Assembly: GCF_030531065.1 (NCBI RefSeq)
Contig: NZ_JAUNOQ010000017.1
Coordinates: forward strand, 1 to 41,596
From: Phascolarctobacterium sp.
GTDB taxonomy: Bacteria; Bacillota; Negativicutes; Acidaminococcales; Acidaminococcaceae
DNA: 41,596 nucleotides
Direction of reading: 5' to 3'
In this document: positions 1 to 41,596 of the stretch, one piece after another
Numbering within the stretch: the stretch's first letter is position 1
Layout of the letters: every line of letters starts with the position of its first letter
The notes under the pieces: generated by a model
Seen by the model: the letters and a program-made list of their open reading frames with translations, nothing else
Told to the model about the DNA's origin: nothing
Database searches by the model: none
Program-made: the position numbers and the translations under genes

Positions 1-35
1 AACAGCACCATGCTTGAGCATGGTGCTGTTTTTAT
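1..35 (+). terminator. Intrinsic terminator of an upstream gene outside the window
   Basis: A perfect 13-bp inverted repeat (arms 1-13 and 18-30, loop of 4) is followed by a T-run. It would end transcription entering from the left. Between it and the next terminator (36-136) I see no gene or clear signal. Confidence 0.8.
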
Positions 36-134
36 ATGCGCAGACATCTGCCGACAAGGGCGCAGGCCTGGCTGACGATTCGCCGCGCTGGCAGAGCTTT
101 TGAACAGCATTAAATAATTTAACGTAAATACAGC

Positions 135-170
135 AAAAGAGTTAGGCTCACGTTTGCCTAACTCTTTTTT
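135..170 (-). terminator. Terminator of the aminotransferase gene, probably bidirectional
   Basis: An 11-bp perfect stem (137-147 with 156-166) is flanked by A-rich sequence on the left and a T-run on the right, so it can work on both strands. It lies just beyond the stop codon of the minus-strand aminotransferase at 192. Confidence 0.75.
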
Positions 171-191
171 ACGAATATTATTTTCTGTTGC

Positions 192-1388
192 TTATCTTTC
201 TACGCGGCCGGGATAGGCTTTAAGAGCTTCGCCCAGAATATAGATGGCGCGTTCCAAATCTTCGGATTTGAGTACGTAGGCCAAGCGGGCTTCGTTCACG
301 CCGCTACCGGGCGTATTATAGAAACCGTTGCCGGGAGCGAACATTATGGTTTCGTTATCGATGGCAAAATTTTCCAGAGTCCAGATAGCAAATTTTTCGG
401 CGTCGTCGACGGGCAGGCTGACCATAATGTAGAAAGCGCCTTTAGGGTCGGAGGCCATAACGCCGGGCAATTTTGCCAAAGCTGCGACGATGGTGTCGCG
501 GCGTTTTTTATATTCTTTGTTGACTTCTTCCAGATAAGTAGCGGGCGTGGTGTAAAGCGCGGCTGCGCCGACCTGCTCCAGAATGGGGCTGCACAGGCGC
601 GCCTGGCAGCATTTAATAATTTGCTTGCTTAAATCTTTATTTTTGCTGATGATGCAGCCGATGCGCGCGCCGCAGGCGCTGTAGCGCTTGGAAACGGAAT
701 CGATAATGATTAAATTATTTTCCAGTTCCGGCATCGTGCCGAAGCTGCGGTATGCGCCGTCGTAAACAAATTCGCGGTACACTTCGTCGGCAATCAGCGC
801 CAAATCATATTTACGGACGATGCGGGAAATCATGTCCTGTTCTTCTGGCGTGTAAACTACGCCTGTGGGATTGCCGGGATTGGTCAGCAAGATAGCTTTG
901 GTTTTTGGCGTAATATGCTTTTCGATTTCTTCTTCGCTGGGCAGGTGATAACCGTTGGTTACGCTGGTAGGCACGGCGTTGATTTTAGCGCCGAATTCCT
1001 TGCAGAAGGTGGTGTAATTAGCGTAGAAAGGCTCGAACACCATAATTTCATCGTCGGGGTCGCACAGCGCCATGACCGCCATAATCAGCGCTTCGCTGCC
1101 GCCGTTGGTGATAAAAATATCGTCGATGGCAAAATTCATGCCCTTTTCTGCATAATATTTCTGAATTGCTTTCAGCAAGAACATTTCGCCCTTGGAATTA
1201 CTGTAGGCGATAACGGGCGCCTGGTAAGCGCGGATGCTGTCCATAAATTGCGCCGGAGTTTTGATGTCGGGTTGGCCGATATTAAGATGATAAACCTTTT
1301 TGCCTGCGGCTTTGGCTGCGTCGGCATAAGGGGAAAGCTTTCTGATGGGAGATGAAGTAAGGCTTTGAACACGTGCGGAAAGTTTCAT
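192..1388 (-). CDS. Pyridoxal-phosphate-dependent class I/II aminotransferase
   Basis: This is a 398-residue cytosolic aminotransferase of fold type I, the usual length for the aspartate/aromatic aminotransferase group. The signature NPGNPTG sits at residues 170-176, the PLP-pyridine aspartate at D201 in the ADEVY motif, and the Schiff-base lysine at K234 within SVSKRYSACG, followed by the phosphate-binding ARIGC segment. Such enzymes move an amino group between an amino acid and a 2-oxo acid. Aspartate, alanine or aromatic specificity cannot be decided from the sequence. The start is supported by an AAAGGAG ribosome site about 8 bases upstream. It is a single-gene unit, divergent from leuS, with an extended -10 promoter in the shared intergenic region and its own terminator. 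Confidence 0.9.
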   Translation of the reverse strand: MKLSARVQSLTSSPIRKLSPYADAAKAAGKKVYHLNIGQPDIKTPAQFMDSIRAYQAPVIAYSNSKGEMFLLKAIQKYYAEKGMNFAIDDIFITNGGSEALIMAVMALCDPDDEIMVFEPFYANYTTFCKEFGAKINAVPTSVTNGYHLPSEEEIEKHITPKTKAILLTNPGNPTGVVYTPEEQDMISRIVRKYDLALIADEVYREFVYDGAYRSFGTMPELENNLIIIDSVSKRYSACGARIGCIISKNKDLSKQIIKCCQARLCSPILEQVGAAALYTTPATYLEEVNKEYKKRRDTIVAALAKLPGVMASDPKGAFYIMVSLPVDDAEKFAIWTLENFAIDNETIMFAPGNGFYNTPGSGVNEARLAYVLKSEDLERAIYILGEALKAYPGRVER

Positions 1389-1470
1389 ATAACATTGGCT
1401 CCTTTGTTTTAAAATTTAGCATACGTCGGCGGCCATGGGATAAGCGCGGCTGACTGTAAAATACTTTTTT

Positions 1471-1479
1471 ATTATACCA
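1471..1479 (-). promoter_or_regulatory. Extended -10 promoter of the aminotransferase
   Basis: Read on the minus strand there is a TGGTATAAT extended -10 element (TATAAT at 1476-1471), with no convincing -35. It lies about 80 bases before the aminotransferase start. Confidence 0.55.
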
Positions 1480-1589
1480 TAGAAGCTTTGCATACGGCGC
1501 CGGAGCGGCATATTATATTGTATACATGCAATATGGCCTGCGCGCGCGCAGATTTTTGTAAAAGCTTGAACAAAAATGAGCGCGGCGGT

Positions 1590-1618
1590 TTGACTTTTGC
1601 CACGCCGCGTTATATAAT
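1590..1618 (+). promoter_or_regulatory. Promoter of the leuS T-box transcript
   Basis: TTGACT (1590-1595) and TATAAT (1613-1618) are separated by exactly 17 bases, immediately before the T-box leader. Confidence 0.75.
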
Positions 1619-1633
1619 ATTAAAGATAATTTT

Positions 1634-1862
1634 GCAAAATTCTGCGAAGCGGATTAGTAGTCGTAAGCGTTTTTCAGAAAGCCGGCGGGCGATGCGAGCC
1701 GGTAAACGACGAAGATGAACTCACCGTGAAGAAGCCGCAAGGAAATGTGCGGACGTGACGCTGCGTTAAGGCTAATGGAGTGGCGGCAATGCCGCAATCA
1801 GGGTGGTACCGCGAAGATTTTTCGTCCCTGACCTTATTGTATTTTAGGGTCGGGGATTTTTG
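1634..1862 (+). promoter_or_regulatory. T-box leader, leucine specifier, controlling leuS
   Basis: The conserved T-box sequence AGGGTGGTACCGCG is at 1800-1813, followed by a terminator stem (1825-1833 with 1848-1856) and a T-run. Upstream, the stem I apical sequence lies around 1676-1705. The specifier CTC (Leu) is at 1720-1722, in the usual setting with GAA before it and ACC after it. Uncharged leucine tRNA with a GAG anticodon would favour the antiterminator and switch on leuS. This explains most of the 511-base gap between the aminotransferase and leuS. Confidence 0.92.
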
Positions 1863-1899
1863 TTTTCTTTCGGCCAAAAATTTTGTTGGAGGTAATGAA

Positions 1900-4389
1900 A
1901 TGCTGCAAGAAAAATATGCTCCTCATGAGATAGAGAGCAAATGGCAAAAATATTGGGAGGATAATAAAACCTTTAAGGTAGAAATGGATAAGAGCAAGCC
2001 GAAATCCTATGTGCTGGAAATGTTTCCGTATCCGTCCGGCAATCTGCACATGGGCCATGTGCGCAATTATTCCATCGGCGACGTAGTAGCACGCTTCCGC
2101 ACTATGAAGGGCTTTAACGTGCTGCACCCCATGGGCTGGGACTCCTTCGGTATGCCTGCCGAAAACGCCGCTATTAAGCACGGTATTCCGCCGAAAAAAT
2201 GGACGCTGGACAATATCGCCAATATGACCCGCCAGCAAAAGGCTTTGGGCCTGTCCTACGATTGGGACCGCGAGGTAACTACCTGCAAGGAAGATTATTA
2301 TAAATGGACCCAATGGTTCTTTGAGCTTTTCTATAAGCGCGGCCTGGCTGTCAAGAAAGAATCCGCCGTAAACTGGTGCGATACCTGTAATACGGTGCTG
2401 GCTAACGAGCAGGTTATCGACGGCAAATGCTGGCGCTGCGACCACGAGGTAGTTAAAAAGGATTTGAGCCAATGGTTCTTTAAAATTACCGATTACGCCG
2501 ACGAGCTGCTGAAAGATTTGGATTTGCTGACCGGCTGGCCGGAGCGCGTTAAGACCATGCAGCGCAATTGGATTGGCCGCAGCGAGGGCTTGGAATTTGA
2601 ATTTGAAATCCCGGCTTTGCATGACAAAGTTGCGGTTTACACCACCCGTCCCGATACCTCTTACGGCGTAACCTTTATGGCTTTGGCTGCCGAGCATCCG
2701 CTGATTCATAAGATTTGTGAAAATAATCCTAAGGCAGAAGAAATTAAAGCTTTCTGCGAGCGCGTGCGCAATCAGTCCGAGATCGAGCGTACCTCCAGCG
2801 AGTCTGAAAAAGAGGGCATCTTTACCGGCGTATATTGCATTAACCCCTTCACCGGGCGCAAGGTAGAGATTTGGGTAACTAACTACGTGCTGTACGATTA
2901 CGGCACCGGCGCGGTTATGGGCGTGCCTACGGGCGACCAGCGCGACTGGATGTTCGCCGATAAATACGGCATTGAAAAGATCGTTACTCTTTGCCCGGTA
3001 GGCAAGGAATTAAAGCTGGAAGAAATGACCCATGCTTATGAAGAAAAAGAAGGCATGCTGGTAAATTCCGGCGAATTCACCGGTATGGAAATGCACAAGG
3101 CAATGGCTGCGATTATGGATAAGGCGGAAGCGGAAGGCTTCGGCAAACGCCGCGTCAACTACCGTCTGCGCGATTGGCTCATCAGCCGTCAGCGTTATTG
3201 GGGCGCGCCCATTCCCATCATCTACTGCCCGCACTGCGGCGAGGTGCTGGTGCCGGAAGAAGAGCTGCCCGTGCGTCTGCCGGAGGACGTAAGCTTTACC
3301 GCCGGAGCAAAATCTCCGCTGGCAACTTCTGAAAGCTTTGTTCACTGCAAGTGCCCGAAGTGCGGCGCTGACGCTACCCGCGAAACCGATACCATGGACA
3401 CCTTCCTGTGCTCTTCGTGGTATTATCTGCGCTATACCGACCCGAAAAATACGGAGCTGCCCTTCGCTAAGGACGTTAATATGTACTGGGGACCGGTAGA
3501 CCAATATATCGGTGGCATCGAGCACGCTATCCTGCATCTGCTCTACTCCCGCTTCTTCCTCAAGGTGCTGCGCGACGCAGGCCTGGTGGATTACGACGAG
3601 CCTTTCAGCAATTTGCTGACCCAGGGCATGGTAATTAAGGACGGCGCGAAAATGAGCAAATCCTTAGGCAACGTAGTTTCTCCGGAAGAAATTTTGGAAA
3701 AATACGGCGCCGATACCGCCCGCCTCTTTATCCTGTTCGCCGCTCCGCCGGAAAGAGAGCTGGAATGGAGCGACCAAGGCGTGGAGGGTTCCTTCCGTTT
3801 CCTGAACCGTATCTGGCGTATCGTTCTCAACTATATGCCGCAGATGGAGCAAAAGCTTACTGGCTATGACGCGGCAGCGCTGACCGAAGCGGACAAGGAG
3901 CTGCGCCGCGTGCTGCACAGCAGCATTAAGAAAGTAACCAGCGATATCGAGACCCGTTTCAATTTCAACACCGCCATTTCCACGCTGATGGAGCTGGTCA
4001 ACGCTCTGTATGCTTATAAGGACGCTAAGCAGGAGCCCAACGCCGGTTTAGTTTACGAATCTATTACCGATCTGATTAAAATGCTGAGCCCCTTCGTTCC
4101 TCACATTACCGAAGAACTGTGGCGCGGCGCTGTGAATGAAAATACCAGCGTACACGACCAAAGCTGGCCGGAATACAGCGAGGACGCTTTGAAGGTTGAC
4201 AATGTGGAAATCGTTCTGCAGGTTAACGGCAAGGTGCGCGGCCGTCTGACCGTTCCCGCAGCCGCTACGAAGGAGGAGCTGGAGCAAATCGCTTTAGCCG
4301 ACGCCAACGTGCAGGCTCATATCGGCGGCGCGACTGTGCGCAAGGTCATCTGCGTACCGGGGCGTCTGGTAAATATCGTAGCTAAATAA
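1900..4389 (+). CDS. leuS: Leucyl-tRNA synthetase
   Basis: This 829-residue class I aminoacyl-tRNA synthetase charges tRNA-Leu with leucine in the cytosol. The HIGH-type motif HMGH is at residues 50-53. The CP1 editing insertion, with its TTRPDT motif, removes mischarged residues. KMSKS is at 584-588, and the anticodon-binding and C-terminal domains end in a VNGKVRGR-like segment. Two CxxC-type zinc knuckles are visible (WCDTCN with CWRC, and CPHCG with CPKCG). The start at 1900 follows a TTGGAGG ribosome site; an in-frame start 40 codons upstream falls inside the T-box terminator and is rejected. The leader gives leucine-starvation control, and the length is normal for bacterial LeuRS. Confidence 0.97.
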
Positions 4390-4467
4390 GCTGTCCATAA
4401 TGTTTCTTTGATAATCGAATAAGTAGGTTTTGACAATTAGTAGTGCCAAAATAACGCTTACATTTTC

Positions 4468-4511
4468 AGAGTCTCTGAGAATAACTTACGTTATTCTTAG
4501 GGACTCTTTTT
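4468..4511 (+). terminator. Strong hairpin terminator between leuS and comEA
   Basis: An 18-bp stem with two G-T pairs (4468-4485 with 4490-4507, loop TTAC) runs into a T-run. It ends leuS transcription. A TTGACA at 4430-4435 with only a poor -10 (around 4452-4457) precedes it, so it could also act as a leader attenuator for comEA. Confidence 0.8.
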
Positions 4512-4545
4512 GTTTTTCAGGAATATTTAGAGGGAGGTTTTTACT

Positions 4546-5151
4546 GTGGATAATAAGCAAAAGAAGTTGATGCTGTTAGGAATTTTATTGCTGGGCTGCT
4601 TGCTGACCAGCGCGGTTGCCGAGTGGGCGCAAGGGAATAAAGAGCCGTTGCCTGCGCCGCTGCCGCCCCATACTGACGGCGAGCTTAAACAAACGAAAAT
4701 AAAAATTTATGTCAGCGGAGCGGTGCTGGAGCCGGGACTGTACGACCTGCCCGTAGGTTCGCGGGCCTGGCAGGCGGTGGAGGCAGCAGGCGGACTGCGG
4801 GAGGACGCCAATATGGAAAAGGTGAATTTGGCGAAAAAGCTGAAGGACGGCAATCAGGTCAACGTACCGGCGCTGAAGGCTGCGGCCGGGAAAATTTCGT
4901 CGGGTCGCGGCGGGGATTTTTCAACAGGAGTGCGCGTTGAAAAAAATTACGTCAGCGGCGGGCGCATAAATTTGAACACGGCTACGGTTGAAGAACTGGA
5001 CGCGCTGCCCGGCGTCGGCCCCGCGATGGCCCGGCGCATTGTGGAGCGGCGGCAGAAAAAACGTTTTACAAAAGTGGAGGACTTGCTGCAGGTTAAGGGC
5101 ATTGGTAAGGCGAAGCTGGAACGGCTGCGCGATTTAGTCGAGGCAGATTAA
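4546..5151 (+). CDS. comEA: ComEA-type competence DNA-binding protein
   Basis: This 201-residue protein has one N-terminal membrane anchor (about residues 7-25), an SLBB domain (about 50-110, with the YVSGAVLEPGLY segment) and a C-terminal pair of helix-hairpin-helix motifs (about 140-200, LNTATVEELDALPGVG and VKGIGKAKLERL). This is the standard ComEA layout: it binds incoming double-stranded DNA outside the inner membrane and passes it to ComEC. The start codon is GTG with an AGGGAGG site at 4531-4537. It precedes comEC by 11 bases, so the two are co-transcribed. In a diderm cell it would act in the periplasm. Confidence 0.92.
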   Translation: MDNKQKKLMLLGILLLGCLLTSAVAEWAQGNKEPLPAPLPPHTDGELKQTKIKIYVSGAVLEPGLYDLPVGSRAWQAVEAAGGLREDANMEKVNLAKKLKDGNQVNVPALKAAAGKISSGRGGDFSTGVRVEKNYVSGGRINLNTATVEELDALPGVGPAMARRIVERRQKKRFTKVEDLLQVKGIGKAKLERLRDLVEAD

Positions 5152-5162
5152 GGAGGACGGCG

Positions 5163-7463
5163 ATGCAGTTTATTTATGCAGGAATGGTTTGCTTTATGCT
5201 GGGCTTGTGGCTGGGCCTGCAGCCCGCCGCTGCCTTCGCCTCGTGGCCGCTTTTGTCAGGCGCGGCCGCGGCGGCGCTGGCGTTAGGCGTGCGGCTGACG
5301 GACGGATGGCGGCGCGGCTTGTGCGTGTGCCTGAGCCTGCTGTTGTTGGGCTGGGGCAACGGCTGCCGCGTAGAACTCAGCGCGGCGCAGCAGCTGGAGC
5401 AGCTTTGGGGACGGCAGGCGGTGGCTTACGGCAAACTGGAGCCTTTAAGCCTGCGGCAGGACACCGGCTATCAAAGCTTTATTTTGCAGTGCGAACAGCT
5501 GCGGCTTGGCGCGGAGCTGCGTCCTTACCGCGGACGCCTGCGGGTCGGTGTGCGGCAAAAGGAAATCCTGCCGGAGTGCGGCAGGCTGACGCTGGCCGGG
5601 CAGCTGGAGCCTTTGACGGGTTTTCGCAATCCCGGCGCTTTCGACAGCGAGCAGTATCATCGGGTCAACGGCTTGGGCGGCAGGCTGAAAAACGCAAAGT
5701 TGCTGGCCGCGCAGGAAGAAGCCGGGTGGCGCGATAAGCTGGAGCTGCTGAATTTGCGCTTGTGCCGCCGTTTGGAGCGGGGTGCGGGCGGCGAAGCGGG
5801 AGCGGTGCTAGGCGGTATGCTTTTGGGCGGCAGCGGTCGCTTGGACGATGAAACGCGAGAAGTTTTTATTGCTAACGGGTTAGCGCATTTGCTGTCGGTT
5901 TCCGGAACTCATTTAGTGCTGCTGGCCAGCCTGCTGTCCGCGTTACTCAAACCGCTGCCGCTTAAGTGGCGCAGGCTGCTGTTGGTGCTGCTGCTGTGCG
6001 CTTACGCAGCTTTGTGCGGCGGCAGGCCGCCGGTGCTGCGGGCGTTGCTCATGAGTACTGTTGTGCTGTTCGGCGGCGCGGGGGCCGAACGGGGACGCTT
6101 GTTGTGTTTGACGGCGATGAGCTTGCTGCTGTTCAAGCCGGTGTGGCTTGCGGATATTGGCTTTCAGCTTTCCTTCGGCGCGGCGGCGGGCCTGGTGTGG
6201 CTGCTGCCGGCCTGCCGGCGCTGCTTGCCTGCCTGGCTGCCGACTGTTATCAGCGAAGGCGCGGCCGTGACCTTGGCGGCGCAGCTGGGCGTACTGCCAT
6301 TCATTGTAGGTTATTTTCATCAGCTTTCGGTGATTTCTCTGGTCAGCAATATTGTGCTGGTGCCGCTTTTGGAGCTGGCGGCTTTGCTGGGGCTGGCAGG
6401 ATGCGCGCTGCCCTTGGGCGATTATTTATTAGCGGCGGCCGGTTTTTTAGTGCGCCAGGCGCTGACCCAGGGCGCGTGGCTGAGCTGCCTGCCCGGCAGC
6501 GTACTGACGGTGGGGGCGCTGCCGCTGTGGTGCGCCGTTATTTATTATGGCTTGTTAGCGGTGTGGGCCGATTGGCCCTGCCTGCAATTTTTGCGCAATT
6601 GGGAAAGGCGCTGCTTGATGACAGGCTGTGTTTTACTTTTAAGCGGCGCGCTGCTGTGGCAGCAGTATGGGCCGCGTCCTTTGGCGGCGTATTTTCTGGA
6701 CGTGGGGCAGGGAGATTGCGTCGTCGTCGTTACGCCGTCGCGTAAAGTAGCGGTGTACGATACCGGCGGCTTGAGCGGGATCGATACGGGCGCTAAAATA
6801 GTCGCGCCGTTTTTGCGTAGTTTGGGGTTTAGCGCAATCGATTTACTTATCGTCAGCCATTACGATTTTGACCACGCAGGCGGCGCGGCAGGACTTTTGC
6901 GGCAAATGCCGGTTAAAGAAATTGTTTTACCTCAGGAACGGCTGACGGAAGCAAGCGCCGCGATTCGTCAAAAAATAATCGCGGCGGCGGGTGCAGGCAA
7001 AATATCTTTAGCTAGGCAGGGGCGCAGCTGGCAGTTTGAGGATAGCTTGCTGCGCCTGGCCGTGCCTGCGGAGCAAGTTGTCGGCAACGAAGCCAGTACG
7101 CTGGCGGAACTTTTCAGCCCTTACGGCAGTTTGCTGCTGACGGGCGATATGGGCGAGGAACGGGAGCAAAATTTGGCATTGGGCTGCTATACGGTGCTGA
7201 AGGCCGGGCATCACGGTTCAAAATACAGCAGCAGCGCCGAATTTTTGCAGCAGGTACAGCCTTTAGTAACGGTAATTTCCTGCGGCCGCGGCAATCGCTA
7301 CGGCCATCCGCATGCAGAAACTATGGAACGCTTGCGGGCGGCGGGCAGCCGCGTACTACGCACGGACGCTATGGGCTGCATTAAGATAGAGTTCGCGGAG
7401 GAACTGCGCTGCTGGGCGTATGACGGGAAAGCGTTCAGAAGATTGCAGAATAATAACTTATGA
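5163..7463 (+). CDS. comEC: ComEC/Rec2 DNA internalisation channel
   Basis: This 766-residue polytopic membrane protein carries transforming single-stranded DNA through the inner membrane. The N-terminal DUF4131/OB-like part is followed by the competence domain (around residues 210-480), with many Leu-rich membrane helices. The C-terminal metallo-beta-lactamase-like domain starts near residue 507 (LDVGQGDCVVV), has the metal motif HYDFDHAGG near 565 and a later HHGS. All three parts are present, so the gene looks intact. ATG follows an AGGAGG site. Its stop overlaps the region of the next gene's possible start, suggesting that read-through into the downstream toxin-antitoxin pair and holA is normal. 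Confidence 0.93.
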   Translation: MQFIYAGMVCFMLGLWLGLQPAAAFASWPLLSGAAAAALALGVRLTDGWRRGLCVCLSLLLLGWGNGCRVELSAAQQLEQLWGRQAVAYGKLEPLSLRQDTGYQSFILQCEQLRLGAELRPYRGRLRVGVRQKEILPECGRLTLAGQLEPLTGFRNPGAFDSEQYHRVNGLGGRLKNAKLLAAQEEAGWRDKLELLNLRLCRRLERGAGGEAGAVLGGMLLGGSGRLDDETREVFIANGLAHLLSVSGTHLVLLASLLSALLKPLPLKWRRLLLVLLLCAYAALCGGRPPVLRALLMSTVVLFGGAGAERGRLLCLTAMSLLLFKPVWLADIGFQLSFGAAAGLVWLLPACRRCLPAWLPTVISEGAAVTLAAQLGVLPFIVGYFHQLSVISLVSNIVLVPLLELAALLGLAGCALPLGDYLLAAAGFLVRQALTQGAWLSCLPGSVLTVGALPLWCAVIYYGLLAVWADWPCLQFLRNWERRCLMTGCVLLLSGALLWQQYGPRPLAAYFLDVGQGDCVVVVTPSRKVAVYDTGGLSGIDTGAKIVAPFLRSLGFSAIDLLIVSHYDFDHAGGAAGLLRQMPVKEIVLPQERLTEASAAIRQKIIAAAGAGKISLARQGRSWQFEDSLLRLAVPAEQVVGNEASTLAELFSPYGSLLLTGDMGEEREQNLALGCYTVLKAGHHGSKYSSSAEFLQQVQPLVTVISCGRGNRYGHPHAETMERLRAAGSRVLRTDAMGCIKIEFAEELRCWAYDGKAFRRLQNNNL

Positions 7464-7483
7464 GTTATAATATAGGAGGAAAC

Positions 7484-7855
7484 GTGTATAAAATAATATT
7501 TTATCAAGACCGCAAGGGCAAACAGCCGGTAAAAAACTACCTTGTACAGCTCAGCAAGAGAAAAGACAAGGATAGCAGAATAAAATTAAATAAGTACAAT
7601 GAGTACATCAGCGCGTTAAGCGAATATGGTTTGGAATTATGCGAGCCTTACATAAAACATTTGGCAGGAAATATTTGGGAGCTGCGGCCATTGCGCGACA
7701 GAGTATTATTTGCCGCATGGACTGGCAATAGCTTTGTGCTGCTGCATTATTTTATGAAAACAACGCAGAAAACTCCAAAAAGAGAAATAGAAAAGGCGCA
7801 GAACGCATTTAAGGATTTTTGTGAGAGGAGCGGTAAAAATGACGAAAGAGTATAG
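7484..7855 (+). CDS. RelE/HigB-type (phage Gp49-like) toxin
   Basis: This 123-residue basic protein begins VYKIIFYQDRKGKQPV and contains the IWELRPLRDRVLFAAW and FVLLHYFMKTTQKTP segments, which are diagnostic of the Gp49-like/HigB branch of RelE toxins. Such proteins are ribosome-dependent mRNA endonucleases. I chose the GTG at 7484, which has an AGGAGG site 4 bases before it; an ATG at 7460 overlapping the comEC stop is the alternative. It overlaps its antitoxin gene by 17 bases, in toxin-first order as in higBA. A+T content is higher than in comEC or holA, consistent with acquisition. Confidence 0.85.
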   Translation: MYKIIFYQDRKGKQPVKNYLVQLSKRKDKDSRIKLNKYNEYISALSEYGLELCEPYIKHLAGNIWELRPLRDRVLFAAWTGNSFVLLHYFMKTTQKTPKREIEKAQNAFKDFCERSGKNDERV

Positions 7856-8147
7856 CTCTGTGGGCAGCGAGTGGCAGCAGGTACGCGCAGAATTGTATAC
7901 GCCGGAAGAAATAGCGGAATGCGATTTGCGGGTGGCTTTGATTGGCGAATTTATTAAAGCGCGGCATGAGCAAAATATTACGCAAAAGCAGTTGGAGGAA
8001 TTGAGCGGCGTTAAGCAGCCGGTAATCGCGCGTTTGGAGCGTGGTACTTCTATCCCTAGTATCAGCACGCTGATAAAAATTTTAGTCCCGCTGGGGAAAA
8101 AGCTGGCGATTGTTCCCATTGACGCCGAGGTGCCGTCATGGAAATAA
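7839..8147 (+). CDS. XRE-family helix-turn-helix antitoxin
   Basis: This 102-residue protein has a C-terminal XRE/HigA-like helix-turn-helix (about residues 45-95; motifs TQKQLEELSGVKQPVIARLE and STLIKILVPLGKKLAI). The N-terminal part (about 1-40) would contact the toxin. It should neutralise the upstream RelE/HigB-like protein and repress the pair. The ATG at 7839 has a GAGGAG site 8 bases upstream. The gene overlaps the toxin by 17 bases and holA by 10 bases, so all three are translationally coupled. Confidence 0.85.
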   Translation: MTKEYSSVGSEWQQVRAELYTPEEIAECDLRVALIGEFIKARHEQNITQKQLEELSGVKQPVIARLERGTSIPSISTLIKILVPLGKKLAIVPIDAEVPSWK

Positions 8148-9178
8148 AGCCGGAGGAATTATTATTCAGATTACAGCAGGGCAAGCCGCTGCCCGACTTG
8201 AGCGGCATAATTGCCGTTTACGGCGAGGAGGATTATTACCGCAGTCAAATTGCCGCGGCGGCGCCCGCCTTTATTTTTGCCGGTATCGACGAGGCTGACA
8301 GGGAAATCACAATTTTTGATAAGGATACCGACCTGCGGCAGATGGCTGCTGTGGTCAATACCTATCCGTTCTTTTGCGGCCGTTCGCTGGTGATTTTGAA
8401 GGATGAAAAGCTGTGGGGCGGCAAGCAGGACAGCGACAGCAAAAAGCAGCAGCTGGATAAGCTGGCGGATATTTTAAGCGACGTACCGGAATATTGTACG
8501 GTGCTGATTTGCGCCAGCAAGCTGGATAAGCGTACCAAGCTGTTCAAGCTGCTGAAAAAGCAGGCGCTGCTGTGCGAATGCGCCAGCCTGCGCCCTTATG
8601 ATTTGGCTCCGTGGCTGGAGCGGCAGGCGGAGCAGTACGGCGCGCGCTGGGAGCGGGACGCCGTGGGTACGGTGCTGGAATATCTGGCGCCGGTGGAGCG
8701 CGCTCCTTTGCAGCTGTTGCAGCAGGAAATCGCTAAGCTGGCCGTTTACGCAGGCGAGCGTAAAACGTGGACGAAGGCGGACGTGGAGGAAATTTTTTCC
8801 GCTTTGCCGGAGACCTCCAGCTTTGCGCTGCTGAATTTTATCTGCGACCGCAAGCTGCCGGAGGCGCTGCGGCTTTTGGCGGACGAACGCAAGAAGGGCG
8901 GCAATATTTTGCCCATCTGTGCCTTAATCATGTTTAAGCTGCGACAGATGCTGCAATTTATGGAGCTGCGGCAGCATGGCTACGATTTGAAGGGAGCTAC
9001 GGCGGAGCTCAAGCTGCATCCGTACGCCGCCAAAAAAATGCAGGAGCAGTGCCGCCGTTTTCAGCCGGAGTCCTTGCAGCAAGCGCTGCTGGATTTAACG
9101 CAGCTGAATATCGATTTGCGTCGTGGAGGCCGCGGCTACGAGCGCCTGGAGGAAATTTTGCTGTGCCTCATTGGCTGA
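8138..9178 (+). CDS. holA: DNA polymerase III subunit delta
   Basis: This 346-residue clamp-loader subunit opens the beta sliding clamp during replication. The N-terminal region has the IIAVYGEEDYYRSQI segment typical of HolA, followed by the degenerate AAA+ core and the C-terminal collar domain (QALLDLTQLNIDLRRGG). Length matches the family. comEC followed by holA is a common Firmicutes order; here a toxin-antitoxin pair sits between them. Translation starts inside the antitoxin gene, with GAGG at 8127-8130 before the ATG. Confidence 0.9.
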   Translation: MEIKPEELLFRLQQGKPLPDLSGIIAVYGEEDYYRSQIAAAAPAFIFAGIDEADREITIFDKDTDLRQMAAVVNTYPFFCGRSLVILKDEKLWGGKQDSDSKKQQLDKLADILSDVPEYCTVLICASKLDKRTKLFKLLKKQALLCECASLRPYDLAPWLERQAEQYGARWERDAVGTVLEYLAPVERAPLQLLQQEIAKLAVYAGERKTWTKADVEEIFSALPETSSFALLNFICDRKLPEALRLLADERKKGGNILPICALIMFKLRQMLQFMELRQHGYDLKGATAELKLHPYAAKKMQEQCRRFQPESLQQALLDLTQLNIDLRRGGRGYERLEEILLCLIG

Positions 9179-9200
9179 GCCTTGGGCAGCAAACAAAAGC

Positions 9201-9229
9201 TGGACAAAGACGTAAGAACTTGTTATAAT
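9201..9229 (+). promoter_or_regulatory. Promoter of the glutamine synthetase gene
   Basis: TGGACA (9201-9206) and TATAAT (9224-9229) are spaced by 17 bases. The predicted start of transcription is near 9236, directly before a terminator-like hairpin. Confidence 0.7.
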
Positions 9230-9247
9230 AGCTGTGAACAGTCAACG

Positions 9248-9299
9248 AAGACTTTTTTAGGTCGGGGATTAGTGTCCCTGTTCTTAAAAAAGTCTTTTT
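9248..9299 (+). terminator. Leader hairpin with T-run, candidate attenuator before glutamine synthetase
   Basis: A 12-bp perfect outer stem (9248-9259 with 9285-9296) encloses a second GC-rich stem and ends in a T-run. Because it sits between the promoter and the gene, it would stop most transcripts unless it is overridden. It could equally be holA's terminator with the promoter lying inside the intergenic region. Confidence 0.65.
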
Positions 9300-9347
9300 C
9301 GTTTTTCTGGGCAATTAGGGAGTATTGAGAAAGGAGAGCAGCCGTCA

Positions 9348-11273
9348 TTGACGCTGCACACAATCATGAACAACAAAGATTTACTGTATGTTATTAAACC
9401 TGCACAGCAAACCGAAGAAGCCTTGCGCGAGCTTTTGCTTCAGCATCCGGAAATAAAATTTGTTTCCTTGATGGGCGTGGATTTTGCCGGTAATGATACG
9501 GATGAAAAAATTCCCATGAAGGTTTTTCTGGAAGATATGCGCAGCTTTTTGGAGGGCAGCGCCGCACAGACCGACGGTTCTTCCGTAGTGTTGACGGGCA
9601 TCGCCACGCTGAATAACGCCCGCGTAGATCTGGTAGTAGATAAATCCGTTAATTGGTTTGTAGATTATAATTATGAGCATTTTGACGCGGCTAACGGCAA
9701 AATGATCGGCACGTTGCGCATTCCCTGCTATTTGTTGCACAACGGCAATTTTGTAGATTCCCGTTCTATTTTGAAAAATACGCTGGATTATGTGGAAAGC
9801 GAAATCATGGAGCTCTTTAAAAAGCATCCGGTGATTCCCGGCTTGGAGCACGTTGATCCGGCTGAAATTGAAAAGCTTGTTTTCACCAGCGCTACCGAGC
9901 TGGAATTTTGGGTAAAATCTCCGCGCGAGGACGCTCCCATCGAAGCGCTGTCCTCTTCTCAAATGATGCAGGAGCAATACTGGCAGCGCACCCGCGGCAA
10001 TGTGCGCACAGCTTTGGAACAAACCGTGGAAACCTTGGACCTTTACGGCCTGGAGCCGGAAATGGGGCACAAGGAATGCGGCGGCGTTAAGGGCCAGATC
10101 GACGCAGCCGGTCACATGACCCACGTTATGGAGCAGCTGGAGGTGGACTGGAAGTTTGCCAGCGGCGTACAGACCGGCGATAACGAATTGCTGGCGCGTA
10201 TCATTGTAAAAGAAGTATTCCGCATGAACGGCTTGGAGGTTTCCTTCCAGGCTAAGCCGATTCCCGGCGTGGCAGGCAGCGGCGAGCATACGCATGTGGG
10301 CATGGCCGCAAAAATGAAGAACGGCAAATTCGTCAACCTGTTTTCGCCCAAGAATATGCACGAGGACTTTTTGTCCGCTATCGGCTACGGCGCGTTGATG
10401 GGCCTGCTGAAAAATTACGAGGTTACCAATCCCTTTATTTCCTGCACTATCGATTCGCTGAACCGCTTGAAACCCGGCTTTGAAGCGCCGGTCTGTATCG
10501 TTACCAGCTTGGGCATGAGCCCGGAAAATCCGTCCCGCAACAGAACGATTCTGGCGGGCTTAATCCGCGACCTGGATAACGATAAGGCCACCCGCATCGA
10601 GATGCGTTCGCCGAATCCCTACACCAATACTTATATCGCTTTGGCAGCCTTCTACCTGTCCTGCCTGGACGGCATTAAGGCCTGCGTGGAATCCGGCAAG
10701 GATTTGAAAGCGCTGGAGAAGGAAATTTCCAAGAAAGCAGGCGAGCCCGGCTTCTATCTGGATACCGACCGTCAGTACCGCACTGAGGACGACGTTTTTG
10801 AAGATTTCACTGCGGAAGAACGCAGCAGATTATTCGGCGAGCCTCCCGCTACGGTTTGGGAAAATCTCTGCGCCTTTGATAAATATCCCGAAAAGGTGGA
10901 CGTGCTTACTCAAGGCGGCATCTTGAAGAAGGAATATATCGAATCCTTTAAGCAGGGCGCTTTGACCCGCTGGAAAACGGAGCTGCTGACCCGCTTGATT
11001 CCGGAAAATTATTTAGCGGTTGTCGAAATGAAAAAGCTGCACGACCCGGAAAGCTGCACCGACTGCGATTTGGCGCTGTGGCATAAAATTCAGGCGCTGC
11101 GCGCGAAGCTGGCTAAGGATTCCTTTGAAGAAAAGAGCCTGTTTACCAGCATCCGTAAGGCTATCGCTTCCGAAGATTACGATACGGCTTCCGCTTTGAA
11201 GATTGAAATGGCCAAAGCGGTGGAGGAGCTGAAGGTTCTCTATCACGATTACAAACAAAATATTATTGACTGA
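9348..11273 (+). CDS. Glutamine synthetase, long form with C-terminal extension
   Basis: This 641-residue ATP-dependent glutamate-ammonia ligase is longer than the usual 440-470-residue type I enzyme. Type I landmarks are visible in order: the beta-grasp segment (about 36-62), TELEFW (183-188), the glutamate-binding region (about 238-252), GSGEHTH (310-316), RLKPGFEAP (about 388) and IEMRSPNPYTNTY (about 420). Residues from about 460 to 641 are a mostly helical extension that I cannot assign. The type III motifs are not seen. TTG at 9348 is preferred because AAGGAG is 11 bases before it; the next ATG at 9366 is too distant. It is a monocistronic unit behind a leader hairpin. Confidence 0.85.
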   Translation: MTLHTIMNNKDLLYVIKPAQQTEEALRELLLQHPEIKFVSLMGVDFAGNDTDEKIPMKVFLEDMRSFLEGSAAQTDGSSVVLTGIATLNNARVDLVVDKSVNWFVDYNYEHFDAANGKMIGTLRIPCYLLHNGNFVDSRSILKNTLDYVESEIMELFKKHPVIPGLEHVDPAEIEKLVFTSATELEFWVKSPREDAPIEALSSSQMMQEQYWQRTRGNVRTALEQTVETLDLYGLEPEMGHKECGGVKGQIDAAGHMTHVMEQLEVDWKFASGVQTGDNELLARIIVKEVFRMNGLEVSFQAKPIPGVAGSGEHTHVGMAAKMKNGKFVNLFSPKNMHEDFLSAIGYGALMGLLKNYEVTNPFISCTIDSLNRLKPGFEAPVCIVTSLGMSPENPSRNRTILAGLIRDLDNDKATRIEMRSPNPYTNTYIALAAFYLSCLDGIKACVESGKDLKALEKEISKKAGEPGFYLDTDRQYRTEDDVFEDFTAEERSRLFGEPPATVWENLCAFDKYPEKVDVLTQGGILKKEYIESFKQGALTRWKTELLTRLIPENYLAVVEMKKLHDPESCTDCDLALWHKIQALRAKLAKDSFEEKSLFTSIRKAIASEDYDTASALKIEMAKAVEELKVLYHDYKQNIID

Positions 11274-11302
11274 CTTTCATTTGCCAAATGAATAAGTAAA
11301 AC

Positions 11303-11345
11303 AAAAGCTGATGAGAAAGCTAAAACTTTCTTGTCAGCTTTTTTG
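11303..11345 (+). terminator. Terminator of glutamine synthetase
   Basis: An approximately 16-bp imperfect stem, with arms 11303-11320 and 11327-11342, runs into a T-run. Confidence 0.8.
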
Positions 11346-11375
11346 TTTGGCGGAAAAATTACAAATGATAAGGTC

Positions 11376-11403
11376 TTGCGGGGGGGTACAAGTATGATAC
11401 AAT
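11376..11403 (+). promoter_or_regulatory. Autotransporter 1 promoter with G7 tract in the spacer
   Basis: TTGCGG (11376-11381) and an extended -10 TGATACAAT (TACAAT at 11398-11403) are separated by 16 bases. A run of seven G (11380-11386) overlaps the -35 and the spacer. The same layout occurs before autotransporter 2 at 31659-31686. Gain or loss of one G would change the -35/-10 distance. Confidence 0.65.
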
Positions 11404-11530
11404 AAAATACAACAAAGGGGGCGCAATTATTTCCCCAAATAATTTGGGATTTTGATGCGTGAGTTTTGGTTTGCGCAGTATGCGCTGCTGCAGGCCGCAC
11501 ACATAAAAATTTTTATGAGGAAAGGGTTGA

Positions 11531-11905
11531 ATGGATATGAAACGAAAACAAATTTTAGCGAAAGCTATAACCTTGGGGTTGCTGTTGGCGATGCCGTGCG
11601 GCGCGTGGGCAGAGACGAAAATAAATAATATCGTTACTTTGGGAAATGAAACTACATACAGCGACGGCTTGTTGGTTGAGAAGAGCGGAAATATACAAGG
11701 CAATAGCTATGATTTAAAAGTGGATAGTACATTTCCTTACAATAAAATTCTTTTGGGTGTTGTAAATGAAGGAACTATAACAGGCGTGGGCACTTTATCT
11801 GCTGGAAGCGTTTATAATAATGGGGGAATTTTAGAAGTCAAAAATTTGCAACTTGCAGGTGCTAAGTACGAGAAAAATTGGCCGCAGCACTATTCGCTTT
11901 ATTAA
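11531..11905 (+). CDS. Autotransporter 1, N-terminal fragment (signal peptide), frameshifted
   Basis: This 124-codon frame starts with a clear Sec signal peptide (about 28 residues; basic KRKQ, a hydrophobic core, cleavage after GAWA) and the beginning of a passenger with short Gly/Asn-rich repeats. It ends at a stop 28 bases after a run of five A (11873-11877). Deleting one A restores the frame and joins it smoothly to the following 903-codon frame. Together they would encode about 1010 residues from 11531 to 14564. The signal peptide and 5' leader match those of autotransporter 2. The break could be a real inactivating mutation, phase variation or a sequence error. Confidence 0.75.
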   Translation: MDMKRKQILAKAITLGLLLAMPCGAWAETKINNIVTLGNETTYSDGLLVEKSGNIQGNSYDLKVDSTFPYNKILLGVVNEGTITGVGTLSAGSVYNNGGILEVKNLQLAGAKYEKNWPQHYSLY

Positions 11906-14564
11906 TGAGGGGACAACAACTATTGGCGGCGGTACTTTAGTCGGATGGACGTATAACGATGAAGGCGCTGTTTTAAATATTACTGGCGATACAATTTTTA
12001 AAAATAGAGAAGAAGAGCCGAGTGGAGAAGCCTTAACGAATATATCTGGTAGTATTATAAATATAAGCGACGGCGTTACGGTAACAACAGAAATGTTTAA
12101 TAACGGTACTAGAGACAATACTAATGCTACTCTTAACGCCGCTAACGCTAAAATTTTTATCAATGGCAATAGAGGTAAACTTAATAATTATGGAACAGCA
12201 GAAATCGGGACTTTAGAATCTGATGGGAAACTTGTTGGTTATGGTGATCCTCGTGTAGATAATTTTGGTTCATTAACTGTTAATCATAAGCTGGCTTCCG
12301 ATTTAAGTAATCATGGTACGTTTATTTACAATGGAACTGAAACGATAACTGGTCTTATTATGAATTATGACAAGATGTATGTTACTAGCGGAGAGTTAAA
12401 AGTTATTGGGGATTTTCACATCAGCGGGGAAGAGGCATTAGTAGGAGCTAATGCAAATGAAAATCTCAATAAATTGAGCGTTAGTGGGGAATTGACTGTT
12501 GGGTCAAAGAGGGATGAAAAGAAAACTCTACTGACTGTTGATGAGCAAATACAGGCATCAAGTATTGAAGCTTATGGCGATATTAAAACACAGAAACTCA
12601 CTACAGATAGTTTTAATGTCTTTTATGTTAATAGTTTAAACTATGGGGAAAATGCTGCGTCTATAGAAGTAGATGAATTAGTTGTTAGTGGTAAAAACGC
12701 AACAAGTAATATAGGTGCTAAAATAGATGGCACAGGAGCTGAAATAAAATATGGCCCTGCCAAAGTGATTGTGCATGATAAATTGGTTGTAAACGAAAGT
12801 AATACGCTTAACAATTACGGGCAGTTGCTGTTTGATGGAGATAGCGCCGTTATTAGCGGCGACGGGATTATTGAAAATAAGGGTGAAAAGCTTGATACAT
12901 ATTTACAAAAAAACAATATATACGGCGTTATTGCTAAAAACGGAGCCGGTGAAAAAATCAAGGAGCTTACCATTGAGAGCACTTTGAATAATACCGGCAT
13001 CGTTGCCGTCGAAACTTTAAATGTTGCTAACGGCTACGACGATACTTTTGCGACCAGCGATAAATCCAGCAAAGAAACTTTTATGGTGGACAATCTTAAT
13101 GTTCTAGCAGATGGTAATTTTAACTTGAAGCAAGAAGCATATGTATTGAAAAATGTTGGAGTGGGAGCTGATGCAGAATTAACGGCCGCGGGTGCAGTTA
13201 GCGATGTAGAATCCGTTGCTTTAGCTGACGACGCAACTTTTGAAACTGAATCTCTTGCTATGGCCGACAGCGGCGCTGTTACCAGCGACGGCGGTTCTTT
13301 GACCGCAAAGGCCATGAGCGGCGAAAGTTTGACTTTTAATTTGCAATCCGATAAGGAAGAACAAATTAACGTAACGGAGTTTACCGGCAATGATTTAAAA
13401 ATCAATGTGGCTTCGCTGACGCCCAACCAAGTAGTAATTGACAAAATGAACGGCAGCGGAATAACGATTAACGGCAACAGCGATATCACCGACAGCTTTG
13501 CTTCCGACAACATTGAAGCAGGGCTGCAATCTTTAGCTTACGCCGCGTCGATTAACGAGCAAAGCGGCGACCAGGGTAGAAAAGTTGCGTCCCCGGCAGG
13601 CAAAATTTTAGGCCCGACGGAAGCTATGACCGACGCTAATAATAAAATTATTACCTCCAGCGTGAAGGAAGGCGTCAACCCCGCTAACGAGGGCATCAGC
13701 GAGATGGCGAGCATCGCGCTCATGACCTGGCGTCAGGAAAATAACGACATGAACAAGCGCCTGGGCGAGCTGCGCGACAGCGCGGGCGAGCACGGCGTAT
13801 GGGTGCGCATGACGCGCGGCGAAGCTAAGTATGGCAACCAAAATATTAAAAATCAGTATAACGCTTATCAATTAGGCTACGATGAAAAATTGAGCGTTGA
13901 TAAGCGCTGGACCGTGGGCGCGGCGCTGACCTATACGGACGCGGAAAGCAGCTTTAGTTACGGCAAGGGCGAAAACAAGCACAAGGGTCTGGCCGTTTAC
14001 GGCAGCCGCCTGAACGACGACGGCAGCTTTATTGATTTAATCGCCCGCTACGCGCGTCTGGAGCATGACTATGAAGTATACGGCGGCGCGGGCAAAGGGG
14101 ACTTTGATACCAACGGCTACAGCCTGAGCGCGGAATACGGCAAGCGCTTTACGCAAAAGAGCGGCTTGTGGATTGAGCCGCAGGTAGAGCTGACTTACGG
14201 CAGAGTAAGCAGCGGCGAGTATCTTACGAATAACGGCGTCAGAGTGCGGCAGGAGGGCATGGACAGCGTGGTAGGCCGATTGGGCTTCGCTTTAGGCAAA
14301 AATTTGGCGCAAGGCAAGGGCAACGTGTACCTGCGCGCGTCGTACCTGTACGATTTCGACGGCGAGACGGACGTGCGTTACAGCTATGGCATACAGAACA
14401 AACGCTTTGAGCAAGACCTCGGCGGCGGCTGGTGGGAGGTCGGCGTAGGCACGAACATCAACCTGAGCGAAGCAAGCCACTTATACTTTGACGTAGAAAA
14501 AACTTACGGCGGCGACGTGGCAACGCCGTGGCAATGGAACGCCGGCGTGCGCTGGAGTTTCTAA
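11853..14564 (+). CDS. Autotransporter 1, passenger and beta-barrel (3' part of a broken gene)
   Basis: This open frame holds the rest of the passenger (to about nucleotide 13690), rich in short beta-helix-type repeats with Asn, Gly and Thr, and a C-terminal type V secretion beta-barrel of about 280 residues ending in the canonical terminal Trp-Ser-Phe. The barrel would insert into the outer membrane and export the passenger. The frame has no ribosome site or signal peptide of its own: the true start is at 11531, in another frame, separated by a one-base shift at the A5 run 11873-11877. The first part of the frame (11853-11872) is out of frame with the real protein. The barrel DNA 13821-14473 is identical to that of autotransporter 2. 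Passenger function is unknown; adhesin is the usual guess. Confidence 0.8.
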   Translation: MQVLSTRKIGRSTIRFINEGTTTIGGGTLVGWTYNDEGAVLNITGDTIFKNREEEPSGEALTNISGSIINISDGVTVTTEMFNNGTRDNTNATLNAANAKIFINGNRGKLNNYGTAEIGTLESDGKLVGYGDPRVDNFGSLTVNHKLASDLSNHGTFIYNGTETITGLIMNYDKMYVTSGELKVIGDFHISGEEALVGANANENLNKLSVSGELTVGSKRDEKKTLLTVDEQIQASSIEAYGDIKTQKLTTDSFNVFYVNSLNYGENAASIEVDELVVSGKNATSNIGAKIDGTGAEIKYGPAKVIVHDKLVVNESNTLNNYGQLLFDGDSAVISGDGIIENKGEKLDTYLQKNNIYGVIAKNGAGEKIKELTIESTLNNTGIVAVETLNVANGYDDTFATSDKSSKETFMVDNLNVLADGNFNLKQEAYVLKNVGVGADAELTAAGAVSDVESVALADDATFETESLAMADSGAVTSDGGSLTAKAMSGESLTFNLQSDKEEQINVTEFTGNDLKINVASLTPNQVVIDKMNGSGITINGNSDITDSFASDNIEAGLQSLAYAASINEQSGDQGRKVASPAGKILGPTEAMTDANNKIITSSVKEGVNPANEGISEMASIALMTWRQENNDMNKRLGELRDSAGEHGVWVRMTRGEAKYGNQNIKNQYNAYQLGYDEKLSVDKRWTVGAALTYTDAESSFSYGKGENKHKGLAVYGSRLNDDGSFIDLIARYARLEHDYEVYGGAGKGDFDTNGYSLSAEYGKRFTQKSGLWIEPQVELTYGRVSSGEYLTNNGVRVRQEGMDSVVGRLGFALGKNLAQGKGNVYLRASYLYDFDGETDVRYSYGIQNKRFEQDLGGGWWEVGVGTNINLSEASHLYFDVEKTYGGDVATPWQWNAGVRWSF
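13821..14473 (+). repeat. 653-bp barrel segment identical to 34202-34854
   Basis: By direct line-by-line comparison this segment is base-for-base identical to the same segment of autotransporter 2, in the same orientation and 20,381 bp apart. Outside the segment, synonymous differences appear at once (13820 C versus T, 14474 A versus G). Confidence 0.95.
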
Positions 14565-14621
14565 ATGTAAACCTGCCGTTTGCTTTACAAGTGAGGCAAG
14601 GCGGCAGAAAATAAAAATTCT

Positions 14622-14662
14622 AAAGCAGGCAGTATTTAAGAAGGTACTGCCTGCTTTACTTT
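14622..14662 (+). terminator. Terminator of autotransporter 1
   Basis: A perfect 13-bp stem (14622-14634 with 14645-14657) is followed by a short T-rich stretch, 57 bases after the stop codon. Confidence 0.8.
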
Positions 14663-14727
14663 TAAACTTATTTTTCTAAATCTGCGCGGCACAGTTCCAC
14701 AAAATAGCTGAAATCTGCGGCAAGATA

Positions 14728-14776
14728 TGATATAATATTTTTTCAAGATAAGATTTGTTAAGGATGCTTATCTTTT
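14728..14776 (+). promoter_or_regulatory. Promoter and short leader hairpin of the yicC operon
   Basis: There is an extended -10 TGATATAAT (TATAAT at 14731-14736) without a good -35. Directly after it come an 8-bp stem (14745-14752 with 14767-14774) and four T. It is the main candidate promoter for the yicC-remA-gmk-rpoZ-coaBC cluster. Confidence 0.55.
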
Positions 14777-14821
14777 GAATGTACACGCAATACGCCGCTC
14801 AGCGGGGTTAGGAGGAGCTTT

Positions 14822-15721
14822 GTGTTAAAAAGTATGACCGGCTTTGGCCGCGGCGAATACGAGGACGATAATTTTTCTATTACCGTGGAAATGAAAGCCG
14901 TAAACCATCGTTATAACGAGGTTGCGATTCGGCTGCCGCGGTTTTTGAATCCGTTGGAGGACCGCATTCGCAAAACAATTTTGAAAACTATAAGCCGCGG
15001 ACGCATCGACGTTTTTATTAACGCCGATTATACCGCCAGCGGCAACTGCACGCTGAAGGTGGATAAGAATTTAGCCGCCGCGTACCACAACGCTTTGCGG
15101 GAGGTGGGCGAGGCTGTCGGCGCTGCGGAAACGGGCATTAACGCCGCTGCGGAAATTTTATACATCGCCCGCTGCCAGGACGTTATCAATGTTAAGGAAG
15201 GCTTTTTTGACGTGGAGAGCGTGTGGCCCAAGGTGGAGCTGGCTTTGCGTCAGGCCGTGGATAATTTGGTGGCCATGCGCGAGGCCGAGGGCGGAAATAT
15301 TTACGGCGATTTTATTTACCGCGCCGATTTGATTGCCGAAAAGCTGGCTCTGATCGAGGCGCGTTCGCCCATGGTGGTGGAGGAATATCAGAATAAGCTT
15401 TCGGAGCGCCTGAATAATCTTTTAGCGGAGCATAACGTGACGGTGGAACCGGAGCGCTTGCTGCAGGAGGTGGCTATTTTCGCCGACCGCACCAGCATTA
15501 CGGAGGAAATTGTGCGCTTGAAGAGCCATATCAAGCAGTTCAAGCTGATTCTCGCTTCCGACCAGCCGGTGGGGCGCAAGCTGGACTTTTTGATTCAGGA
15601 ATTCAACCGCGAGGCCAATACCATCGCGTCCAAGGCCAACGATTATACTTTGGCGCAGCTTGTGGTGGAAATTAAGGCCGAGATTGAAAAAATCCGCGAG
15701 CAGGTGCAGAATATCGAATAA
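14822..15721 (+). CDS. YicC-family endoribonuclease
   Basis: This 299-residue protein starts [14 protein letters not shown], the hallmark N-terminus of the YicC/YloC family, and ends in the DUF1732-type C-terminal region ([32 protein letters not shown]). Family members are endoribonucleases involved in RNA turnover. GTG is the start, with AGGAGG at 14810-14815. It is the first gene of a conserved Firmicutes cluster with remA, gmk, rpoZ and coaBC. Confidence 0.93.
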
Positions 15722-15761
15722 AGCGGGCAAGCTGCCGCGTAATCGGAAGAGGGAGGTTAGT

Positions 15762-16022
15762 ATGGATATTAAGCTTATCAATATTGGCTTTGGCAACGTA
15801 GTCGCCGCCAACCGCATCATTGCTATCATCAGCCCGGAATCCGCGCCCATTAAGCGCATTATTCAGGAGGCGCGCGATAAGGGCTTGCTGATCGACGCTA
15901 CTTACGGCCGCCGTACCCGCGCTGTGGTGGTTGCCGACAGCGGGCATATTATGCTGTCCGCCGTGCAGCCGGAAACAGTGGCTAACCGCCTGGCTCAAAA
16001 CGATGTAGAGGATGAGGAGTAA
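15762..16022 (+). CDS. remA: RemA-family DNA-binding regulator (DUF370)
   Basis: This 86-residue protein has the full DUF370/RemA pattern: [40 protein letters not shown]. In Bacillus, RemA is a ring-forming DNA-binding activator of matrix genes; the role in this organism is not known. ATG at 15762 has GGGAGG 5 bases upstream. It lies 40 bases after yicC and its end overlaps the gmk ribosome site, so it is co-transcribed with gmk. Confidence 0.92.
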
Positions 16023-16026
16023 AACG

Positions 16027-16686
16027 ATGGTAATGGGAAAGCAAAAGGAAGGCGTCACGCCTAAGGGCGTGCTGCTGGTTGTTTCCGGGCCTTCGGGAGC
16101 GGGCAAGGGCACGATTTGCCAGATGCTGCGCGAGAAGCTGCCGGATTTGGGCTATTCTATTTCGGTGACGACGCGTCAGCCCCGCAACGGCGAGGTGGAC
16201 GGCGTAAATTATTTTTTTAAGACCGTACCCCAGGTCAAGGAAATGATTGCACGCGGCGAGCTTTTGGAATATGCCGAGGTGTACGGCAATTATTACGGTA
16301 CGCCGCGCCAATATGTTATGGAGCAGCTGCAAAGCGGCCGCGATGTGCTGCTGGAAATAGATATTCAGGGCGCGTTGCAGATTAAAAAACGCTTTCCGGA
16401 GGGCGTATTCGTTTTTATCGTACCGCCGTCTTTGGACGAGCTGTCCGCCCGTATTTACAAACGCGGCACCGACAGCGAGGACGTTATTCAGCGGCGTATG
16501 GCTTCGGCGGCCAGCGAGCTGACTTACGCTGCGGAATACGATTATATCATCGTGAACGATATTGCCGAAAAGGCGGCGCAGAAGGTGCTGACGATTATGG
16601 AAGCGGAGCGCTATCGCGTGGCGAGAACGTATTTTATTGTAGATAAAATTTGCAAGGGCAAAGCCGATACAAGCATGAAGGAGTGA
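16027..16686 (+). CDS. gmk: Guanylate kinase
   Basis: This 219-residue enzyme phosphorylates GMP to GDP. The P-loop GPSGAGKG is at residues 21-28, followed by the GMP-binding segment with TTRQPRNGEVDG and the YGTPRQYV lid region, and DIDIQGA-like Walker B chemistry. ATG at 16027 is preferred because GAGGAG (16014-16019) is 7 bases before it; an ATG at 16012 inside remA has no such site. It is part of the yicC-remA-gmk-rpoZ-coaBC cluster. Confidence 0.95.
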   Translation: MVMGKQKEGVTPKGVLLVVSGPSGAGKGTICQMLREKLPDLGYSISVTTRQPRNGEVDGVNYFFKTVPQVKEMIARGELLEYAEVYGNYYGTPRQYVMEQLQSGRDVLLEIDIQGALQIKKRFPEGVFVFIVPPSLDELSARIYKRGTDSEDVIQRRMASAASELTYAAEYDYIIVNDIAEKAAQKVLTIMEAERYRVARTYFIVDKICKGKADTSMKE

Positions 16687-16693
16687 ATGATTT

Positions 16694-16888
16694 ATGTCTA
16701 TGGTAGATCCGTCCATCGACTATTTGGCTGAAAAGGTGGACAGCAAATATACTTTAGTTATTTTGGCTGCGAAAAGAGCGCGCGAGCTGACGAAGCCGGA
16801 GTTAAACGCGCCGGAGAAGGAAGTCAGCACGGCTTTGAAGGAGATTGCCGACGATACCATTACTTACGAGCGCACTAAGAACGTGTAA
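16694..16888 (+). CDS. rpoZ: RNA polymerase omega subunit
   Basis: This 64-residue protein has the omega pattern: DPSIDYLAEKVDSKYTLV, then AAKRARELT, and the C-terminal ALKEIADDTITYE. It stabilises the beta-prime subunit of RNA polymerase. An AAGGAG site lies about 10 bases before ATG, overlapping the end of gmk. Its position after gmk and before coaBC is the standard Firmicutes order. Confidence 0.95.
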   Translation: MSMVDPSIDYLAEKVDSKYTLVILAAKRARELTKPELNAPEKEVSTALKEIADDTITYERTKNV

Positions 16889-16906
16889 TAGCGGGAGGAC
16901 GAAGCC

Positions 16907-18112
16907 TTGTTGAAGGGTAAAAAAATAGTTTTAGGCGTTACCGGCGGCATTGCCGTTTATAAAGCGGTGGATTTGGTCAGCCGTCTGCGCAAGCAGGGCT
17001 GCCAGGTGCGCGTGGTGATGACGGAACACGCCCAGCAGTTTGTTACCCCGCTGACCTTTAAGGAAATCAGCGGCAATCAGGTGGCCGTATCCATGTGGAG
17101 CGGCAATCAGGAATTTAATGTGGAGCACATCGCTCTGGCTAATTGGGCCGACGCTTTTTTAGTGGCGCCCGCTACCGCCAATATTTTGGCGAAGATGGCT
17201 TACGGCCTGGCGGACGATTTGCTGAGTACGACGCTGCTGGCGGCGCAGGCTCCCATTATTGTTTGCCCGGCGATGAATACGGGAATGTACGAGAACCCGG
17301 CTACGCAGGAAAATATCGCGAAGTTAAAGGCGCGGGGCGTGACCGTGATGCCTCCGGCCGTGGGCAAGCTGGCCTGCGGTACGAGCGGCGCGGGGCGTTT
17401 GCCAGAACCGCAGCAGATTGTGGAATTTGTCAATGGCTTTTTCGCTCGCCGCGAAGGCGATTTGCGCGGGCTTAAAGTTTTAGTGACGGCCGCGGGCACA
17501 CGCGAGCCCATCGACCCGGTGCGTTTCGTGGGCAACCGTTCCAGCGGCAAAATGGGCTATGCCGTGGCGCAGATGGCTGCCGAGCGCGGCGCGGAGGTGC
17601 TGCTGGTCAGCGGGCCTTCGGCTTTGGCGATTCCGGCCAACGTGCGCGCTGTTAAAGTGGAAACGACTAACGAGATGCTGGAGGCCTGCCTTGCCGCTTA
17701 CGACGATATGGATATCGTAATCAAGGCGGCCGCCGTGGCCGACTACCGGCCGCACGACGTGGCGGACCAGAAAATAAAAAAGAAAACGGACGACGCTTTG
17801 ACCGTAGTGATGGATAAGAACCCGGACATTTTGAAAACACTGGGCGGGATGAAAACCCATCAGGTGCTGGTGGGCTTCGCCGCCGAAACGCAGAATCTTT
17901 TGGCGAACGCCAGGGAAAAGGTCGTGAAGAAAAATCTGGATATGATTGTCGCTAACGACGTTACGGCTGCGGGCGCGGGCTTTAACGCCGATACGAATAT
18001 CGTAAAGTTTCTTTTTGCCGACGGCGAGGTGCGCTCACTGGAGCAGATGCCCAAGACGGACGTCGCCAACTGCATTCTGGACGAAGCGTTGAAAATCAGG
18101 AAGAGCAGGTAA
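16907..18112 (+). CDS. coaBC: Bifunctional phosphopantothenoylcysteine decarboxylase/synthetase
   Basis: This 401-residue enzyme carries out two consecutive coenzyme A biosynthesis steps: joining cysteine to 4'-phosphopantothenate (CoaB, C-terminal half) and decarboxylating the product (CoaC, N-terminal half, FMN-dependent). In the CoaC part the catalytic His74 and the PATANI motif (88-93) are visible, plus the CPAMN segment and the KLACGTSGAGR loop with the active-site cysteine. The CoaB part begins near residue 185 (VLVTAAGTREPIDPVR) and contains KAAAVADYRP. TTG start with GGGAGG 8 bases upstream. It is the last gene of the cluster; I see no strong terminator before the metK leader. Confidence 0.95.
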   Translation: MLKGKKIVLGVTGGIAVYKAVDLVSRLRKQGCQVRVVMTEHAQQFVTPLTFKEISGNQVAVSMWSGNQEFNVEHIALANWADAFLVAPATANILAKMAYGLADDLLSTTLLAAQAPIIVCPAMNTGMYENPATQENIAKLKARGVTVMPPAVGKLACGTSGAGRLPEPQQIVEFVNGFFARREGDLRGLKVLVTAAGTREPIDPVRFVGNRSSGKMGYAVAQMAAERGAEVLLVSGPSALAIPANVRAVKVETTNEMLEACLAAYDDMDIVIKAAAVADYRPHDVADQKIKKKTDDALTVVMDKNPDILKTLGGMKTHQVLVGFAAETQNLLANAREKVVKKNLDMIVANDVTAAGAGFNADTNIVKFLFADGEVRSLEQMPKTDVANCILDEALKIRKSR

Positions 18113-18167
18113 AAAATATTTCTTAAAATTTTTCTTGTGTAATTCTTGTGAATTTGCAGGAAAGCTC

Positions 18168-18196
18168 TTGCTATTAACAGCGAGATGTATTATACT
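18168..18196 (+). promoter_or_regulatory. Promoter of the metK riboswitch transcript
   Basis: TTGCTA (18168-18173) and TATACT (18191-18196) are separated by 17 bases, upstream of the SAM riboswitch. Confidence 0.65.
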
Positions 18197-18220
18197 AATC
18201 AACGTAATAAGTTAATATTA

Positions 18221-18377
18221 CTCATCAAGAGCGGTGGAGGGACTGGCCCTGTGAAGCCGCAGCAACCATTGCAGGTTGAAATCTGTAAACGGTGCTAAGT
18301 CCGGCAGCACTTTAGCTGTGAGATGAGGATGCTTTAAAAGTCTTTTACGGCGTTCTCATTGCGAGAACGCCTTTTTT
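18221..18377 (+). promoter_or_regulatory. SAM-I (S-box) riboswitch with terminator, controlling metK
   Basis: The aptamer is closed by P1 (CTCATC at 18221-18226 with GATGAG at 18322-18327) and contains the conserved GAGGGACTGGCCC and GCAGCAACC elements. A terminator follows: a 9-bp stem (18349-18357 with 18363-18371) and six T. S-adenosylmethionine binding should terminate transcription, giving feedback control of SAM synthesis. This fills the 301-base gap before metK. Confidence 0.95.
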
Positions 18378-18413
18378 AATGCCCAAAGCATGATTTCTTG
18401 AAAGGAGCTAGAC

Positions 18414-19592
18414 ATGAGAAAATTATTTACTTCCGAATCTGTAACCGAAGGCCATCCCGATAAAATTGCCGACCAAATTTCCGACGCGGTGTTGGACGCT
18501 ATTTTAAGTCAGGATCCGAAAGGCCGCGTAGCTTGTGAAACTATCGTTACCACCGGGCAAATCCATATTTTCGGCGAAATTTCTACGCAATGTTATGTAG
18601 ATATTCCGCATATCGCTCGCCAGACGGTTATCGACATCGGCTACGACCGCGCTAAGTACGGCTTTGACGGCAATACCTGCGGCGTGCTGATTTCCATCGA
18701 CGAGCAGTCGCCCGATATCGCCATGGGCGTCGATAAAGCTTTGGAGGCCAAGGAAGGCCTGGCCGCCGAGGAAGAAGCCGGCGCAGGCGACCAGGGCATG
18801 ATGTTCGGCTACGCTACTAACGAGACCGACAGCTATATGCCCATGCCGGCGTATTTGGCGAACAAACTGGCGCTGCGCCTGACCGAGGTGCGCAAGAACG
18901 GCGCTCTGCCCTACCTGCGTCCGGACGGCAAAACACAGGTTACTGTGGAATACGACGACGGCAAACCCGTGCGTGTGGACGCGGTTGTAGTTTCTTCCCA
19001 GCACGCGCCGGAAGTTACGCAGGAGCAAATTCGCAAGGATATTATCGAGCAGGTTATTAAACCGGTGGTTCCTGCTGCAATGTTGGACGACGACACTAAA
19101 TATTACATCAACCCGACGGGCCGCTTCGTTATCGGCGGGCCGCAGGGCGACGCAGGCTTGACCGGCCGCAAGATTATCGTCGATACCTACGGCGGCATGG
19201 CGCGTCACGGCGGCGGCGCTTTCTCCGGCAAGGACCCGTCCAAGGTTGACCGCAGCGCCGCTTACGCCGCGCGTCACGTGGCGAAGAATATCGTGGCCGC
19301 AGGCCTGGCCGACAAGTGCGAAATCCAGCTGGCCTACGCTATCGGCGTGGCGCAGCCCGTTTCCGTTTTGGTGGAAACGTTCGGCACCGGCAAAATCGCC
19401 GACGAAAAAATTTCCGAGCTGGTGCGCAAAAACTTCGCTTTGAGCCCGACGGGCATCATCAAAGAATTGGATTTGCTGTGCCCGATTTATAAGCAGACCG
19501 CGGCTTACGGTCATTTTGGCCGCACCGACGTCGACCTGCCGTGGGAACATCTCGATAAGGCCGACGCGCTGCGGGAGCAGGCCGGGCTGTAA
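18414..19592 (+). CDS. metK: S-adenosylmethionine synthetase
   Basis: This 392-residue enzyme makes S-adenosylmethionine from methionine and ATP. Family motifs are present: [20 protein letters not shown] near the N-terminus, [12 protein letters not shown] (about 122-133) and the P-loop-like [19 protein letters not shown] (about 263-282). Length is typical. The start has AAAGGAG 6-12 bases upstream. Its own product controls it through the upstream SAM-I riboswitch. Confidence 0.97.
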
Positions 19593-19621
19593 AATTTAAT
19601 TAGCGCAAGCGAAGTACATTT

Positions 19622-19660
19622 AGCGAAAGCCGCAGGCAACGACGCCGAGGCTTTCGCTTT
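19622..19660 (+). terminator. Terminator of metK
   Basis: A perfect 10-bp stem (19622-19631 with 19649-19658) with a 17-base loop is followed by a short T-run. Confidence 0.75.
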
Positions 19661-19761
19661 TCATATTGTCGGGAAGCTTTTATTTTGCGGTTTGTCATCT
19701 GCGCCGTAAGCTTTGATAAAAATTTTGCGCTGCATTTGCTCTTTTAATGCGCTGCTATATT

Positions 19762-19770
19762 TGGTATAAT
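19762..19770 (+). promoter_or_regulatory. Extended -10 promoter of the deacetylase/ABC/racemase operon
   Basis: TGGTATAAT (TATAAT at 19765-19770) lies 60 bases before the first gene. No convincing -35 is seen. Confidence 0.55.
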
Positions 19771-19829
19771 GATTATATGCAGTATCATGCAATTTCATGA
19801 ATAATATTGCAAAGTGCGAGGAGGTTATC

Positions 19830-20696
19830 ATGTTTATTTTGAAAAACGGCGACGGCATTACGTGGCCGCAGGGCAAAAAGATTGCCGTGATGGTGACCTT
19901 CGATTTTGACGCGGAACTTTTGCGCCAATCTGTGATTGGCAAAAGGAATATCGGCTTTTCGGATTGCAGCAGGGGGCGCTACGGCCCGGACGAAGGCCTG
20001 GAGCGCTGCCTGAAAATGTTGGAGCGGCAGCATTTGCGCACAACTTTTTTTGTGCCGGGGCGCGTCGCCGAATTGTATCCCGAAAAAGTAAAACAAATTG
20101 CGGACGCGGGGCACGAGCTGGCGTACCACGGTTATCTGCACGAAGCGTCGGTGGATATGCCGGCGGCGGGGGAAGAAGCCAATATGGCTAAAAGCGAAGC
20201 GCTTTTGCAGGCGTTTGGCGGGCAAAAGGTCGCGGGCTACCGTGGGCCGCTGGATTTGTTGCCGAACTGCGCGTTGGATTTAATGAAGCGGCGCGGCTAT
20301 TTATATTGTTCGACCTTGAAGGACTGCGATTGGGCGTATGTCCATCCCGATACGGGGATTGTGGAGCTGCCGACGGAGCCGTCGCTGGACGATTTTTCTT
20401 TCTTTTATTTTTCTTACGCCGACGAAGCGACAATCACCTGCACCTATCCAGTCGATTACGTTTATGATATTTGGCGCGATAATTTCGACGAGCTGGCGGA
20501 CGAGGGCGATAAGGTTATGGTGCTCAAGCTGCACCCGCAGCTTATCGGGCGCGCCAGCCGTGTGCGTATGCTGGAACGCCTGATAATTTACATGAAAGAA
20601 CACGGCGCCTGGCTGGCAAGCTGCCGCGAGGTGGCGGCTTACGTTAAAAAATTTTACGCCGAACGCGGCGCTGCGGAAGGGGGCGGGGCGCGATGA
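19830..20696 (+). CDS. NodB-type polysaccharide deacetylase family protein (first copy)
   Basis: This 288-residue protein is of the carbohydrate esterase 4/PuuE-like superfamily. Metal-binding motifs are D25 and D27 in TFDFDAE, H100 and H104 in AYHGYLHE, the YRGP segment (137-140) and a late LHPQLIGR. No signal peptide is present, so it acts in the cytosol, which argues against cell-wall polysaccharide as substrate. The YHGYLHE/HPQ-IGR pattern is shared with H. pylori PgdA-type proteins and with cyclic imidases/allantoinase PuuE. ATG at 19830 has GAGGAGG just upstream; an ATG at 19797 lacks a ribosome site. It overlaps its paralogue by 4 bases (ATGA). The context (amino-acid importer, racemase) suggests hydrolysis of a small amide. 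Confidence 0.8.
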   Translation: MFILKNGDGITWPQGKKIAVMVTFDFDAELLRQSVIGKRNIGFSDCSRGRYGPDEGLERCLKMLERQHLRTTFFVPGRVAELYPEKVKQIADAGHELAYHGYLHEASVDMPAAGEEANMAKSEALLQAFGGQKVAGYRGPLDLLPNCALDLMKRRGYLYCSTLKDCDWAYVHPDTGIVELPTEPSLDDFSFFYFSYADEATITCTYPVDYVYDIWRDNFDELADEGDKVMVLKLHPQLIGRASRVRMLERLIIYMKEHGAWLASCREVAAYVKKFYAERGAAEGGGAR

Positions 20697-21526
20697 ACTG
20701 GCATTGGCCCGATAATAAACGCATGGCTTTGTGCCTGTCCTTCGATATTGACGCCGAAACTCTGTGGCTGACGCGCAACGCTATCAACGCGCGCCATCTG
20801 GCGAATATGTCGCGCGGGCTGTACGCGACGAAGCAGGGGCTGCCACGCATTTTGCGGCTGCTGGATGAAGAAGGGCTCAAGGCTACGTTTTTCACCACGG
20901 CTTACACCGCCGAAATCCATCCGGAAATTATCCAATATATTGCGGCGCAGGGGCACGAGATCGGTTATCACGGCTATCTGCACGAGGTAAAGGATACTTA
21001 CGAGGAAGAAAGCGCGCTCATGGATAAGGTAGACGCGATTTTCCGCAGGCTGACGGGCAAGCGTCCGGTGGGCGTGCGGATGCCGGACGGCATTATCCAC
21101 GATTTTCACAAGCGGCTGTGGCTGGAGCGCGGCATAATTTATTCCTCCAACTGGCGCAATAACGACGGGCCGTTCCTGCTGGATTTGGACGGCGGGGAAA
21201 TTCCCATTGTGGAGCTGCCCAAGGACGGCGTGGTGGACGATACATCCTACGATATGTATACCTTGCAGCACCCGGAGCATTATTATCTGCGCAGCGGACG
21301 CGAGATGGTAAAAATCTGGCAGGACGAAATCGACGGGCTGGCGGAAGAAGGCAGGATGTTGAATCTGGTGATGCATCCGCAGTTCATCGGGCGGCCGGGG
21401 TATGTGCGCGCGCTGCGCGGCTTTTTGCGTTACGCTAAAGAAAACGGCGTGTGGATTGCGACGGACGAACAGGTTGCTAAGCATGTATTAGCCCAAAAGG
21501 GGTTTAATATAGAAGTAAAATATTAA
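20693..21526 (+). CDS. NodB-type polysaccharide deacetylase family protein (second copy)
   Basis: This 277-residue paralogue of the preceding protein has D18 and D20 in SFDIDAE, H93 and H97 in GYHGYLHE, and the late MHPQFIGRPG. Where the first copy has YRGP, it has VRMPDG, so the two may differ in substrate or form a hetero-oligomer. It too has no signal peptide. ATGA overlap with the upstream gene indicates translational coupling. A 15-base gap leads to the substrate-binding lipoprotein gene. The likely chemistry is metal-dependent C-N bond hydrolysis; the substrate is unknown. Confidence 0.8.
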   Translation: MNWHWPDNKRMALCLSFDIDAETLWLTRNAINARHLANMSRGLYATKQGLPRILRLLDEEGLKATFFTTAYTAEIHPEIIQYIAAQGHEIGYHGYLHEVKDTYEEESALMDKVDAIFRRLTGKRPVGVRMPDGIIHDFHKRLWLERGIIYSSNWRNNDGPFLLDLDGGEIPIVELPKDGVVDDTSYDMYTLQHPEHYYLRSGREMVKIWQDEIDGLAEEGRMLNLVMHPQFIGRPGYVRALRGFLRYAKENGVWIATDEQVAKHVLAQKGFNIEVKY

Positions 21527-21541
21527 TGAAAAGAGGGGTTC

Positions 21542-22384
21542 ATGATGAAAAAATTTACGATGAAAAGCATTTTCGCCTTTCTGGCGACGGCGATGCTGGC
21601 TATGATGCTGGTGGGCTGCGGCGGCGAAAAGAAAGAGGAAGCCAAGGCCGACGCGGGCAAGGGCGAGAAATGGATTGTCGCTATCAATTCCACCTTCCCT
21701 CCGTTTGAGTCGGTAAAGGAAGGCACGAAGGATTACCAGGGTATCGATATCGATATCGCCCACTATCTGGCGAAGAAGATGAATAAGCAGATTGAATTTA
21801 CCGATATGAAATTCGCTTCCTTGGTGCCGACGCTGCAGAGCGGTCGCGCTAATATTATTATTTCCGCGATTTCGCCGACGGAAGAGCGCATGAAGGTCGT
21901 AGACTTTACGAAGCCGTATTATTTCCCGATGAAGGCTATTATCTGCAAAAAGGGCGCGGGCTTCGACACGATGGACAAGCTGAAAGGGCAGAAGGCCGGC
22001 GCGTCCATGGGTACGACCTTCGTTAAGGATTTGAAAGCCGTACCCGGCATCGACGTAGTGGAGCTGGATACCACGCCGCTGGTTATCCAGGACATTAAGA
22101 ACGGCCGTCTGGCAGGCGGGCTGTTCGATTCTTCCCAAGCCGCCGTATTCGTAAAGCAAAACCCGGAGCTGGAGCTGCATATCGTGGAAGCGCCCGTGCT
22201 CATGGGCGATACTTTCGCTATTGCGCTGCCGAAGGGCTCCAAGGATACGGAAAAACTGAACGCATTGCTGAAGGAAATGCGCACCAACGGCGAGCTGCAT
22301 AAAATTTTAGTGGAGCATTTGGGCGAGGACGCTACTAAGCAATACGAAGCCGCTACCGAAAAACTGGATATCGCCAAGCTGTAA
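21542..22384 (+). CDS. Polar amino-acid ABC transporter substrate-binding lipoprotein
   Basis: This 280-residue family 3 solute-binding protein (HisJ/GlnH type) has a lipoprotein signal with the lipidated cysteine at residue 26 (LVGCGG). The mature domain has the NSTFPPFESV ligand pocket start, IDIDIAHYLA and the SPTEERMKVVDFTKPY signature of this family. It would capture an amino acid or a related small ligand in the periplasm for the membrane pair encoded next. GAGGGG precedes the ATG. Confidence 0.9.
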   Translation: MMKKFTMKSIFAFLATAMLAMMLVGCGGEKKEEAKADAGKGEKWIVAINSTFPPFESVKEGTKDYQGIDIDIAHYLAKKMNKQIEFTDMKFASLVPTLQSGRANIIISAISPTEERMKVVDFTKPYYFPMKAIICKKGAGFDTMDKLKGQKAGASMGTTFVKDLKAVPGIDVVELDTTPLVIQDIKNGRLAGGLFDSSQAAVFVKQNPELELHIVEAPVLMGDTFAIALPKGSKDTEKLNALLKEMRTNGELHKILVEHLGEDATKQYEAATEKLDIAKL

Positions 22385-22399
22385 GGGAGTGCGAAGCAA

Positions 22400-23056
22400 A
22401 TGTTGGATTTTTCCGTACTGGAACCGTACTTCCCCCTGTTGGCCGCTTCGATATGGATTACGCTGAAGTTTACCTTTTTGTCCACCATCATGGGCTTTTT
22501 GGGCGGCTTCATTCTGGCGTTAATCACCTTGTCGAAAAATCGTCTGCTGTCCTTCCTGGCGAAGGCGTATATTTCGGTGTTCCGCGGCACGCCGCTTTTG
22601 GTGCAGCTGATGCTGATTTATTTTGCGACGCCGCAGCTCACGAGCTATACGATTTCCGCGCTGGAGGCCGGCGTGCTGTCCTTCGGCTTGAATTCGGCGG
22701 CGTATATTTCGGAAGCGCTGCGCGGCGGCATTCTGGCGGTCGATAAAGGGCAATGGGAGGGCGCTATGTCCTTGGGCGTGCCCAAGCACCGCTTCCTGCT
22801 GGATATTATTCTGCCGCAGGCGATTAAGAACGCGCTGCCGTCTTTGGTCAACGAAAGCATTATGCTGCTTAAGGATTCCAGCCTCGTTTCCGTTATCGGC
22901 GTGGCGGATACGCTGCGCTGGGCCGATTTGATTCAGGCCAAGACCTTCCGCGCTTTCGAGGCTTTTATCGTGGCGGCGGCCGTGTATTACGTTTTGGTTA
23001 TGGCCCTGAACTTTTTGGGTTCGATTTTAGAAAAGAAGGTGCGCGTCAGTGATTGA
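22400..23056 (+). CDS. Amino-acid ABC transporter permease
   Basis: This 218-residue inner-membrane protein of the HisMQ/GlnP family has about five membrane helices. The EAA loop, the contact with the ATPase, is visible as [22 protein letters not shown] (given in part: [20 protein letters not shown]). [10 protein letters not shown] is the family signature. It overlaps the ATPase gene by 8 bases and follows the binding protein by 15 bases, so the three form one importer. Confidence 0.92.
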
Positions 23057-23774
23057 GATTCAACACCTATCGAAAAATTTTGGCGACCTGCAGGTGCTCA
23101 AGGACGTGTCCCTGACCATCCATAAGGGCGAGGTCGTGACGATTATCGGTTCGTCGGGCAGCGGCAAATCGACGCTCCTGCGCTGCATCAATTTATTGGA
23201 GCAGCCCACGGGCGGCTCGATTCTGTTCGAGGGCGTGGACATCGTTAATTCCAAAGTAAAAATTGAGGACATCCGCAAAAACGCCTGCATGGTCTTCCAG
23301 CATTTTAATTTGTTCGCCAATATGACGGTTCTGGAAAATATGACGTACGCGCCGCGCGTAGTTAATAAATTGTCCAAGGCCGAAGCGACGGAAAAAGCGT
23401 TGAAGCTTTTGGCAAAGGTGAACATGAGCGATAAGGCCAACGAATATCCCAGCCGTTTGAGCGGCGGGCAGAAGCAGCGCGTCGCCATCGCCCGCGCTTT
23501 ATGCATGGAGCCCAAGGTGCTGCTTTTGGACGAGCCGACGAGCGCGTTGGACCCGGAAATGGTTAAGGAAGTGCTGGACGTTATCAAGCAGCTGGCCAAT
23601 ACGGGCATCACTATGGTGCTGGTGACGCACGAGATGGGCTTCGCCAAGGACGTATCCGACACCGTGTATTTTATGGACGGCGGTTATTTGATTGAAAGCG
23701 GTACGCCCGACGAGGTCTTTAACCATCCGAAAACGGAACGCGCGAAGAAGTTTTTAGCTTCTATCCTGGTGTAG
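23049..23774 (+). CDS. Amino-acid ABC transporter ATP-binding protein
   Basis: This 241-residue ATPase of the GlnQ/HisP type has Walker [10 protein letters not shown] (about residues 34-42), signature LSGGQKQR, Walker [14 protein letters not shown] and the switch histidine in [12 protein letters not shown] start inside the end of the permease gene. It powers the importer encoded by this operon. Two bases separate it from the racemase gene, so all six genes from 19830 to 24508 are one unit. Confidence 0.93.
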
Positions 23775-23776
23775 CG

Positions 23777-24508
23777 ATGAAAATATTTATTATCAATCCC
23801 GATTACGGGATGACGGACGAGCAGCTGGCGCAGCGTTGCCGGCTGCTTTCCCCGTATGTGGGCCCGGACGTGGAGCTGCATATGGAATGCCTGACGCAAA
23901 ATAAAATTGAAATCGATTCGGCGCTGGACGCGGCGCTGGCCGCGCCGGAAATTATTACGCTGGCGGCGCGGGCGCAGCGCGAGGGTTACGACGCTGTGGT
24001 AATTTACTGCTTCAGCGACCCGGCGGTGGACGCCTGCCGCGAGCTTTTGCATATCCCCGTCGTCGGCGGCGGGCAGGCGGCCTGCTTGTTAGCGCCTTTA
24101 GTGGGGAGGCAGGCTGGCTTGCTTTTGGCGGACGTTTGGCGCGCGCCGGAAAAGAAGTTGTTCGTCGAGCAGTGCGGCGTCGCGCCGGGGCGTATTGCGG
24201 CCATCGGCGGCGTGGCTGGGCGCGGGCTGGATGCGTGGCGCGACCGAGAGAAAACGCTGGCGCTGCTTGTGGATGCCGGGCGCAAGCTGCTGGACGAAAG
24301 CGGCGCGCAGGTTTTGATTTTAGGCTGCCTGTCGTTTTTAGGTTTAGCCAAGCCGCTCGGCGAGCGCCTGGGCGTGCCGGTAATCGACGCGGCCGCGGCC
24401 GCCGTATCGCTGGCGGAAAGTCTGGCGCGGCAGGGCTTGCATACCAGCCGCCGCGCGTACCCCGAACCGCCCGCGCGTCCGCGCAGCTGGAGCGGCGGCG
24501 CATTATAA
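23777..24508 (+). CDS. Asp/Glu/hydantoin racemase family protein
   Basis: This 243-residue cofactor-independent racemase family member has the two expected cysteines, C78 in VVIYCFSDPAVDACREL and C184 in ILGCLSF, which act as the acid/base pair. The CFSDP-x-x-D-A-x-R-E context is closest to hydantoin racemases and the related HyuE/DcsC group rather than to glutamate racemase MurI. It could invert hydantoins, allantoin-like ureides or an amino acid. It is the last gene of the operon with two deacetylase-family hydrolases and an amino-acid importer. GC content is high, and the C-terminal 20 residues are Pro/Arg-rich and probably disordered. Confidence 0.82.
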   Translation: MKIFIINPDYGMTDEQLAQRCRLLSPYVGPDVELHMECLTQNKIEIDSALDAALAAPEIITLAARAQREGYDAVVIYCFSDPAVDACRELLHIPVVGGGQAACLLAPLVGRQAGLLLADVWRAPEKKLFVEQCGVAPGRIAAIGGVAGRGLDAWRDREKTLALLVDAGRKLLDESGAQVLILGCLSFLGLAKPLGERLGVPVIDAAAAAVSLAESLARQGLHTSRRAYPEPPARPRSWSGGAL

Positions 24509-24520
24509 AATTTGTTTTAA

Positions 24521-24554
24521 GAACTGCGTTTCCTAAACGGGACGCAGTTTTTCT
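24521..24554 (+). terminator. Terminator of the racemase operon
   Basis: An imperfect 8-10-bp stem (about 24522-24533 with 24539-24549) is followed by a T-run. The rest of the gap to 24710 shows no clear feature; a convincing promoter for the next gene was not found. Confidence 0.65.
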
Positions 24555-24710
24555 TTTGCCAAACGGCTGCCGCTGTTTAATTTTCACAAAACATTCGGAA
24601 GTAGGGCAAGGACTTATGCCGCGCGGCGTAGAATTATTTATATATAAACAGTTTGACTGCTGAAAATTTTAGGCGATTCGTTTTGCGGATACAGGAATGG
24701 AGGCTTGGCT

Positions 24711-26318
24711 ATGAAGATTACGTTTTTAGGCGCGGCGCGCACCGTTACGGGCTCTTGCTATTTAGTGGAAACGGAGGGACACAAGCTTTTGGTGGACTGC
24801 GGTATGTTCCAGGGCTCGAAGCTGGTTAAAGCGTTTAACGAAAAGAATTTTTTGTTCAACCCTGCGGACATCGAAGCCGTGGTGCTGACGCACGCCCATG
24901 TGGACCACAGCGGCCTGTTGCCCAAGCTGGTCAAGGAAGGCTTTCGCGGGCCTATCCACTGCACTAAATCCACGGAAGAGCTGTGCTCTATTTTGCTGCC
25001 GGACAGCGCCCACATTCAGGAAAGCGACGCCGAATTTGCCAATCGCAAGGGCATGCGCGCCGGGAAAAAGTTTGTCGAGCCGCTGTTCACCGTGGACGAC
25101 GCCGACCGGGCGCTGAAATTGTTCCGCGTGCACGATTTCGCGGCGGAATTTACGGCGGCGCCGGGCGTGCGGGTGCGCTTTAAGGTTGCGGGGCATATTC
25201 TTGGTTCGGCTTTTGTGGAAATGCAGGTGACGGAAGGCGATAAAAAAACGCGCTTGATTTTTACCGGCGACATCGGCCAGCCCAACCAGCCGATTATCGA
25301 GGACCCGGAAACTATGGAGGGCGCGGATTTTATCATCACCGAATCGACTTACGGCAACCGCGTCCACGAGGCTTATGATAAGGAGGGCGAGCTGGCCCGC
25401 ATTATTAACGATACGGTGGAGCGGGGAGGCAACGTGGTTATTCCTGCCTTTGCCGTAGGCCGCACACAGGTGCTGCTGTATTATTTCCAAAAATTGCTGG
25501 CGGAAGGACGCATTCCTGAGGTACCGATTTATGTGGACAGTCCCATGGCTAATAAGGCGACGCAGATTACGATGACCAATCCGGCGGAGTACGACGCCGA
25601 GGCCCGCGCTTTGTACGAAATGCAGGGACGCAGGCTGGTGAATATGCGCAATCTGCATTTTACGGCGACGGCGCAAGAATCGATGGCGATTAACGATACG
25701 CCGGGCAGCAAAATTATTTTGTCGGCCAGCGGCATGGCGGACGCCGGACGTATCCTGCATCACTTGAAGCATAATCTGTGGCGCGAGGACAGCAGCGTGG
25801 TTTTCGCCGGTTATCAGGCGGAGGGCTCCATGGGGCGGCAGATTATCGACGGCGCTAAGCGCGTTAAGATTATGGGCGAGACCATCAGCGTGAAGGCGAA
25901 AATTTATAATATGAAGGGCTTTTCCGCCCATGCGGATAAGGAGCAGCTGCTGGCTTGGTACGGCGGCATGAAGAGCGCTCCGAAGGCTTTCTTTGTGACT
26001 CACGGCGAGATGGACGCGGCGATGAGCTTGGCGGATCTTTTGGGCCGCAGGCTGGGAACGGCCGCTTATATTCCTCAGTTTGGCGATTGCGTTACTATCG
26101 ACGGTACCGATTGGCAGGTAAAGGCTTCCGAAATCGTTACCGTGGAACCGGCCGCTTTGGAGCTGCGCGCTTACCTGCGCAATATCGAGAGCGAATATTT
26201 GCAGCAGCGTAGCAAATTGGAGCAGATTGTCGCTAGGGACGTAGGCAAAGCGCCTTTGGTGCGCAAAAAACTGGAAAAGCTGCGTAAGTATATGGAAGAT
26301 TTGTTGAAAGAATTTTGA
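24711..26318 (+). CDS. Metallo-beta-lactamase/beta-CASP family RNA-processing-type protein
   Basis: This 535-residue protein has the metallo-beta-lactamase zinc motif HAHVDHSG (H61, H63, D65, H66), a beta-CASP insert (middle part, with TESTYGNR and VGRTQVLLYY) and the C-terminal RMMBL motif GFSAHADKEQLL. This is the CPSF-like exonuclease group (YsgA/MBL-fold RNA hydrolases), which usually act on RNA. The segment after about residue 450 is an extra helical tail. ATG at 24711 is chosen because GGAGG lies 7 bases upstream; a TTG at 24705 is the alternative. It appears to stand alone. Confidence 0.88.
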   Translation: MKITFLGAARTVTGSCYLVETEGHKLLVDCGMFQGSKLVKAFNEKNFLFNPADIEAVVLTHAHVDHSGLLPKLVKEGFRGPIHCTKSTEELCSILLPDSAHIQESDAEFANRKGMRAGKKFVEPLFTVDDADRALKLFRVHDFAAEFTAAPGVRVRFKVAGHILGSAFVEMQVTEGDKKTRLIFTGDIGQPNQPIIEDPETMEGADFIITESTYGNRVHEAYDKEGELARIINDTVERGGNVVIPAFAVGRTQVLLYYFQKLLAEGRIPEVPIYVDSPMANKATQITMTNPAEYDAEARALYEMQGRRLVNMRNLHFTATAQESMAINDTPGSKIILSASGMADAGRILHHLKHNLWREDSSVVFAGYQAEGSMGRQIIDGAKRVKIMGETISVKAKIYNMKGFSAHADKEQLLAWYGGMKSAPKAFFVTHGEMDAAMSLADLLGRRLGTAAYIPQFGDCVTIDGTDWQVKASEIVTVEPAALELRAYLRNIESEYLQQRSKLEQIVARDVGKAPLVRKKLEKLRKYMEDLLKEF

Positions 26319-26409
26319 CGCCAAGTCTTTGGTGAAAACACAAAATCTACTTGACGCACTACTCTTGTAAAAATTATTGTTGAATAGCTAAATAAAGTGT
26401 GCGGACGGC

Positions 26410-26438
26410 TTGACAAATGCAAAGCGTGTTGTTATACT
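26410..26438 (+). promoter_or_regulatory. Consensus promoter of the T-box/lyase/TRAP operon
   Basis: TTGACA (26410-26415) and TATACT (26433-26438) are exactly 17 bases apart, a near-perfect vegetative promoter. Confidence 0.85.
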
Positions 26439-26464
26439 ATGTTTAATTTACACCGAAGTGAATT

Positions 26465-26690
26465 ATACATTATAGCATCGGCTGTGAACAGGAATAAAAG
26501 GATAACAGGCTTTAGAGAGCCGGCGGTTGGTGCAAGCCGGTGGAATGGCGTCCTTTTTCTCACCTGGGAGCCCTTCGTCTGAGACCGCCGGTTTAGGAGG
26601 AAGCGTTTGGCTGCGTTAAGGCTCAAGAGTATAATGTAGGGTGGTACCGCGTATTACGCCCCTACCGGATTTCCGGTAGGGGCTTTTTGT
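26465..26690 (+). promoter_or_regulatory. T-box leader, probable leucine specifier, before a lyase/TRAP operon
   Basis: The core AGGGTGGTACCGCG is at 26638-26651, with a terminator (26658-26669 with 26672-26683) and a T-run. In stem I, AAAGGA pairs with TCCTTT and CAGG with CCTG; the loop strand between them is TTCTCA, placing CTC (26559-26561) in the specifier position just before the conserved A. CTC is Leu. The apical AGAGAGCCGG element is at 26514-26523. Unlike most T-boxes it precedes neither a synthetase nor a standard biosynthesis gene. Together with the promoter it accounts for the 399-base gap. Confidence 0.88.
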
Positions 26691-26717
26691 ATAGCTTGAA
26701 GGAGGAATTTTGCAAAG

Positions 26718-27584
26718 ATGCTTAATCCTGGTAAAAAATTGCGCGAGCGTTTGGCGCGCCCCGATATTCTGGTGCTGCCGGGCGTTTACGACGCTTTGTC
26801 TGCGAAGGTGGCCGTTAAGGCCGGGTTTGACGCTTTGGTGATGGGCGGTTACGCTATCGCCGCTTCTCGTTTGGGCGAGCCCGACGTGGGGTATTTATCC
26901 ATGACGGAAATGGCGGACGCGCTGCGCTGCATTGCCCGCGCGGTGGACGTGCCTGTTCTGGCCGACGGCGACACCGGCTACGGCAACGCTTTAAGTGTGC
27001 AGCGAACCTTGCGCGAATACGAACACGCCGGGGCTGCGGGCGTCTTGTTCGAGGACCAGGTCTGGCCTAAGCGCTGTGGGCATATGGCGGGCAAGCAGGT
27101 TATAGACGCCGAAGAGCACGCCCGTAAGCTGCGCGCTGCCGCCGACGCCAAAACCTGCGAAGATACGCTGCTCATCGCGCGCACGGATTCGCGCGCTGTT
27201 TACGGTTTGGACGCGGCAATCGAGCGCGGCAAGCTGTATTTGGACAGCGGCGCCGAGGCCTTGTTCATCGAAGCGCCGCAAAACGAATGGGAGCTGGAGG
27301 AAATCGCCAAGGCGTTTCCCGATACGATTTTGCTGGCGAATATGATTGAGGGCGGCAGGACGCCGAACCTGACCAGCAAGGATTTGGAAAATCTGGGCTT
27401 TGATATCGTCTTTTGGCCCTGCAGCCTGGTGTACACCGTGACCAGGGCTTTAGGCGAGGTGCTGCGCACGCTGCGGGACGAGGGCACGACCAGCAGCGTT
27501 CATGATAAAATGCTAAGCTTTAGTCAATTTAACAGCTTTATTGGGTTGGAAGACTACAATGAGCTGGATAAAAAATATAAATAA
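26718..27584 (+). CDS. Isocitrate lyase/PEP mutase superfamily carbon-carbon lyase
   Basis: This 288-residue enzyme has DGDTGYGN (residues 83-90; Mg-binding D83 and D85) and KRCGHM (118-123) with the catalytic Cys120. The Cys loop marks true lyases (2-methylisocitrate lyase, 2,3-dimethylmalate lyase) as opposed to phosphonomutases. It should cleave a 2-hydroxy dicarboxylate to pyruvate, or another oxo acid, plus a second acid. Exact substrate is not readable. A GGAGG site at 26701-26705 is rather far (12 bases) from ATG. The gene is first in a unit with a full TRAP transporter (32-base gap to dctP) and is controlled by a leucine T-box. Confidence 0.85.
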   Translation: MLNPGKKLRERLARPDILVLPGVYDALSAKVAVKAGFDALVMGGYAIAASRLGEPDVGYLSMTEMADALRCIARAVDVPVLADGDTGYGNALSVQRTLREYEHAGAAGVLFEDQVWPKRCGHMAGKQVIDAEEHARKLRAAADAKTCEDTLLIARTDSRAVYGLDAAIERGKLYLDSGAEALFIEAPQNEWELEEIAKAFPDTILLANMIEGGRTPNLTSKDLENLGFDIVFWPCSLVYTVTRALGEVLRTLRDEGTTSSVHDKMLSFSQFNSFIGLEDYNELDKKYK

Positions 27585-27616
27585 AAATAAGCAAAGGTGC
27601 TTGAGGAAAGGAAGTT

Positions 27617-28639
27617 ATGTTTATGAAAATCTCTAAAAAATTTACCGCTGTCGCTTTAATCGCCGCTATGGCTTTAATCGCAGGCTGCGGCGGCAGCTCC
27701 GAGAAAAAGGCTGCCACCGGCGCAAAGGTTACTTTGAAAATGGCTACGGCTCTTCCGCAAAGCCATCCGTTAGTAAAGGCTATGGACAGCCTCAAGCAGA
27801 AAGCTGCGGCCAAATCCGGCGGCAGCGTGGAAATCGCTATTTATCCGGCAGGCCAGCTGTTTAACGATAAAAATATGAACGACGCGCTGATTTCCGGCGG
27901 CGTTGATATGGGCCTGAACACTGTCGGTCGTTGGGCTAGCATAGTTCCGGCTATGGATATTTTCGACGTGCCCTTTATTTTCCCCGGCTATGAAAAGGTT
28001 GATAAATCCATCGACAACGGCCTGGGCCAGAAGCTGGGCGACGAGCTGCTGAAGAAGGGCGTGCGTCCGCTGCTGTGGGCCGACTACGGCTTTGTACAAT
28101 ATGCCAACAACAAAAAGCTGGCTAAAACTCCGGCTGATTTTGACGGCATGAAGATTCGCGGCTACAGCAAATATTCCGCTGAAACCATTAAGGCTTTGGG
28201 CGCTTCCAGCGTAACCATGGGCGCGGGCGAGGTTTATATGGCGATTCAGCGCGGTACTATCGACGGCCAATCCTCCGGCACCACCGCTATGCGCGACCGC
28301 AAAATGTACGAGGTGCATAAATATCTGACCGTTACCAACCATGCTTCCCCGGAATTTATCGTAGCTATTAACGATAAATCCTTCAATAAGCTGGACGACA
28401 AGCAAAAGCAGGCTCTGACCGAAGCCGCCAACGAAGTACAGGCAGATTTGCGCGCTAACGCGAAGAAGGAAGACCTGCAGGCTTTGGAAGATTTGAAAGC
28501 TAAGGGCATGGAAGTTTACGTAGTGCCTGAAAACGAATTGCAGGCTTGGCGCGACGCTACTAAGCCCGTATGGGATTTGTATGTAAAAGAAAACGGCAAG
28601 GTAGGCCAGGAGCTTATCGACATCTGCACCAAGCAATAA
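27617..28639 (+). CDS. TRAP transporter substrate-binding lipoprotein (DctP family)
   Basis: This 340-residue periplasmic receptor has a lipoprotein signal peptide with Cys24 (LIAGCGG). The DctP signature region MKIRGYSKY carries the ligand-carboxylate arginine R181, and GEVYMAIQRGTIDGQ is present. TRAP receptors bind organic acids such as C4-dicarboxylates or 2-oxo acids. ATG at 27617 follows GGAAAGGAAG; an ATG two codons later is also possible. Downstream lies an intercistronic hairpin, then dctQ and dctM. Confidence 0.92.
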   Translation: MFMKISKKFTAVALIAAMALIAGCGGSSEKKAATGAKVTLKMATALPQSHPLVKAMDSLKQKAAAKSGGSVEIAIYPAGQLFNDKNMNDALISGGVDMGLNTVGRWASIVPAMDIFDVPFIFPGYEKVDKSIDNGLGQKLGDELLKKGVRPLLWADYGFVQYANNKKLAKTPADFDGMKIRGYSKYSAETIKALGASSVTMGAGEVYMAIQRGTIDGQSSGTTAMRDRKMYEVHKYLTVTNHASPEFIVAINDKSFNKLDDKQKQALTEAANEVQADLRANAKKEDLQALEDLKAKGMEVYVVPENELQAWRDATKPVWDLYVKENGKVGQELIDICTKQ

Positions 28640-28653
28640 TTGCTTTGCGCGAG

Positions 28654-28674
28654 GCGGCGGCCTGGGGCTGCCGC
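28654..28674 (+). promoter_or_regulatory. Intercistronic hairpin between dctP and dctQ
   Basis: An 8-bp GC stem (28654-28661 with 28667-28674, one G-T pair) lacks a T-run. Such hairpins usually protect the 3' end of the highly expressed binding-protein mRNA and lower membrane-subunit expression. Confidence 0.5.
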
Positions 28675-28726
28675 TTACGCTGCAATTTAAGCGTGCAGGC
28701 TATCTTTTAAAAAAGTGGGGGTTAAG

Positions 28727-29266
28727 GTGGAAAAGTTTTTAACTGTCTATGAAAAATTTTTAAAGCTGCTGACCATGCTGGTGGGTACCATCGCCGGGTT
28801 TTTGGTTATGTTCTGCGGCTTTGCCATCGTGTGGGAGGTAATTTCCCGCGGCGTTTTCCATGCGCCGACGGAATGGGTTATGGAAATTTCCACCTATTGT
28901 ATCGTAATTGCCGGCTTTTTGGGCATGGGCGTCGCTTATGCCGGCAAAAAGCATATTCATGTAGATATTTTCGTTTCTAAGATGTCGCCGAAAACGCGCA
29001 CCTATGCGGAGCTTGTAACCTGTATTATCGGCGCTTTTTACAGCTATTTGTTCATGGTGCAGTCCTTTGGCATGATGATGCTGTCCATCGAGCTGAATAA
29101 CTGCGCGCCGACGACACTGGGCACGCCGCTGTGGATTCCGCAGTCATCCATGCCCGTGGGCTTCGCCGTGCTGCTGCTGCAAATCGTCCGCACGATTTTA
29201 GAAGACATCGTGAAGATTAAGGCTAATGATTTTACTATGGATTTTGCGAAGGAGGTAAATAAATAA
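28727..29266 (+). CDS. TRAP transporter small permease (DctQ family)
   Basis: This protein of about 179 residues has four predicted membrane helices (roughly residues 15-40, 45-70, 90-110 and 130-150) and the DctQ-type segments WEVISRGVFHAPTEW and GKKHIHVDIF. It bridges the receptor and the large DctM subunit. I prefer the GTG at 28727, which has a GGGGG ribosome-like site 5 bases before it; a GTG at 28715 in the same frame lacks one. Its stop overlaps the dctM start (TAATG). Confidence 0.88.
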   Translation: MEKFLTVYEKFLKLLTMLVGTIAGFLVMFCGFAIVWEVISRGVFHAPTEWVMEISTYCIVIAGFLGMGVAYAGKKHIHVDIFVSKMSPKTRTYAELVTCIIGAFYSYLFMVQSFGMMMLSIELNNCAPTTLGTPLWIPQSSMPVGFAVLLLQIVRTILEDIVKIKANDFTMDFAKEVNK

Positions 29267-30543
29267 TGCTTGCTGGATTTACTATCCTTCTGCTGATTCT
29301 GCTGGCCATGGGCCTGCCCGTAGCCTTCTCGTTAGGCATGGGCGGCGTTGCCGGTATGCTGGCCTTTATGGGCGGCGAGGGCGCGTTGGCGCAGCTGCCG
29401 ATTATCGGCTATAAATCCTTGGACGATTTCGTGCTTACGGCCGTGCCCATGTATATTTTAATGAGCCAGATTCTTTTGACCGGTAAGGTTGGCAATAACC
29501 TGTTCGAGCTGGCCAATAAATGGCTGCGGCATTTGCCCGGCGGCTTGGGCATCGCTACGGTTATGGCCTGCGCTATTTTTGCCGCGATTACCGGTTCTTC
29601 CGTAGCCTGCGCCGTTACCATCGGCGCTATCGCTATTCCGGAAATGCTGTCCCGCGGCTATGACCGGGCGCTGGTTCTGGGCTGCGTGGCAGCCGGCGGT
29701 ACGCTGGGTATTTTGATTCCGCCGTCCATCCCCATGATTTTGTACGGCGCGATTACCGACGAATCCATCGGCAAGCTGTTTATGTCCGGCGTAGTTCCCG
29801 GGGCTATGATGACGGTTATGTTTATGGCCATCGTCGTTTACCGTTCCCGCAATTTGCAGCGCGAGGCTGCCGCTTCCTGGAGCGAACGCCTTGAGGCTTT
29901 GCGCAAAACCTTTTGGGGTCTGCTGCTGCCGATTATCGTAGTCGGCGGCATTTATACCGGCGTCTTTACGCCGACGGAGGCCGCAGGCATCGGTACGGTA
30001 TACAGCCTGTTTATTACCTTCGTGGTTTATAAGACGTTGTCCCTCAAGGATATGCCGGGTATTTTGAACGATACGATTAAGACCACCTGCATGATTTTCG
30101 CCATCATGATTGGCGCCAGCCTGTTCGGTTTCGTGCTGACGATTCTCGACGCGCCGCAGGCCTTGACTACTTATGTAGTATCGCTGGAGGCTAATCGTTG
30201 GCTGATTTTCGTAATGATAAATATTCTGCTGCTCTTTTTGGGCTGCATTTTGGAATCCGTTTCTATCATTTTCATTACGCTGCCGATTTTGTTCCCGCTG
30301 GTTATGCAGCTGGGCTTCGACCCCATTTGGTTCAACGTAGTTATGCTGCTGAATCTGGAGCTGGCGCTGATTACGCCGCCCGTAGGCATGAACCTGTTCG
30401 TGCTGCAGGGCATCAGCCCCGACAGCAAGATGACCCAGATTATCAAGGGCGTTATTCCCTTCGGCGCAGCTATGGCCCTGGAAATTTTAATCCTTTGCTT
30501 CTTCCCGGAGCTGGCCACTTGGCTGCCCAATGTAGTTAAATAA
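29266..30543 (+). CDS. TRAP transporter large permease (DctM family)
   Basis: This 425-residue integral membrane protein has about 12 helices and forms the Na+-driven transport channel of the TRAP system. DctM landmarks include GLPVAFSLGMGG, GSSVACAVTIGAIAIPEML and TLGILIPPSIPMILYG. It is translationally coupled to dctQ, with GGAGG at 29251-29255. Last gene of the operon, followed directly by a terminator. Confidence 0.93.
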   Translation: MLAGFTILLLILLAMGLPVAFSLGMGGVAGMLAFMGGEGALAQLPIIGYKSLDDFVLTAVPMYILMSQILLTGKVGNNLFELANKWLRHLPGGLGIATVMACAIFAAITGSSVACAVTIGAIAIPEMLSRGYDRALVLGCVAAGGTLGILIPPSIPMILYGAITDESIGKLFMSGVVPGAMMTVMFMAIVVYRSRNLQREAAASWSERLEALRKTFWGLLLPIIVVGGIYTGVFTPTEAAGIGTVYSLFITFVVYKTLSLKDMPGILNDTIKTTCMIFAIMIGASLFGFVLTILDAPQALTTYVVSLEANRWLIFVMINILLLFLGCILESVSIIFITLPILFPLVMQLGFDPIWFNVVMLLNLELALITPPVGMNLFVLQGISPDSKMTQIIKGVIPFGAAMALEILILCFFPELATWLPNVVK

Positions 30544-30561
30544 AGAGCCCCCCTCTCTTAT

Positions 30562-30597
30562 TGCCCGGATTGGCGCGCTGCCGTCCGGGCATTTTTT
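30562..30597 (+). terminator. Terminator of the lyase/TRAP operon
   Basis: An 8-bp stem (30562-30569 with 30584-30591) with an inner GGC/GCC pairing is followed by six T. Thirty-four bases of it recur at 35055-35088. Confidence 0.85.
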
Positions 30598-30599
30598 GC
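30566..30599 (+). repeat. 34-bp direct repeat, left copy
   Basis: It is identical to 35055-35088 and lies within the TRAP operon terminator. The two copies enclose the MNT/HEPN pair and autotransporter 2 (spacing 4,489 bp). Confidence 0.9.
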
Positions 30600-30688
30600 G
30601 TGTTTTGGGAACGGAAGGGATTTGACGTTTAAATATTTTGGTGCTATTCTGCTCGCGTTACAAGAATAAGCACAAGATGCGATTTTTC

Positions 30689-30718
30689 TTGCTGACTAAA
30701 TTGCTCTAATGATATAAT
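30689..30718 (+). promoter_or_regulatory. Promoter of the MNT/HEPN pair
   Basis: TTGCTG (30689-30694) and TATAAT (30713-30718) are 18 bases apart. A second TATAAT follows at 30724-30729. Confidence 0.6.
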
Positions 30719-30752
30719 AAGTTTATAATAAGTTTTGGTGGGAGGCGCGATT

Positions 30753-31094
30753 ATGCAAAAAAAAAATTTGGAGATGATTTTGAAAAATCTTACTGCCCAA
30801 ATATATTCTTTATTGGGCGATAAATTAGATCGCGTGGTTCTTTATGGTTCTTGTGCCCGCGGAGATAATACGGAGGAGTCTGATGTGGACATTTTAATTC
30901 TTACCCGTGTTACTGCGGCTGAAACAAGAAAATATAATCGTGAGCTTAATAAAATTTTTAGCCGTGTCGGATTAGAGTATGACGTTTTGTTGTCCATGTT
31001 TTTAATAGATAGGGAAGCTTATACGTATTGGCTTCCTGCAATGCCCTTTTACCAAAACATTGAAAAGGATGGAGTTGTACTTTATGCAGCCTAA
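30753..31094 (+). CDS. MNT-type nucleotidyltransferase (antitoxin of a HEPN/MNT pair)
   Basis: This 113-residue minimal nucleotidyltransferase has the exact GSX10DXD active-site motif: G32-S33 and D44-V-D46 in YGSCARGDNTEESDVDIL. Family members paired with HEPN proteins act as antitoxins, often by adenylylating the toxin. ATG at 30753 has GGGAGG 7 bases before it. Its second to fifth codons contain a run of ten A (30757-30766), prone to slippage. It overlaps the HEPN gene by 11 bases. A+T is high compared with the neighbouring housekeeping genes. Confidence 0.87.
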   Translation: MQKKNLEMILKNLTAQIYSLLGDKLDRVVLYGSCARGDNTEESDVDILILTRVTAAETRKYNRELNKIFSRVGLEYDVLLSMFLIDREAYTYWLPAMPFYQNIEKDGVVLYAA

Positions 31095-31479
31095 GGAAAG
31101 AGTTTTAGCGAAGTTACGCTTGCAGCAAGCCCATCAATGTTTAATGTCGGCGAAAATGTTAATGGATTTTGGAGACAGTCGCGGAGCCGTTAATAGAGCT
31201 TATTATGCCATGTTTCATGGTATGCGTTCTGCATTGGCATTAGAGGGCAAAGATTTTGCCAAACATTCTGGAGTTATATCTTATTTCAGAAAAGAATATG
31301 TGAAAACAGGAATTTTTTCTAAAGATTTGTCAGACACTATAACAAATTTATTTAATAGCCGTTCCAGCAGTGATTATAGCGATGTATGGGAATGTACGGA
31401 TGAGGAAGTTATAGAATTGATAGAAGAAGCTTTTGCGTTTATAGAAGCTATTGATGATTTTCATAAGAACCGTTTTTGA
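31084..31479 (+). CDS. HEPN-domain protein (toxin of a HEPN/MNT pair)
   Basis: This 131-residue all-helical protein has the HEPN RNase-type motif NRAYYAMFH (R38, H45). Partnered HEPN proteins are usually RNA-cleaving toxins that dimerise through this motif. ATG at 31084 has GGAG 9 bases upstream, inside the end of the nucleotidyltransferase gene, so the pair is translationally coupled. An earlier in-frame ATG at 31060 lacks a ribosome site. A terminator follows. Confidence 0.85.
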   Translation: MQPKERVLAKLRLQQAHQCLMSAKMLMDFGDSRGAVNRAYYAMFHGMRSALALEGKDFAKHSGVISYFRKEYVKTGIFSKDLSDTITNLFNSRSSSDYSDVWECTDEEVIELIEEAFAFIEAIDDFHKNRF

Positions 31480-31488
31480 TTGATGAGG

Positions 31489-31513
31489 GCGTCCTGTTTG
31501 AGGGACGCTTTTC
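31489..31513 (+). terminator. Terminator of the MNT/HEPN pair
   Basis: A 6-7-bp GC stem (31489-31494 with 31503-31508 or so) is followed by TTTTC, ten bases after the HEPN stop. Confidence 0.65.
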
Positions 31514-31658
31514 TTTTGCGAACTTTTTGACGGAGCTTTAGCGTTAGCTGTGACGCGCAATTTTTGACGCGCTTTGCAGCGCTTTTTAGTCGGCCCATTG
31601 CCCGAAAGTGAAACAGGCGATAAGCTAGAGAAAGTAACGCTTTATGCATAGTAAAGGC

Positions 31659-31686
31659 TTGTCGGGGGGGACAAACGTGCTATAAT
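31659..31686 (+). promoter_or_regulatory. Autotransporter 2 promoter with G7 tract in the spacer
   Basis: TTGTCG (31659-31664) and extended -10 TGCTATAAT (TATAAT at 31681-31686) are separated by 16 bases. Seven G (31664-31670) overlap the -35 and spacer. Total element length (28 bases) and layout equal those of the autotransporter 1 promoter. Confidence 0.68.
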
Positions 31687-31745
31687 GAAGAAAAGGGTGG
31701 AAGTTTTTTGTAAAGGCTTCTACTGAAGGTTAGTGCTTTCCTTCT

Positions 31746-31795
31746 CATACTTTTTCGTAAAGGCACGACCTGTGCCCTTTAGGGTAAAAAGTATG
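31746..31795. repeat. Large imperfect inverted repeat in the autotransporter 2 leader
   Basis: Perfect 10-bp arms CATACTTTTT (31746-31755) and AAAAAGTATG (31786-31795) enclose a second, nearly perfect stem (AAAGGCAC with GTGCCCTTT). No T-run follows, so it is not a normal terminator on the + strand. Confidence 0.7.
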
Positions 31796-32130
31796 CAAAA
31801 AGAGCCTTTAGCCGCTTGCCGGATTCCGCCGCCTAGCAGTTGCGTCCGCATAGGGAGACGGACGCTTAAAAGTTCGGAAAACTAGCGAAAGATAGCTCGC
31901 CGCTCCTCGCAGACGAAGTACGTTGCGAAGTACTACCGCAGTCTGTGCAAACAAAGCTTGCTTGCGCATCCGGCGTGCGTTCCGGTCTGCGCGGCGCGTG
32001 CTGGCGTAGGTTTGGATATGCTCCACCTAGTCACCTGCGGTGACAGCCGGCCCACGCCGCTTGGCCTACGGCCAATTCACCTTGCCCTCTAGGAGGGTAC
32101 ATAAGAGGGCGCGTATGAGTTTAACTTCGT

Positions 32131-32180
32131 GCTCCCTCTTAGAGGGAGTTGGCATTTTGCTTGCAAAATGTCTGAGGGAG
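32131..32180. repeat. Palindromic intergenic repeat element
   Basis: GCTCCCTC (32131-32138) pairs with GAGGGAG (32174-32180), with an inner hairpin CATTTTGC/GCAAAATG. A degenerate relative with a TCACC/GGTGA hairpin lies at about 32021-32050. Similar CTCCCTC...GAGGGAG elements are, from memory, widespread in gut Firmicutes; this needs a genome-wide search. Confidence 0.6.
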
Positions 32181-32251
32181 TGTAATAGTCGTTTCCTTGC
32201 GGCAGTACGCCGCACGTATATAAAATTTTATTGATGAAAGGGTGAGGTTGT

Positions 32252-34945
32252 ATGAAACGAAAAGAAATTTTAGCGCGGGCTATAACATTGGGATTACTTT
32301 TGGCTGTGCCGTGCGGCGCGTGGGCGGCGGAATACAATGACCGTATTTCCGGCGCTACCGATAATTATGGCAATGACGTCAAAACTGTGGACGGAACTAA
32401 ATATACGTATGATTTTGGCGGCGACGCTGTTTTGAAAATGGTAGATGCACGTAACACCGGTATCTTTATATCATCAACTGATCAAGTAACAAATAGCATC
32501 ATCATTAAAAATAAATTAGACATTGATATCTCTTATGGTAAAGGTGATACTGGTTATGGTATATTTATAGGTTTAAATCATAATAATGCGCTCATAGATA
32601 GAAGTAAGGGTGGTGATATATCTCTTAAAGTGAATAACGAATCATCAAAAAATTCGTATGGAGCTACTGCGACGGGGATACTTATTGAAGCGAACGATAA
32701 AGATAGATTACTATTCGGTTCAGGCAACATAAGCATAGATGTTACTGATTGTATGCAAAATAAAAGTATAACTGCTTCTGGTGCTGGTATAGAGATTCGT
32801 GGCAGTAATACTGAGGTAAGCGGAGAAAATTTAGGTATTGATATTAAGGTTAAGGGCGCTGTCGGTAATGAGTCTGCGAGCGTTATTGCTAGAGGTATTT
32901 TTGATACCGCACAAGGTGAGAATAATAAAGTTAACTTTGACAGCGTAAATATTAAAGTCTCCGGTGAAAGCGACGGTACGGTTTTTAGCTATGGCATAAG
33001 TGTGGAAGGCAAGGAAAGTATAATCAATATTGCTAACGGCGGCAAAATTGAAGCGGAAGCTAAAAGCACTAAGTCCGGAAATAGTTATGGCATTATAGCG
33101 AGCGCCGGAACGGTAAATTTAGGCGACGGTTCTGCAATTACAGCTAAGAATACGTCTGCTGAAGGTTTAAACATCGGTATTGTGGCTTCGGGAGGTACAG
33201 TAAATGTAGGCAATAATTCTACGATTACCGCTATTGCCGAGGGAGATGTTGACGTTTATAGCGTTTATGCTTATAATTCTTCCAAAGTGAATTTGGGCGT
33301 TACCAAAATAGAAGCGACCAACGCTTCTGTAGGCAGCGAGGCTATGGGTATATATGCTGTCAGTAACTCCGTAGTGAATCTTGCCGGCGGTTCTATTTCC
33401 GGCCAAACGGGAGTAGGCGAAGAATTCGTAGCTATCGAATCTAGAGGGGCGGGCACACAGGTGAACGTTAATGAAGACGGCAAAAATGAAATTGCAATTA
33501 CCGGTACGGTCAGCGCTTTGAATGAAGGCGTAATCAATGTAAATTTGACTACGGCGGATTCGTCCATTACCGGCGTAATTGACGATAATTCCGGTGATTC
33601 CAGCGTCGATAAGAGCGGCAAGATTACTTTAAATTTGTCCGATGGCGCGACGTGGAAGGTGACGGACGACAGTTATGCAACGACTGTCAACTTAGATAAC
33701 GGCGGTAATATAAATTTGTCGCAAGGTAACGCCGACAGCAATTATGTCGCTAGAATAGGCGCTTTGAGCAGTAAAGGCGGCGTTATCAACACCGATAATT
33801 TAACCAATAAGATAAAAGTAGACGATCCTACAGGCATCGAAAGCTTGACCGTACACGGAACCAGCGCAATTACTGATTTGATTGCGCAGAACGAAAAAGT
33901 AAACGCGCAAAGATTGGCGGACGTAGTTATCAATAGCGACGATTCGCTTGAGTATCCTTCCGTAGCGACGCAAATTACTACCGACGCCAGTTCCGTAGCC
34001 GGGGCCTACACCGCCGACGTGGTAGACGGCAAAGTAGTTTTTGCGGAGGAACAGCCCAACGTACCAAACCAAGGTATCAGCGAAATGGCAGCTATTTCGC
34101 TGATGACCTGGCGCCAAGAAAACGACGATATGAACAAGCGCTTGGGCGAGCTGCGCGACAGCGTGGGCGAACACGGCGTCTGGGTGCGCATGACCCGCGG
34201 TGAAGCTAAGTATGGCAACCAAAATATTAAAAATCAGTATAACGCTTATCAATTAGGCTACGATGAAAAATTGAGCGTTGATAAGCGCTGGACCGTGGGC
34301 GCGGCGCTGACCTATACGGACGCGGAAAGCAGCTTTAGTTACGGCAAGGGCGAAAACAAGCACAAGGGTCTGGCCGTTTACGGCAGCCGCCTGAACGACG
34401 ACGGCAGCTTTATTGATTTAATCGCCCGCTACGCGCGTCTGGAGCATGACTATGAAGTATACGGCGGCGCGGGCAAAGGGGACTTTGATACCAACGGCTA
34501 CAGCCTGAGCGCGGAATACGGCAAGCGCTTTACGCAAAAGAGCGGCTTGTGGATTGAGCCGCAGGTAGAGCTGACTTACGGCAGAGTAAGCAGCGGCGAG
34601 TATCTTACGAATAACGGCGTCAGAGTGCGGCAGGAGGGCATGGACAGCGTGGTAGGCCGATTGGGCTTCGCTTTAGGCAAAAATTTGGCGCAAGGCAAGG
34701 GCAACGTGTACCTGCGCGCGTCGTACCTGTACGATTTCGACGGCGAGACGGACGTGCGTTACAGCTATGGCATACAGAACAAACGCTTTGAGCAAGACCT
34801 CGGCGGCGGCTGGTGGGAGGTCGGCGTAGGCACGAACATCAACCTGAGCGAAGCGAGCCATTTATACTTTGACGTAGAAAAAACTTACGGCGGCGACGTG
34901 GCGACGCCGTGGCAATGGAACGCCGGCGTGCGCTGGAGCTTCTAA
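32252..34945 (+). CDS. Autotransporter 2 (type Va secretion), intact
   Basis: This 897-residue protein has a Sec signal peptide (about 1-27, cleavage after GAWA), a beta-helix-like passenger (about 28-600; many GG-T-VN-G repeats such as NIANGGKIEAEA, GTVNLGDGSAITA, GTVNVGNNSTITA) and a C-terminal outer-membrane beta-barrel (about 620-897) ending in WSF. The passenger is exported to the cell surface; its role is unknown, probably adhesion or shielding. The passenger does not resemble that of autotransporter 1, but signal peptide, linker (ISEMA-x-I-x-LMTWRQEN) and barrel do. Transcription comes from a G7-containing promoter. It lies in a segment bounded by 34-bp direct repeats. Confidence 0.92.
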   Translation: MKRKEILARAITLGLLLAVPCGAWAAEYNDRISGATDNYGNDVKTVDGTKYTYDFGGDAVLKMVDARNTGIFISSTDQVTNSIIIKNKLDIDISYGKGDTGYGIFIGLNHNNALIDRSKGGDISLKVNNESSKNSYGATATGILIEANDKDRLLFGSGNISIDVTDCMQNKSITASGAGIEIRGSNTEVSGENLGIDIKVKGAVGNESASVIARGIFDTAQGENNKVNFDSVNIKVSGESDGTVFSYGISVEGKESIINIANGGKIEAEAKSTKSGNSYGIIASAGTVNLGDGSAITAKNTSAEGLNIGIVASGGTVNVGNNSTITAIAEGDVDVYSVYAYNSSKVNLGVTKIEATNASVGSEAMGIYAVSNSVVNLAGGSISGQTGVGEEFVAIESRGAGTQVNVNEDGKNEIAITGTVSALNEGVINVNLTTADSSITGVIDDNSGDSSVDKSGKITLNLSDGATWKVTDDSYATTVNLDNGGNINLSQGNADSNYVARIGALSSKGGVINTDNLTNKIKVDDPTGIESLTVHGTSAITDLIAQNEKVNAQRLADVVINSDDSLEYPSVATQITTDASSVAGAYTADVVDGKVVFAEEQPNVPNQGISEMAAISLMTWRQENDDMNKRLGELRDSVGEHGVWVRMTRGEAKYGNQNIKNQYNAYQLGYDEKLSVDKRWTVGAALTYTDAESSFSYGKGENKHKGLAVYGSRLNDDGSFIDLIARYARLEHDYEVYGGAGKGDFDTNGYSLSAEYGKRFTQKSGLWIEPQVELTYGRVSSGEYLTNNGVRVRQEGMDSVVGRLGFALGKNLAQGKGNVYLRASYLYDFDGETDVRYSYGIQNKRFEQDLGGGWWEVGVGTNINLSEASHLYFDVEKTYGGDVATPWQWNAGVRWSF
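34202..34854 (+). repeat. 653-bp barrel segment identical to 13821-14473
   Basis: Second copy of the exact repeat within the autotransporter beta-barrels, same orientation, 20,381 bp downstream of the first. Confidence 0.95.
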
Positions 34946-35015
34946 AAATTACAAGAGCAAGAACCTGTAAGTTGTGCCAAAGCGATAATCAATTCTAATT
35001 TTATATTTTGTTTTT

Positions 35016-35043
35016 GCGTCCGTCCTTCGGGGCGGACGCTTTT
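35016..35043 (+). terminator. Terminator of autotransporter 2
   Basis: A 10-bp GC stem (35016-35025 with 35030-35039) with a TTCG tetraloop is followed by TTTT. Confidence 0.85.
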
Positions 35044-35054
35044 ATAGTTCGCTA

Positions 35055-35088
35055 CGGATTGGCGCGCTGCCGTCCGGGCATTTTTTGC
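35055..35088 (+). repeat. 34-bp direct repeat, right copy
   Basis: Identical to 30566-30599. Here the 5' arm of the terminator stem is missing (only CGGA remains), so this looks like a truncated copy of the TRAP operon terminator. Confidence 0.9.
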
Positions 35089-35107
35089 ATACTTTGCTGT
35101 AAAATTA

Positions 35108-35136
35108 TTGACAGAGAAAAGGAAAAAGCATATAAT
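35108..35136 (+). promoter_or_regulatory. Consensus promoter of typA
   Basis: TTGACA (35108-35113) and TATAAT (35131-35136) are exactly 17 bases apart: a fully consensus vegetative promoter. Confidence 0.9.
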
Positions 35137-35152
35137 TTATTAGTAATACCGT

Positions 35153-35182
35153 AAAAGGATGCGCTTGACAAGCATCCTTTTT
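35153..35182 (+). terminator. Leader hairpin with T-run between the typA promoter and gene
   Basis: A perfect 10-bp stem (35153-35162 with 35172-35181) is followed by T residues. It lies only about 10 bases downstream of the predicted transcription start, so it may attenuate typA. Confidence 0.65.
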
Positions 35183-35233
35183 CTTGTCTTTTAAATGCTT
35201 TTGTAGATTAAAGGTTAGGAGAGAATAAGCAGT

Positions 35234-37060
35234 ATGATTAGAAACGATATTCGTAATATAGCTATTATCGCTCACGTTGACCATGGCAAAACCACCTTGG
35301 TAGACGCTATGCTGAAGCAGAGCGGCGTTTTCCGTGCCAACGAGCATGTGGAGGAGCGCGTAATGGACTCCAACGATTTGGAGCGCGAGCGCGGCATCAC
35401 CATTTTGTCCAAGAATACCGCAGTTATGCACGAGGGCGTGAAAATCAATATTCTGGATACTCCGGGCCATGCCGATTTCGGCGGCGAGGTAGAGCGCGTG
35501 CTGACCATGGTTGACGGCGTACTGTTGCTGGTCGACGCTTACGAAGGCCCTATGCCCCAGACTAAATACGTGCTGCGCAAGGCTTTGGAGCAGCATTTAA
35601 AGCCCATCGTAGTTATCAATAAAATTGATCGTCCCGACCAGCGCGTGGAAGAGGTTATCGACGAGGTGCTGGATTTGTTCATCGAGCTGGACGCCGACGA
35701 GGATCAGCTGGAATTCCCCGTAGTTTTGGCCTCCGCCCGCAATGGCGTCGCTAAGCTGTCCATGGATGAGGAAAGCGATTCTTTGGAGCCGCTGTTTAAA
35801 GTAATTCTGGAAAATATTCCCGCTCCCGACGTTGATGTGAATGCGCCGCTGCAAATGCTGGTCAACACTTTGGACTATGACGATTATGTTGGCCGTATCG
35901 TAGTCGGCCGCGTGGTTCGCGGTACCATTCATAACGGCGAAAATATTACGCTGATGGACGAAAGCGGCAACCGTTCCGGCAAAATCGGCCGCTTATATAC
36001 CTATCAGGGCTTGAAGCGCGTAGAGGTGCCGGAGGTGGAGGCCGGCGACATCGTAGCGCTGATTGGCCTGCAGGACGCTAACATCGGCGATACCATTGCC
36101 GATAAGGAAAACCCCGAAGCCTTGAAGGGCATCAAGATTGACGAGCCTACGTTGTCCATGATCTTTTACGTTAATAACAGCCCCTTTGCCGGTAAGGAGG
36201 GCGAATTCGTTACCAGCCGCCATCTGCGCGACCGTCTGTTTAAAGAGGTTAAGACCAATGTGTCCATGCGCGTGGAGGAAACCGACAGCCCCGACGCTTA
36301 CAAGGTGTCCGGTCGCGGCGAGCTGCATCTTTCCATTTTAATCGAGACTATGCGCCGCGAGGGCTTTGAGCTGCAGGTGGGCAAGCCCAAGGTTATCATG
36401 CACCGCGACGCTACCGGCACCTTGCAGGAACCCATGGAGGCGCTGACCATCGACGTGCCTCAGGATTATATGGGCGCCGTTATGGAGGGCTTGGGCCTGC
36501 GCAAGGCAGAGCTGCAGAATATGACGGAAATGGCCGGTTATCTGCGTATGGAATTTAAAATTCCTGCCCGCGGTCTGATTGGCTTCCGCAATCAGTTCCT
36601 CACCGACACCAAGGGTAACGGCATCATGAACCACGTTTTTGCCGGCTATGAGGATTATAAAGGAGAAATCCCCGGTCGTACCCGCGGCAGCCTGGTCGCT
36701 TTTGAAAGCGGCGAAACGACTTCCTATGGCATAGGCAACGCTCAGGAGCGCGGCACTATGTTTGTGGTGCCTGCCGAAAAGATTTACGAAGGCCAGCTGG
36801 TAGGCGAAAACAGCCGTGAGGACGATATGGACGTTAACCCCTGCAAAAAGAAGCATGTCAGCAATATGCGCGCTTCCGGCAGCGACGAAGCTATCCGTTT
36901 GATTCCGCCGCGCACTTTCTCTTTGGAGCAGGCGCTGGAGCATATCAACGACGACGAGCTGGTAGAGGTTACTCCTAAATCCATCCGTATGCGCAAAAAG
37001 GTGCTGGACCGCTTGGAGCGCGGCAAAATGCGCGGTCGTATGAAGAACGCGCAGGCTTAA
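35234..37060 (+). CDS. typA: Translational GTPase TypA/BipA
   Basis: This 608-residue ribosome-binding GTPase of the elongation-factor family has G1 HVDHGKTT (residues 14-21), the switch region [20 protein letters not shown] and NKIDRPDQR. The later EF-G-like domains III and V and the TypA-specific C-terminal domain (ending in [14 protein letters not shown]) are complete. It assists ribosome assembly and stress adaptation. The ATG follows TTAGGAGAG. The strong promoter is followed by a leader hairpin. Confidence 0.95.
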
Positions 37061-37065
37061 TTTGT

Positions 37066-37094
37066 TTGACATTAAGTAAAATTTTTGCTACAAT
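37066..37094 (+). promoter_or_regulatory. Promoter of sepF
   Basis: TTGACA (37066-37071) and TACAAT (37089-37094) are 17 bases apart, starting 6 bases after the typA stop. Confidence 0.8.
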
Positions 37095-37172
37095 AAAAAA
37101 TACAAGCAGGAAATACCCTGAAAGAGAACGAATATCTATACATTACACTTTCTTAGTTTGGAGGCGTCAGCC

Positions 37173-37544
37173 ATGAATTTGAAAAATACGGCAATAAAGT
37201 TTTTTTCCTCTGCTGAGGAGGAAGAGCGGGTTGAGGAGTATGCTGGTCCGCGTCTGTTGAAAACCGGACATTTGAATATTATGGTGCGCGCTCCCAAAAG
37301 CTTTACGGATGTGCGCGAATACGCCGATTCTTTGATGAGCGGTTCTGCGATTCTGGTGAGCTTTGAAGCCGTGGACGCTGCGCTGAGAAACCGTATTTTC
37401 GATTATCTGAACGGCGTGAGCTATATCGTTGCCGCTTCCGTGTCCTTTATCAGCGACGATTTGCTGCTGTATGCGCCGGAGCAGGTAGAGGTAAATAAAG
37501 AGAAGGGCGTAAAGCGTACCGGTATGCGTTCCTGGTTGGGCTGA
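37173..37544 (+). CDS. sepF: Cell division protein SepF
   Basis: This 123-residue protein has the SepF/DUF552 core: the LNIMVRAPKSFTDVREYADSL segment, then AILVSFEAVDAALRNRIFDYLNGVSYI and a late ISDDLLLYAPEQVEV. SepF anchors FtsZ to the membrane and organises the division ring in Firmicutes and relatives. The N-terminus (about 20 residues; NTAIKFFSSAEEEE) can supply the membrane-binding part. ATG at 37173 has GGAGG 8-12 bases upstream. It is monocistronic, with promoter and terminator visible. Confidence 0.9.
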   Translation: MNLKNTAIKFFSSAEEEERVEEYAGPRLLKTGHLNIMVRAPKSFTDVREYADSLMSGSAILVSFEAVDAALRNRIFDYLNGVSYIVAASVSFISDDLLLYAPEQVEVNKEKGVKRTGMRSWLG

Positions 37545-37564
37545 TTCGTCTTTAGTAAAAATTA

Positions 37565-37596
37565 AGGCTGCCGCATGAAAATGCGGCGGCCTTTTT
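37565..37596 (+). terminator. Terminator of sepF
   Basis: A 12-bp stem (37565-37576 with 37581-37592, one G-T pair, GAAA loop) is followed by a T-run. Confidence 0.85.
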
Positions 37597-37635
37597 GCAT
37601 CTAATGGCTGTAATTTTACGGCTTTCATGACAAAC

Positions 37636-37665
37636 AAAAAAGCGGTTCTTCTTTCGAAGAACCGC
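37636..37665 (-). terminator. Terminator of tRNA-Leu
   Basis: On the minus strand, a perfect 10-bp stem (37665-37656 with 37651-37642, GAAA loop) is followed by six T. Confidence 0.85.
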
Positions 37666-37675
37666 ATGGTTTGCG

Positions 37676-37762
37676 TGGTGCCGAAGGCCGGACTCGAACC
37701 GGCACGAGCGTGAACCCGCTTGATTTTGAGTCAAGTGCGTCTGCCAATTCCGCCACTTCGGC
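37676..37762 (-). tRNA. tRNA-Leu (anticodon CAA)
   Basis: This 87-base class II tRNA on the minus strand has acceptor arms GCCGAAG/CTTCGGC, an encoded CCA, the T-arm GGTTCGAGTCC, a long variable arm and the anticodon stem CTTGA/TCAAG around loop CTCAAAA. Anticodon CAA reads UUG (Leu). It has its own consensus promoter and terminator. Confidence 0.95.
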
Positions 37763-37796
37763 AACTCTTGGCTCCGAACAACTCGGAACAATAAGT

Positions 37797-37825
37797 ATTA
37801 TACTAGTTTATGATGCGCTTGTCAA
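37797..37825 (-). promoter_or_regulatory. Promoter of tRNA-Leu
   Basis: On the minus strand TTGACA (37825-37820) and TATAAT (37802-37797) are 17 bases apart. The -35 box lies in one arm of the inverted repeat 37815-37823/37848-37856. Confidence 0.85.
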
Positions 37826-37856
37826 CTGCTTTTGTAGAAAAATTTTGGACAAGCGC
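37815..37856 (-). terminator. Inverted repeat after pepF, overlapping the tRNA promoter
   Basis: Perfect 9-bp arms GCGCTTGTC (37815-37823) and GACAAGCGC (37848-37856) begin 3 bases beyond the pepF stop. The pepF transcript could fold here, but no T-run follows and the loop is long (24 bases). Confidence 0.4.
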
Positions 37857-37859
37857 AAT

Positions 37860-39686
37860 TTATTTGCCAATCAGCGCTTTAAGCTCCTGCAACTTGCTGG
37901 CAAATTTTTGCAGAGTAATGGTGACGGGCTGCGGCGTATTTAAATCTACGCCGGCGGTTTTGAGAAGGTTGAGGGAATAATCGCTGCCGCCAGCTTTGAG
38001 GAAGCCTAAATATTTTGCCACCGCGCCGGGCTGGCCGCTGAGAATAGCGCTGGCGAAGGCGGTGGCGGCGCTGTAGCCGGTTGCGTATTTGTAAACGTAG
38101 AACGGCGTGTAGAAATGTGGGATGCGGGACCATTCGCTGGCTAATTCCTTATCAACGGTTAAGGCGGGGCCGTAATAGCGTCGATTGCTATCCAGCCAGT
38201 AAGCTTCCAGCTTTTCGGCTTGCAGCGAGCGCCCGGCGGTAATTTCGCTGTGAATAAATTTTTCAAATTCAGCGAATTGTACCTGACGGTAAACTGTGGT
38301 GCGCACCGCTTCCAAATATTGATTGAGCAGATAAATTTTCTGTTCGTCCGTTGCGTGCTTGAGGGTGTACTCCAAAAGCAGATTTTCGTTAGTGGTGGAG
38401 GCTACCTCGGCGCAGAAAATAGTGTATTCGGAATTTACATAGGTTTGGTTGTGGCTGCTGTAATAGCTGTGCAGCGCGTGTCCCATTTCGTGGGCGATGG
38501 TGGAAACGCTGCTGTAGCGCTGCTGATAGTTAAGCAGCACGAAGGGATGCACGCCATATACGCCCCAGGAATAAGCGCCGGAACGCTTGCCCTTGTTTTC
38601 GTAGGCGTCAATCCAGCCGCTGTTCAAGCCGGTATGCAGAGTAGCGACGTAATCTTCTCCCAAGGGGGCCAGCGCGGCTTCTACCTTGGCGCAGGCTTCG
38701 GGGAATGTACAGGAAAAGCTGTCGGCTGCAGACGAAAGCGGCACGTAAAGGTCGTAGGGATGCAGCTCGTCATAGCCCAGGACGTCTTTTTTCAGTTGGA
38801 TATATTCGTGCAAGGGCGCTAAATTATCATGTACGGTTGCAATAAGGCCGTCGTACAGGCTGGAGGGAATATTATCCTCGGCGAGTGCGGATTCCAACGT
38901 ATCCTTGTAATTATGTACGGAGGCATAGAAGAAAGCCGTGCGGGCGCTGCCTGTGAGGGTAGTGGCTAAGGTGTTGCGGAATTTATGGTAGGTTCCCATC
39001 AGACACTGGAAGGAATTTTTACGCAGCTGGCGGTCGTTCGAGGACATATTGAGCATATAATTGCCTTCGCTGACTACGGCAGGCTTTCCTGCGCCGTCGG
39101 TAATCGGCGGGAACTGCATATCGGCGCTGACCAGAGCGCGGAAAGAGTTAGCCGCGGAGCCGGTAGCCAGACGGCTTTGGGCAAAAAGCGCCTCCTTGTC
39201 TGCAGAAAGTACGTGCTGGGCAAGGCGCATTAAATTGGCTATATAAAATTTATATTCAGCCAGCAGCGGCTCGCTGTCCAGCATTTGCTGAACCTTTTGT
39301 ACGCCGAGAGCCAGCATTTCCGGTTCGATGAAGGAATTGGCGCTGCTGAAGGAGGCTGCCAGACCCTCTGCTTCGCCGGACAAGGCCTGCAGGTGCTGGT
39401 CGGTGTTGTCCGCGTCCTGCTGCAAGCGCGCGTAAGCATAAATTTTATCGAGCGTTTGCGCCAGCTCGTCCTGGAGCTTGAGCGCGTTATAAAGCGCTTG
39501 CGCGTTGGTCAATGTGCCCTGCAAAGCTGTAAGCTGCGGCAGTTTAGCTTTAAAATCGGCGCAGGCTTGCTGCCATTGGGCTTCGTCGGCGTAAATATCC
39601 TGTACGCGCCACTTCCATTCTGCGGGAATATCGGCACGGTCGACATTGCTGCCATGGGCGGGAATCTTTATATTTTTTTCTGGCAT
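37860..39686 (-). CDS. pepF: Oligoendopeptidase F (M3B zinc metallopeptidase)
   Basis: This 608-residue cytosolic peptidase cleaves short peptides. The zinc motif HEMGH is at residues 399-403 (IAHEMGHALHSYYSSHN), followed by the third ligand region with FCAEVASTTNE. The N-terminal oligopeptidase F domain (about 110-180) is present, and length is typical. The chosen start MPEKN at 39686 has AAGGAG upstream; in-frame codons further upstream lie in the promoter region. An extended -10 (TGGTACAAT on the minus strand) is at 39735-39727. The gene is divergent from the radical SAM gene. Confidence 0.95.
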   Translation of the reverse strand: MPEKNIKIPAHGSNVDRADIPAEWKWRVQDIYADEAQWQQACADFKAKLPQLTALQGTLTNAQALYNALKLQDELAQTLDKIYAYARLQQDADNTDQHLQALSGEAEGLAASFSSANSFIEPEMLALGVQKVQQMLDSEPLLAEYKFYIANLMRLAQHVLSADKEALFAQSRLATGSAANSFRALVSADMQFPPITDGAGKPAVVSEGNYMLNMSSNDRQLRKNSFQCLMGTYHKFRNTLATTLTGSARTAFFYASVHNYKDTLESALAEDNIPSSLYDGLIATVHDNLAPLHEYIQLKKDVLGYDELHPYDLYVPLSSAADSFSCTFPEACAKVEAALAPLGEDYVATLHTGLNSGWIDAYENKGKRSGAYSWGVYGVHPFVLLNYQQRYSSVSTIAHEMGHALHSYYSSHNQTYVNSEYTIFCAEVASTTNENLLLEYTLKHATDEQKIYLLNQYLEAVRTTVYRQVQFAEFEKFIHSEITAGRSLQAEKLEAYWLDSNRRYYGPALTVDKELASEWSRIPHFYTPFYVYKYATGYSAATAFASAILSGQPGAVAKYLGFLKAGGSDYSLNLLKTAGVDLNTPQPVTITLQKFASKLQELKALIGK

Positions 39687-39726
39687 GAAAATCAACTCCT
39701 TGCAAATTTTAGAATCATACCTTATT

Positions 39727-39735
39727 ATTGTACCA
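39727..39735 (-). promoter_or_regulatory. Extended -10 promoter of pepF
   Basis: TGGTACAAT on the minus strand (TACAAT at 39732-39727), about 40 bases before the start codon. No clear -35. Confidence 0.5.
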
Positions 39736-39771
39736 TAGTATATTGTGATTGAGAAGGAAACGAGGAAGATA

Positions 39772-41481
39772 ATGAAGGTACTTTTAACTGCGATCAACAG
39801 TAAATATATTCACACCGGATTGGGCCTGCGTTATGTGGGCGAGTATGCTAAAAGCAAGGGCCATAGCGTCAAGCTGTTGGAGGAAACTATCAATACGCCT
39901 ATTTTGGCGGTTCTGGAAAAAATTATGCAGGCCGAAGCGCAGGTTTATGGCTTTTCGGTGCATATTTGGAATAAGCTGTTCGTATTCAGATTGATTAAAA
40001 TGCTACGTAAGCTGCGCCCTGAGGCTGTTATTGTCATCGGCGGTCCGGAGGTGGCCTTTGATGCGGAGCGTATCTTTAAGGAGCTGCCTGCCGCCGATTA
40101 TATCGTGCAGGGAGAGGGCGAGATAATTTTCAGCGAGCTGCTGCATAGCCTGGAGCAGGGCGGCCCTGTGCCGCGGCATATTGCGTATGTAAAGGACGGC
40201 CGGGTGGAGCTGAACGGGGGCACAGTGGTGCTGGACGATTTGGCGGAGCTGCCCTTCCCTTATCCTGATTTGCCTGAGGTGTTGGCAGAGCATAAAATAG
40301 TGTACTATGAATGTACGCGCGGCTGCCCTTTCCGCTGCGCTTATTGCTTATCGGGAATTTCGCGGTCGGTGCGTCGTCGCCCTTTGGCTATGGTTCTGCG
40401 CGATTTAGATAAATTTATTGCGGCAGGAGTGCCGTTAGTGAAATTTGTGGATCGTACTTATAATTTAGATGAAGAATATTTTCTGCCGATCATGCGCCAT
40501 TTAGCAGCGGCTGACACCAACGCAACCTTTCATTTTGAAATCAAAGCGGATATTTTATCAGAGAAGGTGCTGGACTTTTTAGCTACAGTGCCTAAAGGCC
40601 GCTTTCAACTGGAGATAGGCATTCAAAGCACGCATCAGCCGACGCTGAAGGCTATTAACCGTCAGGATAATTGGGATAAGCTGGCGGCTAATGTCCGCAG
40701 GCTGCTGTCTTTTAAAAATATGCATATTCATGTAGATTTGATTGCGGGCTTGCCTTATGAGGATTTGCCAACCTTCGCCAAATCCTTTAACGACGTCTAC
40801 GGCTTGCAGGCGGATATGCTGCAGCTGGGCTTTTTGAAGGTGCTGCCGGGTACGCAGCTGTGCCGCGAGACACAGAAATACGGCTTGGCGTATATGGATG
40901 AACCGCCTTACGAAATCTTGGCGACTAAATATATGCCTTATGAGGATATGCTGCTTTTGAAGCGAGTAGAAAATATTTTGGACCAGACGGGCAATAGCGG
41001 AGCGTTTACGCATATTTTAGCAGCGCTGATAGAGCGGAGCGGGTTGGAGGCTTTTGCGTTTTACCGTCAGTTGACCGCCTGGTGGGTGCAGAAGGGGAAT
41101 TATCCGCAGAGCCATAATACTAAAGGCGTAGCAAAAATTTTGCATCAATATATAATTGAGCATTTCACAGACGAGCAGGCTGCGGCATTGCGGGAGATAT
41201 TGCGTTATGATGTGTTTATGAGCGTACCGGGGTGGCATCCCGACTGGTTAGGCTGGCAAAGCGAAGAGATTTTTAATATTGTATCTGATTTTTGGCGTAA
41301 TGAAGCGTTGGTACAGCAATATATTCCCGGCTATAAGTTCAGCAGTTGGCGGCAGATTCATAAGAACTATCCTATCGAGCTGTTTAAGAAGCATTGGCAG
41401 ACCGGCGCAGCGGGGGAGTACTATGTGATGCTGGACAATAGCGGTGAAGAAAAACGAGCCGTTTTATTGCCGTTAGGATAA
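39772..41481 (+). CDS. B12-binding-domain radical SAM protein with DUF4080-like C-terminus
   Basis: This 569-residue protein has an N-terminal Rossmann-like B12-binding-type domain (about 1-135, VIVIGGPEVAFD and VQGEGE), a radical SAM core (about 175-380) with the 4Fe-4S cysteines C185, C189 and C192 in GCPFRCAYC, and a C-terminal region resembling DUF4080 (about 400-569). The classical DxHxxG base-off cobalamin motif is not seen, so cobalamin binding is doubtful. Reaction and substrate are unknown. ATG at 39772 has GAGGA 5 bases upstream. It is divergent from pepF and stands alone. Confidence 0.85.
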   Translation: MKVLLTAINSKYIHTGLGLRYVGEYAKSKGHSVKLLEETINTPILAVLEKIMQAEAQVYGFSVHIWNKLFVFRLIKMLRKLRPEAVIVIGGPEVAFDAERIFKELPAADYIVQGEGEIIFSELLHSLEQGGPVPRHIAYVKDGRVELNGGTVVLDDLAELPFPYPDLPEVLAEHKIVYYECTRGCPFRCAYCLSGISRSVRRRPLAMVLRDLDKFIAAGVPLVKFVDRTYNLDEEYFLPIMRHLAAADTNATFHFEIKADILSEKVLDFLATVPKGRFQLEIGIQSTHQPTLKAINRQDNWDKLAANVRRLLSFKNMHIHVDLIAGLPYEDLPTFAKSFNDVYGLQADMLQLGFLKVLPGTQLCRETQKYGLAYMDEPPYEILATKYMPYEDMLLLKRVENILDQTGNSGAFTHILAALIERSGLEAFAFYRQLTAWWVQKGNYPQSHNTKGVAKILHQYIIEHFTDEQAAALREILRYDVFMSVPGWHPDWLGWQSEEIFNIVSDFWRNEALVQQYIPGYKFSSWRQIHKNYPIELFKKHWQTGAAGEYYVMLDNSGEEKRAVLLPLG

Positions 41482-41551
41482 TAACGGTTGAGCTTCATGC
41501 CAAAGCGAAGAAAATTTGTTAAAAAAGTTGCGGAAAAAGTGAAAAAGAGTG

Positions 41552-41580
41552 TTGACAATCTCAACGCTGCGTGGTAATAT
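41552..41580 (+). promoter_or_regulatory. Strong promoter reading out of the window
   Basis: TTGACA (41552-41557) and TAATAT (41575-41580) are 17 bases apart, preceded by an A-rich UP-element-like stretch (41519-41548). This style is typical of stable-RNA promoters, but the downstream gene is outside the window. Confidence 0.7.
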
Positions 41581-41596
41581 ATACAAGTCGACGCGA

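Follow-up and report, generated by a model that had tools for sequence, protein, structure and literature searches.

G tracts in the spacers of envelope-gene promoters of a Phascolarctobacterium genome: a candidate family of slipped-strand promoter switches

Homopolymeric tracts in the promoter spacer have been described for porA, fetA and opc of Neisseria (PMC2791445), and the poly-G promoter of Treponema pallidum tp0126 gives the best transcription at a distance of 17 (PMC7864442). In the window, i.e. the whole stretch of 41,596 nucleotides of Phascolarctobacterium sp. DNA that we analysed, the initial annotation had placed a comparable device upstream of an autotransporter gene (AT1): seven Gs between, and partly in, the -35 (TTGCGG) and an extended -10, with a spacer of 16 bases. 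Direct reading of the sequence confirmed all of this. The element at 11376-11403 is TTGC-G7-TACAAGTATGATACAAT, and the surrounding stretch 11370-11410 is AAGGTCTTGC-GGGGGGG-TACAAGTATGATACAATAAAATA. The bases T11376, T, G and C11379 are followed by G7 (11380-11386), TACAAGTATGA and TACAAT (11398-11403), and the -35 overlaps the tract by two bases, its terminal GG. The homopolymer thus lies where it lies in a porA-type promoter, between and partly within the -35 and -10. The features of this region are as follows:

11303-11342, + strand: intrinsic terminator of the upstream glutamine-synthetase-like gene, with a 17-pair stem and a T tail
11376-11381, + strand: -35 TTGCGG of the AT1 promoter, in register 4+11, which is common to six other promoters in the genome
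11380-11386, + strand: G7 tract, the proposed length-variable element (read from the sequence; homologous tracts are G6-G8 in the same genome and G6-G10 in relatives)
11395-11403, + strand: extended -10 TG-A-TACAAT (TG at 11395-11396, hexamer at 11398-11403; read from the sequence)

The upstream gene (9348-11273) was called glutamine-synthetase-like by reading the sequence, without a family search. Since its strong terminator closes it, AT1 needs a promoter of its own. The -35 of that promoter is weak, as only TTG matches the consensus, and for this reason the promoter is absent from a mechanical promoter scan. A whole-genome DNA search with the 34 bases round the tract and the -10 returned 97% identical copies at C4:9910 and C4:99394. 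No orthologue of the AT1 promoter was found among six congeners; the end of the glutamine-synthetase-like gene alone was matched, in three of the six.

The window contains two autotransporter genes, and the second also stands behind a G7 promoter:

11531-11905, + strand: first part of AT1, 124 aa, with a signal peptide, the frame ending early; 43-49% identical to N-terminal parts of intact paralogues
11853-14564, + strand: remainder of AT1 (passenger and beta-domain) in another frame; PF03797 at 3.4e-41, collinear with an intact paralogue in L012
31659-31686, + strand: second G7 promoter, with TTGTCG, G7 at 31664-31670, TATAAT at 31681-31686 and a 16-base spacer (read from the sequence)
32252-34945, + strand: autotransporter 2, 897 aa, downstream of the second G7 promoter; PF03797 at 1e-40

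Comparison with the intact paralogues placed a frameshift in AT1 at about 11868-11898, after about 113 codons, and the promoter would therefore, in the sequence as assembled, give a truncated product only, whichever state it was in. The frameshift stretch contains a short A5 run. The break may be a true mutation, a second switch or an assembly error. The extended -10 may soften any effect of spacing, and together with the downstream frameshift it weakens the case for a spacing switch at this gene.

Autotransporter 2 is separated from its G7 promoter by an unusually long leader (31687-32251, about 565 bases), in which several inverted repeats were seen by eye. The final 880 bp of AT1 (13686-14564) are 97% identical to the matching end of 32252-34945, whereas the passengers are unlike, which suggests gene conversion or beta-domain reshuffling.

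We examined whether such tracts could be due to chance. A dinucleotide model predicts 4.8 G7 matches for the window, against 2 observed, and G7 as such is not rarer than predicted. Long G runs are nevertheless scarce: G5 occurs 11 times in the window, G6 is absent and G7 occurs twice. Both G7 runs (11380 and 31664) are autotransporter promoter spacers. In the whole genome, the pattern GGGGGG-N7..13-TATAAT gave 37 matches on both strands together (a count that includes overlapping starts within longer runs) against 0 for the reversed-pattern control, and the looser GGGGGG-N6..14-TANNNT gave 74 against 19. Chance was rejected on the first of these controls. Across the genome we counted 56 distinct runs of at least seven Gs, fewer than the approximately 200 (both strands) predicted by a first-order model, and about two thirds of the 56 are spacers of G-tract promoters. 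Of 12 runs of G8 or longer, six lie in G-tract promoters and six inside coding sequences.

The G7 promoter is thus real, but it is not a device specific to AT1, as the element recurs genome- and family-wide in about 37 copies. We counted 37 G-tract promoters in the 2.37 Mb genome, two of them in the window; 35 were scored automatically (TTG, G run and -10) and two were counted by hand, namely L148 (TTTACA) and L159 (a copy with an identical core). The results showed that the spacer equals 9 plus the number of Gs in 35/35 scored promoters, which fall into the classes G7/16 (28), G8/17 (6) and G6/15 (1). The non-G bases from the first base of TTG to the -10 total 15 in every one of them, in three flank registers (4+11 in 7, 5+10 in 10 and 6+9 in 18), and in 0/35 did the flanks compensate for an altered G count. 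The spacer therefore tracks tract length uncompensated around the 17-base optimum, as in porA-type promoters.

In selected stretches of the same genome, promoters lacking a G run (-35 matching at 5/6 and -10 at 6/6) had a spacer of 17 in 17 cases and of 16 in two, whereas the G-tract promoters in that comparison had 16 in nine cases and 17 in three (Fisher p = 0.002 strict and 1e-4 relaxed, on a smaller subset of these promoters). At Phascolarctobacterium loci, the corresponding non-G-run counts were nine at 17 and four at 16. The commonest spacer is thus 17 in ordinary promoters and 16 in G-tract promoters, so that most of the latter are one base under the usual spacing and the G8 members are exactly at it. 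The idea that one added G would give the optimal 17-base spacing is therefore well supported. A TG precedes the -10 in 22/35 G-tract promoters; an extended -10 usually makes the spacing to the -35 less critical, and the effect of spacing may thus be graded.

A short hairpin lies upstream of, and abuts, the -35 of several 6+9-register promoters (L152, L153, L162, L163, L165-L167, L172, L174 and L180-L182), as in CAAAAGTGC-TCGAT-GCACTTTTG. The stems differ by compensating changes (GTGC/GCAC, GTCGC/GCGAC, TCCGC/GCGGA), and the hairpin may be a bidirectional terminator or an insulator that travels together with the promoter.

Alternatively, the tract could be a constant component of a promoter or operator specific to the lineage, either recognised by a regulator or having a DNA shape that prefers a 16-base spacer, with the surface genes forming one regulon and the length being no switch. 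We consider this unlikely. The G7 and its adjoining bases are strongly conserved (TTGT/C..ACAAG, loosely dyad) and 16 is the modal spacer in several genera, as such an operator would have it, but the half-site bases differ (ACAAG, ACGAG, TACGG, CAGAT, ACTTC) while the spacing rule holds without exception.

The products downstream were assigned by Pfam and by homology to tested copies, and about 32 of the 37 promoters precede envelope genes:

14 promoters: classical autotransporters (Pfam/homology)
3 promoters: YadA-type adhesins with SLH domains (Pfam/homology)
2 promoters: SLH porins (Pfam/homology)
1 promoter: TonB receptor (Pfam/homology)
1 promoter: ShlB/FhaC transporter (Pfam/homology)
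6 promoters: initial sugar transferases (Bac_transf), the first genes of polysaccharide operons (Pfam/homology)
1 promoter: sulfatase-family membrane enzyme (Pfam/homology)
4 promoters: signal-peptide or lipoprotein-like products
1 promoter: type III Mod, followed by Res (Pfam)
4 promoters: a GNAT protein, a dynamin/Sel1 protein, one unknown and one promoter at a contig end

Control of a surface-exposed product, as at porA, is thus indicated by the downstream Pfam families, AT1 itself being frameshifted. The type III mod-res operon stands behind a G7 promoter in L311 (G000:C4:165000-176000), and its mod is a candidate phase-variable methyltransferase under transcriptional control.

It seems very improbable that this distribution reflects shared ancestry only, i.e. 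that the surface genes were duplicated along with one G-run promoter and that the one-G differences are neutral homopolymer drift. There are clear recent duplicates (L150/L151, L009/L010 and L149/L180), and homopolymers mutate anyway. However, the element is common to unrelated families (autotransporters, sugar transferases, type III Mod and porins), it is present in other genera too, and it occurs in three unlike registers with the same sum.

The six coding runs of G8 or longer (G8-G10) are in four acyltransferase-3 genes, a YrbL-like kinase gene and the start of a glycosyltransferase gene (ATG-TAC-A-C8). As assembled, three of the six genes are off frame at the run and three are open, and four of the runs lie within polysaccharide operons headed by a G-tract promoter. 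These are surface-glycan genes, for polysaccharide or LPS, with long runs, some of them off frame, as expected of reading-frame contingency loci. From this pattern alone, slipped-strand variation in this organism appears likely on grounds independent of the promoters. The fixed-operator explanation is also at odds with the finding that every G8+ run outside the promoters sits in a typical contingency gene. G7 runs outside the promoters occur in a type I specificity subunit gene and, for example, in NAD-kinase-like and Tgt-like genes. In L298, two glycosyltransferase regions of one polysaccharide operon (6114-6128 and 11249-11260) have ATGTACAC7-8, the poly-C run sitting directly after the start codon.

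Collection-wide, pattern matches were mainly from Phascolarctobacterium, Anaerovibrio, Selenomonas and Succiniclasticum, with scattered single matches elsewhere; the P. faecium type strain DSM 14760 has the element. The pattern was found in 36/59 genomes of the Phascolarctobacterium family, in which the genome of the window has the highest count (37; others up to 29). This family also tops the class-wide counts, two other families being modest (f12 up to 8, f23 up to 9). Tracts of the same promoters with conserved flanks range from G6 to G9 in the relatives, and from G6 to G10 over all homologous tracts. The tract and spacer tallies of the relatives are approximate, since some automatic -10 placements (spacers of 19-20) were mis-assigned; by eye, these sites fit a spacer of 16 with a TATTAT -10 or a nearer TTG.

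The number of Gs was unequal in 31/83 site pairs with at least 80% identical flanks, the pairs being non-independent. The clearest examples are the orthologues L261/L103 (G7/G8; 1600 bp with 69 mismatches and two gap positions), L259/L272 (G7/G8; 182 bp with one mismatch and one gap) and L221/L249/L233 (G7/G7/G9 at 93% identity). Tract length thus varies among close sequences as in porA-type promoters, the sequences compared coming from different species or from paralogues rather than from one clone. A fixed operator accords poorly with such uncompensated shifts within nearly identical flanks, but it does accord with the many orthologous groups in which tract length is unchanged. Viral contigs were tried as a source of population variants and rejected: most of their 11 matches belong to one phage sequence family unrelated to the element.

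In Phascolarctobacterium L084, L099, L102, L134 and L142, G-tract promoters stand ahead of genes for small helix-turn-helix regulators (XRE-like by sequence). Many G-tract promoters in draft genomes of relatives (L254, L272, L276, L278, L204 and L226) are a few hundred bases from contig ends, as if the loci were repeated or population-variable.

We conclude that the G7 tract probably serves as a ruler of variable length in a promoter made phase-variable by strand slippage, one of a family of about 37. This is based on the spacing rule, the preference of ordinary promoters for 17, the functional bias, the tract differences among relatives and the frame-broken poly-G polysaccharide genes. In the proposed mechanism, a G gained or lost in replication would shift the distance between -35 and -10 one for one (G6/15, G7/16, G8/17) and thereby alter the strength of sigma-70-type initiation, the majority of copies, one base short of 17, being weak and the minority at 17 strong. 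As almost every copy stands before a surface-protein gene, a polysaccharide operon or a DNA methyltransferase gene, individual cells would come to differ in their envelopes. We infer that slippage is frequent enough within populations and that a spacer of 16 rather than 17 alters expression.

Several observations count against a switch. MutS and MutL are intact, so that loss of mismatch repair was rejected as a cause of tract instability, and intact repair also suits a fixed operator. The G7 is short, and 22/35 promoters have the TG of an extended -10. The lengths are narrowly distributed (28 G7, 6 G8, 1 G6), and many orthologous groups keep their length, as a fixed architecture would. A review classes tracts of 6G-8G as mutable, at 1e-7 to 1e-5 per division, and those above 7G as hypermutable (PMC4235727). 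The G7 tract thus belongs to the mutable class and is not clearly hypermutable, and G7 promoters would switch slowly and G8 promoters faster.

We give about even chances to a broader reading, in which this commensal-type member of the Negativicutes has a transcriptional phasome of very large size. About 37 promoters would share one slippery G-tract ruler set one base below the optimum; poly-G/C frame switches inside the polysaccharide operons that they head, and a type III methyltransferase possibly switching other genes, would add further layers and give combinatorial surface variation. If so, slipped-strand promoter tuning, hitherto known mainly from host-restricted pathogens, would be a principal route by which an entire diderm Firmicutes lineage found in gut samples varies its surface. 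The code leading from G count to spacer to expression class would be readable from sequence and could be scored in existing metagenome reads, and the promoters would form a natural library of about 37 for how spacing sets strength. Heterogeneous polysaccharides and adhesins would be predicted, with relevance to gut phage and immune selection.

The initial annotation knew of no such description in Negativicutes, and our search of the open-access literature agreed with this, finding no paper that links Negativicutes with homopolymeric phase variation and no description of so many G-run promoter switches in one genome. New here are the number of promoters involved, the lineage and the combination with reading-frame runs; the principle is already known. 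Of the features that define porA-type promoters, the four that can be read from sequence (tract position, spacer rule, surface product and tract-length variation) were all found, and, as far as can be told from sequence, the element acts like a promoter switch of the porA/tp0126 type. In porA, fetA and opc of N. meningitidis, as here, a G/C run occupies or adjoins the promoter spacer of a surface gene and its length sets the spacing of the -10 (PMC2791445, PMC4235727). There, however, individual genes are concerned and their runs are longer (e.g. 12G, 11C and 9C in a phasotype table, PMC4235727), whereas here about 37 promoters with G6-G8, as candidate switches, occur in one genome. T. pallidum likewise has a poly-G run separating the -35 from the -10, at an outer-membrane protein gene (tp0126), and several such surface genes per genome, but its lineage is unrelated, its switch has been shown with reporters in E. 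coli and by length assays in vivo, and its tpr tracts lie near the start site, outside the spacer. Campylobacter jejuni has runs of at least 7 G/C in surface-glycan genes, comparable to the six G8+ runs here in acyltransferase, glycosyltransferase and kinase-like genes; its tracts are mostly in reading frames (23/29; PMC4965091), whereas the majority of the long runs in the present genome are in promoter spacers.
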